This document shows positions 1 through 64,000 of a stretch of 64,000 nucleotides of DNA, piece by piece; position 1 is the stretch's first letter, and every line of letters begins with the position of its first letter. Under the pieces are notes generated by a model. The model was given only the letters and a program-made list of their open reading frames with translations. It did not search any database and had not been told where the DNA came from. Origin of the DNA: Lactiplantibacillus daoliensis. Its GTDB lineage: Bacteria; Bacillota; Bacilli; Lactobacillales; Lactobacillaceae. Both the position numbers and the translations under genes were made by a program. The stretch is taken from contig NZ_BJDH01000006.1 in the NCBI RefSeq assembly GCF_005405005.1, positions 1 to 64,000 of the forward strand. Reading direction: 5' to 3'.

Positions 1-13
1 CACTATAAAGTAA

Positions 14-62
14 TAGAGGCATAGGAGCACCCCGTCGGGTAACTTCTATGCCTCTAAGCTTA
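14..62. terminator. Hairpin after kup
   Basis: An 11-bp perfect inverted repeat (14-24 with 46-56) lies just beyond the kup stop codon. On the plus strand it is followed at a short distance by a T-rich run (67-77), while on the minus strand the tail is only weakly T-rich. It could end kup transcription, a gene entering from the left, or both. Confidence 0.5.
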
Positions 63-70
63 GTATTTTT

Positions 71-2104
71 TTATTTTTCGCGTGGTGGTTGCATCTGATG
101 GCGAATTGCACTGTTAGTCAGGGTGACATCCGTTGCAGGTGTTGTAAACAGTGGCGTCGTTTCCTCCAAAACATCGCTAAACTCTAAACCGTACCAAATT
201 GCGGGTGAGGGCGTGATGTTCTGCAATAAGACACGGCCACCAATTAATAACCGATCGAGCTGGCGCATAGTGGGATAACTCGCTAAGTCCATGATTTGTT
301 GGTTTTGGACCACGAATTTGAAGTCGCCAACTTGCCGGTGTTTCTCAGTTCCAAAATGCGGATGTTGCGGATCAATAATACGATTGGCAATCAGATTGGT
401 CACAATTTCGCGGAGATAGATGGTGACGTGTTGTGACTTTTTGAATCCGAGATTGAGTTGAACTTCGACAATGTTGCGAGTACCTAGCATATCGACACTG
501 TAATTACAGTCATAAGGTTGGTTGGTTTCGTTAATCGTAATGAACCAGTAAACTTTTGCGCGTTTAGGTCGCTTATCCAAGATTGAGTACAGGATCGTTC
601 GTTTGAGTCGATAATGGGCATCGACTTTGGCTAAATAAACCAGATTAGTGGCAAATAATGGGATTCGATCGTCGTGACTCAGTTGGGTGAGTTGTTGGCG
701 ATAGTCTAATAGACTGACCAGTTCGGCATCTTGATTATAGTGAAGCCGGCGCCGATTACCGAAGTACCAAGCCACCATGACGAGGAAAATAATCAGTGTC
801 AGCCCTAACGTCAAATAACCGCCATGACTGAATTTGGTGAGACTGGCCGTTAGAAAAATCGTCTCCAGGCAACCAAAGCCGAGACCAAGTGTGATTGCCA
901 GACCGCGGTGTCCCTTGGTTAAGACCCACTGGGTAAGCAGAATCGTGGTCATTAACATTGTAATGGTAATGGCTAGACCATAGGCGGCTTCCATGTGCGC
1001 TGAAGTTTGAAATAGCCACACGATGGTGAGGGTGACGCCGCATAATAGCCAGTTGATGGCGCCAATATAAATTTGGCTACGGATCTGGCTGGGGTGCTTG
1101 ATGATCATTCGGGGGAGAAATTTTAGCCCAATTGCTTCATCCACTAACGTATAGGAACCGGTAATCAAGGCCTGCGATGCGATAATTGCGGCGATCGTGG
1201 CGAGAATGATGGCTGCGACTCGCAGTTCTCCCGGAATCATTTCATAGAAGGGGTTGAGGTTGGTCGCGTTGCGATATGCACTGACCTGATAATGTTGCAT
1301 AATCCAGGCCCCTTGACCGAGATAATTTAAAATGAGTGTTAGGAAGACGAATGGCCAAGTGGCGTCAATATTAGCTTTCCCGACGTGTCCCATGTCCGAA
1401 TATAAGGCTTCGGCGCCAGTCGTTGCTAGGAAGACGCTTCCTAGAATAAAAATACCCATTTTATTGGTTGGACTGAACAACACTTGAATGGCATAGACTG
1501 GGGAGAAAGCTTTGAGAATCACAGGCGCGCGCGTGATATTAATGGCACCCATCACACCGATTCCAGTGAACCAGAGGAACATCATTGGACCAAAAGATTT
1601 TCCAATCGTGGCGGTGCCGAAACCTTGGATCATGAATAAGAATAACAAGATTCCGGTAACGGTTAGCGGAATTAACCACGGATGCTGACTAAAACTAGTC
1701 ATGCCGGGGAGCCCACGCAAGCCTTCAACGGCTGAAGTAACAGTAACCGCTGGCGTTAAGGTACCATCGGCCAGCAATGCGGCACCACCAATCAGTGCCA
1801 CGAGAATCAACCATTTGGCACGATGACGAACAAGCGCGTACAACGCAAAAATGCCGCCTTCATGGTGGTTATCCGCTCGTAAGGCAATCAAGACGTATTT
1901 AATCGTGGTGATGAGCATTAGCGTCCAAAAAATCAGTGAAACGGCGCCAATCACATAGTTAGGCGTCGCCCGTTTTAATGGTCCAGCATCATTAATGATG
2001 GCGTTCATGACGTATAGCGGTGAAGTCCCAATGTCACCATAAACGACTCCCAGCGTGATTAACATTCCAAATAATGTTCGTGATTGAACCTGTTGTTTCT
2101 CCAT
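71..2104 (-). CDS. kup: Kup-family potassium uptake protein
   Basis: This 677-residue membrane protein imports potassium, probably by K+/H+ symport as known for the Kup/HAK/KT family. The family signature GDIGTSPLY lies near residues 23-31. About twelve hydrophobic segments fill the first 430 residues, and a soluble C-terminal domain of about 200 residues follows, the usual layout and length for Kup. The ATG at 2102-2104 was chosen because a GGAGGG ribosome site lies 8-9 bases upstream. The longer frame would add eight residues that overlap this site. The gene appears monocistronic. Confidence 0.93.
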
Positions 2105-2248
2105 GGTGACAGCCCTCCAACGACCCAATCTAATTGGTGCCTCATACTATACTAGTTTTCAAACAACAGGGATAAATTTATCGACTGAAATAAAATAAAT
2201 TATCACTTTTCAGCGGGTCATTGTGTTAAGTGAGTGAAGATTCTCAGT

Positions 2249-2280
2249 AAAAAACGGCCACCATCACTGGCGGCCGTTTA
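2249..2280 (-). terminator. Rho-independent terminator of the APC permease gene
   Basis: On the minus strand AAACGGCC pairs with GGCCGTTT across a 12-base loop, and the stem runs into a T tract. It lies 10 bases past the stop codon of the permease gene. Confidence 0.85.
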
Positions 2281-2288
2281 CATAGGAA

Positions 2289-3722
2289 CTATTTTTCAAC
2301 TTTTGCTTTTGCCAATTGCGTTGGACTCAGCTTTGAATGTTTGACGGAGTAGGTAAAGTAGACCACCATGCCGATTGCCAACCAAATGACAAATCGTAAC
2401 CAGGTCACTGGTTTCAAATTAATGAGTAGAAAGATACAGCTGATAATGGACATGATTGGGACAAATGGGACCCAGGGCGTGCGGAATGGCCGCCGTAAGT
2501 TGGGTTGCGTTTTTCGAAGCCGGAGAATTGAGAAGGAGACCAATAAGAAAGCGGTCAAGGTTCCGATGTTAACCAATTCGGCTAAGTCTGCTAACGGAAT
2601 GAAGCCACCGATGACTGCGGCAATCGCGCCGAATAACACAGTCGAGGCAACGGGGGCGCCACTCTTTTTGCTGATGCGGCTGAATAATGGTGAAATTAAG
2701 CCGTCACGCGACATTGAGAAGGAAATCCGAGTTTGTCCATATAAGCAGACCAGCATAACGGTGGTCATCCCAAGAATCGCGCCAAGATCAACTACGCCGG
2801 CCATCCAGTTTTGACCAGATAGCACTAAAACGGCTGAAATAGGATGGTCGATATATTTCGCGAACATCCGGAATGGAACCACGCCGGTCATAATCGCGGA
2901 AACGGCCACATAGAGGACTGTACAGATCCCGAGTGAGAGGAGCATTGAACGCGGCAACGTCTTAGAAGGTTCCAGCGTTTCTTCAACACTAGAAGAAATG
3001 GCATCGAATCCGATGAAGGCGAAGAATACGCTTGAAGCGGCGCCAAAAACGCCTTTCATGCCATAAGGTAATAGTGGCGTCCAGTTGGCTGGTTTGACGA
3101 AGCGGATTGCGGTAAAGATGAACAATAGCACGACCGCGATTTTAATGACAACCATAATATTGTTGACGCGTTTCGTTTCTTTCACACCAAATGAGAGTAG
3201 CGCAGTGATCAATAGAATAATGGCGAAGGCCGGCAAATTGAAGAAAGTGGTCACCCCTGGCGTTGATCCGGGAGCAGCCGTTAAAATTGTTGGTAGTTTT
3301 AAACCGAAGCCAGCTAGGAAAGATTGAAAATAGCCTGACCAGCCAGCAGAGACGGTTGAAACGGCGAACAAGTACTCCAACATTAAATCCCAGCCAATGA
3401 TGAAGGCGACGATTTCCCCAAGTGTCGTGTAAGAGTAGGTGTAGGCCGAGCCACTTTCAGGAACCATCGCGGCAAATTCGGCGTAGCAGAGTGAGGCGAA
3501 TAAGCAGGCGATTGCTGCTAGTACGAATGAGATCATTAATCCTGGGCCAGCAGTCAGGGCACCAGTCCCGGTTAAAACGAAAATCCCGGTCCCAATGATG
3601 GCGCCAATCCCCAGCATAGTTAGATCGAAAGTTTTGAGTTCCTTTTTCAATGGACTGTGATAATTGGCTAACATATCCCCAATATCTTTTTTACGAAGCA
3701 AATGCGTGTGTGTTAAATCCAT
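2289..3722 (-). CDS. APC-superfamily amino acid permease
   Basis: The 477-residue protein has about twelve hydrophobic helices and the first-helix motif GIGAIIGTGIF (residues 38-48), which unwinds to hold the substrate amino group in APC transporters. The conserved stretch from the second to third helices (CYAEFAAMVPESGSAYTY) resembles the cationic amino acid transporter (CAT/YfnA) branch. The substrate is probably an amino acid taken up by proton symport, but specificity cannot be read from the sequence. The ATG start has a GGGGCGG site 6 bases upstream. No T-box or other leader was recognised, and the gene stands alone with its own terminator. Confidence 0.88.
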   Translation of the reverse strand: MDLTHTHLLRKKDIGDMLANYHSPLKKELKTFDLTMLGIGAIIGTGIFVLTGTGALTAGPGLMISFVLAAIACLFASLCYAEFAAMVPESGSAYTYSYTTLGEIVAFIIGWDLMLEYLFAVSTVSAGWSGYFQSFLAGFGLKLPTILTAAPGSTPGVTTFFNLPAFAIILLITALLSFGVKETKRVNNIMVVIKIAVVLLFIFTAIRFVKPANWTPLLPYGMKGVFGAASSVFFAFIGFDAISSSVEETLEPSKTLPRSMLLSLGICTVLYVAVSAIMTGVVPFRMFAKYIDHPISAVLVLSGQNWMAGVVDLGAILGMTTVMLVCLYGQTRISFSMSRDGLISPLFSRISKKSGAPVASTVLFGAIAAVIGGFIPLADLAELVNIGTLTAFLLVSFSILRLRKTQPNLRRPFRTPWVPFVPIMSIISCIFLLINLKPVTWLRFVIWLAIGMVVYFTYSVKHSKLSPTQLAKAKVEK

Positions 3723-4013
3723 AAAAACCGCCCCATTTCGATTTAGTGGTGCTCATTCTAGTCGGATTTTAGAAAATTGATGTAGTTGTTTTAACTGATG
3801 ATTTTATTTTGATTAGCTATAATAACTAAAATTGATGATTTTCCCCAAAAATGTGTGGCAATTCGATATTAACTTATTAATTGTTAACCATTTCTGACTA
3901 AATAAAAAGGGTTAGAAAACTAAGGCTTATGCTGCTTTTGATGCCTATTGGTAAGCGAGCCGCTTTGTTAGCTTAACTTTGAAGCATGGCACTAAAATTT
4001 TAATGATAATGTC
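3723..4013. other. Gene-free stretch upstream of the permease
   Basis: About 290 AT-rich bases lie between the permease start and the terminator of the next minus-strand gene. The stretch presumably carries the permease promoter. No frame with a ribosome site and no strong hairpin was recognised. Confidence 0.5.
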
Positions 4014-4044
4014 AAAAAAAAAGCAATGCCGATTAAGCATTGCT
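4014..4044 (-). terminator. Terminator of the small membrane protein gene
   Basis: On the minus strand AGCAATGC (4044-4037) pairs with GCATTGCT (4029-4022) and is followed by eight T. The upstream arm overlaps the stop codon of the 50-residue gene, which supports that short gene being a real transcription unit. Confidence 0.9.
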
Positions 4045-4195
4045 AAGATTGGTGTCGCCGATAGTAACGATAGGCGACGATTAATAAAATAATAATCAGT
4101 AAGATCCCAATGGCACCTTTTGGTCCGGCAATCCGTTCTGTTAAATGAAACATCCGAATTGGTCCGAGCCCATGAATTCCTAACATTGCGAGCAT
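4043..4195 (-). CDS. Small single-span membrane protein, 50 residues
   Basis: The ATG at 4193-4195 has a perfect AGGAGGG ribosome site 6-7 bases upstream, so the true start is internal to the longer open frame. The product has a short polar N-terminal part (MLAMLGIHGLGPIRMFHLTE), then an apolar helix at about residues 28-42 (IGILLIIILLIVAYRYY) and a basic tail YRRHQS, predicting one membrane span with the tail inside the cell. It has its own terminator. I do not recognise the family, and function is unknown. Confidence 0.75.
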   Translation of the reverse strand: MLAMLGIHGLGPIRMFHLTERIAGPKGAIGILLIIILLIVAYRYYRRHQS

Positions 4196-4323
4196 AATGA
4201 ACCCTCCTGACGAGATTATTACTTTTTTATTGAAAAAAAGCAACAATTATAATCGTAATGATTATTAACAAATCACTATCTGCGGTAAAATAAAAATATC
4301 ATTAAAATAGGTGGGTGCCTCAA

Positions 4324-5769
4324 TTGCAATATATTTTGCCAATCATCAATGTCATCATTGTCCTAAATGCGGTGGCAGCGGTTGTGACGGTCTTTCGTGA
4401 TCGGCGTGATATTGCGGCGACTTGGGCATGGTTGTTAGTTCTAATCATGATCCCGGTTGTCGGCTTTATTGCGTACGCGTTCATTGGCCGTAAATTACCG
4501 AAGAATCGTTTGTTCCGTTTGAAAAAAGAAACCCAAATTCGTTTGGAACAAATGATTCAGCGTCAAAGAGATGAGTTAGGCTCTGATTTAATGCCAGCCG
4601 ACGCGGTTACTAGCTCTGTACGTGGCATGGTTAGTCTCTTTTTGAATTCGGATGGCGCATTACTGAGCCGTAAGAACCGCGTGAAGATTTACACGGATGG
4701 TCATAAAAAATTTCATGATATGTTTCAAGACATTGAAGCAGCCAAACAACATGTTCATATTGAATATTACACATTCTATAACGATAAGATTGGTAACGAA
4801 TTGTTACATTTATTGGAACGTAAAGCTGCTCAAGGGGTGGATGTGCGGGTCCTTTATGATCCATGGGGGTCTATGGGAACCTTTCGGAGTTTCTTCAAAC
4901 ATTTAGAAGAACTTGGTGGTCATGCGCGGCCGTTCTTGGGCGCACGTTCAGCAGTTTTAGACTTCCGACTAAACTTCCGAGATCATAGAAAAATTGTTGT
5001 CACGGATGGTCGCGTGGGGTACGTTGGTGGGTTTAACGTTGGTGATCAATACTTAGGTCGTGATAAAAAGTTCGGTTATTGGCGTGATACGCATTTGCGG
5101 ATCGTTGGGTCTGGGGTGTTTGAATTACAAGAACGCTTTATTCGAGACTGGAATGCCACCGATACCGAACACCGCATCATGCCAACTGCAGAAATGTTCC
5201 CAGTAATCAAGGTGAAGGGCCATACGTCATTGCAGATTGTTTCCAGTGGCCCTGACAATGATGGTCAGCAAATCAAGATGGGTTATATCAAAATGATTAT
5301 GACGGCTCAAGACCATCTTTGGATTCAATCGCCTTACTTGATTCCAGATGATTCGGTTTTAGACGCGATTCGTATTGCGGCCATGTCAGGCGTTGATGTA
5401 CGGATTATGGTTCCTGATAAACCGGATCACGCTTTTGTTTATCGGGCAACGCAATATTATGCCCGTGAATTAGCGGAAGCCGGCGTGAAAATTTATTATT
5501 ATAATAATGGATTTATTCATGCTAAGACCATGGTCGTCGATGGTCAAGTTGCTTCAGTCGGTTCGGCCAATATGGACTTTCGGAGCTTTAAATTAAACTT
5601 TGAAGTCAATGCATTCTTGTATGACACAGTGTTGGCGGAAGAGCTTGAAGCGGCCTTTCTGGAAGACCAAGCATTAAGTAGCTTGATTACAGTGCAAGAT
5701 TTCAAAGACCAATCTAATTGGTTGAAGTTCAAACAAACCTTTTCACGATTATTATCGCCAATTCTATAA
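4324..5769 (+). CDS. cls: Cardiolipin synthase
   Basis: Cardiolipin synthase joins two phosphatidylglycerol molecules into cardiolipin and glycerol at the membrane. Two N-terminal helices (about residues 3-22 and 32-52) precede two phospholipase-D domains with the HxKx4D signatures HRKIVVTDG near residue 221 and HAKTMVVDG near residue 399. The length of 481 residues is typical. The TTG at 4324 was chosen because AGGTGGG ends 8 bases before it. A GTG at 4315 is in frame but sits inside that ribosome site. A strong terminator follows. Confidence 0.93.
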   Translation: MQYILPIINVIIVLNAVAAVVTVFRDRRDIAATWAWLLVLIMIPVVGFIAYAFIGRKLPKNRLFRLKKETQIRLEQMIQRQRDELGSDLMPADAVTSSVRGMVSLFLNSDGALLSRKNRVKIYTDGHKKFHDMFQDIEAAKQHVHIEYYTFYNDKIGNELLHLLERKAAQGVDVRVLYDPWGSMGTFRSFFKHLEELGGHARPFLGARSAVLDFRLNFRDHRKIVVTDGRVGYVGGFNVGDQYLGRDKKFGYWRDTHLRIVGSGVFELQERFIRDWNATDTEHRIMPTAEMFPVIKVKGHTSLQIVSSGPDNDGQQIKMGYIKMIMTAQDHLWIQSPYLIPDDSVLDAIRIAAMSGVDVRIMVPDKPDHAFVYRATQYYARELAEAGVKIYYYNNGFIHAKTMVVDGQVASVGSANMDFRSFKLNFEVNAFLYDTVLAEELEAAFLEDQALSSLITVQDFKDQSNWLKFKQTFSRLLSPIL

Positions 5770-5770
5770 G

Positions 5771-5819
5771 AAAAAATCACTAATTTAGTTTTCAAAATAG
5801 CTAAATTAGTGATTTTTTT
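5771..5819. terminator. Bidirectional terminator between cls and the SDR gene
   Basis: A 15-bp stem (5773-5787 with 5801-5815) is flanked by A on the left and T on the right, so it can stop both cls on the plus strand and the convergent SDR gene on the minus strand. Confidence 0.92.
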
Positions 5820-5860
5820 GATTTATATATTAGTGGCAATTTCTAAGTTGTTTATAAATA

Positions 5861-6568
5861 TTATAGCGTCGGTCGTAAAACAATTTCGTTAATATCGACA
5901 TTATCCGGCTGTTCAATGGCAAAAACGATGGAAGCAGCAATATCCTCGGGACGCAATTTTGGGACTTGTTCCAAGTTGGCATTTCTCTGGTCTTCGAAGA
6001 AACCAGTGTTAACAAATGCTGGTGAAACCATCATGGTTCTAATATGTGAGCTGGCTTCTTCTGCGCGGACACCAGCCATAATTGCCCGAACACTAAACTT
6101 GGTGCTGGCATAAACGGTATTGTTTTGGCCAACTTGGTGACCAGCAGTCGAATCAGTTGCAATAATTTGGCCACCTTTTTGTTTCTCCATCACTGGAATT
6201 GCAGCGGCTAAACCGTATAAGACGCCCTTAACGTTGATGTCAATCATTTTTTCCCATTCATCAACTCTGATCTCATTCATCGGTGCAAAGCTCATCACGC
6301 CAGCATTTAAGTCCAAAACATCAATTCGGCCATACTTAGCTAAGGTAAAATCGATTAAAGCTTGAACATCGGCTTTTTTACTGACATCGGTTAGTTTGAA
6401 AATTGCCTGACCACCCGCTTGTTGAATCATTTCAGCAGTGGCTTGCAGGTCAGCTTCTTTGCGAGCAGCTAGGACAATTTGATGACCATGACTGGCTGCT
6501 AATAATGCCGTTGCTTTACCGATGCCACTGGTTGCGCCAGTGATAATGATCGTTTTTAGTTGTGGCAA
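5861..6568 (-). CDS. SDR-family oxidoreductase
   Basis: This is a classical short-chain dehydrogenase/reductase of about 235 residues. It shows the nucleotide motif TGATSGIG near the N terminus, the NAG motif, and a catalytic Ser140, Tyr153 and Lys157 (YxxxK in YASTK). It should oxidise or reduce an alcohol/carbonyl with NAD(P)(H), but the substrate is unknown. The TTG at 6566-6568 is preferred because GAGG lies 8 bases before it. The ATG at 6583 lacks a ribosome site but would be in frame. A 19-base palindrome lies just upstream, suggesting local regulation. Confidence 0.85.
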   Translation of the reverse strand: MPQLKTIIITGATSGIGKATALLAASHGHQIVLAARKEADLQATAEMIQQAGGQAIFKLTDVSKKADVQALIDFTLAKYGRIDVLDLNAGVMSFAPMNEIRVDEWEKMIDINVKGVLYGLAAAIPVMEKQKGGQIIATDSTAGHQVGQNNTVYASTKFSVRAIMAGVRAEEASSHIRTMMVSPAFVNTGFFEDQRNANLEQVPKLRPEDIAASIVFAIEQPDNVDINEIVLRPTL

Positions 6569-6598
6569 GTGTGTTTGCCTCATTTATTCTATAAGTTT

Positions 6599-6617
6599 AT
6601 TAATCATAATGATTAAT
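6599..6617. promoter_or_regulatory. Perfect 19-base palindrome upstream of the SDR gene
   Basis: ATTAATCATAATGATTAAT is a perfect inverted repeat around a central A, about 30 bases upstream of the SDR start. The size and symmetry fit a binding site for a dimeric regulator, for example of the MarR or TetR type. The regulator is not identifiable here. Confidence 0.5.
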
Positions 6618-6710
6618 TTTATTCAAGACTGAGAATACCATAGTTAGCCGAATCTACAAATTACTTGTTCGACATAACCTGCATTAGAATTGGAAGGCAC
6701 TAGTGATTTG

Positions 6711-7499
6711 CTAGGTATTCTCTAAATAGAGTTGTTTGAGCGTATTGATATCGGCGACACTTAGGCCAATAACTTCCCGTAAATAGCCGATGCCGCCACC
6801 ATAAAGGTCGTCAAAAACATGAAAGACCATCTTTAAATTGTCAGCTTCGACATCTAGTGCTGAATTAAAATGGCTGGCAAGATCGCCGTTATTGGCTTCG
6901 GTGATAATACTGTTATTATCGAGCTGATCCGCAGCCATGAAAACGGCATTTGTCAGCAAGTAGTCTTTGATAATGGTCTCACGGGGAATGTCGAGCGCTG
7001 TCATAATCAATGTCGCAGCCACGCCGGTCCGGTCTTTTCCGGCTGCACAGTGAAATAAAACGGATTGCTCTGGCTGATCATTCGCTAAGAGTGTGGCGAA
7101 GAGATTTTGCCACACTTTGACCGGATGACTGTCGGTAATCATTTGGGCGTATGTCTGGGCATCGAAGCTATCATCGACCATGATCCGTTTAATTAGGCGT
7201 TTTAAGCGATGGTCAAAGCGCCGGTTATCGGTAAATGGATAGACTGACGTGTTCATATATTTGGTTGATTTGGGATAGTGGTCAGGGGCCATCTGTGCCT
7301 CGCTAGCTTGTCGGAGATCAATGTCGTAACGCAAGCCGTAGTCTTTTAAATAGGCGAGGTCATGTCGACTGAGCAAGGACATCCCACCGCAGCGTAGTAA
7401 CTTTTGCCATTTAATGGTTTGACCGCCGGTAGTTTCGTAACCACCCAGTTCACGGAAGTTGATGCCGTGTTCTAAACGTAAAACACGATTATGTTCCAT
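6711..7499 (-). CDS. Tyrosine-protein phosphatase, CX5R type
   Basis: The 262-residue protein carries the phosphatase loop HCAAGKDRTG with Cys151 as nucleophile and Arg157 binding phosphate. It also has the N-terminal NFRELGGY motif typical of the bacterial tyrosine phosphatase family Y_phosphatase3. These cytosolic enzymes remove phosphate from tyrosine and sometimes from phosphoinositides; the cellular substrate is unknown. No signal peptide is seen. The ATG start has GAGGTAA 5-6 bases upstream. No operon partner is evident. Confidence 0.88.
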   Translation of the reverse strand: MEHNRVLRLEHGINFRELGGYETTGGQTIKWQKLLRCGGMSLLSRHDLAYLKDYGLRYDIDLRQASEAQMAPDHYPKSTKYMNTSVYPFTDNRRFDHRLKRLIKRIMVDDSFDAQTYAQMITDSHPVKVWQNLFATLLANDQPEQSVLFHCAAGKDRTGVAATLIMTALDIPRETIIKDYLLTNAVFMAADQLDNNSIITEANNGDLASHFNSALDVEADNLKMVFHVFDDLYGGGIGYLREVIGLSVADINTLKQLYLENT

Positions 7500-7553
7500 T
7501 TAAATTACCTCGATTAATCGTTTTCTTAATTATAACCGCTTTCATCAGCCTTG

Positions 7554-7597
7554 TGACAAAAAGAAAACGACTTGAGTCAGTTACAACTCAAGTCGTT
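7554..7597 (-). terminator. Terminator of the purA-guaC operon
   Basis: On the minus strand a 12-bp stem (7597-7586 with 7577-7566) is followed by a T-rich tail, directly after the guaC stop codon. Confidence 0.85.
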
Positions 7598-7601
7598 CAT
7601 T

Positions 7602-8573
7602 TTAATCACCGTTGTAAATAGAATTTTTAACGACTACATAGTCACACTTAGTAATGGCTTTAAGATCACGACCACCAGCATAAGAAATTGATGACTGGAG
7701 ATCTTCTTGCATTTCATTTAAGGTGTCCGCTAAGTGCCCACGATAAGGAACGAGCATTTGCTTGCCTTCGACATTTTTATGTTCGCCTTTTTGTGTTTCA
7801 CTGGCTGAACCATAATACTGTTTGTATGTTTTACCGTCAATTTTAAGAATGTTGCCAGGTGATTCTTGATGTCCGGCAAGCATTGAGCCAATCATGACCA
7901 TGGTAGCTCCAAAACGGATTGATTTGGCAATGTCACCGTTGGTCCGAACGCCACCATCAGCGATGATTGGTTTACGAGCGGCTTTTGCACACCAACGAAC
8001 CGCGGCTAATTGCCAGCCACCAGTCCCAAAGCCAGTTTTGACTTTCGTGATGCAGGCTTTACCTGGGCCGACACCGACTTTAGTCGCATCAGCGCCGGCA
8101 TTTTCCAAATCACGGACGGCTGCAGGAGTTGCGACGTTACCGGCAATCACGAAGCTAGCAGGCAAGGCCTGTTTGATATGCTTGATCATTTCAATCACAC
8201 TGTCAGCGTGACCGTGGGCGATATCGATCGTGATGTATTCAGGCACAATTTTGGCTGCGGCGAGTTCATCAATAAAATCGTGCTCACTTGGTTTGACGCC
8301 AACAGAAATCGAGGCAAAAAGTTTCTCAGCATGCATGGTTTCAATAAAAGCTCGCCGTGTTTCTGGCGCAAACCGGTGCATGATGTAGAAATAATCATTA
8401 TCGGCCAACCATTTAGCTAAATCGTCGTTAATGACGGTTGCCATATTGGCAGGGACGACGGGAATCTTGAAACGCCGACCACCGAGTTCAACGGTTGTAT
8501 CTGCTTCCGAGCGGCTATTAATGACACATTTGTTCGGAATTAATTGAATATCTTCGTAATCAAAAATCTCCAT
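7602..8573 (-). CDS. guaC: GMP reductase
   Basis: GMP reductase deaminates GMP to IMP with NADPH, feeding guanine nucleotides back to the adenine branch. The 323-residue sequence has the IMPDH/GMPR barrel, with the start [16 protein letters not shown] and the active-site loop GPGKACITK holding Cys174. Its length fits the short GuaC class of Firmicutes, which lacks CBS domains. It lies 19 bases downstream of purA on the same strand, so both should be co-transcribed. This pairs IMP recovery with IMP use for AMP. Confidence 0.95.
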
Positions 8574-8592
8574 GAGTCAGCACTCCTTTAAC

Positions 8593-9882
8593 TTATGCCC
8601 AGATGTTGTGGTTGATGACGTTAGTTTGATCACGGTCTGGACCGACAGAGAAAGTCGCCAGTTTCACGCCAACCAATTCTTCAATACGCTTCAAATAGTT
8701 CTGTGCGTTAACGGGTAGCTCTTCCCAATTCTTCACACCGGTAATATCTTCGTCCCAACCTGGCAATTCATCATAGATTGGTTTGCAAGCTTCGAGTTCT
8801 TTCAAGCTGGCAGGGTAGTGATAAATCGTTTCGCCATTTAAATCATAAGCAGTACAGATCTTGATGGTCTTTAAACCAGTCAAAACGTCTAAACAGTTTA
8901 AGCTTAAGTGTGTTAAACCGGAAACTCGTTTGGCATGCCGTAAAACAACACTGTCAAACCAGCCAATTCGACGGGGACGCTTGGTAACAGTCCCGTATTC
9001 ATGGGCGGTTTCGCGGATGAAATTGCCAACTTCGTCAAAGAGTTCGGTTGGGAAAGGACCATCACCAACGCGTGACGTGTAGGCTTTTAAGACGCCGACA
9101 CAATTGTCAATCTTAGAAGGGCCAACACCGCTACCAATAGTGACCCCACCGGCAACTGGGTTAGAAGACGTTACGTAAGGGTAGGTTCCTTGGTCAATAT
9201 CGAGCATGACACCTTGCGCGCCTTCAAATAAAACACGTTTACCAGCATCTAAGGCATCATTGATGACAACTGAGGTGTCGGTGACAAATGGTTTTAATTG
9301 TTGACTATAGTTATAGTAGTCTTCGAAAATATCGTCGAATTTAAGTGGTTCCAAATCATATAACTTCGTGATAATTTGATTTTTTTCTTTTAAGTTACGT
9401 TTTAATAATTCAGCAAAGGTATCTTTATCAAGTAAATCAGCGACCCGAATCCCGATACGTTCGGCCTTATCCATGTAAGCTGGACCGATGCCTTTATTGG
9501 TCGTCCCAATCTTGCCACCAGCTTTAGACTTTTCTTGGGCACCGTCTAAAACAATATGGTAAGGAAGAATGACATGGGCCCGATTGGAGATACGTAAGTT
9601 ATCCGGTTGAACGCCGTTGTCGCGTAGATATTGTAATTCTTCTACTAAAGACTTCGGATTTAAAACAACCCCGTTACCGATGATGCTAAGCTTGTCATGG
9701 AAGAAAATACCAGATGGCACCAAGCGTAATTTGAAAGTTTTACCATTAAATACGATGGTGTGGCCGGCATTGTCGCCGCCTTGGTAACGTGATACCACAT
9801 CTGCTTCCTGACTTAAAAAGTCAGTGATCTTTCCTTTACCTTCATCGCCCCATTGGCTACCTACTACTACGACTGATGCCAT
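8593..9882 (-). CDS. purA: Adenylosuccinate synthetase
   Basis: PurA condenses IMP with aspartate using GTP to make adenylosuccinate, the first committed step to AMP. The 429-residue protein has the GTP-binding start [11 protein letters not shown] (residues 8-18) and the later signature GIGPAYMDK. The ATG at 9880-9882 follows GAGGTGG by 5 bases. A GTG nine bases upstream lies inside that ribosome site and was rejected. It heads the purA-guaC operon and is divergent from purB, which catalyses the next step. Confidence 0.96.
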
Positions 9883-9997
9883 GTTTTCCACCTCATTAAA
9901 TTATTTTAATTATGAATGATTAATAGCAGTGAGTGGCAGAACGTTCACCACTCCAACAGGAATGAGTATAGCAATTTTAGTGACTGAACGCAAGCTT

Positions 9998-10164
9998 AAA
10001 ACCGAATGTTCTTGATTTGCAAGTGTCTAATCGTTCATAGTTATTCAATAAATATCCTCATAATGGGTTATTACAATGAAAATGGATGAAAAAACAGTCG
10101 AGTTTTTCATTGTTCGTTCCTATGATTTGAAAGTGAGGTATGATATAATAATGTTCGTGTTTTG
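9998..10164. promoter_or_regulatory. Shared purA/purB control region with PurBox-like sites and purB promoter
   Basis: Three sites resemble the PurR box AWWWCCGAACWWT. The site at 9998-10010 reads AAAACCGAATGTT. Those at 10109-10121 and 10150-10162 match in reverse orientation, each keeping the GTTCG core. By my count the first and third match 11 of 13 positions and the middle one about 10. An extended -10 element TGATATAAT (10141-10149) should start the purB transcript. That PurR acts here is inferred from the family. Confidence 0.5.
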
Positions 10165-10198
10165 ATGGTAAATCAGTAAATAGAAATGAGGATTAGCA

Positions 10199-11497
10199 AT
10201 GATTGATCGTTATACGCGGCCTGAGATGGCCAAAGTGTGGTCCCTGGAAAACCAGTATCAAGCTTGGTTGGAAGTTGAAATCGCTGCCGATGAAGCCTGG
10301 GCTGAGTTAGGTAAGATTCCAGCAAGTGATGTCGCTAAGATTCGTGAAAATGCTAAGTTTGATGTTGACCGGATTGCGGAAATTGAAGCCGTAACTCATC
10401 ATGATGTGGTTGCTTTTACGCGCGACGTTTCCGAATCATTGGGGGATGAACGTAAATGGGTCCATTATGGGTTAACCAGTACTGATGTGGTTGATACTGC
10501 GCAAGGCTATCGTTTAAAACAAGCCAATGCGATTATTCGCCAAGATTTACAAGATTTACGTGCAACATTGGCGCAACAAGCTAAAAAATATAAATATACC
10601 GTTGAAATGGGCCGGACACATGGTGTGCATGCCGAACCAACGACCTTTGGGTTGAAGTTGGCGCGTTGGTATTCTGAAATTAATCGGGATATCGAACGCT
10701 TTGAACATGCTGCAGCCGGTGTGGAAGCAGGCAAAATCAGCGGAGCAGTTGGGACGTTCGCCAACATTCCACCATTTGTTGAACAATTTGTCTGCGATAA
10801 GTTAGGTATTCGTGCCCAAGAAATTTCAACGCAAGTCTTGCCACGTGATCTACACGCCGAATACATTGCCACTATGGCTTTGATTGCGACGAGCGTGGAA
10901 GTCTTCGCCACTGAAATTCGTGGCCTACAAAAATCAGAAACGCATGAAGTAGAAGAATTTTTCAATAAAGGTCAAAAAGGTTCATCAGCGATGCCACATA
11001 AGCGGAATCCAATTGGTTCTGAAAATGTGACTGGGCTGGCCCGGGTCATTCGTGGTCATATGATGACGGCCTACGAAGATGTGCCACTATGGCATGAACG
11101 TGATATTTCGCATTCTTCTGCGGAACGAATCATCTTGCCAGATACAACCATCTTAACGGATTATATCCTTACTCGAATTAATAAAATTATCGGAACGCTG
11201 ACTGTTTTCCCAGAACGGATGAAGGAAAATATGGGTGATACTTACGGGTTGATTTACAGCCAACGCGTCTTGTTGAAACTGATTGATACTGGGATGTCAC
11301 GTGAAAATGCCTATGATTTGGTGCAACCATTAACAGCCAAGTCTTGGGATGAACAATTACAATTCAAGCCGTTGATTGAAGGCAATGCTGAGATTCGTCA
11401 ACATTTGGATCAAGCAGCGATTGATGATGCGTTTGATTATCACTATCACTTACGTCATGTGGACGATATTTTTAAGCGTTTAGGGTTAGATGATTAA
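10199..11497 (+). CDS. purB: Adenylosuccinate lyase
   Basis: PurB cleaves adenylosuccinate to AMP plus fumarate and also acts on SAICAR in purine synthesis. The 432-residue protein has the fumarase/aspartase superfamily signature [10 protein letters not shown] at residues 262-271, whose flexible loop carries the catalytic serine. It also has the TSTDVVDTA and [11 protein letters not shown] motifs. The ATG follows GAGG by about 9 bases. It is divergent from purA across a 316-base control region and ends in a terminator. Confidence 0.96.
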
Positions 11498-11510
11498 AAT
11501 GATTTAATTG

Positions 11511-11549
11511 TGCGCTACCTAGTTAACTACTGGGTGGCGTATTTTTTTA
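11511..11549 (+). terminator. Terminator of purB
   Basis: A GC-rich stem (about 11513-11519 with 11532-11539, one G-T pair) is followed by seven T. A second, weaker hairpin with a T run lies at about 11614-11657. Confidence 0.8.
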
Positions 11550-11717
11550 TTGAAATTCAAATTTTGAGGTTGGAGTAGTGTGTTGACCAACATAGTTCTT
11601 TGCCAGTTGAAGAAAGCCTTAATTTAACGGTAAACCCGTGAATTAGGGCCTTTTTGTCATATTAATTTATTGAAATATCAATTATCATATACTTGTGGTT
11701 ACAGGGGGAGTAAACAC

Positions 11718-12080
11718 ATGCAACGATGGTTTAAAAAATTTGGGATGTGCTTAGGCTTATTACTGCTGTTGAGCAGTGTGACGGCTTGCGAGCCACGAAA
11801 TCCAGCGGTTTTAAAAAATGAAAAGTGGACGTTAACGGTGATCACACCCCAAAAACGGCTACTAGGCCGGACTAGTTTTACGACTAATCAGATTAAAATC
11901 CAGTCGACCACTGGTTCAAGAATCAGCTGGATGTACTATTTCAATTCGGATGATGACTTAGTGATTCAGACGGGACGTTACGCGGGGACTTATGTGCTCA
12001 AAAATAATGCGCGTGATTTTCAATTGGTGCCAATTAAAGACGCCACGCAAACATTGGAAATTCAACGACTAAAAAAGTAA
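11718..12080 (+). CDS. Predicted small lipoprotein
   Basis: The 120-residue product starts with a basic segment and hydrophobic core (MQRWFKKFGMCLGLLLLLSS) and a lipobox VTAC with Cys24, so it should be lipidated and anchored outside the membrane. The remaining 96 residues are polar and probably form a small beta-rich domain; I do not recognise the family. The ATG at 11718 follows AGGGGGAG at good distance. The longer frame starting at 11670 lacks such a site. It lies 13 bases before the glycerate kinase gene and probably shares its transcript, although a functional link is not apparent. Confidence 0.8.
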   Translation: MQRWFKKFGMCLGLLLLLSSVTACEPRNPAVLKNEKWTLTVITPQKRLLGRTSFTTNQIKIQSTTGSRISWMYYFNSDDDLVIQTGRYAGTYVLKNNARDFQLVPIKDATQTLEIQRLKK

Positions 12081-12093
12081 GAAGGGATCTTCA

Positions 12094-13206
12094 ATGCAAG
12101 CATTAATTGCAATTGATTCATTTAAAAATTCTATGACCAGTATCCAGGCCAACCAACTGGTCGCAACCGCGTTAGCTGCACACGGAATTATGTCACAGCA
12201 GATAGCGATTGCGGATGGCGGTGAGGGCACAGTTGCGGCTTTTTTAGCCAATCAGCCTGGCGGTGAGCGGCTAACGGTTGCGACCGTTGATGTAGCGCAA
12301 CGACCAATCAAAGCCACTTACGGTTATTTTGCGGCCGAGCAGTTAGCGGTGATTGAAGTCGCAGCGGCATCCGGAATTCAGTTTTTAAGTGGTGGCTTAA
12401 ATCCAGCCAACACTAACAGCTATGGGACGGGGTTGCTGATTAAGGCAGCGCTTGAGCACGGCGCGAAAAAAATTATCATTGGACTAGGTGGTAGTGGCAC
12501 GGTTGATGGTGGCGCTGGAATCTTGCGAGCCCTTGGTTATCGATTCTTTGACGCAGCCCATCATGAGCTCGAGATGGTTGGCGCGGATTTGGGACGGGTT
12601 GCTGAGATAGACGCGACGCAGGCAAATACTAAGTTAAAACATGTTCAATTTATCAATGCCTCAGATGTGACGAATCCATTGACTGGCGAACAAGGTGCGG
12701 CTGCTATTTTTGGTCCACAAAAAGGGTTGGCTGTAGAAAAGGTGGCGCAATATGATTGTGCAATGCAGCATTATCTGACAGTTGCCACTGGAAAAGTCAG
12801 TGCTCATCTTGGCGATGGTGCTGCCGGTGGGATTGGGTTTGCCTTACGTTATTTCTTAGGTGCTCAGGTAAAATCTGGCTTTAAACTGATTGCAGAGTTG
12901 AGCCAGTTAGCGGCTCGTGTTCAGCGAGTCGACATAGTCATCTCTGGTGAAGGCCAGGTTGATGACCAGAGTTTTATGGGTAAAGTGCCAATTCAGATAA
13001 GTGAACTAGCTCAACAAGCCGGTAAAAATTGTTATTTATTGGTTGGTAATCAAAAGGGGGCAAATCAGGCATTCGCTGACCACGGTGTCACGACAGTTTT
13101 GCCAATCGTAGATCATGTTTCAACTTTGGCGGAGGCCATGCAACAAGGACCGGCTAATCTTGAGCGAATGGCTGATCGGCTGGGACGGCTCTTAGCTGCA
13201 AATTAA
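12094..13206 (+). CDS. glxK: Glycerate kinase
   Basis: The 370-residue protein belongs to the GarK/GlxK (GckA-unrelated) glycerate kinase family, which phosphorylates D-glycerate with ATP, usually to 2-phosphoglycerate. It shows the N-terminal IAIDSFKNSMTS, the glycine-rich ADGGEGT and the GLGGSGTVDGGAG nucleotide-binding motif. AAGGGA precedes the ATG by 7 bases. It follows the lipoprotein gene closely and is ended by a strong terminator. Product position (2- or 3-phosphate) is family inference. Confidence 0.92.
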   Translation: MQALIAIDSFKNSMTSIQANQLVATALAAHGIMSQQIAIADGGEGTVAAFLANQPGGERLTVATVDVAQRPIKATYGYFAAEQLAVIEVAAASGIQFLSGGLNPANTNSYGTGLLIKAALEHGAKKIIIGLGGSGTVDGGAGILRALGYRFFDAAHHELEMVGADLGRVAEIDATQANTKLKHVQFINASDVTNPLTGEQGAAAIFGPQKGLAVEKVAQYDCAMQHYLTVATGKVSAHLGDGAAGGIGFALRYFLGAQVKSGFKLIAELSQLAARVQRVDIVISGEGQVDDQSFMGKVPIQISELAQQAGKNCYLLVGNQKGANQAFADHGVTTVLPIVDHVSTLAEAMQQGPANLERMADRLGRLLAAN

Positions 13207-13217
13207 AAATCAATCTA

Positions 13218-13266
13218 AAAAACCGTTATTTTCAGTCAAATTGACATGAAAATAACGATTTTTTTA
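13218..13266. terminator. Bidirectional terminator after glycerate kinase
   Basis: A perfect 11-bp stem (13224-13234 with 13247-13257) is bordered by A on one side and seven T on the other. It can serve the kinase gene and the convergent hydrolase gene, whose stop codon overlaps it. Confidence 0.9.
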
Positions 13267-14202
13267 ATCAGTTAAATAATGGTCTAAAAAGGCCGAAACG
13301 TGTTTTTCGTATTCTGCTGGGCCAATCCAAAAGCTTTCGGCGTGAGTTGCATTCGGTACCTGCCACATGGATTTTTGTCCGCCAGCTGCTTGATAGTTCT
13401 TTTTGAGCATCCAGCTGGGAACGTAGACGTCCTTCTCGCCGTGGATAAAGAAAATCGGCAGTTTGTTGTGTCGTAACTGTTCAACGGAACTGACGTCACT
13501 CAAAAAATAGCCCATGCGATGCCGATTAATAAAGCTTACGATTGGCACAAATGGGAATTTTGGCAAATGGAATTGGCGTTTGAGCAAGTAAGCCAGTTCT
13601 TCTTCGACACTCGTGTAACCGCAGTCGGCAATAATGGCCTTAACTTGCGGTGGCAGGACTTCACCACTCATCATTTCAACCGTGGCACCACCCATGCTTA
13701 CGCCAAATAAGACGATTTCTGCTTGTACCCCAGTTTGATCAATGACTTCATCGACCCAGCCGAGATAGTCGCGCCGATCTTGCCACCCAAAGCTGATGTA
13801 TTTCCCAGCACTTTGACCATGTCCGCGATCATCGGGCAGGAGGACGTTATAACCCATGTTATGGAACATATAAGCATAGTTAGCCATTGTTTCACCGTCA
13901 CCTTTATAACCATGAGAAATGATGACAGTGCGGCGACTGGTATTCTTAGCTGGCACGTATTTTGCCACGAGGTGGTTGGCTTCGTCGTTAATATTTAACT
14001 GCCAGTCTTGAGTGGGCTGGCGATGTAACCAATTGACGTATGACCAATAGGCATCGGCGTATTTTTGTTTGTCTGCCGAGGTTTCTGGAACGTAATCGAC
14101 ACGTTTGAAAGCAAAGTTATATAACTTTTCACTTGCAATTAATGTTGCTGAAAATAAGGCGATGGGGGTCCCTAAAGCGGCAATCCAACTCCGTTTTTTC
14201 AT
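13264..14202 (-). CDS. Alpha/beta hydrolase with N-terminal membrane segment
   Basis: The 312-residue protein has an alpha/beta hydrolase fold with nucleophile Ser169 in GVSMGG, Asp258 in HGEKD and His287 in ATHAES, a complete catalytic triad. An oxyanion motif HGYKGDG lies near residue 97. Residues 8-24 are hydrophobic after a basic start, so it is probably membrane-anchored or exported. It resembles the YqkD/BEM46-like hydrolases; the substrate is unknown. AAGGAG lies 7-8 bases before the ATG. Confidence 0.85.
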   Translation of the reverse strand: MKKRSWIAALGTPIALFSATLIASEKLYNFAFKRVDYVPETSADKQKYADAYWSYVNWLHRQPTQDWQLNINDEANHLVAKYVPAKNTSRRTVIISHGYKGDGETMANYAYMFHNMGYNVLLPDDRGHGQSAGKYISFGWQDRRDYLGWVDEVIDQTGVQAEIVLFGVSMGGATVEMMSGEVLPPQVKAIIADCGYTSVEEELAYLLKRQFHLPKFPFVPIVSFINRHRMGYFLSDVSSVEQLRHNKLPIFFIHGEKDVYVPSWMLKKNYQAAGGQKSMWQVPNATHAESFWIGPAEYEKHVSAFLDHYLTD

Positions 14203-14329
14203 CTAATCAACTCCTTAACTTCTTACTTGGTAATGATACTACCTGATGATTTGTGATTGCAACTTTTCTGAAAACGATTGGGGCTGAAATCGCTGCAACG
14301 AAGTCACTGAGTAAAATGGTGTGGGAAAT

Positions 14330-14467
14330 AAAAAACCATCGCTTTACGCGACGGCAAAAGGAGTAGTTCGTTTCGTTAGGTTTGAATGCCCAGCGAGACT
14401 TTTTTCATTAACTTTGGAGGAGTAAATGAAAAAGATATGGTGACTGAGTGACAAGTTCAATCACCAT
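14330..14467 (-). ncRNA. Predicted C-rich small RNA, copy 1
   Basis: This is a minus-strand transcript of about 138 bases. A -10 box TATACT (14479-14474) has TTACCT 17 bases upstream. The RNA starts with a stem ATGGTGA/TCACCAT, then a hairpin (about 14402-14433) whose loop exposes CTCCTCC, a linker CTACTCCT, and a terminator stem (14336-14342 with 14348-14354) with six T. CTCCTCC and CTACTCCT are complementary to Shine-Dalgarno sequences. There is no coding frame. The terminator loop here is GTAAA, unlike copies 2-4. The transcript itself is inferred. Confidence 0.72.
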
Positions 14468-14593
14468 AACAATAGTATACCCGTTTGATAGTTAAAAGGT
14501 AAGCGTCGTGACTGCTTAGTTTAGTGAGCGTTCATAAACCTTGCATGCTTAGGCAATGTGCATGTTCACCCCAGGCCCTCGTAAGCTGGTAAT

Positions 14594-14746
14594 AAAAACC
14601 ACCGTATCGGGGAATACGGTGGAAAAAGGAGTAGGGCAGACATGCGATGGGGAGTCGCATGTCATTATGAATTTCATTACTTTGGAGGAGTAAATGAAAA
14701 ATTTTAGGTTGTTTTATAGCTCATTGAGGTGTTCCTCAATTGCTAT
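14594..14746 (-). ncRNA. Predicted C-rich small RNA, copy 2
   Basis: This is a minus-strand transcript of about 153 bases with -10 TATGAT (14758-14753) and the upstream element TTCTTCA (plus-strand TGAAGAA at 14770-14776). In order it forms a 5' stem around AACA, a hairpin (14672-14698) with CTCCTCC exposed, a perfect 9-bp hairpin (14639-14663) with loop CTCCCCA, a linker CTACTCCT, and a terminator hairpin (14599-14622) with loop TCCCCG and a T tail. It is the most complete family member. Confidence 0.8.
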
Positions 14747-14876
14747 GATGTAATCATAGCCGGACCGTGTGAAGAATATGTGACTGAATCCGTTCAATGT
14801 TGTGAAAAATTCACTAAGCCTTTATTAAGGCCTTAATCATTGTTATGACGGCTATTGAGATATGATTTTGTTCAAT

Positions 14877-15019
14877 AAAAAAACCATCGTATCGGGGAAA
14901 TACGGTGGTAAAAAAGGAAGTAAATTAAGTTAGGTTGTCTTGACATAAATTCATTACTTGGAGTGGTAATTGAATTAAGTTAGTTGTCGTTAAGGAATGG
15001 GGAGTTCCTTAATGACTAT
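14877..15019 (-). ncRNA. Predicted C-rich small RNA, copy 3
   Basis: This is a minus-strand transcript of about 143 bases with -10 TATACT (15031-15026) and TTCTTCA exactly 11 bases farther upstream. It forms a first hairpin (14986-15016) with loop CTCCCCA, a second (14949-14975) with CACTCCAA in the loop, a linker with ACTTCCT, and a terminator stem (14884-14892 with 14900-14908) with TTCCCCG loop and seven T. The promoter and first hairpin closely match copy 4. Confidence 0.8.
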
Positions 15020-15186
15020 GAACACAGTATAACGGGGAGTCTTGAAGAAAGTATGACACCAGAAAGCTGAAACTGTGATCCTTGATTGAAAGAAATTAGG
15101 CTTGGGGGCAGGAGTAGGATGAGAAGGCACAATTTTAATAAGCAAACCGTGCGCAGTCACTCAGCACGTTCTTACAGACTGGCAAT

Positions 15187-15325
15187 AAAAAACCACCGTA
15201 TCGGGGAATACGGTGGAAAAGGGAAGAAAAGTAGGTTGTATACATATGAATTCATCACTCGGGGAAGTAATTGAATTTTAAGTTTAGTCGGTCGTTAAGA
15301 AACGGGGAATCTCTTAATTGACTAT
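15187..15325 (-). ncRNA. Predicted C-rich small RNA, copy 4
   Basis: This is a minus-strand transcript of about 139 bases with -10 TATACT (15337-15332) and TTCTTCA at the same 11-base spacing. It forms a hairpin (15291-15322) with loop TTCCCCG, a hairpin (15249-15276) with loop TCCCCG, a pyrimidine linker CTTCCC, and a terminator stem (15193-15201 with 15208-15216) with TCCCCG loop and six T. A 62-residue frame on the plus strand crosses it and is rejected. Confidence 0.8.
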
Positions 15326-15547
15326 GAACATAGTATAACGGCGGGTGATGAAGAATTTGTGATGTCAACGTACTAAAGTCGTGACTTTGCATTGAAAAAT
15401 TGACTGTTTTTACAAAGTTTATAACTAATTGAGGTCAGATGTTTTGTTATGATAACTCCTAAACATTGTGATAACGGGCTTTTGGCTGGATTGAAAGTGG
15501 CGACATGCTATAATTGCTGGCAAAACAACTTGAAAGTGTGACTAAAA

Positions 15548-16387
15548 ATGAGCATCAAAATCGTAACAGATTCTTCGGTCCAGTTAACTGCTGCCGAAAT
15601 TGAACAATATGATATTCAAATCGTGCCCCTGCTAGTCGGTTTTGGTGGCGAATTGGTCCAAGATAATACCATTTCACGTGAAGACTTTAATCGTCAAATG
15701 GCGGCCAGCGACCTATTACCGACGACGAGTCAGCCGCCAATTGGATCGTTCGTAACACTTTACGACGAGTTGACGGCAGATGGTAGTCAGGTTTTATCAC
15801 TACATATTACGGAAACTTTGAGTGGGACTGTTAATGCGGCTCGCCAGGCAGCACAACTGGCGACAGGCGATGTGACAGTGGTAGACTCGCAGTCGGCGGA
15901 TCGTGGGATGGCTTTTCAAGTCCTGACGGCTGCCCGGATGGCTCATGCTGGGGCTGATTTGGCGACGATTTTAGCAAAGATCGCGGTTATTCGGCGTCAA
16001 ACCCATGTTTATTTGTTTGTGGATACTCTCGACAACTTGGTTAAAGGTGGCCGGGTGCCTAAAATTGCCGGTGTGGTGACTAATTTAATAAAATTGAAGT
16101 TTGTTTTTGAGCTTATGGATGGCAAGCTCAAATTGTATACGCGTGGTCGCGGAAAAAAAGCTTTGATTAAAGCACAGACTCAAATTCTGGATGACTTGGC
16201 AGATGTGACCCGGGTTGAAGCTGCTGGTATCTCGTATGTTGGTGAGGATGCGGTTGCGGCTGCTCCTCGTGATTTAATGATGAAAGTCGCCCCCGAGACA
16301 GATTTGTTGGTTGACCGCACGAGTCCAATTATTGCGACACATACTGGTATCGGAGCATACGCTTTAATGCTTTATGTCGTAGATTGA
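15548..16387 (+). CDS. DegV-family fatty-acid-binding protein
   Basis: The 279-residue protein shows the DegV opening KIVTDSSVQLT and the conserved PTTSQPPIGSF and SLHITETLSGT segments that line the lipid pocket. Some DegV proteins (FakB) present fatty acids to the kinase FakA for phosphorylation. Whether this one does is inference. An extended -10 TGCTATAAT (15507-15515) gives a short leader. The ribosome site is weak. The gene appears monocistronic. Confidence 0.9.
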   Translation: MSIKIVTDSSVQLTAAEIEQYDIQIVPLLVGFGGELVQDNTISREDFNRQMAASDLLPTTSQPPIGSFVTLYDELTADGSQVLSLHITETLSGTVNAARQAAQLATGDVTVVDSQSADRGMAFQVLTAARMAHAGADLATILAKIAVIRRQTHVYLFVDTLDNLVKGGRVPKIAGVVTNLIKLKFVFELMDGKLKLYTRGRGKKALIKAQTQILDDLADVTRVEAAGISYVGEDAVAAAPRDLMMKVAPETDLLVDRTSPIIATHTGIGAYALMLYVVD

Positions 16388-16430
16388 AAACTTATTGAAC
16401 AAAATACTATCATTTTGTCCTTTAGCTTGC

Positions 16431-16532
16431 TATAATTAAAACAACATATATTTAGAGCCGTGTTGGTGCACTGTTCTGAGCCTAACCACCATTTTAATGA
16501 TGACTAGACCCGGATGGGTGCGCTATTTTTTT
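16431..16532 (+). promoter_or_regulatory. Leader with terminator-like end upstream of lrgB
   Basis: An extended -10 TGCTATAAT (16428-16436) is followed by about 90 structured bases that end in seven T (16526-16532), only 36 bases before lrgB. Possible pairings include GTTGG with CCTAAC and ACCC with GGGT inside TAG/CTA. Promoter, structured RNA, T run and gene in this order suggest transcription attenuation or a riboswitch. I could not assign it to a known class. Confidence 0.5.
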
Positions 16533-16567
16533 GACACTTTTTCCCTCAAAAGAAAGTAGGAAATTTT

Positions 16568-17296
16568 TTGGCATATCTTCTCAATAATCCATTTTTTGGT
16601 ATCGGGCTAACCGTGCTGGTTTATGGGATTGGCGAGTATTTTTATCATAAGACGAATCGTTTTGTATTATTCCAACCGCTGTTTTTTGGAATGTTGCTTG
16701 GGATTGGTTTACTGGTATTGATTGCGTCGGCCCTCAAAGCACCGTTGCACAAAGTTTATCAAGCCTATCAGATTGGTGGCGACTGGTTATTCTGGTTCGT
16801 TGCTCCGGCGACCGTTTCTTTTGCAGTCCCACTGTACAAACGAAATGATATTTTTAGAAAACACTGGGATGTCATTTTGGTGGCGTTGTTCCTAGGACTA
16901 TTATTATCACTGTTTGGAATTTACGGTGTCTCCCGCTTGATGGGGCTTACGGATGCTGCTTTGGGCGCCATGCTAGTCCAAGCGGCGACAACGGCGATTG
17001 CGTTACCAGTCGCAGAGTCAGTTGGTGGTGATCAAGCGATTGCGGCCTTTGCGGTAATTTTAAATTCAGTCTTGATTTATGCACTTGGCGACCATTTTAT
17101 TCGCTGGTTCAAGTTGCACAAAAATCCGTTAGGTGCGGGACTAGGCTTCGGAATTGCCGGGAATGCTGTGGGTGCGACCAAGGCAATTGAGGTGAGTGAA
17201 GCGGCCGGTGCGACCGGTGCAATTTCTTTCGTGATTGCGGGAATCTTGGTGAATTTCATGGTTCCAAGTTTCGCACATCTAGTTGGTTTAGGTTAG
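16568..17296 (+). CDS. lrgB: LrgB-family membrane protein
   Basis: The 242-residue polytopic protein belongs to the LrgB/CidB/YohK family, partner of the holin-like LrgA. In other Firmicutes the pair affects autolysis and pyruvate or glycolate export. The C-terminal glycine-rich segment LGFGIAGNAVGATKAIE with AGATGAISF is characteristic. The start is TTG with AGGA 6 bases upstream. Order is lrgB then lrgA, the reverse of the usual Staphylococcus and Bacillus arrangement. It is preceded by a candidate attenuator leader. Confidence 0.9.
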   Translation: MAYLLNNPFFGIGLTVLVYGIGEYFYHKTNRFVLFQPLFFGMLLGIGLLVLIASALKAPLHKVYQAYQIGGDWLFWFVAPATVSFAVPLYKRNDIFRKHWDVILVALFLGLLLSLFGIYGVSRLMGLTDAALGAMLVQAATTAIALPVAESVGGDQAIAAFAVILNSVLIYALGDHFIRWFKLHKNPLGAGLGFGIAGNAVGATKAIEVSEAAGATGAISFVIAGILVNFMVPSFAHLVGLG

Positions 17297-17305
17297 GAGG
17301 CGCGT

Positions 17306-17725
17306 ATGAAAAAAACAAAGTTTATTAAGCAAATTATGATCTATGGCGTGATTCTGCTGGTCAGTAGTTTGATCTCTGAGTTGGTTAATCAAATTTGGCC
17401 GGGCTTTCCGATGCCACCAGCCTTGATTGGGATGATTATGCTATATCTTTTGCTAACGTTGAAAATTGTGAAGTTGGAACAAGTTGAAGGCGTCAGCAAC
17501 TTCTTTGTTCAAATTATTAGCCTGATTTTTATTCCATCTGGTGTGGCATTGGTAACGAAGTTAGATGTGTTAAAAGCAGAAGGGGTACAGATTATTATCG
17601 TGGTCGTTGTATCAACGCTGATGTTGTTACTTTTCACTGCAGGTATTTCTTGGCTTCTCATTAAAGTTAAGGAATATGTCGTCGCGCGTCGTCAACAAAG
17701 TTCAATCGAAGTCGAGGAGGATTAA
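17306..17725 (+). CDS. lrgA: LrgA/CidA holin-like protein
   Basis: The 139-residue protein has four hydrophobic helices and the conserved motif of the CidA/LrgA family (PGFPMPPALIGMIMLYLLL, then FIPSGVAL near the third helix). AGGAGG lies 5 bases before the ATG, and the gene follows lrgB by 9 bases, so both are translated from one message. With LrgB it likely forms a membrane channel or transporter complex; the cargo is uncertain. The charged C-terminal tail ends in EVEED. Confidence 0.9.
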   Translation: MKKTKFIKQIMIYGVILLVSSLISELVNQIWPGFPMPPALIGMIMLYLLLTLKIVKLEQVEGVSNFFVQIISLIFIPSGVALVTKLDVLKAEGVQIIIVVVVSTLMLLLFTAGISWLLIKVKEYVVARRQQSSIEVEED

Positions 17726-17861
17726 TAACCTGTTATTAGGTCCGGGTGGTGTTGGATTTACCGTTTTGGTAGATCAAGCACCAGTCGGATTTAATTGTTT
17801 TTGGGGTTGTTATTTTGATAGTCGAAACGTGTTCGGCCAACCTGAGAGTTCGGCTTGCTAC

Positions 17862-17904
17862 GCACAGTCAACCACTCGGAAAATCGTCGAGTAATTGACT
17901 GTGC
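17862..17904. other. Hairpin downstream of lrgA
   Basis: A 10-bp perfect stem (17862-17871 with 17895-17904) with an inner 5-bp stem (17874-17878 with 17888-17892) lies in the gene-free stretch after lrgA. It has no T tract, so it is a structure of unknown role. It may slow decay of the lrgBA message. Confidence 0.5.
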
Positions 17905-17948
17905 TAGGCAATGCTCACTCTCAACCTGGTTGACCTCGCACTCTGCAC

Positions 17949-18153
17949 AAAAAAAGCCACTACATCATGGATGCAGTGGTCAAGGAGTAGGAAACATCAA
18001 AGTGGGGGCTTTGATGAACCCCATTCATAAGACTTGGGGGAGTCTATGAATGAAAGTGATTATTAATCGGCATTATGGCAGCAACACCGATTACAATCTT
18101 AAAACTAAAGAATATTAATGATCGATAGTCAGTTGATCACTTTCTATCAATCT
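17949..18153 (-). ncRNA. Predicted C-rich small RNA, copy 5
   Basis: A minus-strand promoter TTGCAG-17-TATAAT (18188-18183 and 18165-18160) would give an RNA of about 205 bases. The 3' half has the family design: a hairpin (18023-18051) with loop CCCCCA, a perfect 8-bp hairpin (17995-18016) with loop CCCCCA, a linker CCTACTCCT, and a terminator stem (17956-17980) with seven T. The 5' half is longer than in copies 1-4 and lacks TTCTTCA. Its own promoter suggests separate control. Confidence 0.75.
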
Positions 18154-18205
18154 GCGACTATTATAATTGCAAACGCTACCGGCTGCAACTAATTGCGCTG
18201 GTAGA

Positions 18206-18757
18206 TTAGTCTAATTTAATTCGCGGCTGAAAATCCGTTGCAAATAAGCCCATACTATAAAGGTCGAACCGTTCCCCGTCACGCTTGACGGCAAGCGTGT
18301 TCGTGCCTTCAAATTCAAAGCCACTATTTTGGTAAACGGCAATCGCGGCGTGGTTAGTTGCGATGACGTCCAAACAAACTTTAAACAGATTTAACTCGTT
18401 GAAACCGTAATTAAGCATGAGATTTAAAGCTTCCGTACCGTAACCTTTGCCACGGTCAGCAGGATCACCAATCGCGATGGCTAGCTGGGCAATCTGGTTG
18501 GTCCATTCAATATTATAAAGGGTCACGAAACCAAGTAAACGGTTATCTTCCTGACTACGAACATGAAAGTAAAATTCTGTGTTTCGGTCTAAATTACGAT
18601 AGGTTTGCTCCAATGCTTCGCCAGAAAGTGGTCGTGCAGGTGCTGTGTCTAAATTCCGTAAAAAATCACCCGTAGTATACCAATCACTAATTTCATCAAA
18701 ATCCTCGGGTTGTGGTACTGATAGGGTGAGTCGGGGGCCAGCTAAAATATTTTTCAA
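18206..18757 (-). CDS. GNAT-family N-acetyltransferase
   Basis: The 183-residue protein resembles the RimJ/RimL-type GNAT acetyltransferases, with the acetyl-CoA loop GDPADRGKGYGTEAL and the motif NLFKVCLDVIATNHAAIAVYQNSGF. It should transfer an acetyl group from acetyl-CoA to an amine; the substrate is unknown. The TTG at 18755-18757 follows AGGAGAGGA at 7 bases. The ATG 60 bases upstream has no ribosome site. The promoter of small RNA copy 5 starts within 25 bases of its stop codon. Confidence 0.85.
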   Translation of the reverse strand: MKNILAGPRLTLSVPQPEDFDEISDWYTTGDFLRNLDTAPARPLSGEALEQTYRNLDRNTEFYFHVRSQEDNRLLGFVTLYNIEWTNQIAQLAIAIGDPADRGKGYGTEALNLMLNYGFNELNLFKVCLDVIATNHAAIAVYQNSGFEFEGTNTLAVKRDGERFDLYSMGLFATDFQPRIKLD

Positions 18758-18928
18758 AATGAAATCCTCTCCTGTTAAACTAATATCCCTATCATAGCTC
18801 ACTGAGTCAAAAAGCACTACTAACGAAATATTTACATTTATTTTACAGATTAACTTGGTTAAAATTTACGTCTAATCAGTATGCTAGGGTTAACCATTTG
18901 GTGAATATTAGTGTAAAGAAGTGATAGG

Positions 18929-19774
18929 ATGCAACGGTTGCATATAATTCAGATTTCGGATACGCATTTGACGCCCCACGGTCAAGTGCCAGCTCATCAT
19001 CAAAATATTGATCCCTGGATGAAACTGACGGCCATCATTCAGGATATTCGGACTTTACCTTATCAGCCAGATTTGATCGTGTTTACCGGCGACTTAGTTC
19101 ATAGCGGTAGTGCGGACGATTACCAACGATTACATGGCGTTGTCCATATGATGAAAGATGAATTTAATTGTCACGTTCGGGTGATCTTGGGAAATCATGA
19201 CACGCGTGAAGCGTTCTATGAAGGTTATTTGCCCGCTAATCCAGGGCCATATTATGCCAATCGGATGCGTATTGGCAATAATGATTTTTATTTTTTAGAC
19301 TCAAAAATTGACGGCTTTCAAGCAGGTTGGTTGCCCTCGGCCCAGCTACAGTGGCTTGGAAAGCACCTCCGTCAGGCACCGACCAAACGGGCCTTTATAT
19401 TTTTACACCATCCGTTAGACGGGGCACCAATGGAAAATATGCACTATGCAATTTTACAAAATACACCAGAATTATTATCGGTCCTTCGCGGCCATAATAT
19501 CGGTGGGGTCTTTTCTGGACACGTTCATTTTCCAACCAGTTATTTAAATGGCGATAGCATCTTGAACGTGGTCGCTGGCTCGGCCTCATTTGATATTGAT
19601 TGTACCGATCCGCAGTTACACGAAATTCGCGAGAGTAGTAGTTATCAAATTATTACGGTTGATCGTGGTCAAGTGGGCGTCACGGTGCGCCAGTTGTTAC
19701 AACAATCGGCTGTCTTGGACACTTTACCGATTCCGTCAACGCGTTTTTTGACCAAACGACCGGCTAATTTATAG
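18929..19774 (+). CDS. Metallophosphoesterase, CpdA-like
   Basis: The 281-residue protein has the calcineurin-like metal motifs in order: SDTH (Asp11, His13), GDLVHSG, GNHD, LHHP, and GHVHF. It most resembles class III cyclic nucleotide phosphodiesterases (CpdA). Hydrolysis of a cyclic nucleotide or other phosphodiester is family inference. No signal peptide is seen, so it acts in the cytosol. The ATG has a weak AAGTGATAGG site. It stands alone. Confidence 0.82.
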   Translation: MQRLHIIQISDTHLTPHGQVPAHHQNIDPWMKLTAIIQDIRTLPYQPDLIVFTGDLVHSGSADDYQRLHGVVHMMKDEFNCHVRVILGNHDTREAFYEGYLPANPGPYYANRMRIGNNDFYFLDSKIDGFQAGWLPSAQLQWLGKHLRQAPTKRAFIFLHHPLDGAPMENMHYAILQNTPELLSVLRGHNIGGVFSGHVHFPTSYLNGDSILNVVAGSASFDIDCTDPQLHEIRESSSYQIITVDRGQVGVTVRQLLQQSAVLDTLPIPSTRFLTKRPANL

Positions 19775-19837
19775 TGCTGTTAGCGTTTACATTATGAACC
19801 GCGTATAATGAGGATAAACAATAAGGGGGCTTTTGAA

Positions 19838-20071
19838 ATGTTAAAACATTGTCACTTGCACCATGAACGGCGTCCAAAATTATCACGGCGGGGTCGCCAA
19901 CAGATTGCACCGGTAGCGGCGTTTGAACTTGTTGCGTCCAGCATTGCGATTACGGATATTATCCGTGCAAAGTCATTTCGTCGTGGTCACAAAATCGGCT
20001 GGTTATTACTGGCTTTCGTTCAACCAATTGGGCCATGGCTATACTTTATGTTTGGCCAATCCCGAGACTAA
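19838..20071 (+). CDS. Small protein with PLDc_N-like membrane domain
   Basis: The 77-residue product has a basic, His-rich N-terminal third (LKHCHLHHERRPKLSRRGR) and then two hydrophobic stretches ending in LAFVQPIGPWLYFMFGQ. This resembles the PLDc_N membrane domain found at the front of cardiolipin synthases. The ATG at 19838 follows AAGGGGG by 8 bases; the longer frame from 19808 has no such site. Function is unknown. A strong terminator follows, so it is probably a separate gene. Confidence 0.75.
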   Translation: MLKHCHLHHERRPKLSRRGRQQIAPVAAFELVASSIAITDIIRAKSFRRGHKIGWLLLAFVQPIGPWLYFMFGQSRD

Positions 20072-20087
20072 AAAATTTGAGCAAACT

Positions 20088-20118
20088 AAAAGGTCGACCA
20101 GCGATGGTCGACCTTTTT
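20088..20118. terminator. Bidirectional terminator between the PLDc_N gene and perR
   Basis: A 13-bp stem closes on the tetraloop GCGA (20101-20104), with A before and T after, so it can stop both convergent genes. Confidence 0.93.
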
Positions 20119-20119
20119 A

Positions 20120-20602
20120 CTATTCTGCATGACTTAAATTTAATCGTTGTAACTCACTTGTATGGGTAATCCCAAGCTTGGCTTGGCATTCTGGGCAGAG
20201 TCCATACACTTCCATATTGTGTCCAGTGACTAAGTAACCTGAAAGTTTGGCGGCAGTTTCATCAATGCCACTTAAATCGGGTTCAAAAACGTCGGTAATT
20301 TTACCGCAATTTTCACAAACGACATGATAGTGAGGCCGCCCAAAGAAATCATAATGAGTGCCGGCATCGCCGTTTTGTAATTCAATCACAATGCCCAAAT
20401 CAACAAACAGCTTTAAGGTGTTGTAAACCGTCGCCAGGCTTAAGTTCGGGAGTTGAGATTCCAGAGCCTGATAGATGGTCTCCACGGAAGGATGATTATG
20501 GTGAGTAACGAGGTAAGTCAGAATAATCTGACGCTGCGGGGTTACTCGAATTTTGTGATCCTTTAATTGTTGTAAAGCTTGCGTTAACATATCTTCTGCC
20601 AC
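20120..20602 (-). CDS. perR: PerR-type peroxide-sensing repressor (Fur family)
   Basis: The 160-residue Fur-family protein aligns in register with Bacillus subtilis PerR. The regulatory-metal ligands His37, Asp85, His91, His93 and Asp104 and the structural zinc cysteines 96, 99, 136 and 139 all fall at the same numbers when the GTG at 20602 is the start. That agreement supports both the family and the start. PerR represses peroxide-defence genes and is inactivated when peroxide oxidises its metal-bound histidines. AGGGGG lies 9 bases before the GTG. Confidence 0.88.
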   Translation of the reverse strand: MAEDMLTQALQQLKDHKIRVTPQRQIILTYLVTHHNHPSVETIYQALESQLPNLSLATVYNTLKLFVDLGIVIELQNGDAGTHYDFFGRPHYHVVCENCGKITDVFEPDLSGIDETAAKLSGYLVTGHNMEVYGLCPECQAKLGITHTSELQRLNLSHAE

Positions 20603-20721
20603 GACGCGGTTCCCCCTTTGCTAAGATTCACCCCTATTAAACCACACTTATTAGAAGGATTCCAATTTAGAAACGTTATTAATAGAAATTTTTGACAAAT
20701 TTAATGATCCAGAGAAAAAAT

Positions 20722-20755
20722 AAAGTGCCTTGGATGAACACATCCTAGGTACTTT
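20722..20755 (-). terminator. Second terminator-like hairpin downstream of the condensation-fold gene
   Basis: An imperfect stem of about 15 bp around AACA is followed on the minus strand by a T-rich run. It lies in tandem with the hairpin at 20770-20805 and may act as a backup. Confidence 0.6.
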
Positions 20756-20769
20756 TCAGCTAAGCATAG

Positions 20770-20805
20770 AAAAGGTGTGACCAAAGGCACTCTTTGATCA
20801 CACCT
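20770..20805 (-). terminator. Terminator of the condensation-fold gene
   Basis: On the minus strand an AAAGGTGTGA stem with inner CAAAG/CTTTG pairing ends in TTTTCT, directly after the stop codon at 20808. Confidence 0.8.
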
Positions 20806-20807
20806 TT

Positions 20808-22061
20808 TTAAGGTTCATCAGTGGTAACTGATTTAAGCGTTTCACCGACAACTGCAGTTTGTGACCAAACGAGTAGTTGTGCTTGCACATTTTCCAGAAT
20901 TTTCATGCCAAGCTGATAATCACGTTCAGAGCTAATACTGTTGAAACTTAAGGTGCAGGTGCCAGCAAAAGTGCTTGCGGCGATTTCCATAGTCGGAGCG
21001 GTCCGAAAGGCGCCAGAAAAGACGCAATTAACCACAGTTAAGCCATGAAATTGTAAGCGCTGCTGGTCAATGACCCCAAAATTAGTATACGTTAGCGGCT
21101 GCTGGGCAAGCCAACGCTTTGTTAATTTTCGCATGAGGCTGACAGGCATCGTATGGTTCATTTTTTGTAAGTTGGTGAGTCGATATAGAAAGGCTGCTCG
21201 CGTGCGTTCCGTGGTTAGTAAATCGTGCACATGTTGGACAAGCGCAGAGAACGGCGCGTCGACATCAACCTTAACGTTGAGATAAACCGCACCGGTTAGA
21301 TTGGCAACCCGGGTTGTCTTCGGTTGTTCTTCGGCAAAGTGTCGGAAGTTGATTGGACACGGCAGTGTAATCGTAGTGTGCCCAGTTAAAACCTGCAAAG
21401 CCTTTGCGTATGCGGCCAAAATTGCCTCACTAATACCAACATTTTGCGCTTTAGCAACCTTACGCACTCGCATAAATTGTTTGCTCGTTAGCATAATGTG
21501 ACCAACATGGCGCAAATTCATGCCTTGATAATGTGGCAATTTGACGTTGTTGAGTGGTAGCTCCGGATGCCGATTAGGGCGTTGGAACTGGCGTTGGAGT
21601 TGCGGCATAACCGAACGTAGTCGCCGTTCATTCGTGAAACCAGTCAAGTCATCAAGGTTATAAGCTTGGGATAGTAAGTAAAGGTATTCTTTAAAGCCAA
21701 CGCTATCAGTTAATAGGTGGCTCATGAAAGCTTGTAGGACATCATATTGGTCATGATGAATCACAAACAAGCGTAATTGTGGACCAGTTTTAAAGTTAAA
21801 GTCAAAATTTTCAGGGCTGTACGGACTCTGTGCCTCAATGACGACATCATCAACTTGTTGGTTAACGACTTCGAAGCGATTGTGATCCGCTTGGTAGTGC
21901 GCAAAAATCTCGGGGACGATTTGCGCAGTAGATAGGACCGCGGCTTTAAGCCGTTCTACATCGATTTTACTAGAAAAAACCAACCGTGAACGCATCAATG
22001 GCGCGGTGGTATCTGTTAGTAACATATTTAAAAAATCTAGCGCTTCACCACGATAATACAC
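20808..22061 (-). CDS. Condensation-domain-like acyltransferase, stand-alone
   Basis: The 417-residue protein has the two-lobed condensation/chloramphenicol acetyltransferase architecture. The active-site motif is altered: where NRPS condensation domains read HHxxxDG, this has SHLLTDS with His115 and Asp119 kept. A DFxxx-like channel segment is not obvious. The protein would be expected to join an acyl or alcohol group to an acceptor, but there is no carrier protein or adenylation gene nearby, so substrate and even activity are open. The GTG start follows GGGGG by 8 bases. It lies alone upstream of perR. Confidence 0.65.
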   Translation of the reverse strand: MYYRGEALDFLNMLLTDTTAPLMRSRLVFSSKIDVERLKAAVLSTAQIVPEIFAHYQADHNRFEVVNQQVDDVVIEAQSPYSPENFDFNFKTGPQLRLFVIHHDQYDVLQAFMSHLLTDSVGFKEYLYLLSQAYNLDDLTGFTNERRLRSVMPQLQRQFQRPNRHPELPLNNVKLPHYQGMNLRHVGHIMLTSKQFMRVRKVAKAQNVGISEAILAAYAKALQVLTGHTTITLPCPINFRHFAEEQPKTTRVANLTGAVYLNVKVDVDAPFSALVQHVHDLLTTERTRAAFLYRLTNLQKMNHTMPVSLMRKLTKRWLAQQPLTYTNFGVIDQQRLQFHGLTVVNCVFSGAFRTAPTMEIAASTFAGTCTLSFNSISSERDYQLGMKILENVQAQLLVWSQTAVVGETLKSVTTDEP

Positions 22062-22281
22062 AGTAACAACCCCCGATCAAATTCTCTAATAAACAGTATA
22101 ACAGACTAGGTATGTGTGAGATGGGTGGGAAGCGTTGTTTTGAAAAAAGTTAATAAAAGAATTTTTGGAGGGATTTGTTGTTTATCGTTTGAGGGACAGA
22201 TGGGTCAGTTGTTTAAAGGTCAAAATATATTGGAAGTACTGTGATGTCAACCGCTACCGTACCTGAATTAGTATTACGGTG

Positions 22282-22735
22282 AGCGCTTTGTCAGTCAGAA
22301 TCCTTGTGCTATGAGGGACAGCCGTAGCCAAAGTACGGTCTGCGACTTCAATTCAAAGCCGGTCAACCGCGTGCCCTACAAGATTAGACGATCAAGCACG
22401 TCGTTCAATCTTGTCAACACAGCACAACGGTTCTGATTAACGCTGCTGAGTATAAATAACTGATTTATCTCCTTAAAACCACTGATTAGTTGGAAGTTGT
22501 TGCTGATAGTATCGAACGTGCAGGTGACGTTTGCCCGGCGTTGTTTGCCGGCCTTACACCACGGACGGTCCGGGAGATTTGCGGTTTTGACAAAGTTTCC
22601 GGCGAGGGTCGAGACGTTTCTTAGGCTTGACCCGGTCCCTCGTTCGCATGTTATCAGCAACAACCGGAAACGGCAATGATCGACTTTACCGCCTGATTAT
22701 TGACATGGCGGCACAGATCGGCAATTTTTAACTTT
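22282..22735 (-). repeat. Dispersed structured repeat, copy a
   Basis: This is the reverse-oriented copy of a four-member intergenic family, about 454 bp, in the gap between 22062 and 22869. It is bounded by AGCGCT (22282-22287) and CGGCAATTTTTAACTTT (22719-22735), both also present in copy b. Arms around 22497-22520 and 22640-22665 pair into a long stem that encloses smaller hairpins. The short frames inside it have no ribosome sites and are not counted as genes. Confidence 0.82.
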
Positions 22736-22788
22736 TCACTTTTAGTTAGCGATTCAATAATTAGCTCAATATTTTACAATATTTCTGA

Positions 22789-22839
22789 AAATACTTGAAA
22801 CCGGTTCCGCAAGTATTTCAAAAAAGGGGTATACTTAAG
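22789..22839 (+). promoter_or_regulatory. Inverted repeat and promoter of the FMN reductase gene
   Basis: AAATACTTG (22789-22797) and CAAGTATTT (22810-22818) form a 9-bp inverted repeat around a 12-base spacer that contains AACCGGTT. The right arm lies just upstream of, or on, the -35 region of a -10 box TATACT (22830-22835). The layout fits control by a dimeric regulator. Confidence 0.5.
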
Positions 22840-22869
22840 ATAAATACAGCTTAAAGGAGTGTCCAGTAC

Positions 22870-23430
22870 ATGAAAATTGTTGCACTTGTTGGTAGCATTC
22901 GACATGCCTCGTACAATCAAAAATTAGCCGAATATGTGAAGAACCGTTACGCGGACCAGATGGATGTGACCATCCCGTCATTACGTGAGTTACCATATTA
23001 TGACCAAGATATTGAACTAACTGCACCTGATAATGTTAAGGCTTTCAAACAGTTAGTACTCGACGCAGATGGCGTTATTTTTGTCACACCTGAATACAAT
23101 CATAGTATTTCAGGCGTACTTGAAAATGCGATCGATTGGCTTTCTCGGGTTGAACATCCGTTAAAAGGCAAACCGGTGATGATCTTAGGTGCCACGATGG
23201 GACCACTTGGAACTGTCCGTGCACAAGGTCATTTACGTCAAATCTTGGATTCACCTGGGGTAGCCGCATTAGCGATGCCTGGTGATGAATTCTTGATGGG
23301 CTTAGTTCAAAATAAGATTGATGCTGCGGGGAATATTACGGATCAACCAACAGTCGATTGGCTCGATCATTGTACGCAAGACTACCTTAAGTTTGTACAG
23401 CAAGTGGCCAAGAACACGGTCAGTGAATAA
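22870..23430 (+). CDS. NADPH-dependent FMN reductase family protein
   Basis: The 186-residue flavodoxin-like protein has the FMN-phosphate loop GSIRHASYNQKLA, the segment TPEYNHSISGVLENAIDWLSR and GATMGPLGTVRAQ, all typical of the NADPH-dependent FMN reductase/azoreductase-like family. It should transfer electrons from NAD(P)H to FMN or quinones; the physiological acceptor is unknown. AAGGAG lies 11 bases before the ATG. A palindromic operator candidate sits at its promoter. It may share a transcript with the next gene, 35 bases downstream. Confidence 0.9.
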   Translation: MKIVALVGSIRHASYNQKLAEYVKNRYADQMDVTIPSLRELPYYDQDIELTAPDNVKAFKQLVLDADGVIFVTPEYNHSISGVLENAIDWLSRVEHPLKGKPVMILGATMGPLGTVRAQGHLRQILDSPGVAALAMPGDEFLMGLVQNKIDAAGNITDQPTVDWLDHCTQDYLKFVQQVAKNTVSE

Positions 23431-23465
23431 GAATTAAAAAAATAAGCGTTGAGGGGTAATTTCAG

Positions 23466-23723
23466 ATGAACAGAGAACGTAAGTTGATTTATGTCATTCT
23501 AAATGATGAAGATGTTGAATATGATTTGGAAGAATTGCCAGATGAATATGTTGTTTATATTCGCCAGCAAGCCGGAGATCCACGCGACTTACCGTTAGTA
23601 AATACTGAAGTTCAGAACTTATTTAAGGATGCCGGCTTGGACTTTGCTGAAAAGGTCAAACCAACTAACAGAAAAGCTGATATTGTTTTAACTGTTAAGC
23701 GGACAAGTGTTACTGATGACTAA
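23466..23723 (+). CDS. Hypothetical protein, 85 residues, acidic
   Basis: This small soluble protein is rich in acidic residues (LNDEDVEYDLEELPDEY) with a short basic tail. It has no membrane span or recognised motif. A GAGGGG site 8-9 bases before the ATG supports translation. It follows the FMN reductase gene by 35 bases and is ended by a shared terminator, so the two probably form an operon. I do not recognise the family. Confidence 0.7.
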   Translation: MNRERKLIYVILNDEDVEYDLEELPDEYVVYIRQQAGDPRDLPLVNTEVQNLFKDAGLDFAEKVKPTNRKADIVLTVKRTSVTDD

Positions 23724-23787
23724 TTAAGTCGGTCCGAACCGCTGACTGTTATTTAGGCACTATTTCCATTATGATAAAGTATAAATT

Positions 23788-23820
23788 GAGCGCTGGAAAT
23801 CATTTTCCGGCGCTTTTTCT
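23788..23820 (+). terminator. Terminator after the 85-residue gene
   Basis: An 11-bp stem (AGCGCTGGAAA with TTTCCGGCGCT, one G-T pair) is followed by TTTTCTTTT, directly before the ribosome site of the next gene. Confidence 0.85.
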
Positions 23821-23835
23821 TTTGGAGGAAAAGTC

Positions 23836-24486
23836 ATGACGATTGATGAATTGTATCACTTAATGTTAACCACCATGGGACCGCAGCATTGGTTGGAGCC
23901 CGGTGTTCCGCCAGCAGAAACGCCTTGGGAAATCTTGTGGGGTGGCGTTCTCGTTCAAAATACGAATTGGCGGAATGTTGATTATGCGTTGGCTAATTTG
24001 AAGACTGCTACCCAATTTGAACCGCAGCGCTTATTAGCACTAACTTCGGCTGAACTGACTGCGATAGTCAAGCCAGCAGGATTCTATACGCGCAAGGTTC
24101 CGACACTGCAAGCATTAGCGGCTTGGAGCGGTCAGTATGGGTTTGATTTGACTCAGATCAGAGCTTTACCAGCCGCACAGATTCGACGGGAGTTAAAGGC
24201 ACTCAAGGGAATCGGTGATGAGACGGCTGACTATTTTTCGATGTATGTTTTTGATAAACCAACGATTATTGTTGATACTTATTTACGGCGTTTATTCACG
24301 TGGCTAGGCGTACAATTACCGAGCGCTTACGTGAAGGCCCAAGCCTTGATTGCCGATAATTGGCATTATGATTTTACCTCGGCCCGTGAATACCATGCCT
24401 TGATTGTTGAATTTGGTAAGCAAGTTAAAACAACCGCGGACTTTCAACAGTCTTTTCTAGCTGACCAGCAATTGCACTTACAATAG
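23836..24486 (+). CDS. HhH-GPD DNA glycosylase, endonuclease III-related
   Basis: The 216-residue protein has a helix-hairpin-helix LKGIGDETADYFSMYVF followed by the conserved aspartate in IVDTYLRR, as in the HhH-GPD superfamily of base-excision DNA glycosylases. The usual C-terminal four-cysteine iron-sulfur motif of endonuclease III is absent. The N-terminal PWEILWGGVLVQNTNW corresponds to the family's PFELLVAxILSQQT-type helix. The likely role is excision of damaged bases; the lesion is unknown. GGAGGA precedes the ATG by 7 bases. Confidence 0.85.
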   Translation: MTIDELYHLMLTTMGPQHWLEPGVPPAETPWEILWGGVLVQNTNWRNVDYALANLKTATQFEPQRLLALTSAELTAIVKPAGFYTRKVPTLQALAAWSGQYGFDLTQIRALPAAQIRRELKALKGIGDETADYFSMYVFDKPTIIVDTYLRRLFTWLGVQLPSAYVKAQALIADNWHYDFTSAREYHALIVEFGKQVKTTADFQQSFLADQQLHLQ

Positions 24487-24553
24487 AAAGTAAGTTAACT
24501 AATAAAGCCGTTCTTTAAATTACCATATAAGCGAACAAATCGCTTGGTTATAT

Positions 24554-24609
24554 TTGACCGTTACCGCCGAGGTCGATATGATTGTCACAAGTAAATGAAA
24601 GCGTTTCCT
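24554..24609 (+). promoter_or_regulatory. Promoter and cre site of the trehalose locus
   Basis: TTGACC (24554-24559), a 17-base spacer and TATGAT (24577-24582) form a good sigma-70-type promoter. ATGAAAGCGTTTCCT (24595-24609) matches the cre consensus WTGNAANCGNWNNCW at every fixed position, and lies at the start of the transcript, where CcpA would block it. An inverted repeat AAGCGA/TCGCTT (24529-24534 with 24540-24545) upstream may bind a local regulator. Confidence 0.75.
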
Positions 24610-24655
24610 TTAATCCGATTTACTTAAATCTGAGTTAGGTTAGGAGGGGATATTG

Positions 24656-25401
24656 GTGCACTTTTCACAAAAAGTGATCTATCAAATCTATCCTAAGTCG
24701 TTTTATGACAGTGACGGCGATGGCATTGGTGATTTACGGGGAATCATTGCAAAGGTTCCATATTTGTCACGCCTGAATGTTGATATGATTTGGTTTAATC
24801 CGTTCCTTGTCTCGCCACAACGCGATAATGGCTACGATATCGAAGACTATTATCAAATTGACCCGTTATTTGGGACGATGGTGGATTTTGATGACTTGGT
24901 GCAGGCTTTGAAAGCCGTTGGTATCGACGTCATGCTGGATATGGTGTTTAACCATACCTCGATTCAGCATGAATGGTTTCAAAAAGCTTTGGCGGGTGAC
25001 CCTGAGTTTCAGCAATACTATTATATCCGCTCCGCTAAAACAGATGGCACGCCACCGACGAATCAAGCCACGATTAATGTGGAAAATGAACTTGAACATG
25101 GGGAAAATTTAACTACTATCAACGGTTAATTCAGTTAAGAAAACAAGTCGTAGCCATTTCAGATGGGGATTATCAGCCGCTATTGCTGGATCATCCCCAA
25201 GTGTTGGCCTATCCGCGAACGAGTACAGATTAGCAGGTAGCCGTTTTGACTAATTTCTTTGGGCGAAAAACCACGGTGGAGTTACCACCAGAATTTGTTG
25301 GTGCGCAGGTCTTAATTTCTAATTATGCCGCCACGATGGTTGGTAATGCCGTGATTTTACAGCCGTATGAAGCAATTGCCTTATTACGCGATTTAAAGTA
25401 A
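24656..25401 (+). pseudogene. treA: Decayed trehalose-6-phosphate hydrolase gene
   Basis: The first 158 residues are a clear GH13 alpha-glucosidase N terminus of the TreA type (YQIYPKSFYDSDGDGIGDLRGI, later DMVFNHTS). The frame stops at 25129. From about 25113, in another frame, the C-terminal end of the same family resumes (YYQRLIQLRKQ to LLRDLK at 25401), interrupted by a TAG at about 25231. Roughly 300 middle residues, including the catalytic Asp and Glu region, are missing. The gene has a large internal deletion plus a frameshift and a stop. GGAGGGG precedes GTG 24656. Confidence 0.85.
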
Positions 25402-25415
25402 AGGGGGACTTCGCG

Positions 25416-27416
25416 ATGAAACAAGTGCAATTATTATCACCAATTAAAGGGCAGCTAATACCCTTAAGTGACGTTAAAGATCCAGTGTTTTCACAAGGTA
25501 TGATGGGTAAAGGCTTTGGAGTTGAACCAACCAGTGGTCAAATCGTCGCGCCAGTTAGTGGGCGTATTACGATGGTGGCATCGACTTTACATGCGATTGG
25601 TTTTGCAACCACTGATGGTTTGGAGGTCTTGGTTCATTTAGGAATTGATACCGTTGAATTAAAAGACAACCCACCGTTTAAGCTCAATATTCAGGTTGCG
25701 GATGAAGTTAAAGCCGGCGACAAAATCGGGACGATGGATTTAGCAGCGGTCAAGGCTGCTGGTAAGGAAACGACGGTCATTTTGGCAGTCACAAATACCG
25801 CGGACAAGGTGGCTGAATTGACACCAAACCTAGGAAATGTTGCTGCAGGGTCAGTGGCTGCACAAGTAGACTTGCAGGCTGAAACTGCGGCGACCACCAC
25901 GCCAACGCCGGATAAAGGCAACGGCGGTAAGTATGATGCTTTAGCGAGTCAAATCATCACGAACATTGGTGGTGCTGGGAACGTGAAGAGCGTTATTCAT
26001 TGTATCACCAGAGTTCGGTTCTATTTAAAGGATGAGAGCATTGCGAAGGATGATGTGATTCGCAATCTGAAAGGTGTTATCGACGTTGCCAAGGCTGGTG
26101 GTCAATATCAAGTTGTTATTGGCCCAGCAGTCACAGACGTTTATGACGCGGTTGTTTCCCAGCTTGGCCCAGGGTTCGGTGACGATGATGCTTCCGCTAT
26201 TGCTAGTGAAAAAGAAGCCAATAAGGCCGCGTGGAAAAAGATGACCCCTTGGCAAAAGGTTAAGCATGGTTTTAGTGCCTTAATTGGGGTGATCACCGGG
26301 TCCATGATTCCGGTCATCGGCTTGTTGGCTGCTTCAGGTATTTTAAAAGGGGTCTTAGCCCTACTGACCTCCTTCAAACTCGTTTCTGCAACGACGACAA
26401 CTTATGTGATTATCAATGCGATGGGGGATTCAGTCTTCTACTTCTTACCAATCTTCGTCGGGTTCACTGCTGCCAAGAAACTAGGCTCTGATCCAGTCAT
26501 TATGGGAATCATTGGTGGGGTGCTGACGTATCCAACGATTGTGGCGATTGCCAGCACTGGTAAAGTTACCAGTCATTTACTAGGTATGGGAATTAACGCT
26601 AATTTCTTTGGATTACCAGTTCACGTGGCTTCATACAGCTATTCTATCTTCCCAATGATTGCTGGTGCTTGGTTAGCTAGCAAGTTGGAACCATGGCTGA
26701 AACGTGTGATTCCAACCGTCTTACGAATGATCTTTGTCCCATTACTCGAAGTTATTATTATTTCTGGTGCGATTATCTTATTCCTCGGACCAATTATCAC
26801 CGCCTTCTCTGGTGCTTTAGCGGCCGGGATTGTAAAAATCTACGAACTCAGTCCAGCAATTTCTGGGTTGATCATTGGTGGTTTCTATCAGGTCTTGGTT
26901 ATCTTCGGCTTGCACTGGGCGATTATTCCAATTGTAGCCAACGATATTGCCACGACTGGTCACAGCTACTTGAATGCGATTGTTTCAGCAACGATGGTTG
27001 CCCAAGGTGGGGCTGTCTTAGCGATTGCCATGAAATCAAAGGTTGCCAATATTAAAGAATTAGCTTGGCCAGCAACGATTTCAGCCTTCTCTGGTGTGAC
27101 AGAACCTGCCATGTACGGGATTAACTTGAAATACGGTCGGGCCTTCGTCACTGCCAGCATTGGTGGGGCCGTCGGTGGTTTCTTAACCGGCTTGATGCAT
27201 GTTAATATGTGGGGCTTCGCTGGTTCCTTAATCGGCTTCACGTCCTTCGTTAACCCGAAAGGTTTGGACTTCAGTTTCTGGGGTTTCTGGATTGCTTCAA
27301 TCGCTGATATTATTGTCGCCTTTACGTTGACTTACATGTTTGGTTTCTCAGACGCGGATGTTAAAAATGTTAAGACTGCGCCAAAGAAGAAACATTTAGG
27401 CCAACAAGCTGCATAA
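25416..27416 (+). CDS. PTS sugar transporter, EIIA-EIIB-EIIC fusion, trehalose type
   Basis: The 666-residue protein takes up and phosphorylates a sugar. Domain order is IIA (residues 1-150, phospho-His74 in VHLGIDTV), a Thr/Ala linker, IIB (from about 172, phospho-Cys196 in IHCITRVRF), then a IIC membrane domain with about ten helices and the GVTEPAMYGINLKYGR motif. It belongs to the glucose/beta-glucoside superfamily; assignment to trehalose rests on the adjacent treA remnant. AAGGGGG lies 8 bases before the ATG. The frame is intact although its partner hydrolase is broken. Confidence 0.88.
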   Translation: MKQVQLLSPIKGQLIPLSDVKDPVFSQGMMGKGFGVEPTSGQIVAPVSGRITMVASTLHAIGFATTDGLEVLVHLGIDTVELKDNPPFKLNIQVADEVKAGDKIGTMDLAAVKAAGKETTVILAVTNTADKVAELTPNLGNVAAGSVAAQVDLQAETAATTTPTPDKGNGGKYDALASQIITNIGGAGNVKSVIHCITRVRFYLKDESIAKDDVIRNLKGVIDVAKAGGQYQVVIGPAVTDVYDAVVSQLGPGFGDDDASAIASEKEANKAAWKKMTPWQKVKHGFSALIGVITGSMIPVIGLLAASGILKGVLALLTSFKLVSATTTTYVIINAMGDSVFYFLPIFVGFTAAKKLGSDPVIMGIIGGVLTYPTIVAIASTGKVTSHLLGMGINANFFGLPVHVASYSYSIFPMIAGAWLASKLEPWLKRVIPTVLRMIFVPLLEVIIISGAIILFLGPIITAFSGALAAGIVKIYELSPAISGLIIGGFYQVLVIFGLHWAIIPIVANDIATTGHSYLNAIVSATMVAQGGAVLAIAMKSKVANIKELAWPATISAFSGVTEPAMYGINLKYGRAFVTASIGGAVGGFLTGLMHVNMWGFAGSLIGFTSFVNPKGLDFSFWGFWIASIADIIVAFTLTYMFGFSDADVKNVKTAPKKKHLGQQAA

Positions 27417-27454
27417 TCTAACTTCAATATAAGTCTTAGAATTTGATCACGCCT

Positions 27455-27494
27455 TAAAAGTTCGTTGCAGATGATTGCAGCGGACTTTTTATTT
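27455..27494 (+). terminator. Terminator of the PTS gene
   Basis: AAAGTTCG pairs with CGGACTTT (one G-T pair) with inner TGCA pairing, followed by TTTTTATTT. Confidence 0.75.
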
Positions 27495-27612
27495 CGCGAA
27501 AAGTTGAACATGGATTATGGAAAACGCCTCCGGTTATCACTGATGACAGGCGGCGATGAGACATAATCGGCCGGTCAAGCAGCGGCGAAGTTGACGAAAT
27601 CAGCGCAACTAG

Positions 27613-27659
27613 TTGACATTTCAAATAATAGCTGTTTTAATGTAACTTATAAAGTTACA
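27613..27659 (+). promoter_or_regulatory. Promoter with perfect operator palindrome
   Basis: TTGACA (27613-27618), 17 bases, and TTTAAT (27636-27641) form a promoter. TGTAACTTATAAAGTTACA (27641-27659) is an inverted repeat with perfect 8-base arms and a 3-base centre, lying on the transcription start. GTAAC-type palindromes are typical of HxlR-family operators; that identity is inference. Confidence 0.7.
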
Positions 27660-27677
27660 GGAAAGTGGGAACTAAAA

Positions 27678-28544
27678 ATGAAAATAACGATAACTGGTGC
27701 AACTGGTCATTTAGGGACTCAAATTGTGAAGGCGTTAAGTCAGCTAGTGCCGGCAACGCAACTCAATTTAGGCGTCCATACAGTCAGTAAAGCGGCGGCT
27801 TTTGCCGCAGCGGGCATGACTGTGATGGCAATGGATTATCACGATGTGGCTAGTTTGAAGCCGGTGTTGGCGGATAGTGATGTTTTTATTTATGTACCAA
27901 GTAAGAGTCATGATAGCTATTCGCGGGTGAGTGAATTTGAAAATGTCATTCAGGCAGCGGAAACAAGTCGAGTCAAGCATATTTTAGTCATGGGTTTTAT
28001 CGCGGATCAAATAAATAATCCCTTTGCGTTGTCAGCTTTCTACGGCTACGTTCCGCGCCGGTTAGCAGCTTCTAGTCTACACTACACGATTATCCGTAAT
28101 GCGCTGTATGCTGATCCGTTGGTGCCTTATTTGCCAGAATTGATTGAACGACAGAATGTGATTTATCCGATGGCGGATCAAGCGTTGAGTTTTATCAGTC
28201 AGGCGGATAGCGCAGCCGCTTTTGCCAAAGTTGCAACCACGCCACGATTGTTAGGAAATGGACGAATCTATACGTTGACGCAGTCGCAATCTTATACGAT
28301 GCCTGCTTTGGCAAATGTCTTGAGTCAAGTTTCAAACCAGCCGATCGGGTATGAACCAGTGACCTTGGCAGAGTTTGAAGCGTTATATAATGCAGGCAAC
28401 GAAGGTCATATGTTGGCTTCGATGTATGCTGGTGGTGCCTTAGGCCTGTTGAGTGACGTGAGTGATGATTACGAGACGATTATGGGACATCCTGCCCAAT
28501 CATTGGTCGATTTTTTACAAACGAATTACCCTAAAAAGGCCTAA
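27678..28544 (+). CDS. NmrA-like NAD(P)-binding oxidoreductase
   Basis: The 288-residue protein starts with the nucleotide motif ITGATGHLGTQIV and follows the atypical SDR/NmrA pattern of quinone-oxidoreductase-like proteins (QorB/YtfG type), without the YxxxK catalytic pair of classical SDRs. It probably reduces quinones or senses NADP(H). The ATG at 27678 was chosen because the fold begins there and the frame upstream crosses the promoter and operator. The ribosome site is weak. A perfect operator at the start site suggests induction by a redox-responsive repressor. Confidence 0.85.
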   Translation: MKITITGATGHLGTQIVKALSQLVPATQLNLGVHTVSKAAAFAAAGMTVMAMDYHDVASLKPVLADSDVFIYVPSKSHDSYSRVSEFENVIQAAETSRVKHILVMGFIADQINNPFALSAFYGYVPRRLAASSLHYTIIRNALYADPLVPYLPELIERQNVIYPMADQALSFISQADSAAAFAKVATTPRLLGNGRIYTLTQSQSYTMPALANVLSQVSNQPIGYEPVTLAEFEALYNAGNEGHMLASMYAGGALGLLSDVSDDYETIMGHPAQSLVDFLQTNYPKKA

Positions 28545-28637
28545 AGTCACCTAAAATTCATGGTCAAGGCACTGGGCGGTCCCCATTCCATGCTATAATT
28601 TAAACTGACAAGAGCATTTGGAAAGGGGGACGCTAGC

Positions 28638-29084
28638 ATGTCTGAACAAATGAGTCCAGATTTTCGCGACTTGTTTCATCGGGGACAACTGACAATTGGT
28701 ATCAGTGAGTTAAGCAGAATGACTGGTGTCTCGCCACGCCAGCTGCGTTATTGGCAAAAAAAGGGATATATTATTCCTAAAAATGAAGACGAACCGGGGC
28801 GCGCGCGGATTTACACCATGAAAATGGTGATTAAAGCGGCCGCCATGAGCAATTTGTTGCAGACCGGTTATACGTTAAAAGCGGCTGCCGCACAAGTGGA
28901 TGAACGCATGCGGCCGGCACAAACGATGTATCGTCTTTTATTTGGTCGGTACCAAGGCTATGAAGTGGCGACAGATGGCCAGCTATTAGTGGATTTAGGA
29001 CAATTTGATCCAGATCCCACACAAGAAATTTTTGTGAAGCTGGTGGATGATCAGCCGAAGTTTATTTTGAAGGCTAGGGACTAA
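28638..29084 (+). CDS. MerR-family transcriptional regulator
   Basis: The 148-residue protein has a MerR winged helix-turn-helix (ISELSRMTGVSPRQLRYWQKKGYI, about residues 20-43) and a short coiled region (AAAQVDERM). The C-terminal part is small and lacks metal-binding cysteines, so the signal is unknown. A helix-turn-helix preceded by a 15-residue extension resembles GlnR-like MerR proteins, but the GlnR tail is missing. AAAGGGGGA precedes the ATG by about 8 bases. It has its own terminator. Confidence 0.85.
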   Translation: MSEQMSPDFRDLFHRGQLTIGISELSRMTGVSPRQLRYWQKKGYIIPKNEDEPGRARIYTMKMVIKAAAMSNLLQTGYTLKAAAAQVDERMRPAQTMYRLLFGRYQGYEVATDGQLLVDLGQFDPDPTQEIFVKLVDDQPKFILKARD

Positions 29085-29130
29085 AAATACTCACCAAGTT
29101 GCGGTTAGACTGCAATTTGGTGAGTATTTT
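29084..29130. terminator. Bidirectional terminator after the MerR gene
   Basis: A 19-base stem with one mismatch (29084-29102 with 29112-29130) has A on the left and T on the right, serving the MerR gene and the convergent minus-strand operon. Confidence 0.92.
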
Positions 29131-29141
29131 AGTTTGGTCAG

Positions 29142-29582
29142 TTATTTTGTAAATTCTGTCAAAATGCGTTGCGAAGCCCGTGCACTAAACTGATTAGTTT
29201 GTAGCTGGTCAAAAATGTCTTTCATAATAGCGGTCAATTGCTTGTCAGTTAAGCCCTGTGCGGCGAGCGTATTGATCACGACCTGCAATAAATCTAGCGG
29301 TAAAATTGGTCGTTTTTCAGGATGATTGTCGAAGAATTCTTGAACCGCTTGATCATGAAGTTGCCAGTAGACTGGGTTTTTGACGTCATCAAAAATAGTC
29401 TTCAGTTTTTCTAATGTGGGTGACAACGGAATGTTTTTAGCAATCAGCGTTGTTAACATGCCTTCTCGTTCCGGAATCCGAACATCGGCAACGTAATCTT
29501 TCAACAATAAGAAATGCGTCTTGAACGGTGGTCGTAAGCTAAAGGTCATCGTCAAGGCAATTTGACTGTCATTATCTGCCAT
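29142..29582 (-). CDS. Hypothetical protein, 146 residues
   Basis: This soluble protein has no recognised motif. It appears mostly helical in the second half (LQVVINTLAAQGLTDKQLTAIMKDIFDQL), with a strand-rich start (ALTMTFSLRPPFKTHFLLLKDYV). The ATG at 29580-29582 follows AAGGGAG by 9 bases; the two residues upstream in the open frame are dropped. It lies 21 bases downstream of the rRNA methyltransferase gene on the same strand, so the two are probably co-transcribed. Confidence 0.75.
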   Translation of the reverse strand: MADNDSQIALTMTFSLRPPFKTHFLLLKDYVADVRIPEREGMLTTLIAKNIPLSPTLEKLKTIFDDVKNPVYWQLHDQAVQEFFDNHPEKRPILPLDLLQVVINTLAAQGLTDKQLTAIMKDIFDQLQTNQFSARASQRILTEFTK

Positions 29583-29603
29583 AAGCAAAAACTCCCTTGC
29601 TGA

Positions 29604-31049
29604 TTAATGCCGCTTGGTGAAACGGACGACCGCTTCACAGCGTGCGGTTTGTGGAAACATATCAATTGATTGAATGTAATCGACCTGGTAGCCGCGGGTC
29701 AATTGACGCAGATCTTGGGCTAACGTTGAGGGATTACAAGAAATATAAACGAGCTTTTCTGGGGCACTTTGTAAAATAGCGTCGATAAGCACGTCGTCTA
29801 AACCAGTTCGAGGTGGATCAACCACAATTGCATTTGGCGCAAAACCACTAGCTAACCATTGTGGTAACAACGTTTCGGCTTCACCAACTTCGTATTTGGC
29901 ATTGGTGATCTGGTTGCGCTTAGCATTTTCGTTGGCGTCCGCCACAGCTGCGGGAATCGTATCCATGCCACGAACTTCTTGAGCCACATCGGCCAATGAC
30001 AAACCAATCGTCCCAACACCGGAATAGGCATCAACTAAGGTTTCGTGTGGGGCTAGGTTTAACGCGGTGCGAGCCAGTTGATAGAGTTTCTTGGTTTGTT
30101 CAGGGTTCAATTGGAAGAAAGCTCGCGCTGATAAATCGAAGGCAAGCCCATCTAATTCTTCGGTAATCGTTGGTTTACCAGCCAATAAAGTGGTCTGGTC
30201 ACCCCAGATTAAAGAAGTTTTGCCAATATTCACATTTTGCATCACAGAGACGACCATTGGTAATTTATCGGCAATCTTCATGAGTAGTTGATGCTTTTTT
30301 GGGAATTTAGGCGTATTTGTGACAAAGACGAGTTGAACTTCCCCAGTTGCTGCGGCTGCTCTAACAACGACGGTTTTGACAATACCAGAATTGTGTTCCT
30401 CATCATAGATAGGAACGGCTGATTCTTCCAGCCATTTAACAACGGCCCGCATAACGGTCATCGTTACCGGCATTTGTACGGAACAAGTGGGTAAATCAAC
30501 TAAGTCATGACTGTTTTCCTTATAGAGTCCGGCGGCAACGTGACCATCGATCATCCGAACTTGGAATTGAGCCTTATTTCGGTATTCATAGGGGTCGTCC
30601 ATGCCAATAGTTGGGCGGATGTCATACTGTCGGAAACCAGCTGGTTGGTATTTTTCGAGTGCTTGCCGAATTAAGTCTTGCTTGAACTTTAGTTGAGCTG
30701 GGTAGTCTAAATGTTCTAGTTCAAAACCACCGACTTCACCGGCATATTCATCACGAGGATCAACGCGATCAGGACTAAATTTCCGGATTTTCCGAATTTT
30801 AGCTTCCAAGTAACGCGGATGGACGGTGGTGACTTCTGCGACGATGACTTCACTGGGTAAAGCACCTTTCACGAAGGTGATCACGTGCTTATAGTAGCCG
30901 ATTCCTTCGCCATTGATGCCGAGTCGCTTAATGGTTAATGGGAAACGTTGTCCCAAAGTGATATCGGATTGGACTTTTTCAACCGGCTGACGGCGCGCTT
31001 GGGATGGCCGTGCTGGCCGACGATTTGGATAATGATTCGATTCTGTCAT
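29604..31049 (-). CDS. rlmD: 23S rRNA (uracil-C5)-methyltransferase, RlmD/TrmA family
   Basis: The 481-residue protein carries an N-terminal TRAM RNA-binding domain (about residues 30-90), the SAM motif DAYSGVGTIGL, the DPPRTGLD motif, and the nucleophile loop SCNPSTLAQDL with its cysteine. It methylates a uridine at C5, in this family in 23S rRNA. The exact position (1939 or 747, or both as in RlmCD) cannot be told from sequence. The iron-sulfur cysteines of enterobacterial RlmD were not evident. The ribosome site is weak. Confidence 0.9.
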   Translation of the reverse strand: MTESNHYPNRRPARPSQARRQPVEKVQSDITLGQRFPLTIKRLGINGEGIGYYKHVITFVKGALPSEVIVAEVTTVHPRYLEAKIRKIRKFSPDRVDPRDEYAGEVGGFELEHLDYPAQLKFKQDLIRQALEKYQPAGFRQYDIRPTIGMDDPYEYRNKAQFQVRMIDGHVAAGLYKENSHDLVDLPTCSVQMPVTMTVMRAVVKWLEESAVPIYDEEHNSGIVKTVVVRAAAATGEVQLVFVTNTPKFPKKHQLLMKIADKLPMVVSVMQNVNIGKTSLIWGDQTTLLAGKPTITEELDGLAFDLSARAFFQLNPEQTKKLYQLARTALNLAPHETLVDAYSGVGTIGLSLADVAQEVRGMDTIPAAVADANENAKRNQITNAKYEVGEAETLLPQWLASGFAPNAIVVDPPRTGLDDVLIDAILQSAPEKLVYISCNPSTLAQDLRQLTRGYQVDYIQSIDMFPQTARCEAVVRFTKRH

Positions 31050-31273
31050 ATTAGCTTTAACTAACCTCGTTTTCTGTTAACTGCGTTCAAGTCATTATAG
31101 CATGTCGACTGATGGTAAAGGGGAAAAGCGCAGTTTGCTGAACTGTGTGTGAAGATAAGAACAGACAACGTGTTGTCAAAAAATGGGATCATGTAACGCC
31201 GTTCAGGGTGGCAATGAGGCGATAGTTGGGACCCGATAATGTAAGCGATTTATGCTAAAATTAGGTCAACTAG

Positions 31274-31712
31274 AAAGTTAAAAATTGCCGTCTGCACGAG
31301 GATATCAACAATCAGGCGGTGAAAACTAGTCGATTACTACGCTTCCGGTTGTTGCGGATAACATGCGGACGAGGGACCAGTTCAAGCCTTAGAAACGTCT
31401 TGAACCTTGCCCGGAAGCTTTGCCAAAACCGCAAATCTCCCGGACCGTCCGTGGTGTAAGGCCGGCAAAGAACGCCGGTCAAACACCACCTGCACGTCCG
31501 ATGCTATCAGCAACAACCTCTAGTTAATTACGCTTAGCGGAGTCAGTCGAAATCGGTGTGCAGTGTCGGCAAGAATAGTCGGCGTTCTTGGCTGACTATT
31601 CTTGCGGGGCAATTCAAAGACGTGTTTTGTCGGCTTGGAATTGAGGCGTCAGACCGTACCTTGGCTGGCGCCGTCCCCCTCACAGCACACCGATTTTGAC
31701 TGACGGAGCGCT
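31274..31712 (+). repeat. Dispersed structured repeat, copy b
   Basis: This is the most complete plus-oriented copy, 439 bp, filling most of the gap 31050-31808. GGTTGTTGC-type arm 31348-31371 pairs with 31494-31517 to make a stem of over 20 bp. Inside are TTCAAG/CTTGAA (31381-31386 with 31399-31404) and GTGGTGT/ACACCAC with inner CCGGC/GCCGG. Where copy b has CGGACG/CGTCCG, copy a has CGAACG/CGTTCG, a compensatory change. Confidence 0.85.
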
Positions 31713-31808
31713 GAATTTAGACGTAAAGGTTACTGGTACCACAACATTTATAATGTTTTTGAGTCTTTCAAGCTTTGGTCAACTAAAAGTGGAGTGGAGG
31801 GGTGTTTG

Positions 31809-32459
31809 ATGAGTGCTTTAATGACGCTAGCAAATGTGAATTATCAGGTTGGAGATAACTTGATTTTAAAGGACATCAATTTAGGAGTTCCGGCTGGGGC
31901 GCACTATACGATTACCGGTCCGTCTGGGAGTGGAAAAAGTACGCTTTTGCGCTTAATGGCCGCCATGATTTCGAAGACGAGTGGGGACTTGGTTTTTGAT
32001 GGTCAACCGATTGAGAGCTATGACCCAATCATGTATCGACGAGCAGTTTCATATTGTTTCCAACAGCCAACCTTGTTTGGGGCAACAGTCGCTGACAACT
32101 TGGCGTTTCCTTATCAAATTCGCAAACAAGCAATGGACACCGAGCACGTGACGGCGGCCTTAGAATATGTTGGGTTATCTGCTAAAATGCTGACACAAAA
32201 AATAGAAGACCTATCCGGTGGCGAACGTCAGCGGGTCGCTTTGATTCGCAATATTTTATTTTTACCTAAAATACTGTTGTTGGATGAAGTCACTGCTGGC
32301 TTGGACACGGCTAATAAAGACATCATTCATCAGTGGTTACGACATCTGAATCAGGATCGCCACGTCACAACCATTATGATTACTCATGATACGACCGAGA
32401 TTGACGCTGCAGATCAATTATTACGTGTTGTTGAGGGCCATTTGGAGGTGGGCGCATGA
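31809..32459 (+). CDS. fetA: ABC transporter ATPase, FetA type
   Basis: The 216-residue ATPase has Walker A GPSGSGKST, the Q-loop FQQPTLFG, signature LSGGERQR and Walker B ILLLDEVTAGLD. Its partner downstream is an UPF0014 (FetB) permease, and in Escherichia coli FetAB exports iron and guards against peroxide stress. The ATG at 31809 follows GGAGGGG by 6 bases; the GTG 15 bases upstream overlaps this site. The stop codon overlaps the permease start (ATGA), indicating translational coupling. Confidence 0.88.
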   Translation: MSALMTLANVNYQVGDNLILKDINLGVPAGAHYTITGPSGSGKSTLLRLMAAMISKTSGDLVFDGQPIESYDPIMYRRAVSYCFQQPTLFGATVADNLAFPYQIRKQAMDTEHVTAALEYVGLSAKMLTQKIEDLSGGERQRVALIRNILFLPKILLLDEVTAGLDTANKDIIHQWLRHLNQDRHVTTIMITHDTTEIDAADQLLRVVEGHLEVGA

Positions 32460-33211
32460 ATTTAGTTGTAAATAATACCTCATTGTTCTTGGCGGCAATG
32501 CTGGTACTAGTGGCTCTGGCGATTAGTCTGTGGCAAAAACTAGGCCTAGATAAAGATATTATCATTGGTGTCGTGCGTGCCGTAATTCAACTATTTATCG
32601 TGGGTTATTTATTGAAATATATTTTCCGCGTGAATAATTTTTGGCTGACAACGGCGATGATTCTATTTATTATTTTCAATGCCGCGTGGAACGCTCAGAA
32701 ACGTGGTGCGGGGATTGCTCATGCACTACCCATCTCCTTTTTGGCAATTTTTGTGAGCACCGCTGTGACATTAGGGGTCTTGGTCCTAGCCGGTGCCATC
32801 AAGTTTATACCATCCCAGATGATTCCAATCTCTGGTATGATCGCGTCTAATTCAATGGTTGCGATTGGTTTGGCCTATCGAAGTCTAAACAGCCAATTTC
32901 ATGACCAGCGACAAGGGGTCTTGGAACGTTTAGCTTTAGGGGCCGGCTTGATGGATGCCTCGATTGCAATTGTCCGCGAAGCGATTCGAACAGGGATGTC
33001 ACCAACGATTGATTCGGCTAAAACAGTTGGCTTAGTTAGTTTGCCTGGCATGATGTCTGGTTTGATTTTTGCGGGGGTCGATCCAGTTCGGGCGATTAAA
33101 TACCAAATTATGGTCACTTTCATGTTATTGTCAGCCACTAGCTTAGGCTCAATTATTGCGTGTTACTTGGCCTATCGAAACTTTTATAATGAACAAAAAC
33201 AATTAAAATAG
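32456..33211 (+). CDS. fetB: ABC transporter permease, FetB/UPF0014
   Basis: The 251-residue protein has six to seven hydrophobic helices and the family motifs IPSQMIPISGMIASNSMVAIG and LPGMMSGLIFAGVDP, typical of UPF0014/FetB. With FetA it should form an iron exporter, known for the family but not shown here. Its ATG overlaps the fetA stop codon by 4 bases. No separate promoter is evident. Confidence 0.88.
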   Translation: MNLVVNNTSLFLAAMLVLVALAISLWQKLGLDKDIIIGVVRAVIQLFIVGYLLKYIFRVNNFWLTTAMILFIIFNAAWNAQKRGAGIAHALPISFLAIFVSTAVTLGVLVLAGAIKFIPSQMIPISGMIASNSMVAIGLAYRSLNSQFHDQRQGVLERLALGAGLMDASIAIVREAIRTGMSPTIDSAKTVGLVSLPGMMSGLIFAGVDPVRAIKYQIMVTFMLLSATSLGSIIACYLAYRNFYNEQKQLK

Positions 33212-33263
33212 TGTCTGCTGGTATATGCTATGATAGATTGGATTTTGTAGGGGGTGTAAGTGG

Positions 33264-34349
33264 TTGAGTAATACTGATGTTTGGTTGCCGGTGCCAATGT
33301 ATGTTTATTGGTTTTGGTTGGTACCGGCGAGCTTTGGGGTGATTTTTAGCTGGCGGTATTGGCGTGATAAAGTTCGTCTGAGTAACGGCCTGTGGTTTTC
33401 GCTATTTTTCTATTCATTTTTAACGATGCTGGCGATTACCATTTTAGGGACGAACAATCACCCGTTAATCATTGTTTGTGGTGCAATTTTTATTGGATTT
33501 ATTCTCCTATTAGGGGTGCTGTTCTTCCTCCAAGCATTCTTATTATTGTGGAATGCTTGGATTATGTGGCGGCATGAAAGTCATACGTTGCCGAATATGT
33601 TGACGTTGATTCTAGGTTTAGCGATTTTGATCTTGCCATTTGTGGGCAGTGCTATTGGTAATCGGGTGCCACCGACCGTGAATATGTTTATGACGATCTT
33701 TCCAAATTTAGTAATTTTTTATGTGGCTTTTTGGTTCTACAATTATTTGACTATGTTGGTCATCTATCAGTTTAATCACCCACGGTTACGGCAGGATTAC
33801 ATCATTATCCTGGGTGCTGGTTTGTTAAATGGCGATGAGGTCTCACCATTATTGGCACAACGGATTATGTGTGGTCTGAAATTTTATCAGAAGCAACAAC
33901 GGCGGACCAAGCATCCGGCCGTGATGATCTTTTCTGGCGGTCAGGGTAGTGATGAAACGGTACCGGAAGGGCAAGCAATGCTGGACTATGCCGTTGCTCG
34001 AGGCCTACCCGCCGAAGCTGGCTGGGCTGAAACACAATCGACGACAACTTTAGAGAATATGCGATTTAGCAAAGAGCTGATTGATCAAGGCTCAGTTAAA
34101 GTGCCACACACGATTTTTGTAACAAATAATTATCACACTTTTCGGGCTGGGATGTTTGCCAAACAAGCCGGATTAAAAGCGGATGGCATTGGGGCGCGCA
34201 CGGCACGGTTCTTCTTACCAGATGCGATTATCCGTGAATACATTGCGATTTTTGCACGTCATAAGTGGTGGCACGCCGCTGCAACTGTTGGCATGTTAAT
34301 TTTATCCTTGGCCATGATTTGGTTGGATTGGTATAACGGGCAACTTTAA
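33264..34349 (+). CDS. YdcF/SanA-like (DUF218) membrane protein
   Basis: The 361-residue protein has about five N-terminal membrane helices (to residue 160), then a DUF218 domain starting at YIIILGAGLLNGDEVSPLLAQR with the motif SGGQGSDETVPEGQAM and TNNYHTFRAGMFAKQAG, and a last helix near the C terminus. DUF218 proteins such as SanA, ElyC and YdcF act in envelope integrity, possibly on undecaprenyl lipids. The TTG start has GGGGG 9 bases upstream. It follows fetB by 52 bases and may be in the same operon. Confidence 0.85.
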   Translation: MSNTDVWLPVPMYVYWFWLVPASFGVIFSWRYWRDKVRLSNGLWFSLFFYSFLTMLAITILGTNNHPLIIVCGAIFIGFILLLGVLFFLQAFLLLWNAWIMWRHESHTLPNMLTLILGLAILILPFVGSAIGNRVPPTVNMFMTIFPNLVIFYVAFWFYNYLTMLVIYQFNHPRLRQDYIIILGAGLLNGDEVSPLLAQRIMCGLKFYQKQQRRTKHPAVMIFSGGQGSDETVPEGQAMLDYAVARGLPAEAGWAETQSTTTLENMRFSKELIDQGSVKVPHTIFVTNNYHTFRAGMFAKQAGLKADGIGARTARFFLPDAIIREYIAIFARHKWWHAAATVGMLILSLAMIWLDWYNGQL

Positions 34350-34400
34350 GTAAGTTTGAATTAAAGCAACTACCGGTTGCAAGTTGTGTCCTGCAATGTT

Positions 34401-34682
34401 GCGTCAATAATCAGGCAATGAAAACTTGGCGATTATTTGCTGCTTCCAGTTGTTGCTGATAGCATGCGGACGTGGGACCGGTTCAAGCCTCAGAAACGTC
34501 TTGAACCTCGCCCGGAAGCTTTGCAAAAAACGCAAATCTCCCGGACCGTCCGTGGCGTAAGGCCGGCAAGAAATGCCGGTCAAACGCCACTTGCACGTCC
34601 GATGCAATCAGCAACAACCTCTAGCTAATCAGCTGTTTGGAGCAATTAAGGACTAATCAATGATTCCGACTGACGGAGCGCT
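34401..34682 (+). repeat. Dispersed structured repeat, copy c
   Basis: This is a plus-oriented copy, 282 bp, that keeps the core stem-and-hairpin unit (about 34441-34620) and both ends, including TGACGGAGCGCT (34671-34682). It lacks about 150 bp of the right-hand part present in copies a and b. It sits between the DUF218 gene and the transposase remnant. Confidence 0.82.
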
Positions 34683-34809
34683 GAATGTTGGTGGGGGTTA
34701 CTTTAGACGTAATGGTTATTGGCACTACTACAGTTGTAGCACTTTCGACCTGTAGTAAAACAAACTCATGATTTTTAGGGAGTCTGGGACAAAATTCCCA
34801 GTTCGCATC

Positions 34810-34857
34810 AAAAAAGTAGTTCTGAGAAATCATTTGATTTCTCAGAACTACTTTTTT
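34810..34857. terminator. Perfect 23-bp hairpin beside the transposase remnant
   Basis: Positions 34810-34832 pair perfectly with 34835-34857, with a 2-base centre and runs of A and T at the ends. It could work as a bidirectional terminator. With the nearby GAGTCTGGGACAAAA (34780-34795) it probably belongs to the insertion sequence remnant. Confidence 0.75.
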
Positions 34858-34880
34858 TAAACCTATTAACGACTGATTAT

Positions 34881-35240
34881 TTGCCGCGCAAACAAATATA
34901 TGAGTTCGATAAAGCAACTTTCGGTGGCCGCAATAGTTTCTCAACGACTGACTTGGACGCCACTTTTATGCGTATGAAAGAAGATCCGATGCGGAATGGA
35001 CAATTAAAACCAGGTTATAACTTACAGGTCGCCAGTCAAAATCAATTTGCGCTTTATTATGAACTGTATCAACGGCCGACAGATACCCGGACCTTGATTC
35101 CATTTGTAACTCATATCTTTAAACAAACACCTAATGCCGTCCACTGGATAGTTGCTGACGCTGGTTATGGAAGTGAAACCAATTATCAAAAACTTACTGA
35201 TGATTTCCAAGTATATTATGCGATTCCTTCCAGTACTTTC
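34881..35240 (+). pseudogene. IS1182-type transposase remnant
   Basis: About 120 residues match the middle of IS1182-family transposases (GGRNSFSTTDLDATFMRMKEDPM, then GQLKPGYNLQVASQNQF and DAGYGSETNY). The N-terminal third and the C-terminal part with the final catalytic residues are missing, and no ribosome site precedes the frame. The right edge, near 35235, runs straight into the 3' end of the XRE regulator gene, so insertion followed by deletion removed both ends of the element and trimmed the neighbour. Confidence 0.85.
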
Positions 35241-35781
35241 TGACCAGCGCGATAACAACCACTAGGCCACTGAATTGGCAGGTCGTCATTAGGCCAAAAC
35301 CCATGTTGAAGGCATTAATACTCCCGCTAACGAGACTGAGCACGGCAAACACCGTCAGGCCAATCCAATGGACTCGATTTGTCCAAACGTTCGGGTGGCG
35401 ACGGCCAATACCCAAATTGATCATAAGACCAATTAGTAAGAGGATGAGAAAGTCTATCCAGTAGAAACCTGGGAAAGTTGATATTTGAGTGATACGTTCC
35501 ACTAGGAGAACTCCGAACAGAACCACTAATAGGTTGGGGCCTGGGTGGGCAACTGGTTTTGCTACGGGTACGGCTGCTGTGTCCTGTAAGAGCTCATCTA
35601 CTGGGACGGCATATAGCGTGGCTAATTGGGTAATGGTGGCGATGTCTGGTTGATTCCGGCCAGTCTCCCAGCTGGAAATGGTTTGGCGCGAGACGTGGAG
35701 TTGATTCGCCAGCGCCGTTTGGGTCAGCTGTTGCGTTTGGCGGAACTTTTTCAAACGCGCGCCTAGTTCTGTCGATGCCAT
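35194..35781 (-). CDS. XRE-family regulator with membrane domain, 3' end altered
   Basis: The 195-residue protein has an N-terminal helix-turn-helix (LTQTALANQLHVSRQTISSWETGRNQPD, residues 19-46), then four hydrophobic helices. The last nine or so residues (SHNILGNHQ) are encoded by the antisense of the transposase remnant, so the native C terminus has been lost and replaced. GAGGGG precedes the ATG closely. It is divergent from an ABC exporter operon and probably regulates it. Whether the altered protein works is unknown. Confidence 0.82.
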   Translation of the reverse strand: MASTELGARLKKFRQTQQLTQTALANQLHVSRQTISSWETGRNQPDIATITQLATLYAVPVDELLQDTAAVPVAKPVAHPGPNLLVVLFGVLLVERITQISTFPGFYWIDFLILLLIGLMINLGIGRRHPNVWTNRVHWIGLTVFAVLSLVSGSINAFNMGFGLMTTCQFSGLVVVIALVRKYWKESHNILGNHQ

Positions 35782-35923
35782 GGGGGCCCCTCACTTCCTT
35801 GATAATTGCTATTAACTCTAGCATAGGGAATCTGCGGGAAATAGCAAGCTATTTTCGCTAGCATCCGTATCATCTGGCGGGTTGAACGGGTACGCTGAAA
35901 GGGAATAGAGGAGACGATGTCTA

Positions 35924-36826
35924 GTGCAACGAGTACAAGAGAAAATGGTTCGGGTAGTCGGGTTACGGCAAACCTTTGGTCACCGAATCGTCTTACGTGA
36001 TGTGAACTTTGAATTTTCAGCCGGCAAAATCGTCGGATTAGTCGGTCCCAACGGTGCGGGCAAGACGACCGTTATGAAGGCCTTACTGGGATTGTTACCA
36101 ACGGATGCGGGAAACGTTCGGATTTTGGGACAACCCGTTTCGGTCAATACCCATTCAGTTGTGACCCAACAGGTAGGTGCGCTCATCGAACGCCCGGCGA
36201 TTTATCCCTTTCTGAGCGGCTGGCAACAGTTGCAATTGATGACGACTTCTGAGAAACAAATAACGTGGGTGGTGCAGGTTCTCCAAATGGATGCTTATAT
36301 CCACCGGGCGGCCAAACGGTATTCACTAGGTATGAAACAAAAGCTGGGGATCGCCATGGCATTGGTGAATCGACCACGGTTAGTCATATTGGACGAACCG
36401 ATGAATGGGTTGGACCCGCAATCGGTTAAGCGACTACGTCATTTAATTGTTCAAATGGCAGGGAAAGGGACCACCTTTTTAATCTCCAGTCATATTTTGA
36501 GCGAGCTGGAAAAGATCGTTGATACGGTGATCCTAATTGACCAAGGAGAAGTGCTGCTACAACGGACAATGACTCAGTTGCGGGAATCGGCGCGGCAATC
36601 CTTAGTAGTGCAGACGACGGAGAATGCCTGGGCATTGCGAGTGCTTTTACAGGCCGATTATCCGGTGACACAGCGGGTGAGAAATTTGATCGTGACGAAG
36701 CCAGTTGCGCTGACGCCCTTACTGCGCACCCTGCTTGACGCGCACATCCAAATTTTAAAGATAAATCAGTATCAGGAAGATCTAGAGACGGTCTTGTTAC
36801 GCTTATTAACGGAGAGGAAGGTATAG
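35924..36826 (+). CDS. ABC transporter ATPase, BcrA/antibiotic-export type
   Basis: The 300-residue ATPase has Walker A GPNGAGKTT, signature YSLGMKQKL (a variant of LSGGQ common in the BcrA/DRA group), and Walker B LVILDEPMNGLD. The C-terminal 80 residues are a domain of the bacitracin-resistance type. A GTG start fits GAGGAG about 10 bases upstream. The gene ends 3 bases before the permease gene. The partner is an ABC-2 permease, so export of a peptide, lipid or drug is likely; the substrate is unknown. Confidence 0.87.
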   Translation: MQRVQEKMVRVVGLRQTFGHRIVLRDVNFEFSAGKIVGLVGPNGAGKTTVMKALLGLLPTDAGNVRILGQPVSVNTHSVVTQQVGALIERPAIYPFLSGWQQLQLMTTSEKQITWVVQVLQMDAYIHRAAKRYSLGMKQKLGIAMALVNRPRLVILDEPMNGLDPQSVKRLRHLIVQMAGKGTTFLISSHILSELEKIVDTVILIDQGEVLLQRTMTQLRESARQSLVVQTTENAWALRVLLQADYPVTQRVRNLIVTKPVALTPLLRTLLDAHIQILKINQYQEDLETVLLRLLTERKV

Positions 36827-36829
36827 GTC

Positions 36830-37603
36830 ATGGGACAAGTATTGCAGCAGGAGATTTTTAAATTCAGACATCAGCAATTGGCGTGGCTCACCCCCGCCAT
36901 CTTGGTCCTCTTAATGGCGGGACTGGCAATGACGACCCATGGGGCAGCGACCAGTGATCAGAAATTTTATATTTCGTCGGCGTATGGTGGATTTCAATGG
37001 TTGACGATACTCATCATTGTGATTGGTGCCAGCTGTGTGACCATGGAATTCGAATACGGGACGATCAAGCAGTTGGCGACGCAGGTGAATCATCGCTGGA
37101 CGATCTTCGTGGGGAAATATGTATTAGTTCTCGGCTATAGCGTGTTACTTCATGGGGTAGCTATTCTCGTGACACTATTGCTCAAGACTAGTGTTGGTCG
37201 GGGCCTTCACTGGCAGTACATTTACCTCTATCACCAATCGCTATTGGCTAATCTAGTAACTAATGCGCTGCTGGACATGTATGGTGGCGTCATGATTATT
37301 GGGCTGGTCTTCTTGTTGGCAAGCTGTAGTCGTAATAGTGCGGCGGCAATTGCTATTGGGATAGGAGCCTGTTTCATGGGAGAAGGGGTATCCAGTTTGT
37401 TATTGCAGTCTTTTAAGCCGTTGTTGCCCCTGATGAAATGGAATCCGTTTAACATGTTCTTTCTACAGGAGGAGTATGCCAATCCCAGTTATCAGCAGAA
37501 CGTGACTCATTTGACGATTCAGCAGTTAAGTGTCGGAAGCCTTGTGTGGGCGTTGTTCTTTGTTGGGGTGGGGGCGATGATCTTTTCGCGACGGCGGATT
37601 TAA
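36830..37603 (+). CDS. ABC-2 type transporter permease
   Basis: The 257-residue protein has six hydrophobic helices with a short cytosolic N terminus (LQQEIFKFRHQ), as in lantibiotic-immunity and bacitracin-exporter permeases. The motif ASCVTMEFEYGTIKQLATQV between the second and third helices is typical of ABC-2 permeases of this group. It follows the ATPase gene by 3 bases. No bacteriocin structural gene was found beside it. A terminator is not obvious downstream. Confidence 0.85.
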   Translation: MGQVLQQEIFKFRHQQLAWLTPAILVLLMAGLAMTTHGAATSDQKFYISSAYGGFQWLTILIIVIGASCVTMEFEYGTIKQLATQVNHRWTIFVGKYVLVLGYSVLLHGVAILVTLLLKTSVGRGLHWQYIYLYHQSLLANLVTNALLDMYGGVMIIGLVFLLASCSRNSAAAIAIGIGACFMGEGVSSLLLQSFKPLLPLMKWNPFNMFFLQEEYANPSYQQNVTHLTIQQLSVGSLVWALFFVGVGAMIFSRRRI

Positions 37604-37772
37604 GTTGAGGGGGGGCTGGCCGGAAAGTAAGCACCTAATAACTGACCGTCTATGATTGGCGGCAAATTCGCGATATGATGATTTTTGTCCTAAACTCATT
37701 TTTTTGACCGAAATATAAAAATTATTATTGACCTAAATAACAAGTACTAATATACTATTAATCGAGCAATAC

Positions 37773-37790
37773 TATACGACGTATAATATA
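37773..37790 (+). promoter_or_regulatory. PadR operator candidate over the -10 region
   Basis: TATACGACGTATA (37773-37785) is a perfect 6-base inverted repeat around one A. It overlaps a -10 box TATAAT (37782-37787) just upstream of the padR ribosome site. Overlap of operator and promoter fits autorepression by the PadR protein encoded downstream. Confidence 0.6.
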
Positions 37791-37805
37791 ACAGGGGGAA
37801 TAATG

Positions 37806-38123
37806 ATGGCAATTCAAATCAGTTCAGAACTGCTTGATGGTTGTGTTCTAGCACTGCTGAGCACTGAAGACTTTTATGGCTATTCACTGACACAGCGGCT
37901 GCAGGCATCTGTCCCGGTTTCAGAATCAACGTTATATCCCGTTTTACGGCGATTAAAGAAGAATGATTGGGTCACAACGTATGACCAGCCTTTTCAAGGG
38001 CGTAATCGCCGATATTACCAATTAACTGCGGCAGGACAAGCACAATTAACCCTAATTCAGGGAGACTGGGAGCAGTATTCTCAAGCAATCAATCAATTAT
38101 TAAAGGGGGAGGCCACATCATGA
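37806..38123 (+). CDS. PadR-family transcriptional regulator
   Basis: The 105-residue protein is a small PadR (subfamily 2) winged-helix regulator with the conserved EDFYGYSLTQRLQ and ESTLYPVLRRLKKNDWV, followed by a short dimerisation helix. Such regulators usually repress an operon that contains themselves and a HAAS membrane protein, as here. The second ATG (37806) lies 7 bases from GGGGG and is preferred over the ATG at 37803. It overlaps the next gene by 4 bases. Confidence 0.9.
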   Translation: MAIQISSELLDGCVLALLSTEDFYGYSLTQRLQASVPVSESTLYPVLRRLKKNDWVTTYDQPFQGRNRRYYQLTAAGQAQLTLIQGDWEQYSQAINQLLKGEATS

Positions 38124-38758
38124 CAGCCTATTTAGACCAATTTGCGGCGTTACTAATCCAGTTAGCAGTTGACGAACGCGATGAAGTCATCAATTTTTAT
38201 CGGGAATACTTATTGGATGCGGGGATTCAAGATTATGATGATTGCGTGGCGGAACTGGGGACACCTAAGCAATTGGCACGCAAAGTTTTAGCGGATTATT
38301 CAATTCGTTTTAACGAGAATTTAACAGCAGAAACGACGAAACGGCAGAAATCACGCGCGGGGGTACGTGCCATTTGGCTGGTAGTCTTAGCGCTACTGTC
38401 GACGCCAATTACGATTCCGGCATTAATCGTGATTTTTGCGGTGTTGGTGGCGGTCGCTGCAGTAGTGTTTGCTATTGCGGTAACAGTCGTTGCGTTGGTT
38501 GCCGCAGTGACAATGTTGGCGTTATCCGCAGTTACTGCGGGGATCGGTGTCTTTACGCAATCAATATGGGTCTCACTGTTTTATATTGGAAGTGGCCTAG
38601 CAATCATTGGGATCGAATTATTATTTTTACCGTTGGTTGTCTGGTTTGTTGGACTCATTATTCAGGGTGTTTCCACCGTGGTTCAACGCTTATACCATCG
38701 GTTTGTGAAACGTAATCGTGCAGAGAGAGGAGGCCGCCATCATGAAGAAAACCGTTAA
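38120..38758 (+). CDS. HAAS/DUF1700 membrane protein
   Basis: The 212-residue protein starts with the HAAS signalling domain (residues 1-65, with YREYLLDAGIQDYDDCVAELGTPKQLARKVLADY) and continues with about four membrane helices. HAAS proteins are nearly always encoded with PadR regulators, as here, and are thought to pass envelope signals. The start overlaps padR (ATGA) and the end overlaps the next gene by 17 bases, so the three genes are tightly coupled. Confidence 0.88.
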   Translation: MTAYLDQFAALLIQLAVDERDEVINFYREYLLDAGIQDYDDCVAELGTPKQLARKVLADYSIRFNENLTAETTKRQKSRAGVRAIWLVVLALLSTPITIPALIVIFAVLVAVAAVVFAIAVTVVALVAAVTMLALSAVTAGIGVFTQSIWVSLFYIGSGLAIIGIELLFLPLVVWFVGLIIQGVSTVVQRLYHRFVKRNRAERGGRHHEENR

Positions 38759-39671
38759 AATTGGTTTTTTGTTGTTAATTTTAGGAATTATTTTGGCAAT
38801 TTTCGGTATCGCAAATAATGGGATTCAAACGGTTTATTGGCGTAACGGCTTCCATATTCAGCATCGCTATGTACAAACGTATCAACCAAGCCAGCTCAAG
38901 TCGATTACACTCAAGACTGGCTCGGATGTGGTGATTCGCTCGGGCGCAAAGAACAGCGTGAAAGTAGTTAGTAATATGCAAAAGCCCACGGTTGAAGATG
39001 ATGCAGGCCATTTGACCGTTAAATCGGCTGCTGGCAACTATGCGACCTTTAATTTTCAGTTAACTAAGTCTATCCAAGATACCACGGTGATCACTGTTGC
39101 CAAGGGGACTAAGTTGGACAAGATTACCGCTGAACAGGGTCAAGTCGGCGACGTTAGTATTAACAATCTAACGATTAAGCAGCTAGCGCTAAAAATGCGT
39201 GGTGACCTGAATTTGACTGCGGTTGCGATTGAACAACCCTTGACAGACATTAGTGCTTCTGACGCGACGTTGACTAAGGTTACCGCGCCCAGCTTGGCGC
39301 TGAATAGTGATGGTGAGGTGCACGTTGACCGGAGTCACTTTGACCAAGCCACCTCTTCAGTCACCAGCAACGATGAAGTGACATTGCGCCAAACGAGTTT
39401 AAAAGGTGGCCAGCTAACGACGAGTGACAGCGATGTGTCTCTACTTAATAATCAGTTGGCCGAACAACTAGTGGTTAAGACGACAGATGGTGATATTCAT
39501 GTTACGGCTGACAAAGCTGCCGGCATTAACGCCAGTACAACGGACGGAACCTTGCATGTTTTTGACTGGCATCAGGACGACGCTAAAAGTTATCAAGTTC
39601 AACCACAAGCTAAACAGCAATATCAATTATCAACCACGGATGGTGATATTACAGTCCAAGCAGTGTCATAG
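38742..39671 (+). CDS. DUF4097 beta-helix-like surface protein
   Basis: The 309-residue protein has one N-terminal membrane helix (residues 4-26) and an extracellular repetitive domain of the DUF4097 type, with repeats such as DASDATLTKV, TTDGDIHVTAD and STTDGDITVQA that suggest stacked beta strands. The family includes LiaG-like proteins of envelope-stress loci. GGAGG lies 8 bases before the ATG at 38742. It is the last gene of the PadR-HAAS operon and is followed by a terminator. Confidence 0.86.
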   Translation: MKKTVKIGFLLLILGIILAIFGIANNGIQTVYWRNGFHIQHRYVQTYQPSQLKSITLKTGSDVVIRSGAKNSVKVVSNMQKPTVEDDAGHLTVKSAAGNYATFNFQLTKSIQDTTVITVAKGTKLDKITAEQGQVGDVSINNLTIKQLALKMRGDLNLTAVAIEQPLTDISASDATLTKVTAPSLALNSDGEVHVDRSHFDQATSSVTSNDEVTLRQTSLKGGQLTTSDSDVSLLNNQLAEQLVVKTTDGDIHVTADKAAGINASTTDGTLHVFDWHQDDAKSYQVQPQAKQQYQLSTTDGDITVQAVS

Positions 39672-39698
39672 GGCGGTTTCACTTAAATTAATTTTTCA

Positions 39699-39736
39699 AA
39701 AAAGGTCATCAAATTTTCGAATTTGATGACCTTTTT
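39699..39736. terminator. Bidirectional terminator between DUF4097 and the ABC ATPase
   Basis: A 16-bp stem around TTTCGA has A before and T after, ending both convergent operons. Confidence 0.93.
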
Positions 39737-39753
39737 AGCTGATTTTTAAAATG

Positions 39754-40515
39754 TTATTGATTGGCTTTATCAGAAATTGCTGTAAATGTCATGGCGGCTA
39801 AGAAATCCGCAATTCGTTGAGTCGGTTGCTTGAAGAATTCAGCGGGGGTACCATCGAATAAAATCTTGCCGTTTTCCACGAATAAGATTTTATCGGCGAC
39901 CGCACGCGCAAATTCCAAATTATGCGTCACGATGATCATCGAATCTTTTTCTTGTGCGAGTTCCAATAGGACGCGCAGGACCCCGGCTTCAAGCTCAGGA
40001 TCGAGGGCACTGGTTGGTTCATCAAGTAGGATATATTCGGGATTCATCGCAAGTGACCGTGCAATCGCGACTCGTTGTTGTTGTCCACCTGAAAGTTGAC
40101 TTGGATAAGCATCTGCTTTATCCGCTAAGCCGACTTTATCAAGTAAGTTGAGAGCGTTCTTTTTAGCGTCCGCAGTGGATTGCTTCAAGACTTGGATTGG
40201 GCCTTCCATCACATTTTTGACAACGGTTAGATGTGGGAAGAGATTGTAGCCTTGAAAAACCATCCCGGTCTTACGCCGCAACGTTAAGATGGTTTTATTG
40301 GATAAGGGTTTGGCAAAATCAATCGTCAAATCGTTAAAATGATATTGCCCATTTTCAGGACGTTCTAACAAGTTTAATGAACGTAAGAGCGTTGATTTTC
40401 CGGAACCAGAAGGTCCAACAATGACGGTCGTTTGGTGTTCTTTAAATTCAGTATTAATGTCAATCAAGGCTGGATGGTCACCAAACGTTTTATTGACGTG
40501 TTCAAATTTTATCAA
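39754..40515 (-). CDS. Amino acid ABC importer, ATPase
   Basis: The 253-residue ATPase has Walker A GPSGSGKST, Q-loop FQGYNLFPHL, signature LSGGQQQRVAIARSLA and Walker B YILLDEPTSALD, the pattern of polar amino acid importers (GlnQ/TcyC group). The start is TTG with AGGAGG 7 bases upstream. It is the last gene of a four-gene T-box-controlled operon, 11 bases after the permease gene. Confidence 0.92.
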   Translation of the reverse strand: MIKFEHVNKTFGDHPALIDINTEFKEHQTTVIVGPSGSGKSTLLRSLNLLERPENGQYHFNDLTIDFAKPLSNKTILTLRRKTGMVFQGYNLFPHLTVVKNVMEGPIQVLKQSTADAKKNALNLLDKVGLADKADAYPSQLSGGQQQRVAIARSLAMNPEYILLDEPTSALDPELEAGVLRVLLELAQEKDSMIIVTHNLEFARAVADKILFVENGKILFDGTPAEFFKQPTQRIADFLAAMTFTAISDKANQ

Positions 40516-40526
40516 AGTGGCGCCTC

Positions 40527-41234
40527 CTAATTAATTGGGCTGATGTAACGCGAAGTGCGTTTTTCGAGGTAGCCTTGTAACCAACTTAGAATCGAGCATA
40601 AGACAGCATACAATGCGGCGACCAACGAGTACATTACCAGTGGCTGATAGTTTTCAGCGGCAATTTGCTGGCTGACTTCAAACATTTCAATGATGGTAAT
40701 TGAAGCGGCCAGGGAAGTATCTTTGACTAAGCTAATGAAGCTGTTTGACAGTGGTGGTAACGAAACCCGCGCTGCTTGAGGCAAGATGATCCGTCGTAAG
40801 ACTTGTGGTTTGGTCATTCCAATGGAATAGGCTGCTTCCCATTGGCCTTCTGGAATTGATAGGATCGATGCTCGAATAGTTTCGGCACAGTAGGCACCGG
40901 TATTTAACGAGAAGGTCGCAATCCCAGCAGTCCAAGGATCGAGTTGAATCCCGTTGGGCCAGATGCCTTTAACCTTGAGGTAGGGTAAGCCAAAATAAAC
41001 GATAAATAATTGGACCAACAACGGGGTACTGCGGAACAGCCAGACGTAAAAATAGGCGATCGCTTTTACGATTGAGAACCAACCACGCCGTGGGGATAAC
41101 TTAGTGAGCGCCGTTAGAACAGCTAAGATTAAGCCGATGATAAATGAAATAATTGCAATTGGAATTGTATATTTGAGCCCGGCCGCCACAATTTGTGGGG
41201 TCGCGGTCACGATAATGTGCCAAATGGCTGCCAT
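40527..41234 (-). CDS. Amino acid ABC importer, permease
   Basis: The 235-residue permease has five or six helices and the His/Glu/polar permease motif SIPEGQWEAAYSIGMTKPQVLRRIILPQAARVSLPP (EAA loop) that docks on the ATPase. It resembles TcyB/YckJ of cystine importers. AGGAGG lies 6 bases before the ATG. A strong hairpin sits between this gene and the binding-protein genes upstream. Confidence 0.92.
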   Translation of the reverse strand: MAAIWHIIVTATPQIVAAGLKYTIPIAIISFIIGLILAVLTALTKLSPRRGWFSIVKAIAYFYVWLFRSTPLLVQLFIVYFGLPYLKVKGIWPNGIQLDPWTAGIATFSLNTGAYCAETIRASILSIPEGQWEAAYSIGMTKPQVLRRIILPQAARVSLPPLSNSFISLVKDTSLAASITIIEMFEVSQQIAAENYQPLVMYSLVAALYAVLCSILSWLQGYLEKRTSRYISPIN

Positions 41235-41274
41235 GAAGATCCTCCTGTGAAACTAAAATTATTGACCTATGTAG

Positions 41275-41302
41275 TTGAGTCACCAGTTTACTGGTGACTC
41301 AA
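41275..41302 (-). other. Intercistronic hairpin without T tract
   Basis: TTGAGTCACCAG pairs perfectly with CTGGTGACTCAA around a 4-base loop, in the 76-base gap between the second binding-protein gene and the permease gene. With no T run it is unlikely to terminate fully. It may stabilise the upstream message so that binding proteins outnumber the membrane parts. Confidence 0.7.
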
Positions 41303-41310
41303 GATGTAAA

Positions 41311-42123
41311 TTATTTGTTAGTGACATCCGCACCAAAGTATTTCTTAGATAACTTGGTTAAAGTGCCGTCTTGGCGTAATTCTTGAATAGCCTTAGAAAC
41401 TTGCTTTTGTAATTTTGAATGTTTCTTGGTAAAGATCGCGCCGATCTTTTGTGAAGCGATTGAATCGCCAGCATCGATTAACCGAATATTGGCGTCAGGC
41501 TTTTGCTTCAGGTAAGAGTAGAAGGATTCACCAGAGTTGATGGTCCCATCAACCCGACCTTGGGAAACGAGGTCAATCGATTGTTGGAAACCGTCAACGG
41601 GAGTAATCGTTGCGCCCAATCGTTTAGCATCGGCCGCGTTATTACTCGTCGTCGTTTCAGCGACTTTTTTACCCTTGATATCGGTAATCGTCTTGATCGA
41701 TTTGTTGTTCTTTTTTACGGCTAGCTTCGATTTGGAATAAATGTACGGTGTTGAGAAGAGATACTTCTGTTTCCGTTCTTTATTTTCGGCCATGTTGTTA
41801 ATGACAACGTCGAATTTGTTAGTATCCAGACCAGCGACCAATGAATTGAATTTTGTTGGCACGAACTTAACCTTGACACCCATCTTTTTGGCGACGTCAC
41901 GTGCTAGTTCAACTTCGAAGCCAGTCAACTTGCCATCTTTCCGATAGCTGTATGGCTTGAAAGTCCCTTCTAGGCCGACTGTTAACGTTCCCGACTGTTG
42001 CAACCCTAAATCTGACCCCGCGGCGCTGGACTTACTCGAGCTGTTGTTACCACAAGCGGTCAAAGTGACTGCTAAAGCAACCCCGAAAACAGCGAGACCG
42101 AACTTTTTAATGAATCGTTTCAT
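41311..42123 (-). CDS. Amino acid ABC importer, substrate-binding lipoprotein 2
   Basis: The 270-residue protein has a signal peptide with lipobox LTAC (Cys24) and a solute-binding family 3 domain beginning SGTLTVGLEGTFKPYSYR, with the ligand-site segment TTTSNNAADAKRLGAT. It is very similar to the protein encoded directly upstream, so the pair arose by tandem duplication. The ATG at 42123 has GGGAGTG about 11 bases upstream; the longer frame adds 35 residues before a normal signal peptide and was rejected. The substrate is probably methionine or cystine. Confidence 0.92.
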   Translation of the reverse strand: MKRFIKKFGLAVFGVALAVTLTACGNNSSSKSSAAGSDLGLQQSGTLTVGLEGTFKPYSYRKDGKLTGFEVELARDVAKKMGVKVKFVPTKFNSLVAGLDTNKFDVVINNMAENKERKQKYLFSTPYIYSKSKLAVKKNNKSIKTITDIKGKKVAETTTSNNAADAKRLGATITPVDGFQQSIDLVSQGRVDGTINSGESFYSYLKQKPDANIRLIDAGDSIASQKIGAIFTKKHSKLQKQVSKAIQELRQDGTLTKLSKKYFGADVTNK

Positions 42124-42259
42124 CGTTTTTAAAACACTCCCTAATTTTTTTGACACTATTTCATCATAGTTGAAAGTGAAACAACTGACAAAAAATAAGT
42201 ACCGTGTTTTTATTATAACGAAGGTCACTGATTCATGGTAGTTAAAAAGGGGTTATACG

Positions 42260-43078
42260 TTACTTTTTAGTGACATCGCCACCGAAGTACTTCTTAGAAA
42301 GTTTTGTTAAAGTGCCGTCTTGCCGAAGTTCTTGAATGGCTTTTGAAACTTGTTTTTGTAATTTAGCATGCTTTTTCGTAAAGATGGCGCCAATCTTGGA
42401 CGTGTCAATTGAACTACCGGCATCAATTAAACGAATATCGCTGTGCTTATTTTGTTTGAAGTAAGCATAGAATGCTTCACGAGAATTAATGGTCCCAGCG
42501 ACTCGGCCTTGAGAAACGAGATCAATGGATTGTTGGAAGCCATCGGTTGGGGTGACTGTCGCGCCTAAACGTTTGGCATCGGCGGCATTGTTACTAGTCG
42601 TCGTTTGGGCGATCTTCGTGCCCTTGATTTCGGTAATCTTTTTAATATCTGATGACTTCTTAACAGCCAATTGTGATTTCGAATAAATGTAAGGGGTTGA
42701 GAATAAGTACTTGTTTTCTCGCGCCGGGGTTTCGGCAATGTCGTTAATCACAACGTCATATTTGTTGACGTCCAAGCCAGCAATCAAAGAATCAAACTTT
42801 GTGGGGACGAATTTAGCTTTGACACCCAATTTCTTAGCGACAGCCTTGCCGAGGTCGACTTCAAATCCGGTTAATTTACCATTTTCACGATAACTGTAAG
42901 GTTTAAAAGTTCCTTCGAGGCCAATCGTTAACGTCCCTGATTTTTGTAGCCCTAAGTTTGAGCTCGCAGCACTTGAAGCGCTACTAGTTTTACTTGAAGA
43001 CTTGCCACACGCGGATAAACTGACTGCCAGTGCGATGCCTAAAAAGACGACTCCTAATTGTTTTACCCATTTTTTCAT
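42260..43078 (-). CDS. Amino acid ABC importer, substrate-binding lipoprotein 1
   Basis: The 272-residue lipoprotein has signal peptide MKKWVKQLGVVFLGIALAVS with lipobox LSAC (Cys24), a Ser/Lys-rich linker and a family 3 solute-binding domain close to the cystine binders TcyA/YckK. It is the first gene after the T-box. AGGAG precedes the ATG at 43078 by 10 bases. It differs from its tandem copy at scattered positions, mainly in the linker and around residues 180-230, so the two may prefer different ligands. Confidence 0.92.
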   Translation of the reverse strand: MKKWVKQLGVVFLGIALAVSLSACGKSSSKTSSASSAASSNLGLQKSGTLTIGLEGTFKPYSYRENGKLTGFEVDLGKAVAKKLGVKAKFVPTKFDSLIAGLDVNKYDVVINDIAETPARENKYLFSTPYIYSKSQLAVKKSSDIKKITEIKGTKIAQTTTSNNAADAKRLGATVTPTDGFQQSIDLVSQGRVAGTINSREAFYAYFKQNKHSDIRLIDAGSSIDTSKIGAIFTKKHAKLQKQVSKAIQELRQDGTLTKLSKKYFGGDVTKK

Positions 43079-43113
43079 ATCCAATTCACTCCTATGTCTA
43101 AATTTTTGCCAAC

Positions 43114-43381
43114 AAAAAAATTGCATTTATCCTTTAGTAAAAAGGACGAATGCAATCGCGGTACCACCTTTGTTTCTGAATTATTCACATAATCCAGCTC
43201 CATGAGTTAAGTTAACTCGAGTACGGTAACGGGTACTGAGCGTTTACGGTTTGCCTGATGTTCGCCGTAACCATTTAGAGACCATCTTCAGTTTTGTTTT
43301 CAGATTGCCTTGCACCCGTACTGGCAACTCTCTTAGCAGAAAACGTAACTTACTCATCTCATCCGGACGTTTCGTTTATTT
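43114..43381 (-). promoter_or_regulatory. T-box leader of the amino acid importer operon
   Basis: The minus strand shows TTGACA-17-TAAACT (43416-43411, 43393-43388), a stem I with GAGTA and AGAGAG elements, the T-box AAGGTGGTACCGCG (43170-43157), and a terminator (ATTGCATT with AATGCAAT, seven T at 43120-43114). Uncharged tRNA should favour readthrough. In stem I the codon after TGAAG reads ATG (43285-43283), suggesting Met. If the frame is shifted by one, GAT (Asp) would be read. The T-box itself is certain, the specifier less so. Confidence 0.9.
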
Positions 43382-43480
43382 AGAGCTAGTTTAGCGCGGT
43401 AAAATGTGATTGTCAAATCAATTTATCATAATTCACTAATTATATTGTTATTTTTATCATTTTCAATTAATTTTATTGAC

Positions 43481-43658
43481 GTGGGAACAAAAGAGTCTGG
43501 TCAAAACCCCAGGCTCATTTTGTTATTCCTAATATTTATAGCCGAAACGTGGAACAAAAGGCTGCGACCTCCGCTTAGCTACGAAAGTCAAACGATTGAA
43601 AATGCCAATCATTCGACTTTCTAGGCTATGCTCGGTAGCAAACCGCCTTTTGTCCCAC
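43481..43658. repeat. Palindromic MITE-like element
   Basis: This 178-bp gene-free element is bounded by GTGGGAACAAAAG (43481-43493) and CTTTTGTCCCAC (43647-43658), near-perfect inverted ends. Its right two-thirds fold on themselves: GAACAAAAGGC near 43550 pairs with GCCTTTTGT, and GAAAGTC near 43583 with GACTTTC near 43615. A short frame inside is an artefact. It lies between the T-box promoter and the aminotransferase stop. Confidence 0.65.
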
Positions 43659-43671
43659 TCTCGTCTGCAAT

Positions 43672-44904
43672 TTAGAATTGGTTAGCTGGGATTAAATTAG
43701 GCGCTGGCACAACGGCGGTACTCTTTTGTAGTAGCTCGCCTAAACGCTTGATACCAGTTGTAATGGTTTCAGGTGTCAAACTGGTGAAGTTTAAGCGGAA
43801 GGCATTTTCAACCTGGCGACTGGCAAATTGACAAGCTGCCGGGACGTATGCCACGTGTGCTTGTGGTAAGACCACGTCGTTTAAAAGCTTTGTAGCATCG
43901 ATATCAGTTGGTAAAGTGACCCAGATGAAGAAACCACCAGCTGGGCGAGTATACTGCACGTTAGTTGGCATATAGCGGTCGAGAGCTTTCAACATCGCAT
44001 CGCGTTTGATCCGATAAGCTTGGTTGATGGTCGCAACATGGTCATCAATGTCATGGGTCTCTAGATAAGCATTGATGGCGGCTAAGGTAATGTTGGGCGA
44101 TTGCACGTCAATTGCCGATTTTAAGTTAATTAAGGCATGCATTACTTCGTCATCGGCGACAATCCAACCGGTCCGCAAAGCGGGCGACAAAATCTTTGAA
44201 AAACTTGAAATAAAGATTACGCGACCTTCAGTATCATAGTGTTTGATTGCAGGAACGGACTTACCGCTATAACGGAGATCACGGTAAGGGCTGTCTTCCA
44301 AAATCATGACGTCATATTGGTTGGCTAATGCGACCATTGCTTGCCGACGTTTAGCTGACAGCGTGGTTCCAGTAGGGTTATGAAAATCAGGAATAGTGTA
44401 GATTAATTTGATTTCAGGATGAGCTTGTAGCGTTTGCCGAAGTTGATGAATATTCATGCCATGATTATCAACGGGTACTTCGTAATAAGTTGGCTCGTAT
44501 GTGTCAAATGCAGCTAACGCGCCCATATAAGTTGGGCCTTCAACGACCATTGAATCCCCCCGATTCAATAGTAGTTTTGCCACTAAGTCGATGGCTTGTT
44601 GGCCGCCTTGCGTTAACATCACATTGTCAGCGGTGGTCATCACGCTGGCGTGACTGGCCATCCGTTGTGCCAACTTTTGACGTAGCGCTGGTAAGCCTTG
44701 CGTGGACTGATATTGAAAAATGGCTGGACCAGTCGTGTCAATGGCGGTTTGATAAGCTTGTTTTAAGTCGTTTTCTGGGAATAAAGTTGCATCTGGAAAG
44801 CCACCAGCAAAAGAGATGTTGGCTGGGTTGGCACTATTTTTGAAAATATCGTCAAGATCAGAAGACTCGTTGTTTAATACGCGGTTCGCAAATAGATTTT
44901 TCAT
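43672..44904 (-). CDS. PLP-dependent aminotransferase, AraT/2-aminoadipate type
   Basis: The 410-residue enzyme is a fold-type I class I/II aminotransferase with the pyridoxal-binding lysine in SSFSKILSPALRTGW, the TIPDFHNPTG motif, and a C-terminal arginine region FRLNF for the substrate carboxylate. It is closest in pattern to aromatic or 2-aminoadipate aminotransferases and stand-alone MocR-like enzymes. Lactobacilli use these for transamination of aromatic, branched-chain or sulfur amino acids. GGGGGA lies 7-8 bases before the ATG. It is divergent from a LysR regulator. Confidence 0.88.
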   Translation of the reverse strand: MKNLFANRVLNNESSDLDDIFKNSANPANISFAGGFPDATLFPENDLKQAYQTAIDTTGPAIFQYQSTQGLPALRQKLAQRMASHASVMTTADNVMLTQGGQQAIDLVAKLLLNRGDSMVVEGPTYMGALAAFDTYEPTYYEVPVDNHGMNIHQLRQTLQAHPEIKLIYTIPDFHNPTGTTLSAKRRQAMVALANQYDVMILEDSPYRDLRYSGKSVPAIKHYDTEGRVIFISSFSKILSPALRTGWIVADDEVMHALINLKSAIDVQSPNITLAAINAYLETHDIDDHVATINQAYRIKRDAMLKALDRYMPTNVQYTRPAGGFFIWVTLPTDIDATKLLNDVVLPQAHVAYVPAACQFASRQVENAFRLNFTSLTPETITTGIKRLGELLQKSTAVVPAPNLIPANQF

Positions 44905-45043
44905 GATGATTCCCCCACTTAAATTTTTCTAATTCATTATTATTTTATTGATTGTTAGTATGATAAAATGGGTGAGAGATTTAGTAAAGCTCAACTTTTT
45001 CAATTATAAATGAAATTCATTCATCTAAGGAGCAAAATAAACG

Positions 45044-45940
45044 ATGGCTAATTTTTCCTATGAAGTTTTTGCCACGGTGGTGGCCCAGAAAACCTTTTAC
45101 CAAGCGGCTGCGACTCTGAATGTGACTCCGAGTGCCGTCAGCCATTCGGTTAATCAGTTGGAAAAAGAACTTGGTTTTCCGTTGTTCATCCGGAACCGTT
45201 CGGGTGTTGAACTTACCAGTGATGGGCGGCAAGTGTTGCCATACGTGCAAGAAATCTTGAATACTGAGAGTAACTTACGACAAGTTGCGGACAATATTCA
45301 AGGCTTACATTCTGGCTCGGTGCGGATTGGCGGCTTTAGTAGCGTCTGTATCAACTGGCTGCCACGGATTATTCGACGTTTTAATCACGCTTATCCAGAT
45401 ATTGAAATCTCGGTCGTGCAGGGGGATTTCAATGAAATTACGAAATGGGCCAAGATTGGGACAATCGATATTGGTTTCACGTCCATGCCAGTCAATGATA
45501 ATTTGTTAGTTCATGCGCTCGTCAATGATCCGATTTATTGTGTGACGCCGGCTGGCTTTGTGCCGGAAAATGGGAAATACATGACGACGGATGATGTGGC
45601 CGACCAGAACTTTATTCTCCAACAGAGTGACTATGATCGTGATACAAAGTTGGCGCTGGATCATTACCATGTCACGAATAACTTCTTACGATTCTCAATT
45701 GATGACCAATCGATTATTTCAATGGTTGAGTCTGGTTTAGGGATGGGAATTTTACCACAACTGGCTTTGAAGAAGTTAACTGGGGACGTTAATACGTATC
45801 CCTTTGCAGAACCCTATAACCGTGAAATTGCGTTGGTGGCGAATAAAACTCAGGCCACTGCGCCGTCGACAGTCATGATGATACGTGCCATCAAGCAGTT
45901 TTTGACTGATGAATACGCGGAGCAGATGCTCTGGAAATAA
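45044..45940 (+). CDS. LysR-family transcriptional regulator
   Basis: The 298-residue protein has an N-terminal LysR helix-turn-helix (KTFYQAAATLNVTPSAVSHSVNQLEKELGFPLFIRNRSGV) and a periplasmic-binding-like effector domain from about residue 90. It is divergent from the aminotransferase gene with 139 bases between them, the classic LysR arrangement, so that gene is the likely target. ATGAAATTCAT (45010-45020) is a palindrome just before its ribosome site AAGGAG and may be the binding site. Confidence 0.9.
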   Translation: MANFSYEVFATVVAQKTFYQAAATLNVTPSAVSHSVNQLEKELGFPLFIRNRSGVELTSDGRQVLPYVQEILNTESNLRQVADNIQGLHSGSVRIGGFSSVCINWLPRIIRRFNHAYPDIEISVVQGDFNEITKWAKIGTIDIGFTSMPVNDNLLVHALVNDPIYCVTPAGFVPENGKYMTTDDVADQNFILQQSDYDRDTKLALDHYHVTNNFLRFSIDDQSIISMVESGLGMGILPQLALKKLTGDVNTYPFAEPYNREIALVANKTQATAPSTVMMIRAIKQFLTDEYAEQMLWK

Positions 45941-45942
45941 TA

Positions 45943-45980
45943 AAACGCTCTGACCAATTTACGGATTGCTCAGAGCGTTT
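45943..45980. terminator. Terminator between lysR and the DUF915 gene
   Basis: A perfect 11-bp stem (45943-45953 with 45970-45980) is followed by a T-rich tail on the minus strand and a shorter one on the plus strand. Confidence 0.8.
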
Positions 45981-45984
45981 ACGT

Positions 45985-46833
45985 TTAGTTGATGAATTCT
46001 TGAATATAATTAGCTAATTTCCAGCTACTATATAAGCTAGTATGACTAGCATACCAGCTGTGGATAATGTGCTGTTCGTAGTGCTTGACGATTGGCCGGT
46101 AAATTGCCTGTCCGGCTAAAGCACTTTGTACTGGAATGACGCCGTCACCGTTGATGTCGCCTTTTGTTTTTCCAGCAATGAGTAAAACCCGGATTTTAGG
46201 ACTGATGGCGGCTTGTTTGGCAATTAGTTCTTTCAAACCAGTTGTTTGATTATTGGGATTAACCGCTGTCGGTTGATTGGAATTTTGTTTGAGGCTGGTG
46301 CCGTTAAAGGGTGTTGCGATCACGACTAAGTGGGTTGGCACTGGCACCTTGCTAGTTTGTTGCAGGTAAGTTGTTGCCACTAAACCGCCGGACCCATAAG
46401 TGACTAAATTAAACTGGCGGAATTTTAATTGTTGTTGGGCACGTTTTAGTGCAATTTTAAGCCAGCTTGCTTGTTGCGAAATACTGGCGGTTTTAGTCGG
46501 TAGTTGTAATTGTAGGCAAGGGCGGGTGTCATAAGTTTTAAAGGTTCCACTGAATTTGACCTGCCCAGTGGTGCTGATGTGAGCACTAATAATTGATTGA
46601 TTGCCATTATTGCGTTGGATTCCAGCAGCGAATTGATGACGTTGCTCGACTGTGGTCTTGGCATCTAACAAAATGACGGTTGGTGTCCGGGTAGTTGAGC
46701 CAACGGTGATGGCGGCAACCGGGTGCTTTGGTTGACGAACCTGTCGTTGCCACAGCAGTGTCCCGCCAATTACGCCAAATAATGTGAGTAGCCAAGCCGC
46801 GGCTACGAGAACTTGTTTAGTTGTTGTCTTCAT
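45985..46833 (-). CDS. DUF915 alpha/beta hydrolase, membrane-anchored
   Basis: The 282-residue protein begins with a basic segment and one hydrophobic helix (VLVAAAWLLTLFGVIGGTLLW), so it is exported or anchored. The rest matches the DUF915 cell-surface hydrolase family of lactobacilli. The nucleophile elbow reads YGSGGL rather than the usual GHSMGG, keeping the serine. Asp in GDINGDGVIPVQSA and the His in ASHTSLY complete a likely triad. The ATG at 46833 was chosen over 46848 because GGCGG lies 8 bases upstream. The substrate is unknown. Confidence 0.8.
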   Translation of the reverse strand: MKTTTKQVLVAAAWLLTLFGVIGGTLLWQRQVRQPKHPVAAITVGSTTRTPTVILLDAKTTVEQRHQFAAGIQRNNGNQSIISAHISTTGQVKFSGTFKTYDTRPCLQLQLPTKTASISQQASWLKIALKRAQQQLKFRQFNLVTYGSGGLVATTYLQQTSKVPVPTHLVVIATPFNGTSLKQNSNQPTAVNPNNQTTGLKELIAKQAAISPKIRVLLIAGKTKGDINGDGVIPVQSALAGQAIYRPIVKHYEQHIIHSWYASHTSLYSSWKLANYIQEFIN

Positions 46834-46940
46834 CGAATTTTCCGCCATCCTTATTAGTTCGTTACTAAACTTAGCTTAAATGGTTGTGAGTTGCAACTGG
46901 CTTTCATCTATCCGTTGATAAGTAGATTTAAGATAGCAAA

Positions 46941-47060
46941 AGACCCAGCCAATGATTTGGCTGGGTCTCCTTAAATGCAATCAGTTCAGTGCACCCTTTA
47001 GTGCAGAGACTGATGCTTTAAGATTTCGATTGGTACTCAAAAAGCATCACCCCCTTTCGA
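46941..47060 (-). ncRNA. Short minus-strand transcript with possible micro-peptide
   Basis: TTGACC-17-TAAGCT on the minus strand (near 47100-47070) would start a short RNA ending at a 12-bp terminator stem (46941-46952 with 46957-46968). A very strong ribosome site GAAAGGGGG precedes an ATG (47047) encoding MLFEYQSKS, and also a TTG (47040) encoding 19 residues MSTNRNLKASVSALKGALN that end at 46981. Either peptide, or only the RNA, may be real. It resembles the layout of type I toxin loci, but the peptides do not look like known toxins. Confidence 0.4.
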
Positions 47061-47143
47061 TTTATTGTTTGTAGCTTACGCTGATTGGCAAGGTGGGTCA
47101 AATAATTAGTTCGCTCAGAATCCAAACAGGGTATAATAAGGTT

Positions 47144-47225
47144 CCTTGGCAGGGGCAGAAGTTTTAGAACTTCATGCTTGAGTTTTTCTGGCGACTTAAC
47201 TTTAATCCGTTAAGTCGTCTTTTTA
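47144..47225 (+). ncRNA. Small RNA or leader upstream of nupC
   Basis: A -10 box TATAAT (47132-47137) starts an RNA of about 80 bases with a hairpin GAAGTT/AACTTC (near 47158-47173) and a terminator CGACTTAAC/GTTAAGTCG (47192-47200 with 47209-47217) followed by TCTTTTTA. It ends 140 bases before nupC. It is either a separate small RNA or an attenuator for nupC, and is divergent from the minus-strand transcript at 46941-47060. Confidence 0.5.
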
Positions 47226-47366
47226 TCGTTAAATAGTCATTAATTGACTTAAGAATTCCTTAAAAAATGCCTATCATAAATGTTATGAAAATGGTAAATT
47301 AATAAAGGAACTTTTTTTGGTCACTTATTGGATTGTCAACATTTATAGGGAAGAGGGATTATTCAC

Positions 47367-48650
47367 ATGGTCTTTAACTTGGTGGTTAATATTATTGGGA
47401 TTGTGGTGTTCATCGCAATCGCCTACTTATTCTCCAAGCAAAAGCACGCCATTCATTGGCGTTCAGTTGGTATCATGCTGGTCTTAGAAATCTTGTTAGC
47501 ATGGTTCTTGACAGGTTCACAAGTCGGTGTCGACGCAGTTAAGGCTGCTGCCGATGGATTCACTTGGCTCGTTGATGTCTCATATGATGGGATTGCCTTC
47601 GCTTTAGCCAGCTGGGTCAATGTTAAACAAATGGACTTCGTTACGAGTTCATTATTACCAATTTTATTGATTGTGCCATTATTTGATATTTTGACATATA
47701 TCGGCGTTTTACCATGGATTATCAAATGGGTCGGCCGGGGCTTAGCTTATATTACCGGTCAACCAAAGTTCGAATCATTCTTCGTTGTTGAAATGATGTT
47801 TTTAGGTAATACCGAAGCGCTAGCCGTTTCACAATTACAATTAAAACAAATGAATGCCCGGCGTAACTTGACCATCGCGATGATGTCGATGAGTTGTGTC
47901 ACGGCTTCCATTCTAGGGGCTTATATTCAGATGATGCCTGGTCAATTTATTTTGACGGCGGTACCGATGAACGTCTTAAACGCGGCGATCATCGCGGCTA
48001 TCTTGAACCCCGTTGAAGTTTCACCAGAAGAAGATACGATTGCCAAAGTTGGCAGTAGTGCAGCGGTTGAAGAAACCACTGAAACGACTGAAACTAGTGG
48101 CTCAGAAGATTTAGCAGATGCACAAGTTAAAGCTGCTAAACCAGCTCGCGAACCATTCTTCTCATTCTTGGGCGATTCAATCTTAGGTGCTGGTAAGTTG
48201 ATCTTGATCATTGCTGCCAACGTCATTGCCTTTGTGGCCTTAGCTAAATTGATTGATAAGCTCTTAGGCTTGATCAATTCTAACTTATCACTTGAAAATA
48301 TCTTTGGGATTATCATGTTCCCATTTGCTTGGTTGCTTGGTTTCAACCCACACGATGCCTTCCAAATGGCCTCATACATGGGGACCAAGTTAGTCACTAA
48401 CGAATTTGTTGTCATGGGTGAAGTGACTAGCAAAGTAAATGACTTTGCGCCTCACTTTAAAGCCGTGTTGACGGTCTTCTTAACTTCCTTCGCCAACTTC
48501 TCAACGGTCGGTATGATCATTGGGGCGTTCAAAGGGATTGTTAACCGTGAAAAGAACGATGTTATTTCACGGAATGTCGGCTATATGCTGTTATCTGGGA
48601 TTTTAGTTTCCCTCTTATCAGCTGGGGTCGTCGGCTTATTTGTTTGGTAA
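47367..48650 (+). CDS. nupC: NupC-family nucleoside transporter
   Basis: The 427-residue protein belongs to the concentrative nucleoside transporter family, which imports nucleosides with protons. It has about eight to ten membrane helices, the QPKFESFFVVEMMFLGNTEALAVS segment with nucleoside-binding Glu and Asn residues, and the late motif ASYMGTKLVTNEFV. A charged loop of about 45 residues (EETTETTETSGSEDLADAQVK) interrupts the middle, an insertion not seen in short NupC proteins. GAAGAGGG precedes the ATG at a somewhat long distance. Confidence 0.92.
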   Translation: MVFNLVVNIIGIVVFIAIAYLFSKQKHAIHWRSVGIMLVLEILLAWFLTGSQVGVDAVKAAADGFTWLVDVSYDGIAFALASWVNVKQMDFVTSSLLPILLIVPLFDILTYIGVLPWIIKWVGRGLAYITGQPKFESFFVVEMMFLGNTEALAVSQLQLKQMNARRNLTIAMMSMSCVTASILGAYIQMMPGQFILTAVPMNVLNAAIIAAILNPVEVSPEEDTIAKVGSSAAVEETTETTETSGSEDLADAQVKAAKPAREPFFSFLGDSILGAGKLILIIAANVIAFVALAKLIDKLLGLINSNLSLENIFGIIMFPFAWLLGFNPHDAFQMASYMGTKLVTNEFVVMGEVTSKVNDFAPHFKAVLTVFLTSFANFSTVGMIIGAFKGIVNREKNDVISRNVGYMLLSGILVSLLSAGVVGLFVW

Positions 48651-48673
48651 ACATGACTTAAATCATAAATTTT

Positions 48674-48714
48674 GAAACGATCTTTCGGCTGTAACGGCTG
48701 AGGGTCGTTTTTTC
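48674..48714 (+). terminator. Terminator of nupC
   Basis: An ACGATC...GGTCGT stem with inner CGGC/GCTG pairing is followed by six T. Confidence 0.85.
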
Positions 48715-48859
48715 GTATCTTATTTTTGTCCAGTTGCTGCTAATTGATTAAGTCTTCTGTGAAGCGCCATCAATGATAGAAGTTAACTACTCAGAATATT
48801 TAAAATCATTATACTGATTGACATGTACACGAGTGCCAGTCATAATGAAAGGGAAAATA

Positions 48860-49147
48860 ATGATAAAAACCTTCGTTGATAGTGAAACGGAAAAGATATT
48901 CAATCAACAATTTTCTAAAAAATTGCCACAAACTATTCAAAAAATAGCTTTACGTAAACTGATTATGTTAGATAATGCGTTTGATATCAGTGATTTGAGG
49001 GCACCACCTGGAAATCATTTAGAGCAGCTGTTGGGCAATCGCCAAGGGCAATATAGCATTAGGATCAACACACAATATAGAATCTGTTTTTTTGTTCAAA
49101 ATCGAAATGAATTTTTTGCAGTTGAAATTGTAGACTATCATCATTGA
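48860..49147 (+). CDS. higB: HigB-type toxin (RelE superfamily)
   Basis: The 95-residue protein matches the HigB plasmid-maintenance toxins, ribosome-dependent mRNA interferases: KLPQTIQKIALRKLIMLDNAFDISDLRAPPGNHLEQLLGNR and the terminal QYRICFFV...VEIVDYHH with the conserved Arg and His residues. Toxin before antitoxin is the usual higBA order. The ATG at 48860 follows AAGGGA by 7 bases; the longer frame adds 14 residues without support. It lies 20 bases before higA. Confidence 0.9.
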   Translation: MIKTFVDSETEKIFNQQFSKKLPQTIQKIALRKLIMLDNAFDISDLRAPPGNHLEQLLGNRQGQYSIRINTQYRICFFVQNRNEFFAVEIVDYHH

Positions 49148-49167
49148 TAAATTAAGGAGTGAAAAAC

Positions 49168-49461
49168 ATGTCCAAAATCCCAGCACCAAGGATTAGTGAA
49201 ATTTTAAAAAAAGAGTTTATGGATCCTTTGAATCTTTCAGCATATGCCTTGGCCAAGAGTATCAATGTTCCAACTTCTAGAATTCAAGATATTTTGCATG
49301 ATCGCCGTCAGATTACGGTGGATACATCTGTGAGGTTGGGACGTTTCTTGGGTGTATCTGACCGGTATTTTCTAAATCTACAACTCGACATTGAGTTTCG
49401 TAATGCGGAAGAAAGCAAGGGGAAGGAGTACGGCCAAATTCAGCGCTATCAGGTCATATAA
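49168..49461 (+). CDS. higA: HigA-type antitoxin
   Basis: The 97-residue protein is an XRE helix-turn-helix antitoxin of the HigA/VapI type (AYALAKSINVPTSRIQDILHDRRQITVDTSVRLGRFLG). It should bind HigB and repress the shared promoter. AGGAG lies 8 bases before the ATG at 49168; the GTG three codons earlier was rejected. The promoter region upstream of higB has a -10 TATACT (48812-48817). No sign of decay is seen, so the module should be functional. Confidence 0.9.
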   Translation: MSKIPAPRISEILKKEFMDPLNLSAYALAKSINVPTSRIQDILHDRRQITVDTSVRLGRFLGVSDRYFLNLQLDIEFRNAEESKGKEYGQIQRYQVI

Positions 49462-49496
49462 CTTGTATGATAGGTGAGCGATTTGATCTGAATGCA

Positions 49497-49530
49497 AAGT
49501 AATTCTTTCTGGAAGGGTTACTTTTTTTTT
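49497..49530 (+). terminator. Terminator of higBA
   Basis: AGTAA pairs with TTACT with inner CTT/AAG, followed by nine T. Confidence 0.75.
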
Positions 49531-49689
49531 CACTTTATACAGGCAGATTATTTAGTTAACAATTCAGCAGATTTCAATCATTGATGTCAAAGCAAAGGCA
49601 GTCGATTGAGTGATTGCTAGTGGTGAAAAGCAAAAAGACATCATGGTTTGCAAAAGTGGCTAACATGATTCAATGGCAGTTAAGGACGA

Positions 49690-49864
49690 TGTTTAAAGTA
49701 CTGATAGCTTTTATGACGATGTCAACGCAAATTCGTTGAAAATTCATTACCAATTTGCTGAAAATCCGATTACGGCTAAACGAGACAAAACAGCTTATTA
49801 ACAAGGTTTCCAATAGGGTAATAATCCAAGCTGGAGCATTGATTTTAACAAGAATTTAAGTTAA
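49690..49864 (+). pseudogene. Remnant of an unidentified coding sequence
   Basis: One frame reads like a decayed protein fragment with several stops: MAVKDDV, stop, STDSFYDDVNANSLKIHYQF, then QGF, stop, GNNPSWSIDFNKNLS before a final stop. Codon composition and the amphipathic pattern suggest old coding sequence, but no family was recognised. It could also be chance. It lies between higBA and rsmG, where no intact gene is present. Confidence 0.3.
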
Positions 49865-49878
49865 AGTTATGAGGTGAC

Positions 49879-49901
49879 GTGAAACATTCAAGTTGTTTCA
49901 C
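49879..49901. promoter_or_regulatory. Inverted repeat GTGAAACA/TGTTTCAC upstream of rsmG
   Basis: GTGAAACA (49879-49886) and TGTTTCAC (49894-49901) form a perfect 8-base inverted repeat with a 7-base spacer, 42 bases before rsmG. The arms equal the two half-sites of the Firmicute parS (TGTTTCAC followed by GTGAAACA) but in the opposite order and spaced. It may be a control site or a diverged ParB/Noc site. Confidence 0.45.
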
Positions 49902-49942
49902 AACTGTAAGGCAAATGCGACCTTAATTAAGGAGCTTTATTC

Positions 49943-50677
49943 ATGAATCCAACCGAATTTAAACAAGCTTTGGCGAGCCATGACATCGTGTTAGATGATC
50001 ATCAGATGGCCCAATTCGCAACGTATTACCAGTTGCTGGTTGAGACGAATCGTCAATTTAATTTAACAACGATTACTGACGAGCCGGAAGTGTATTTGAA
50101 GCATTTCTATGATTCATTGACCCCGGCTTTTTATGTGGCGGCATTGCGAGACCAGCCGTTAACACTTTGTGATGTGGGCGCTGGTGCCGGGTTCCCATCA
50201 ATCCCACTTAAGATTGCGTTCCCACAGCTACAGGTGACGATTGTGGATTCACTTAACAAACGGATTAATTTCTTACAACAATTAATTTCGGCACTGGAAC
50301 TAACCGGTGTACAGACATTTCATGACCGGGCAGAAACCTTCGCTGGTAAGAAGTCGCCTCATCGTGAGAGCTATGATTTAGTTACCGCCCGTGCGGTGGC
50401 CCGACTTTCCGTATTGAGTGAATTCTGTTTGCCACTAGTTAAGCTTGGTGGGCAGATGGTGGCTCTGAAAGCGTCAAATGCACGGACTGAAACTGCCGAA
50501 GGCGACTATGCCGTTAAGCAACTCGGTGGTCAATTGGTGACGGATGAGGCCTTTACGTTGCCTGAAACGGGTGACCCTCGTCATATCATTGTAATCGATA
50601 AAAAACGACCGACACCAAAACGTTATCCTCGGAAGCCGGGTACACCGGCTAAACAGCCATTAACGGCACCGGAATAG
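49943..50677 (+). CDS. rsmG: 16S rRNA (guanine-527-N7)-methyltransferase
   Basis: RsmG (GidB) methylates G527 of 16S rRNA with SAM; loss gives low-level streptomycin resistance in other bacteria. The 244-residue protein has the SAM motif [20 protein letters not shown] and the conserved [25 protein letters not shown] precedes the ATG by about 8 bases. It heads the noc-parA-parB cluster, the usual order near the replication origin in Firmicutes, though dnaA is not in this window. Confidence 0.95.
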
Positions 50678-50694
50678 GGTTGGGAGGTAATTAG

Positions 50695-51549
50695 ATGGCA
50701 TTTTCTTTGTTTGGTTCTAATCGTGATAAAGATAAAAATAAAGAGACCCCGGTCGTAAACCACAATCAACAAATTGTGCGCATTCCAGTGACCGCAATTA
50801 TTCCGAACCGTTTTCAACCGCGGCAGGTCTTCGATGAAGCTGGAATTGCTGAATTGGCAGCAACGATTGCGGAACACGGGTTGCTACAACCAATTGTGTT
50901 ACGCGAATATGAGCCTAAAAAATATGAAATTATTGCCGGTGAACGCCGTTTTCGTGCGATTACGTCGCTCCACTGGGCGGATGCACTAGCAATTATCCAG
51001 AAGATGGATGATGGCGAAACGGCTTCAATGGCTTTGATTGAAAATTTGCAACGGCAAGATTTGACGGTTATCGAAGAAGCCACGGCTTATCAAGAGTTGA
51101 TGAAACTTAATTCATTGACCCAAGCTGCGCTGGCGAAAGAACTTGGCAAGAGCCAATCATTTGTGGCCAATAAGTTGCGCTTGTTGAAGCTAGCTCAGCC
51201 TGTTCAACAGGCTCTGTTACAAAGACAAATTAGCGAGCGCCATGGACGGGCTTTATTGAATGTGCCGACTGACCAACAAGCACCGCTCTTAGCGAAGATT
51301 CTTGAGCAACAATTAACGGTCAAAGAGACGGAACGGCTGGTGCAACAATTGAACCTGCCACCGAAGCCGAAGAAAAAACGGCCGCGTGGTCTATCTGGTG
51401 ATAGTCGCATCGCGGTCAATACGATTAAACAATCGATTAAAATGGTGACGGATGCTGGCATGCCGGTTAAAACCCACGAGGAAGAAACGGCAGACGGCTA
51501 TCGTATCACCATTGAAATTCCAAAAAATCAACCAAGGAGTGGTCAATAA
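50695..51549 (+). CDS. noc: Nucleoid occlusion protein Noc (ParB family)
   Basis: The 284-residue ParB-like protein has the CTP-binding GERRFRAI motif near residue 83, a central helix-turn-helix (LTQAALAKELGKSQSFVANKLRLLKL) and a C-terminal dimerisation region. The N terminus MAFSLFGSNRDKDKNK is an amphipathic, basic membrane-targeting helix like that of Noc, which blocks division over the chromosome. The second ParB paralogue downstream supports this being Noc. GGGAGG precedes the ATG. It lies 2 bases before parA. Confidence 0.9.
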   Translation: MAFSLFGSNRDKDKNKETPVVNHNQQIVRIPVTAIIPNRFQPRQVFDEAGIAELAATIAEHGLLQPIVLREYEPKKYEIIAGERRFRAITSLHWADALAIIQKMDDGETASMALIENLQRQDLTVIEEATAYQELMKLNSLTQAALAKELGKSQSFVANKLRLLKLAQPVQQALLQRQISERHGRALLNVPTDQQAPLLAKILEQQLTVKETERLVQQLNLPPKPKKKRPRGLSGDSRIAVNTIKQSIKMVTDAGMPVKTHEEETADGYRITIEIPKNQPRSGQ

Positions 51550-51551
51550 TT

Positions 51552-52319
51552 ATGGGATCCGTAATTGCACTCGCTAACCAAAAAGGTGGCGTTGGCAAGA
51601 CGACGACTAGTATTAATTTAGGTGCCAGTCTCGTCGCTCAAGGTCAAAAAGTACTATTAATTGATACGGACGCTCAAGGTAACGCCACGAGCGGGTTGGG
51701 GATTCAAAAATCAGCGATTGAAAATGAAATTTATGATGTTTTAATCAATGATACCCCGATTAAAGAAACGATTATTCCAACCAGTCACAAGGGGTTAGAT
51801 ATCGTGCCAGCCACGATTCAACTCTCTGGGGCTGAGATTGAATTAACCCCGATGATGGCACGGGAAACCCGTTTACGGGATGCCATCGATGACGTCCGCG
51901 ATGACTACGATTTTATTTTAATTGATTGTCCGCCTTCGTTAGGACTTTTAACCATCAACGCGTTCACAGCCTGTGATTCGATTCTGATTCCAGTGCAGAG
52001 TGAATATTATGCGTTGGAAGGGTTAAGCCAATTATTAAATACGATCAAGTTAGTTCAAAAACACTTTAACAAAGAATTGAAAATTGAAGGCGTCTTGTTG
52101 ACGATGTATGATGCTCGGACGAATTTGGGCCAACAAGTCAATGAAGAAGTGCGGAAGTATTTCAAAGAAGCAGTATATACGACGATTATTCCTCGAAATG
52201 TCCGACTATCCGAAGCGCCTAGTCACGGCCTGTCAATTATCGATTATGACGCCCGTTCTAAGGGTGCCCAAGTCTACTTAGCATTAGCAAAGGAAGTGTT
52301 AGCTGCTCATGGCAAGTAA
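51552..52319 (+). CDS. parA: ParA/Soj chromosome-partition ATPase
   Basis: The 255-residue Walker-type ATPase has the deviant P-loop KGGVGKTTT (residues 11-19) with signature Lys11, switch I DTDAQGNATSGLG, and the IDCPPSLGLLTINAF motif. With ParB it segregates origins and regulates DnaA. The start lies 2 bases after noc, and the end overlaps parB by 11 bases, so the genes are translationally coupled. Confidence 0.95.
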   Translation: MGSVIALANQKGGVGKTTTSINLGASLVAQGQKVLLIDTDAQGNATSGLGIQKSAIENEIYDVLINDTPIKETIIPTSHKGLDIVPATIQLSGAEIELTPMMARETRLRDAIDDVRDDYDFILIDCPPSLGLLTINAFTACDSILIPVQSEYYALEGLSQLLNTIKLVQKHFNKELKIEGVLLTMYDARTNLGQQVNEEVRKYFKEAVYTTIIPRNVRLSEAPSHGLSIIDYDARSKGAQVYLALAKEVLAAHGK

Positions 52320-53196
52320 AAAAGATCAAAATAAAGCGTTGGGGCGTGGCATTGGGGCTTTATTTGCCGATGTAGATGAACCAGCTAGTGAAGAAGCTGT
52401 GGTTGAGTTAGCGTTAACTGATATTCACGCTAATCCTTATCAACCACGGCGTAAGTTTGACCAGAATGCGTTAAAAGAGTTAGCAAGTTCCATTGAAAAA
52501 TCAGGTGTTTTTCAGCCAATCATCGTCCGTCAACCGGATGCAGAAGTTAAAAAGTATGAAATCATTGCCGGTGAACGGCGCTTTCGGGCTTCAAAATTAG
52601 CTAAGCAAGCGACGATTCCAGCAATAGTACGTGAAGTGACTGAAGAGCAGATGATGGAAGTCGCTGTGTTGGAAAACCTACAACGCGAAGACTTAACGGC
52701 ATTGGAAGAGGCCGAGGCTTACGATTCTTTGATGAAAAAATTAAAGTTAACGCAAGCTGAAGTTTCTAAGCGGCTTGGCAAGAGTCGACCATATATTGCG
52801 AACTATTTACGGTTATTGGGCTTACCAACCGTTGTCAAAACCATGATTCAAAAAGGGCAACTCTCAATGGGGCAAGCCCGGACATTACTATCATTGAAAG
52901 ATAAGACTAAGTTGGCACCATTAGCGAAACGTGCGATTAAGGATAACTTAACTGTACGTCAGTTAGAACAAATCGTCGCGCGAGTTAATGGTGATGCGAA
53001 AAAGCCAGCCAAAAAAGCAGTCAAAAAATCACCGTATATTCGGGCCAGTGAAGAACAACTTCAAGAGAAATTCGGCACGAAGGTCTCGATTTCAGCTAAG
53101 ACGAGTAAAAAAGATGAAGGTAAGATTGAAATTCCATATTTATCGAATGATGATCTTAGCCGTATCCTAGAAATTTTGAACATTAATTTAGACTAA
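52309..53196 (+). CDS. parB: ParB/Spo0J chromosome-partition protein
   Basis: The 295-residue protein binds parS and spreads as a CTP-dependent clamp. It shows NPYQPRRKF, the arginine patch GERRFRAS, a helix-turn-helix (LTQAEVSKRLGKSRPYIANYLRLLGLP) and the C-terminal dimer domain preceded by a Lys-rich linker. A classic parS (TGTTTCACGTGAAACA) was not found by eye in this window. The start overlaps parA. Confidence 0.95.
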   Translation: MASKKDQNKALGRGIGALFADVDEPASEEAVVELALTDIHANPYQPRRKFDQNALKELASSIEKSGVFQPIIVRQPDAEVKKYEIIAGERRFRASKLAKQATIPAIVREVTEEQMMEVAVLENLQREDLTALEEAEAYDSLMKKLKLTQAEVSKRLGKSRPYIANYLRLLGLPTVVKTMIQKGQLSMGQARTLLSLKDKTKLAPLAKRAIKDNLTVRQLEQIVARVNGDAKKPAKKAVKKSPYIRASEEQLQEKFGTKVSISAKTSKKDEGKIEIPYLSNDDLSRILEILNINLD

Positions 53197-53216
53197 TTTA
53201 AGAAGGAGCGTTGCGC

Positions 53217-53408
53217 ATGTATGATTTAGGTGATATTGTCGAAATGAAGAAAGCGCATCCCTGTGGGGTGAACCGTTGGGAAATTACCCGGATGGGTGCG
53301 GATATCAAAATCAAGTGTACCGGCTGTAACCATATTGTTATGCTGCCGCGTCGCGAATTTGATAAAAAGATGAAGAAGATTCTTGAAAAGAAAGCCGATC
53401 AAGCTTAA
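53217..53408 (+). CDS. DUF951 family protein
   Basis: This 63-residue protein is the DUF951 (YyzM-like) protein regularly found between parB and ychF in Firmicutes. It has the conserved MYDLGDIVEMKKAHPCGVNRWEI and KCTGCNHIVMLPR with a CxxC pair that suggests zinc or nucleic acid binding. GGAG lies 8 bases before the ATG at 53217; two upstream codons of the open frame were dropped. Function is unknown. Confidence 0.9.
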   Translation: MYDLGDIVEMKKAHPCGVNRWEITRMGADIKIKCTGCNHIVMLPRREFDKKMKKILEKKADQA

Positions 53409-53438
53409 TTATTTTAAAAGGAAGAGTGAATAACCGAT

Positions 53439-54539
53439 ATGGCACTTACAGCAGGTATCGTTGGGTTACCAAACGTTGGTAAATCCACATTGTTTAACGC
53501 AATTACAAAGGCAGGCGCTGAAATGGCGAACTATCCATTTGCGACGATTGATCCAAACGTCGGAATGGTCGAAGTCCCAGACAAGCGTTTAGACCGAATT
53601 CAGGCCTTAATTCCCGCTAAAAAAGTTGTTCCCACAACATTTGAATTTACTGATATTGCCGGAATCGTTAAGGGTGCCAGCAAGGGTGAAGGTTTAGGTA
53701 ACAAATTCTTGGAAAATATTCGCCAGGTGGACGCCATTGTTCATGTTGTGCGTGCATTTGATGATGATAATATCACCCATGTGACTGGTAAAGTCGATCC
53801 ACAAGATGATATTGAAACAATTAACCTGGAACTGAGCTTGGCCGATTTGGAAGCCGTTGACAAGCGGTTGGCAAAGGTTCAACGGGCGGCAAAAGGTAGC
53901 GACAAAGAAGCTAAAGCTGAATTGGCAGTCTTGGAAAAGATTAAGCCAGCTTTGGAAGCAGGTAAGCCCGTTCGTTCCTTAGAATTCAACGAGGATGACC
54001 AAGCGATTGTTCGGGGTCTCTTCTTACTAACTTCTAAACCAGTTTTGTATGTGGCTAATATTGCCGAAGATGATATGGCTGATCCTGAAAATTCGAAGTA
54101 TTATCAAGTTGTTGCTGACTACGCTAAAAAAGAAGGCGCACAAGCTATTGGGGTTGCAGCTGAAACGGAAGAAGAAATTGCCGAACTTGATGATGCGGAC
54201 AAAGCTGACTTTTTGGCCGCCGAAGGGGTTGAAGAACCCGGCTTGAATAAGTTAATTCGGGCTTCTTACAAGCTCTTAGGCCTTGAAACCTTCTTCACGG
54301 CTGGTGGCAAGGAAACTCGTGCCTGGACGTTCAAGAGTGGTACAAAGGCACCTCAAGCAGCCGGAATTATTCATTCTGACTTTGAACGCGGGTTTATTCG
54401 GGCCGAAGTAATGTCCTATGATGCGTTGGATGAAGCCGGCAGTGAAGCTAAAGTTAAGGAAAATGGTAAGTTGCGGCTTGAAGGTAAAGACTACGTCATG
54501 CAAGATGGCGACATCGTTGAATTCCGGTTCAACGTCTAA
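53439..54539 (+). CDS. ychF: Redox- and ribosome-associated GTPase/ATPase YchF
   Basis: YchF (OLA1) is an Obg-related P-loop NTPase that prefers ATP and binds ribosomes. The 366-residue protein has G1 GLPNVGKST (residues 8-16), switch and G3 DIAGIVKGASKGEGLG, a coiled domain, and the C-terminal TGS-like region FFTAGGKETRAWTF. Length is normal. It follows DUF951 by 30 bases in the parB operon order. Confidence 0.95.
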   Translation: MALTAGIVGLPNVGKSTLFNAITKAGAEMANYPFATIDPNVGMVEVPDKRLDRIQALIPAKKVVPTTFEFTDIAGIVKGASKGEGLGNKFLENIRQVDAIVHVVRAFDDDNITHVTGKVDPQDDIETINLELSLADLEAVDKRLAKVQRAAKGSDKEAKAELAVLEKIKPALEAGKPVRSLEFNEDDQAIVRGLFLLTSKPVLYVANIAEDDMADPENSKYYQVVADYAKKEGAQAIGVAAETEEEIAELDDADKADFLAAEGVEEPGLNKLIRASYKLLGLETFFTAGGKETRAWTFKSGTKAPQAAGIIHSDFERGFIRAEVMSYDALDEAGSEAKVKENGKLRLEGKDYVMQDGDIVEFRFNV

Positions 54540-54561
54540 TTAAGAAAAGGGGGAACTGCTC

Positions 54562-55281
54562 ATGAGTGAATCTTCAAACAAACCGAGAAATGCGCAGGCG
54601 GGTGCTAAGCAGATTCAAGCAGCGGAACAGCCTTTACGGGATGATTCCGAATTAACAAAACGAAATGATGAATATATGCGCCAAATGCGTAAGTCACTTA
54701 ATGCGACTGAATTATCTGGTGAAAAGAAAAAAGCAGCTCTCGATGAAATGACAGCGACGTTGTTAGCGGAACAACACAAAGGAACAACTGCGCGTCAATT
54801 GTATGGGACTGTCCAAGAACGGACCCAAGCAATCATTGCTGGTCCTAAAAAGACACCACGTGAACAAGCGAAAGCTAACTACTGGGTCACGTCATTAGAT
54901 AACGGGTTGATGTTATTCATGATCTTCTGCTTAATGTATGGGATCATGGGCTTAATTTCCAAGAGTTCACAAGGCTCACAAGGTGCCAACGGGATCACGG
55001 CCATTTTATTGACTTCCGTGATCGGGGGCCTTGGGGTTGCGAAGTTGTTTGAATTTTTGGCGCCAGATAAAAGTAAGCCTCAAGTGCCAATGTGGCGTAA
55101 AATCTTGTGGTCAATCTTGGCAATTATGGTCTGGATGTTGATCTTTACAACGGCAGCCATGCTACCAGCTTCATTAAATCCAGCCTTGCCATCAATCGTT
55201 TATTTAGTCATTGCGGCAATTGTCTTCTTTGCACGGATGTGGCTTAAGCGACGCTTTAAGATTACATCAAGTATATTTTAG
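54562..55281 (+). CDS. DUF1129 family membrane protein
   Basis: The 239-residue protein has a charged N-terminal half (residues 1-105, with LTKRNDEYMRQMRKSLNATELS typical of DUF1129) followed by four membrane helices and a basic end. DUF1129 proteins lie next to ychF in many lactobacilli; function is unknown. AAGGGGGA precedes the ATG by about 8 bases. It is the last gene of the rsmG-to-ychF run and ends at a terminator. Confidence 0.85.
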   Translation: MSESSNKPRNAQAGAKQIQAAEQPLRDDSELTKRNDEYMRQMRKSLNATELSGEKKKAALDEMTATLLAEQHKGTTARQLYGTVQERTQAIIAGPKKTPREQAKANYWVTSLDNGLMLFMIFCLMYGIMGLISKSSQGSQGANGITAILLTSVIGGLGVAKLFEFLAPDKSKPQVPMWRKILWSILAIMVWMLIFTTAAMLPASLNPALPSIVYLVIAAIVFFARMWLKRRFKITSSIF

Positions 55282-55290
55282 ACAGAAACT

Positions 55291-55325
55291 AAGAAATCTA
55301 GGCTAGGGCTTAGGTTTCTTTTTTC
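55291..55325 (+). terminator. Terminator after the DUF1129 gene
   Basis: An imperfect stem AAGAAATCTA...TAGGTTTCTT is followed by T. Confidence 0.8.
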
Positions 55326-55524
55326 AAAGTTAAAAAGTGATCATTGCTCGCTTTCGGTTGCACCCGATTTAGTAATCACCGTTACTCATTTCAGAATGTT
55401 TACAATGGTTTTTGCCTTTACGACAGTTAGTTTAATGAAAAGTCGCTGAAAATCTGACTGAACCCTTGCATTTATCACAATGTTTTGTTACCTTTACAGA
55501 TAAAATAAAATCATAAGGAGCTAA

Positions 55525-56682
<1,158 letters not shown>

Positions 56683-56703
56683 TTAAGTTAGCCGTTATGA
56701 TGA

Positions 56704-56747
56704 CAAAAAAGAGGTCACGAAACGAATGCGTTTCGTGGCCTTTTTTG
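56704..56747 (+). terminator. Terminator of guaB
   Basis: A stem of about 15 bp around AATG is followed by TTTTTT. Confidence 0.92.
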
Positions 56748-56865
56748 TGCTCGCAGTGTTTGAAAAGTGAATTCTTTGCGTTTTCTCTAAAAAAGACCAG
56801 CAATCACCCTCAAATCAGTCTGGTTTGGTAGAATGTAATCAGAATTACTTAAGGAGAAATTTAAT

Positions 56866-57555
56866 ATGAAAATTTTGGTAGTCGATGACGACAAAGAAAT
56901 TGCACAATTATTAGAAATTTACATCAAAAATGAAGGCTACGAGCCAATTAGTGCTTATAATGGTAAAGAGGCCTTAACTAAATTAAATACCAACCCAGAT
57001 ATTGCTTTGATGATCCTAGATATCATGATGCCTGAAATGGACGGGATCGAAGTGATTAAGGAAGTTCGTAAGGATTCTCAATTACCAATCTTAGTGTTAT
57101 CGGCGAAGACTGGTGATATGGATAAGATTCAAGGCTTGATTACTGGGGCCGATGACTATGTGACGAAACCCTTTAATCCATTGGAAATTATGGCGCGAGT
57201 TAAATCTTTATTGCGGCGTTCCGAGAACAATGTGACGACGACTGAGCCAGACGTCTTGGATATCGGTCCCTTGACTATCAACAAAGATTCTCACGAAGTT
57301 AAAACGTTAACGGGGAAAGATATTCAATTGACGGCTTTGGAATTTGGCATTTTGTACTTATTGGCAAGTCATCCCAATCGGGTTTTCTCAGCGGATGATA
57401 TTTTTGAACGGGTTTGGCAACAGGAAAGTATCGTTTCTGCCAAAACGGTCATGGTCCATGTCAGCCATTTACGGGATAAGATTGAAGAAGCCACTGATGG
57501 CGAAAAGGTCATCCAAACGGTGTGGGGCGTCGGCTATAAGATTGAATCACGCTAG
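56866..57555 (+). CDS. Response regulator, OmpR/PhoB family
   Basis: The 229-residue regulator has a receiver domain with acidic pocket DDD at 7-9, phospho-acceptor Asp52 in LDIMMPEMDG and the conserved Lys in KPFNPLEI, then a winged-helix DNA-binding domain (from about residue 130). It resembles VanR-type regulators. AAGGAG lies about 8 bases before the ATG. It precedes its kinase by 15 bases and a D,D-carboxypeptidase gene follows, so cell wall genes are plausible targets. Confidence 0.92.
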   Translation: MKILVVDDDKEIAQLLEIYIKNEGYEPISAYNGKEALTKLNTNPDIALMILDIMMPEMDGIEVIKEVRKDSQLPILVLSAKTGDMDKIQGLITGADDYVTKPFNPLEIMARVKSLLRRSENNVTTTEPDVLDIGPLTINKDSHEVKTLTGKDIQLTALEFGILYLLASHPNRVFSADDIFERVWQQESIVSAKTVMVHVSHLRDKIEEATDGEKVIQTVWGVGYKIESR

Positions 57556-57570
57556 TAGCGAGGTTAGCTT

Positions 57571-58731
57571 TTGAAATTAACAGGACGCGAAAAAAGTGAA
57601 TTGTTTTTTGAAGGAGTAGTGACGGTTATTCTACTACTCCTTTTAAACTTGTCGGTAGTTGTTTTGATCAATAGCGCGATTGCGCATAATCCCGGATTGC
57701 AAAGTGGGATTTTTCAAATCAAGCGGTCGATTAAAATTGGCCCGACAAATTATCAGTTGTGGAGTTATGAAAATCTGTTCATTGCGCTGATGATTGTGGC
57801 CGATGGCTTCGTTTTATATTGGCGATTGATTCGTCGATATAAGCAGATGCAATTACGACATATTATTAGTGAGTTACATTATATTGCGGCTGGTCATTTT
57901 GACCATCGTATTAATTTTAATTTGACAGGTGACACGCAACGGGTTGTTGAAAGTGTCAACGCGTTAGTCGATTCGGCAATCCATTCTATGGACGAGGAAC
58001 GTGAAATTGAGCGTTCTAAGGATGCCCTGATTACCAATGTCAGTCATGATATTCGGACGCCACTGACGTCGATTATTGGCTATCTCGGCTTGATTGAAAA
58101 TCAGCAATATCAGTCGGAAGCAGATTTGGTCAAATATGCGCATATTGCTTATCTAAAATCAACACAAATGAAGTCGTTGGTGGAGGATCTATTTGAATAT
58201 ACGAAGGTGCGGCAGACCGAGACGCCATTGAATATTAGTCGACTTAATTTGACTGCGATGTTAGAGCAATTAGCCGCAAGTTTTGAACTGGAAGCTAATA
58301 AAAAGCAATTAACCATCGAAGTTGAAAGCGGCAGTAAACCAATTTATCTAGAGGCCGACGCCGAGAAGTTGGGTCGGGTGTTTAATAACTTGATTACGAA
58401 CGCGTTCAAATATGGAACGGGTGCGCATAAAGTGATTTTACAAGCGGAGCAGCAAGGCCCTGAAGTCATCATTCATGTGACGAACGATGGCCAACGTATT
58501 CCGGCAGACTCCTTAGGGATGCTGTTTGAACGTTTCTATCGCGTGGAAGAGTCTCGTTCTAAGGCGACGGGGGGCTCAGGCTTAGGTTTAGCGATTGCGC
58601 AGAGTATCGTGCAACATCACGGTGGCTACATTTATGCGCAAAGTGATGATGCGCTGACTAGCTTTGTGATTCACTTGCCAGTTGAGCATGATCATCCGTT
58701 AACGAAAACTGCTCAAAAAGTTTCAAATTAG
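57571..58731 (+). CDS. Sensor histidine kinase, VanS-like
   Basis: The 386-residue kinase has two membrane helices (about 13-33 and 68-85) with a small extracellular loop of about 34 residues, a linker, the H-box NVSHDIRTPLTSIIGYL with His159, and N, G1 and G2 boxes (NNLITNAFKYG, SGLGLAIAQSIV). The loop is too short for a classical sensor domain, which suggests intramembrane or protein-mediated sensing. The start is TTG with GAGG upstream. It is the partner of the regulator directly before it. Confidence 0.92.
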   Translation: MKLTGREKSELFFEGVVTVILLLLLNLSVVVLINSAIAHNPGLQSGIFQIKRSIKIGPTNYQLWSYENLFIALMIVADGFVLYWRLIRRYKQMQLRHIISELHYIAAGHFDHRINFNLTGDTQRVVESVNALVDSAIHSMDEEREIERSKDALITNVSHDIRTPLTSIIGYLGLIENQQYQSEADLVKYAHIAYLKSTQMKSLVEDLFEYTKVRQTETPLNISRLNLTAMLEQLAASFELEANKKQLTIEVESGSKPIYLEADAEKLGRVFNNLITNAFKYGTGAHKVILQAEQQGPEVIIHVTNDGQRIPADSLGMLFERFYRVEESRSKATGGSGLGLAIAQSIVQHHGGYIYAQSDDALTSFVIHLPVEHDHPLTKTAQKVSN

Positions 58732-58801
58732 CTTGTGTCAGGGCATAGAATTAATTAAACTTAGACTTAGATTCGGCATTCAGGAAAGGGATAATTGAGA
58801 A

Positions 58802-60136
58802 ATGAGAGTTGCGGGAAAGTTAAAGAAAATCATGATCAGCCTCGTCGCTGCGGTGACGTTTACGACAGCTGGTTTGGGGATTGCGGGGGCTGGCATTACC
58901 GCTCAAGCAGCCACGACACCATCAATTTCAGCTAAGGCTGCGATTGCGGTTGACGCTGGCACTGGCCAGATTTTATATGATAAGAATAGTACTCAGCCAA
59001 TGGCGATTGCGTCAATGACTAAGATGTTGAGTACGTACTTAGTGTTACAGGCAATTAAGCAAGGAAAATTGTCTTGGAACCAAAAAATCAGTGTTAGCAA
59101 AGATGTTGCTAAGATGAGTCAAAATACGGAATACGCTAATGTGCCATTATTGGCAACTAAGACTTATTCTGTTCGAGAATTGTATAATGCGACTGAAATT
59201 TATTCGGCCAATGCCGCTATTACAGCGTTAGGTGACGCTGTCGCTGGGACACCACACAAGTTTGTGGCTATGATGCGTAAAACGGCTAAGTCCTTTGGAA
59301 TTACGGATGCGACAATTATCAACGCTTCCGGGTTGACGAATAAAGAAGTTGGTAGTGCGATTGGTTACAGTGGCGTTGCTTCGGATGCTGAAAATGAAAT
59401 GTCCGCGCAAGACGTCGCAACCGTTGCCCAAAAGTTATTGGCTGATTATCCGGAAGTTTTGAAGACATCTAGTATTGCCCATGCTTGGTTCGGAAAAGGG
59501 ACCAGCTCAGAGACTAAGATGGACAACCGGAACTTTATGTTAAAAGGATTGGTCAAGCATTATGATGCCTTGCCTGTCGATGGGTTGAAGACTGGGACAT
59601 CAACTAAGGCCGGGAATGCCTTTACCGGGACAGTCAAGCTCAGTAATGGCAACCGGATTATCACTGTTGTGATGCATGCTGGTTCCGCCAATGACAGTGG
59701 GACGGAACGTTTCACGCAAACGGCCCAAATCATGTCATATGTCTTCCATAATTACACCACGACGACGTTGGCGAAAAACAAAGCCATTAATGGTTTGAAA
59801 GCCGTTGACGTTCAGGATGGGAAGGCTTTAACTTCAACTTTAGTGACAAACAGTAATGATACTAAGGTTTACTTGCCAACTGGAACGGATGCCTCACAAC
59901 TCAAAGGTACGGTTAGCTTGAACAAGACAGCGACAACTGCCGGCAAGTTGCAAGCACCTGTTAAAAATGGAAAGACCGTTGGGACCGCTAATTTAGCTTT
60001 GAATAAGAAAGCTATCAGCGTTGTTAACGGAACCAAGAGCAAGTCGATGACGGTTAATGTTACACCAAAACAATCGATCGAAAAGGCCAACATCTTCGTC
60101 CGTATGTGGCGTGGTATTCGCAGCTGGTTTAACTAA
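58802..60136 (+). CDS. dacA: D-alanyl-D-alanine carboxypeptidase (PBP5-like)
   Basis: This 444-residue enzyme removes the terminal D-Ala from peptidoglycan stem peptides. A signal peptide (residues 1 to about 36, ending AQA) precedes a peptidase S11 domain with SxxK (Ser71-Lys74 in SMTK), SxN (Ser135-Asn137 in SAN) and KTG (LKTGTS). The C-terminal domain ends in an amphipathic anchor IFVRMWRGIRSWFN. It follows the kinase gene by 70 bases and is either co-transcribed or a target. Confidence 0.94.
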   Translation: MRVAGKLKKIMISLVAAVTFTTAGLGIAGAGITAQAATTPSISAKAAIAVDAGTGQILYDKNSTQPMAIASMTKMLSTYLVLQAIKQGKLSWNQKISVSKDVAKMSQNTEYANVPLLATKTYSVRELYNATEIYSANAAITALGDAVAGTPHKFVAMMRKTAKSFGITDATIINASGLTNKEVGSAIGYSGVASDAENEMSAQDVATVAQKLLADYPEVLKTSSIAHAWFGKGTSSETKMDNRNFMLKGLVKHYDALPVDGLKTGTSTKAGNAFTGTVKLSNGNRIITVVMHAGSANDSGTERFTQTAQIMSYVFHNYTTTTLAKNKAINGLKAVDVQDGKALTSTLVTNSNDTKVYLPTGTDASQLKGTVSLNKTATTAGKLQAPVKNGKTVGTANLALNKKAISVVNGTKSKSMTVNVTPKQSIEKANIFVRMWRGIRSWFN

Positions 60137-60148
60137 ATGATAGTTCAA

Positions 60149-60179
60149 CACCTGGGACTTTGGTTCTAGGTGTTTTTTT
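60149..60179 (+). terminator. Terminator of dacA
   Basis: AACACCT pairs with AGGTGTT with inner pairing, followed by six T. Confidence 0.88.
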
Positions 60180-60200
60180 ATGCCATGAATTGCGCCACTA

Positions 60201-60510
60201 CGTCAATAATCAGGAGGTGAAGACTAGTTGGTTACTGCCACTTCCGGTTGTTACTGATAACATACGGTCGTGGGACCGGTTCAAGCTTTAGAAACGTTTT
60301 GAACCTCGCCTGAAAGCTTTGCAAGAACCGCAAATCTCCCGGACCGACCTTACACCACCTGCACGTCCGATGCTATCAGCAACAACCGCCAGCTAAGTCA
60401 GTCGTTCTTTTTTGGATAAATCCGTTATTTATGCTTAGCGGAGTCAGTCAGAATCGGTGTGCGTGTATGTAAGATTAGCCGACGTTCTTGATTACAAGGC
60501 AACGTGCCCG
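60201..60510 (+). repeat. Dispersed structured repeat, copy d
   Basis: This is a plus-oriented, shortened copy. The left end (CGTCAATAATCAGG) and core arms are present, but part of the inner hairpin region (the GTGGTGT/CCGGC segment near 60345) is deleted and the right end beyond about 60510 is missing. One arm pair is mismatched. It looks older or decaying compared with copies b and c. Confidence 0.75.
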
Positions 60511-60649
60511 GTTTAACAGTTGGATCAATTGAAATAATTGCTTGTTAGAAAAACTGACATACAAAAGAAATGTCAGCATTTTGTGAATAACTGTATAATA
60601 AAGAAAGGGCTTTATAAAATAGGTGAGTACGAATGGAGGATTGAATGCC

Positions 60650-61147
60650 ATGGGGATAACCTTACGCATTGCAACTATGTCAGATTTACCACTAATTGTG
60701 GATATTTATAACCAGGTGATACCAGGGCATCAGGTCACCGCTGATTTGAAACCAGTGACCGTTGATCAGCGGCGGGAGTGGTTTTTAACACATTCAGCCG
60801 ATCACTATCCATTGTGGGTAATTATCAAGGATGATTTGATGGTTGGTTGGCTAAGTTTTTCGGCGTTTTATGGCCGGGCAGCTTATGCGAAAACGGCTGA
60901 AATTTCGATTTATCTTGATCGCAGCGTTCAGGGGCAAGGTATTGGTAGCCAAGTCTTGGAAATGGTACCCGCTCAAGTAACATTGACGGGGCTTAAGGTC
61001 TTATTGGCCTATATTTTTTCAAGTAATTTACCTAGTATTAAATTGTTTAAAAAATTTGGTTATGAGCAATGGGGATTTTTACCTGCGGTGGCTGAATTGG
61101 ATCAGCGTCCGAATGACTTGGTGATTATGGGCAAGCATTTTGATTAG
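60650..61147 (+). CDS. GNAT acetyltransferase, phosphinothricin-acetyltransferase-like
   Basis: The 165-residue protein follows the Pat/Bar-like GNAT pattern: LRIATMSDLPLIVDIYNQVIPG at the start, AEISIYLDRSVQGQGIGSQVLE for acetyl-CoA binding, and NLPSIKLFKKFGYEQWGFLP near the end. The substrate is unknown; related enzymes acetylate amino acid analogues such as methionine sulfoximine. GGAGGA lies 9 bases before the ATG at 60650. The frame upstream of it is not used. It appears to be a single gene. Confidence 0.87.
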   Translation: MGITLRIATMSDLPLIVDIYNQVIPGHQVTADLKPVTVDQRREWFLTHSADHYPLWVIIKDDLMVGWLSFSAFYGRAAYAKTAEISIYLDRSVQGQGIGSQVLEMVPAQVTLTGLKVLLAYIFSSNLPSIKLFKKFGYEQWGFLPAVAELDQRPNDLVIMGKHFD

Positions 61148-61315
61148 AAAATAGTTAATGTAACCGTTTGCTTTTCGTGAATAGCCGAACAATCTAACGT
61201 TAGAGGTAGGATTGCCGAGTGAAACATGTTAAAATTAGACCCGAATGTCTAATCAAATAGACATCAGACAATGTTGCTAGAATTCTTTACTGGTAAGGTA
61301 CTGGAGGCATTCTTG

Positions 61316-62083
61316 GTGAAAAAGAACGAGCCAAATTGGTTAATGGTATTACGGACCGTAATGCCACTTGGGCTGAGCTATATTCCCATTGGTCTCGCTT
61401 GTGGGGTTTTATTGCATGCGGCCGGGTTCAACCATTTACTGACGGCGTTAATTTCAGTATTGGTCTTTTCCGGTGGTGCCCAATTTTTAATTGCATCGAT
61501 GTTGACCATCAATGCACCAATGACAACAATTATTTTGATGATGTTTTTCTTGGAATTACGTTACGCACTGCTAGGCTCTAGTTTGTCTCGTTATTTGAAG
61601 GGACAAAAGTTACCGTTTATCTTCTTTTTCGCGTTCTCAATGAATGATGAAAATTATGCCGTGAACTACTTAAAATTTGCGACGGATAAACATTGGAAAC
61701 CGAGTCAAGCGATATTGGTTGAACACTATTCACTGCTCTTTTGGACCGTCAGCAATATTGTCGGCAGTCTGATTGGGAGTGCGTTAACCATTAATTTAAG
61801 CGTCGTTGATTTTGCATTGACTGCTTTATTCATTTATATGGCAATTATGCAAACAAAGAGTCGCTTAACTATTTTAGTTTGTGCGTTATCTGGGGTACTA
61901 ACGATCTTCTTCTTAGTTTTGATGAAGAGTACGTTAGGATTAGTTGTCGCGACGCTGTTAGCATCGCTGACCGGCTACTTTATTGAACGCCACTTAATCA
62001 CACATAAGCCAGAAAGTCATTTGTTATATAAAGTCCACGATCCCACTGGTCAATCGGCCATGGAAGAAGACTCTGACAAGTAA
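61316..62083 (+). CDS. azlC: AzlC-family branched-chain amino acid exporter subunit
   Basis: The 255-residue protein is the large subunit of an AzlCD (LIV-E) exporter, with about seven membrane helices and the family motifs MPLGLSYIPIGLACGVLLHAAG and SGGAQFLIASM. The pair expels branched-chain amino acids or analogues such as azaleucine. The GTG at 61316 follows GGAGG by 8 bases, so the 15 residues upstream in the frame are not used. azlD follows after 20 bases. Confidence 0.92.
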   Translation: MKKNEPNWLMVLRTVMPLGLSYIPIGLACGVLLHAAGFNHLLTALISVLVFSGGAQFLIASMLTINAPMTTIILMMFFLELRYALLGSSLSRYLKGQKLPFIFFFAFSMNDENYAVNYLKFATDKHWKPSQAILVEHYSLLFWTVSNIVGSLIGSALTINLSVVDFALTALFIYMAIMQTKSRLTILVCALSGVLTIFFLVLMKSTLGLVVATLLASLTGYFIERHLITHKPESHLLYKVHDPTGQSAMEEDSDK

Positions 62084-62103
62084 GGCACAGAGGGGTTTTA
62101 ATT

Positions 62104-62454
62104 ATGCAATCAGTCAGTTCAATGAGTAGTTTGGACCACTTTTGGTTGGTCATCTTTTGTGCCATCGTGGCGTTTATTCCACGTTTTTTTCCATTATTAT
62201 TCTTCACGAAACGTAAAATTCCAGAATGGTTTAACGAATGGATGCGGTTCGTACCCGTGTCGTTATTTACGGCGCTAGTTGTGAAGAGTGTCTTTATCGA
62301 TAGCAAATATCAAATCATGACGTCGGGGAATCTAGGGATGATTATTTCGGCTATTATTGTCGGCTTCATTGCCTTTAGAACCCGGTCAATGACTTTATCC
62401 GTGGTGATTGGCTTAGTGTCGGTGATGATATTTGTATTAGTACTGCATATTTGA
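62104..62454 (+). CDS. azlD: AzlD-family exporter small subunit
   Basis: The 116-residue protein has three or four membrane helices and the AzlD pattern IPRFFPLLFFTKRKIPEWFNEWMRFVPVSLFTALVVKSVF. It partners AzlC. GAGGGG lies about 8 bases before the ATG. The two genes should be co-transcribed. Confidence 0.92.
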   Translation: MQSVSSMSSLDHFWLVIFCAIVAFIPRFFPLLFFTKRKIPEWFNEWMRFVPVSLFTALVVKSVFIDSKYQIMTSGNLGMIISAIIVGFIAFRTRSMTLSVVIGLVSVMIFVLVLHI

Positions 62455-62562
62455 AAATGACTTTAACGATGGGACTAGCATAGGCTGGTTCTTTTTTTTA
62501 GAACGGAACGAGGTTCACACAACACAATGGACGGAATTGAGCGTCCTAAAAGGAGGTTTAAG

Positions 62563-63279
62563 ATGACTTGGCTATTAGTGCTTATTCCTGGCTTTTTAGC
62601 CGGCTTGGTTCAAGGACTAACAGGGTTTGGCGCTGCAATTATTATGATGATTTTCTTACCACAACTGTTGCCAATCAATCAAAGCGCTGGGGTGGCCGGC
62701 TTAATTATGGCGGCCAGCGTGATTACGATGGTCATCCGCTATCGTCAACATATTCAGCTTAAACGGATTATTGTGCCATTTGTGATGTATGCCAGTGTCG
62801 CTACCTGGTCGGTGCATTTGAGTAAGGTGTTGGACGTTCAACTATTACGAACACTTTTGGGGGGACTGTTGGTTGGGCTGGCGGTTTATTTCACGCTTTC
62901 GAAACAAGCCGGAACGCAACCTTATCCATTCTATATTGCGGGGGCATTTATGATTATCTCAGGCTTTTTTAATGGCCTGTTTGGTATCGGTGGCCCACTG
63001 ATGGCACTGTATTTTCTTTCTTTAGCCAAAGAAACTGAAGATTATATTGCTAATTTGCAGACGTTTTTCTTGATGGATGTGATCACGATTACGAGTATTC
63101 GAGTCGCTAATGGTATTTTGAGACCTGCTGAGATTCCGATTGTGTTAATCGGGATGGTTGGGGCGATTTCAGGAACTGTTTTAGCGAGTCGCATTTTACC
63201 ACATATGAATATGCGCATGGTTCGACGCGCGATTTACGCTTTTATCGGGCTGAGTGGTTGTTATTATTTGATCTTTTAA
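62563..63279 (+). CDS. TSUP (TauE/SafE) family membrane exporter
   Basis: The 238-residue protein has about seven membrane helices and the two family half-repeats: GFLAGLVQGLTGFGAAIIMM near the N terminus and GFFNGLFGIGGPLMALYF in the middle. TSUP proteins move sulfur anions, sulfite or organic acids; the cargo is unknown. AAAGGAGG lies 7 bases before the ATG at 62563. It follows azlCD by about 110 bases and may be a separate unit. Confidence 0.88.
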   Translation: MTWLLVLIPGFLAGLVQGLTGFGAAIIMMIFLPQLLPINQSAGVAGLIMAASVITMVIRYRQHIQLKRIIVPFVMYASVATWSVHLSKVLDVQLLRTLLGGLLVGLAVYFTLSKQAGTQPYPFYIAGAFMIISGFFNGLFGIGGPLMALYFLSLAKETEDYIANLQTFFLMDVITITSIRVANGILRPAEIPIVLIGMVGAISGTVLASRILPHMNMRMVRRAIYAFIGLSGCYYLIF

Positions 63280-63285
63280 CAAAAA

Positions 63286-63317
63286 AGCATCGACAGCCCA
63301 GTTAAGGGTTGTCGATG
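63286..63317 (-). terminator. Terminator of the HTH gene
   Basis: A 12-bp stem (63288-63299 with 63306-63317, one G-T pair) is followed on the minus strand by six T. It also lies just past the TSUP stop codon. Confidence 0.85.
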
Positions 63318-63320
63318 TGT

Positions 63321-63752
63321 CTAGTTTGCGGCAGTAATCGTGCCTAAACCGTATTGAAATAAGAGTTCATCGGTTTGATTGAGTTCGAAATGTTGTACGA
63401 GGGCAAAAATGATTAAGGCATCCCACTCGTCTTTTGCATAGAGTGGCGCATAACCTGTGCGTTTTAGCATCGTATTGGTCTCATCTAAAGATAATTTAAA
63501 CCCAAATCCGAGTGCCAGCATGCGTGACCGACTCGGACGGCGTTTACCATCAAAATATTGATAGCCGGTTGTCGGTGTGAGGTTAGCCTGGCGGATCACC
63601 ACACTTTTAGTTTTTCCCTTAATGTGCAATAATTCGGCTAAATATTCGGCAGGCTCGAAATGCGCAAAGTTGGCTTCGACATTTGTCATAAATTGGTCGG
63701 CCCCTTTAGCGTGCATGATTTCGTTGAGCAATTCTGATGTTTTTTGTTCCAT
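63321..63752 (-). CDS. Helix-turn-helix protein, 143 residues
   Basis: The protein has an XRE-like DNA-binding segment in the middle (KSVVIRQANLTPTTGYQYFDGKRRPSRSRMLALGFGFKLSLDETNTMLKRTGYAPLY), preceded by a helical N-terminal part. The pattern resembles regulators that accompany protein kinase genes in lactobacilli, but no kinase is visible in the window. GAGGTAA precedes the ATG. The target is unknown. Confidence 0.78.
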   Translation of the reverse strand: MEQKTSELLNEIMHAKGADQFMTNVEANFAHFEPAEYLAELLHIKGKTKSVVIRQANLTPTTGYQYFDGKRRPSRSRMLALGFGFKLSLDETNTMLKRTGYAPLYAKDEWDALIIFALVQHFELNQTDELLFQYGLGTITAAN

Positions 63753-63834
63753 AACTGGATTACCTCAAATGTTCATTAATGATTCAAGTGTACCAGAATT
63801 AGCTTCATTAAATGGTTAAATGTCGGTTAGACAC

Positions 63835-64000
63835 TTACTTTCTTAAGGCTAAACCACCAGCAATGATAATTAAGAGTCCACTCAAAATACCAAAGTAACT
63901 GACAAACACAATATTTAACACGCCGCAAGCAATAATGAGCCAACCCATTAATTTGTGATTCTTATTGATTAAAGCAGTCAAAACAATTGCAAGTGCTGAA
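63835..64000 (-). CDS. Membrane protein C terminus, cut by the window edge
   Basis: The minus strand reads 54 residues to a TAA at 63835-63837: LAIVLTALINKNHKLMGWL, then IIACGVLNIVFVSYFGILSG, then LLIIIAGGLALRK. Two or three hydrophobic helices and the ending LLIIIAGGLALRK resemble DUF4064-type small membrane proteins. The start lies outside the window. Confidence 0.65.
   Translation of the reverse strand, partial: SALAIVLTALINKNHKLMGWLIIACGVLNIVFVSYFGILSGLLIIIAGGLALRK

Follow-up and report, generated by a model that had tools for sequence, protein, structure and literature searches.

Five units on the minus strand of a 64,000-nucleotide window of Lactiplantibacillus daoliensis (the window being the whole stretch of DNA that was analysed) recur across the genus Lactiplantibacillus as conserved structured RNAs and as siblings of one family, which is spread across lactic acid bacteria, far wider than the lactobacilli. 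An earlier note on this DNA had described a family of five minus-strand members, each with its own -10 box; all five and their boxes (TATACT in u1, u3 and u4, TATGAT in u2, TATAAT in u5) were found at the positions given below, but the family is larger, with at least seven members in the genome (u6 and u7). We consider it fairly probable that these are small RNAs (sRNAs) pairing with Shine-Dalgarno (SD) sequences, that u2, u3, u4, u6 and u7 are activated by the response regulator PieR, and that they belong to an envelope- or secretion-stress regulon; a stress sensor at the cell surface probably turns the family on. The units and their parts are as follows.

14330..14467, minus strand: predicted sRNA u1, about 138 nt, with 5' hairpin, core hairpin, linker and terminator
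about 14401-14433, minus strand: u1 core hairpin UUUUUCAUUUACUCCUCCAAAGUUAAUGAAAAA
14335-14355, minus strand: u1 terminator, with the u1 linker CUACUCCU on the same strand
14474-14479, minus strand: u1 -10 box TATACT, without a PieR-type element
14590..14746, minus strand: predicted sRNA u2, with 5' hairpin, core hairpin, extra hairpin, linker and terminator
about 14672-14699, minus strand: u2 core hairpin, ACUCCUCC loop
14639-14663, minus strand: u2 extra hairpin, CUCCCCA loop
14599-14622, minus strand: u2 terminator, UUCCCC loop, with a CUACUCCU linker on the same strand
14753..14784, minus strand: u2 putative promoter, TCACATATTCTTCACA direct repeat, -10 box TATGAT at 14753-14758
14875..15019, minus strand: predicted sRNA u3, with 5' hairpin, core hairpin and terminator
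14990-15012, minus strand: u3 5' hairpin, CUCCCCA loop; core hairpin at about 14948-14976
about 14884-14908, minus strand: u3 terminator, UUUCCCCG loop
15026..15057, minus strand: u3 putative promoter, TCATACTTTCTTCAAG as an imperfect repeat copy, -10 box TATACT at 15026-15031
15185..15325, minus strand: predicted sRNA u4, with 5' hairpin, core hairpin and terminator
15295-15317, minus strand: u4 5' hairpin, UCCCC loop; core hairpin with CCCC loop at about 15249-15277
15193-15216, minus strand: u4 terminator, UUCCCC loop
15332..15363, minus strand: u4 putative promoter, TCACAAATTCTTCATC as an imperfect repeat copy, -10 box TATACT at 15332-15337
17949..18153, minus strand: predicted sRNA u5, with several hairpins, a CUACUCC linker and a terminator at 17957-17979
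about 18022-18052, minus strand: u5 hairpin, CUCCCCC loop; hairpin with CCCCCA loop at 17995-18016
18160..18188, minus strand: u5 putative promoter, sigma-70 type, TTGCAG at 18183-18188, 17 nt, TATAAT at 18160-18165
contig C5, about 39859-39985: u6, further member in the same genome
contig C8, about 123826-124061: u7, further member in the same genome

An interspersed element was also noted near the units.

The compensatory-change test proposed in the earlier note was run on the u3/u4 type and u5, and was positive for both. In the u3/u4 type, 6 of 12 pairs are changed on both sides with 98.2% of cells paired, and the covariation score was reached by 0 of 500 shuffles, while the further-pair-types measure, one of five, was reached by 68 of 500. 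Five of the six covarying pairs sit in the terminator stem, and 18 of 19 sequences retain its UCCCCG loop. For u5, 6 of 58 pairs are changed on both sides (98.9% paired; 0 of 500 shuffles), the compensatory changes being confined to two hairpins without C-rich loops. Alignment A8 was used for a model; A6 and A7, in which the terminators are misaligned, were left out. Units u2 and u6 vary little, their core hairpin and linker being nearly invariant in the genus, and a core like theirs is found again in other families. Orthologs of u1 are present in four loci (L009, L010, L015 and L016), and the TTGCAG and -10 box of u5 are kept in all 10 loci holding that unit.

Common to u2, u3, u4, u6 and u7 is a TTCAYA-N5-TTCAYA-like direct repeat that precedes the -10 box by nine bases; these five are the best matches to the element in the genome (0-1 mismatch). 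The u3 promoter departs from the pattern at one position, u3 and u4 have a degenerate second hexamer, and u1 and u5 carry no copy. In the genus, 53 matches were found in 21 of 21 genomes, against 0 for the reversed pattern, and a match ending in TATGAT occurs in all 21. The element is present in 58 of 301 genomes (15 of 40 genera) of the family and in 54 of 395 genomes (22 of 80 genera) sampled from the order Lactobacillales, the reversed-pattern control giving one match in each survey. A strict terminator with a C-rich motif ahead of its end lies 3' of the element at 69 of 82 distinct sites (33/35 in the genus, 12/17 in the rest of the family, 24/30 in the rest of the order) versus 117 of 2370 random positions, and an open reading frame (ORF) of at least 80 aa starts within 120 nt of 8 of the 82 versus 728 of the 2370; each 150-nt site was counted once, and sites followed by less than 280 nt were left out. 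Inspection by eye, covering 17 of 50 matches outside the genus and 30 of 39 outside the family, recognised a C-rich RNA with terminator at 29 of 30 order sites and 17 of 17 family sites, where the strict script called 24 and 12. One of the 30 order-level sites precedes a protein gene, htrA; the htrA promoter of our own genome has no element. A one-mismatch match in reverse orientation at prsA (L030) was dropped as evidence because such matches are about as frequent as in the control (17 vs 13). None of the 70 sampled genomes of a Streptococcus-like genus has the element, and no strict element was found in the Listeria-like family (f8).

The likely activator of the element is PieR, a candidate suggested by co-occurrence and by a repeat beside pieR. 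PieR was detected at E <= 1e-65 in 301 of the 395 order genomes, 31 of them above the curated cut-off. All 54 element-bearing genomes encode it, and the element was found in 0 of 94 PieR-less genomes (hypergeometric p 1.2e-7, uncorrected for ancestry), a co-occurrence that follows ancestry, 70 of the 94 belonging to the Streptococcus-like genus; the 70 were counted by eye, as was the overlap of the 54 with the PieR-positive genomes. A further 247 PieR-positive genomes have no strict element match. Judged by profile score, the regulator L099 of our genome is a PieR-like relative and not a curated member, scoring 297.5 bits against a PieR (NF041209) cut-off of 450; PieR is its best family, the next scoring 216 bits. 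Of 29 Listeria-like pieR loci scored (a thirtieth, with no recognised pieR start, was left out), 25 have a TTCAYR-N5-TTCAYA repeat ahead of the permease gene that diverges from pieR, the hexamer in the -10 place being TAATCT, a poor -10, in 22 of the 25. Two of these permease genes were tested, and both encode an ABC permease of FtsX/MacB type; from gene order we take the gene to be lmo1506. That gene is reported to be under PieRS regulation (PMC12234432), and htrA to be under PieRS and LisRK control in Listeria and under CiaR control in streptococci (PMC12826053).

The same RNAs could instead answer to another OmpR-family activator, PieR merely co-occurring with them, which we consider unlikely. 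The genome holds six OmpR-family regulators, the other five being L102 (LisR/ArlR-like), L101, L098 (PhoP-like), L100 (WalR) and L103 (VanR-like); of these names WalR (YycF) alone clears a curated threshold, and the others are interpretation. The boxes of WalR and PhoP are also 11-bp direct repeats, and this suggested either as the regulator; no site was found at their own genes, and both were set aside. LisR, moreover, activates LhrC in Listeria (PMC4132741). The regulator genes of our genome, L099 included, have no clear element upstream: the pieR-like gene has only a two-mismatch repeat, wrongly spaced relative to a -10, a two-mismatch repeat is also present at the VanR-like locus, and in a longer scan L101 (3.6) scored above L099 (-0.1), both far below true sites (27.5-42.3). 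What speaks against another activator is that the same repeat adjoins pieR in those 25 of 29 Listeria-like loci, which were fetched for pieR only.

With PieR as the preferred activator, the five units would be genes of trans-acting sRNAs carrying two to four C-rich sites each (four in u2, three in u3, u4 and u5, two in u1), placed in hairpin loops, in the CUACUCCU-type linker and often in the terminator loop (among the five, in u2, u3 and u4 only). Since such sites can pair with SD sequences, the RNAs most likely keep ribosomes off sets of mRNAs, and would be translational regulators. Units u2, u3 and u4 with u6 and u7 would be co-activated by an OmpR-family response regulator binding the repeat just 5' of the -10, the best candidate being the PieR-like regulator of PieRS, a system whose Listeria version governs secretion chaperones and an ABC transporter; the result would be a regulon for envelope or secretion stress in which small RNAs form one arm. 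The computations themselves establish the covarying conserved structure, the conservation of promoters and terminators, the common element and its occurrence together with pieR; we infer transcription, PieR binding, mRNA base-pairing, repression and the stress signal alike. C-rich loops are enriched: of hairpins with a stem of at least 7 and a loop of the CTCC or CCCC kind, the region has 7 on its minus strand, where 200 first-order Markov shuffles give a mean of 0.19 and a maximum of 2 (a ratio of about 37), and 0 on its plus strand, with 9 on both strands of the remaining 64-kb window. The earlier description of pyrimidine loops does not fit all of u1, whose first-hairpin and terminator loops are not pyrimidine-rich.

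Pairing energies are modestly better for ribosome sites of the window than for random sites, and the duplex energies singled out no specific target. The 13-nt core antisense GGAGGAGTAAATG occurs exactly in this genome only within sRNA genes; the seed GGAGGRGTAAATG matches exactly at three places, each of them an sRNA gene, and with a single mismatch at a fourth (L107). A sequence able to pair with both SD and AUG, CATTTACTCCTCC, is present in u1 and u2, and no full match to it was found in mRNAs of the genome. C-rich loops resemble the anti-SD end of 16S rRNA, and the RNAs might accordingly be general anti-SD mimics, acting as decoys or global dampers of initiation rather than on specific targets. 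We regard this as quite improbable. It would fit loops that differ between paralogs yet stay C-rich, a full core matched by no mRNA and a broad, weak preference for ribosome sites; the near-invariant core hairpin and linker of u2 and u6, recurring in similar form in other families, exceed what a C-rich run would need, and the look-alike LhrC has a defined target, lapB (PMC4132741).

Against 200 dinucleotide shuffles, minus-strand folding z-scores are -5.7 (u1), -6.8 (u2), -4.2 (u3), -4.7 (u4) and -7.3 to -7.5 (u5), and those of the plus strand -3.3, -6.1, -5.5, -0.5 and -3.7, so that folding alone does not settle the strand. Minus-strand terminators were called for u1, u2, u4 and u5, and that of u3, with one mismatch, is visible in the fold, bearing out the earlier claim of a terminator in every unit. 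The balance of G-U versus A-C cells favours the minus strand for u5, 43 to 4, and does not discriminate strands for u2, u3/u4 and u6. We give next to no credence to plus-strand small peptides or leaders, in which the G-rich strand would supply SD-start sequences GGAGGAGTAAATGAAA for tiny ORFs: u1 and u2 do have a perfect SD-ATG there and the plus strand folds too, in u3 better than the minus, but the ORFs span 5 codons in u1 and 19 in u2, u3/u4 have no ATG at that place, and the minus strand is the one favoured by promoters, terminators and the G-U cells of u5.

The earlier note knew of no such family in lactobacilli. We found none in open-licence papers, although Rfam holds a likely distant relative and the family extends further than supposed. 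If correct, our reading would give an orphan Rfam family a testable function and PieR a DNA-binding motif, there being none in the searchable PieRS text (PMC12234432), and would imply that Lactobacillales two-component systems have repeatedly recruited anti-ribosome-site RNAs as output. The bacteria concerned include food and probiotic species, for which we found little on small-RNA regulation in open-licence papers.

This likely relative is Ref84 (RF02846, Enterococcus sRNA 84; E. faecalis sRNA_109 / E. faecium sRNA_093), whose function is called unknown in PMC7724050. On sequence grounds its core appears related to ours: both seem to have a UACCAACAACAACC-like 5' part, a U-rich run, an ACUC(CUCC) hairpin, a ACUCCUUU linker and a terminator, the loop ACUCCUCCAAAGU is common to both as judged by eye, and Ref84 is likewise multi-copy (3-8 copies, some tandem, in genus g57). 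In 5 of 13 loci scanned (L139, L140, L143, L147 and L152), sub-threshold Ref84 matches coincide with the RNA that follows the element. Model R1, built from other families without Lactobacillaceae sequence and without curated Ref84, had its best match in the 64 kb at u2 (24.6 bits, E 0.019), followed by u1 (19 bits, E 0.26), an unrelated place and, without significance, u3; u4 and u5 were not listed. Ref84 itself gives u2 28.9 bits (E 0.92), below its gathering cut-off of 52, and lists no other unit; MicF scores 30.9 at u2, so the Ref84 score alone is no evidence. At gathering thresholds, Rfam reports no Ref84 in the window, only a T-box far away. None of 99 genomes matching Ref84 lies in the window's family, the Lactobacillus units carry extra C-rich hairpins, and no element was seen upstream of the 12 loci inspected among the top 20.

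The likeness to csRNAs and LhrC drawn in the earlier note holds in how the promoters are laid out, in the number of copies and in the redundancy of C-rich sites. LhrC1-5 are multi-copy RNAs under envelope-stress two-component control, with redundant UCCC sites in loop, single strand and terminator loop (PMC4132741), and our units resemble them in their several copies and, in part, in several redundant C-rich sites per RNA, u1 having only two sites and u1 and u5 none in the terminator loop; the LhrC model (RF00616) scores 23.3 bits against a cut-off of 110, and the LisR-responsive element lies upstream of -53, a different geometry. The csRNAs comprise several paralogs per genome that carry anti-SD/anti-AUG sequences and are activated from a repeat of the form hexamer-N5-hexamer, set ten bases ahead of the -10 (PMC3091779), features with counterparts here; htrA, too, answers to the regulator of the csRNAs (PMC12826053). 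Their CiaR repeat, NTTAAG-N5-TTTAAG, differs from our TTCAYA-N5-TTCAYA-like one, and the anti-SD stretch, unpaired between stem-loops in csRNAs, lies largely in loops here; PMC3091779 gives CiaH homologs as not found in Lactobacillus. The regulon proposed here would be a counterpart of CiaR-csRNA and LisR-LhrC. With slightly less than even confidence, we suggest that in Lactobacillales outside the streptococci PieR, in a system sensing secretion or envelope stress, mainly drives a regulon of multi-copy C-rich sRNAs, with protein targets such as htrA or the ABC transporter a minority and Ref84 one branch, and that CiaR-csRNAs replaced it in streptococci. The PieRS regulon differs in that its members named in the searchable text of PMC12234432, where neither 'sRNA' nor 'TTCACA' occurs, are proteins; PieRS of Listeria monocytogenes is alike in the similar repeat and spacing before the ABC permease gene beside pieR.

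The window opens contig C6 of the 2.63-Mb genome of Lactiplantibacillus daoliensis, and four of its five predicted minus-strand C-rich small RNA (sRNA) units (u1 to u4) lie in tandem between an alpha/beta hydrolase gene and degV. The fifth (u5) has lrgA on one side and a GNAT acetyltransferase gene on the other (named after Pfam). The tandem array is bordered by:

13264-14202, minus strand, alpha/beta hydrolase gene
15548-16387, plus strand, degV

Sequence, terminator calls and folding agree with the -10 boxes, hairpins and terminators described for all units in the earlier note, and the sRNA region holds seven C-rich hairpin loops versus a shuffled mean of 0.19. An interspersed element resembling TAGGCAATG...CGAGTAATTG...CACGTTTCGACTAT, whose core has a single exact place in the window, was seen by eye to adjoin sRNA genes, at 17820-17950 and between units in two fetched loci (L009, L010). 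The sole Rfam match in the window at gathering score is a T-box leader (43139-43374, minus strand, 96.4 bits).

The 11 relatives that share this synteny all belong to Lactiplantibacillus (one is a MAG under the label uncultured Lactobacillus), with DegV protein identities of 75-92%. A u3/u4-type unit adjoins degV in 11/11 loci (in L019 the blastn match spans the 3' part only), u5 occurs in every one of the 10 loci extending to its place, and u1 and u2 were each found in four of the 11 fetched stretches; a u2-type promoter (match ending TATGAT) was read from the match list in 21/21 genus genomes. sRNA copy number differs among relatives, L. fabifermentans having four u3/u4-type copies together with u2 and u1, and L. 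daowaiensis two u3/u4-type copies within the fetched stretch. The selected RNA structure proposed earlier is borne out by compensatory stem changes in related genomes for the u3/u4 type and u5, the sets covered by the covariation test, each with a score matched by 0 of 500 shuffles. Among 19 u3/u4-type RNAs, whose consensus comprises the first and last hairpins only (the middle one being lost in the gapped alignment), both sides changed in 6 of 12 pairs, five of them in the terminator stem, giving 18 such cells versus 4.5 in shuffles; the UCCCCG terminator loop is conserved in 18. For u5 (11 RNAs), 6 of 58 pairs are altered on both sides, all within two hairpins without C-rich loops, and the C-rich hairpins are almost invariant.

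The family is real and conserved, and wider than the five members of the earlier note, extending to two further units in the same genome and to sites across the Lactobacillaceae and Lactobacillales. A genome-wide scan for the direct repeat that precedes u2 identified u6 (contig C5), present in 21/21 genus genomes at 91-100% identity and, like u2, nearly invariant in sequence. A search for the antisense of the core identified u7, with relatives in L060 and L063:

Contig C8 of the same genome (G000), about 123826-124061, plus strand, u7 (L106), a longer sRNA that contains several C-rich stretches and has the repeat element in its promoter

This element, searched as TCAYANNWTCTTCA-N11-TATDMT (a stricter form being used at order level), occurs at zero to one mismatch, with the -10 spacing built in, at five places in the genome, namely u2, u3, u4, u6 and u7. 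The remaining 12 places have two mismatches and are background-like (reversed control, 8). u3 and u4 carry imperfect copies of the full form, TTCAYA-N5-TTCAYA. Across family and order, C-rich RNAs with terminators stand behind the element promoter, and outside the Lactobacillaceae they often carry the core CUUUACUCCUCCAAAGUAAAG and a ACUCCUUU linker; in a scripted control such an RNA lay behind 69 of 82 distinct element sites versus 117 of 2370 random positions. Paired promoters recur elsewhere, as in G051 (two matches separated by 484 bases).

The best candidate regulator is PieR, the response regulator of the Listeria PieRS two-component system. Among six OmpR-family regulators in the L. daoliensis genome, L099 is nearest PieR: it scores 297.5 bits, where the cut-off is 450 and the next-best family reaches 216. 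At E <= 1e-65, PieR was found in 301 of 395 Lactobacillales genomes, including all 54 element-bearing ones, and the element in none of the 94 genomes lacking it. In the Listeria-like family, whose members exceed the PieR cut-off, the repeat precedes the divergent gene in 25 of 29 pieR loci, with TAATCT, a poor -10, nine bases past it in 22 of the 25. In these Listeria-like pieR loci (L176-L205) the repeat before the divergent ABC permease gene consists of TTCAYA-like hexamers at 11-bp spacing, and several loci show a third half-site. The divergent gene encodes an FtsX/MacB-type permease in both loci tested, and we take lmo1506 to be the gene beside pieR. The published PieRS regulon includes the ABC permease gene lmo1506 (PMC12234432). 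The element also directly precedes htrA (trypsin and PDZ domains) in L125 (G524); of the 30 order-level sites fetched, no other stands before a protein gene. Counting against PieR, in L. daoliensis the htrA promoter lacks the element, and upstream of the pieR-like gene stands no more than a poor repeat. It is the likeness of L099, the co-occurrence, the repeat beside pieR, the published permease target and the htrA site together that lead us to predict PieR as regulator of the element-bearing sRNA promoters.

By their C-rich sites, and u1 by the core too, u1 and u5 are siblings of the other units; their promoters differ, and they may therefore respond to other signals. The stretch CAATTAGTTGCAG in the u5 promoter region (18160-18200) is kept in 10/10 loci and contains a small inverted repeat, CAA-TTAG-TTG, perhaps the operator of a different regulator.

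When 13 loci were scanned against all Rfam with relaxed limits, five gave a match of the Enterococcus sRNA Ref84 (RF02846) to the RNA that follows the element, each below cut-off (35.9-46.9 bits). Across the 395 Lactobacillales genomes it matched 99 at E <= 1e-3 (54 above cut-off), none of the 99 belonging to the Lactobacillaceae. Compared directly, u2 scored only 28.9 bits and MicF scored higher at the same place; under a covariance model built from other families alone, the two best places in the 64-kb window were u2 and then u1, both at modest significance. The core, the arrangement of the parts and, in many of the copies, the promoter suggest a distant relationship to RF02846, short of membership. 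Second RF02846-like copies lie near element-driven copies in non-Lactobacillaceae genomes (L140:1334-1429 and L145:16-121), and L126:2298-2389 (minus strand) has a sub-threshold NiCo-AnGGAG riboswitch match (40.2 of 64.5 bits, E 1.7e-5).

C-rich sites number two to four per RNA. In LhrC, three redundant UCCC sites were shown to bind lapB mRNA (PMC4132741), and by analogy with LhrC and the csRNAs our sRNAs would likely block ribosome sites on mRNAs. In a duplex test ribosome sites were favoured only modestly, and none of the window's 51 genes emerged as a clear target. The sRNAs form a new family, although their kind is known, and the probable regulator makes the family testable. The CiaR repeat at csRNA promoters (PMC3091779) is arranged like the present element, as two hexamers separated by N5 and placed about ten bases upstream of the -10 box, with a different hexamer.
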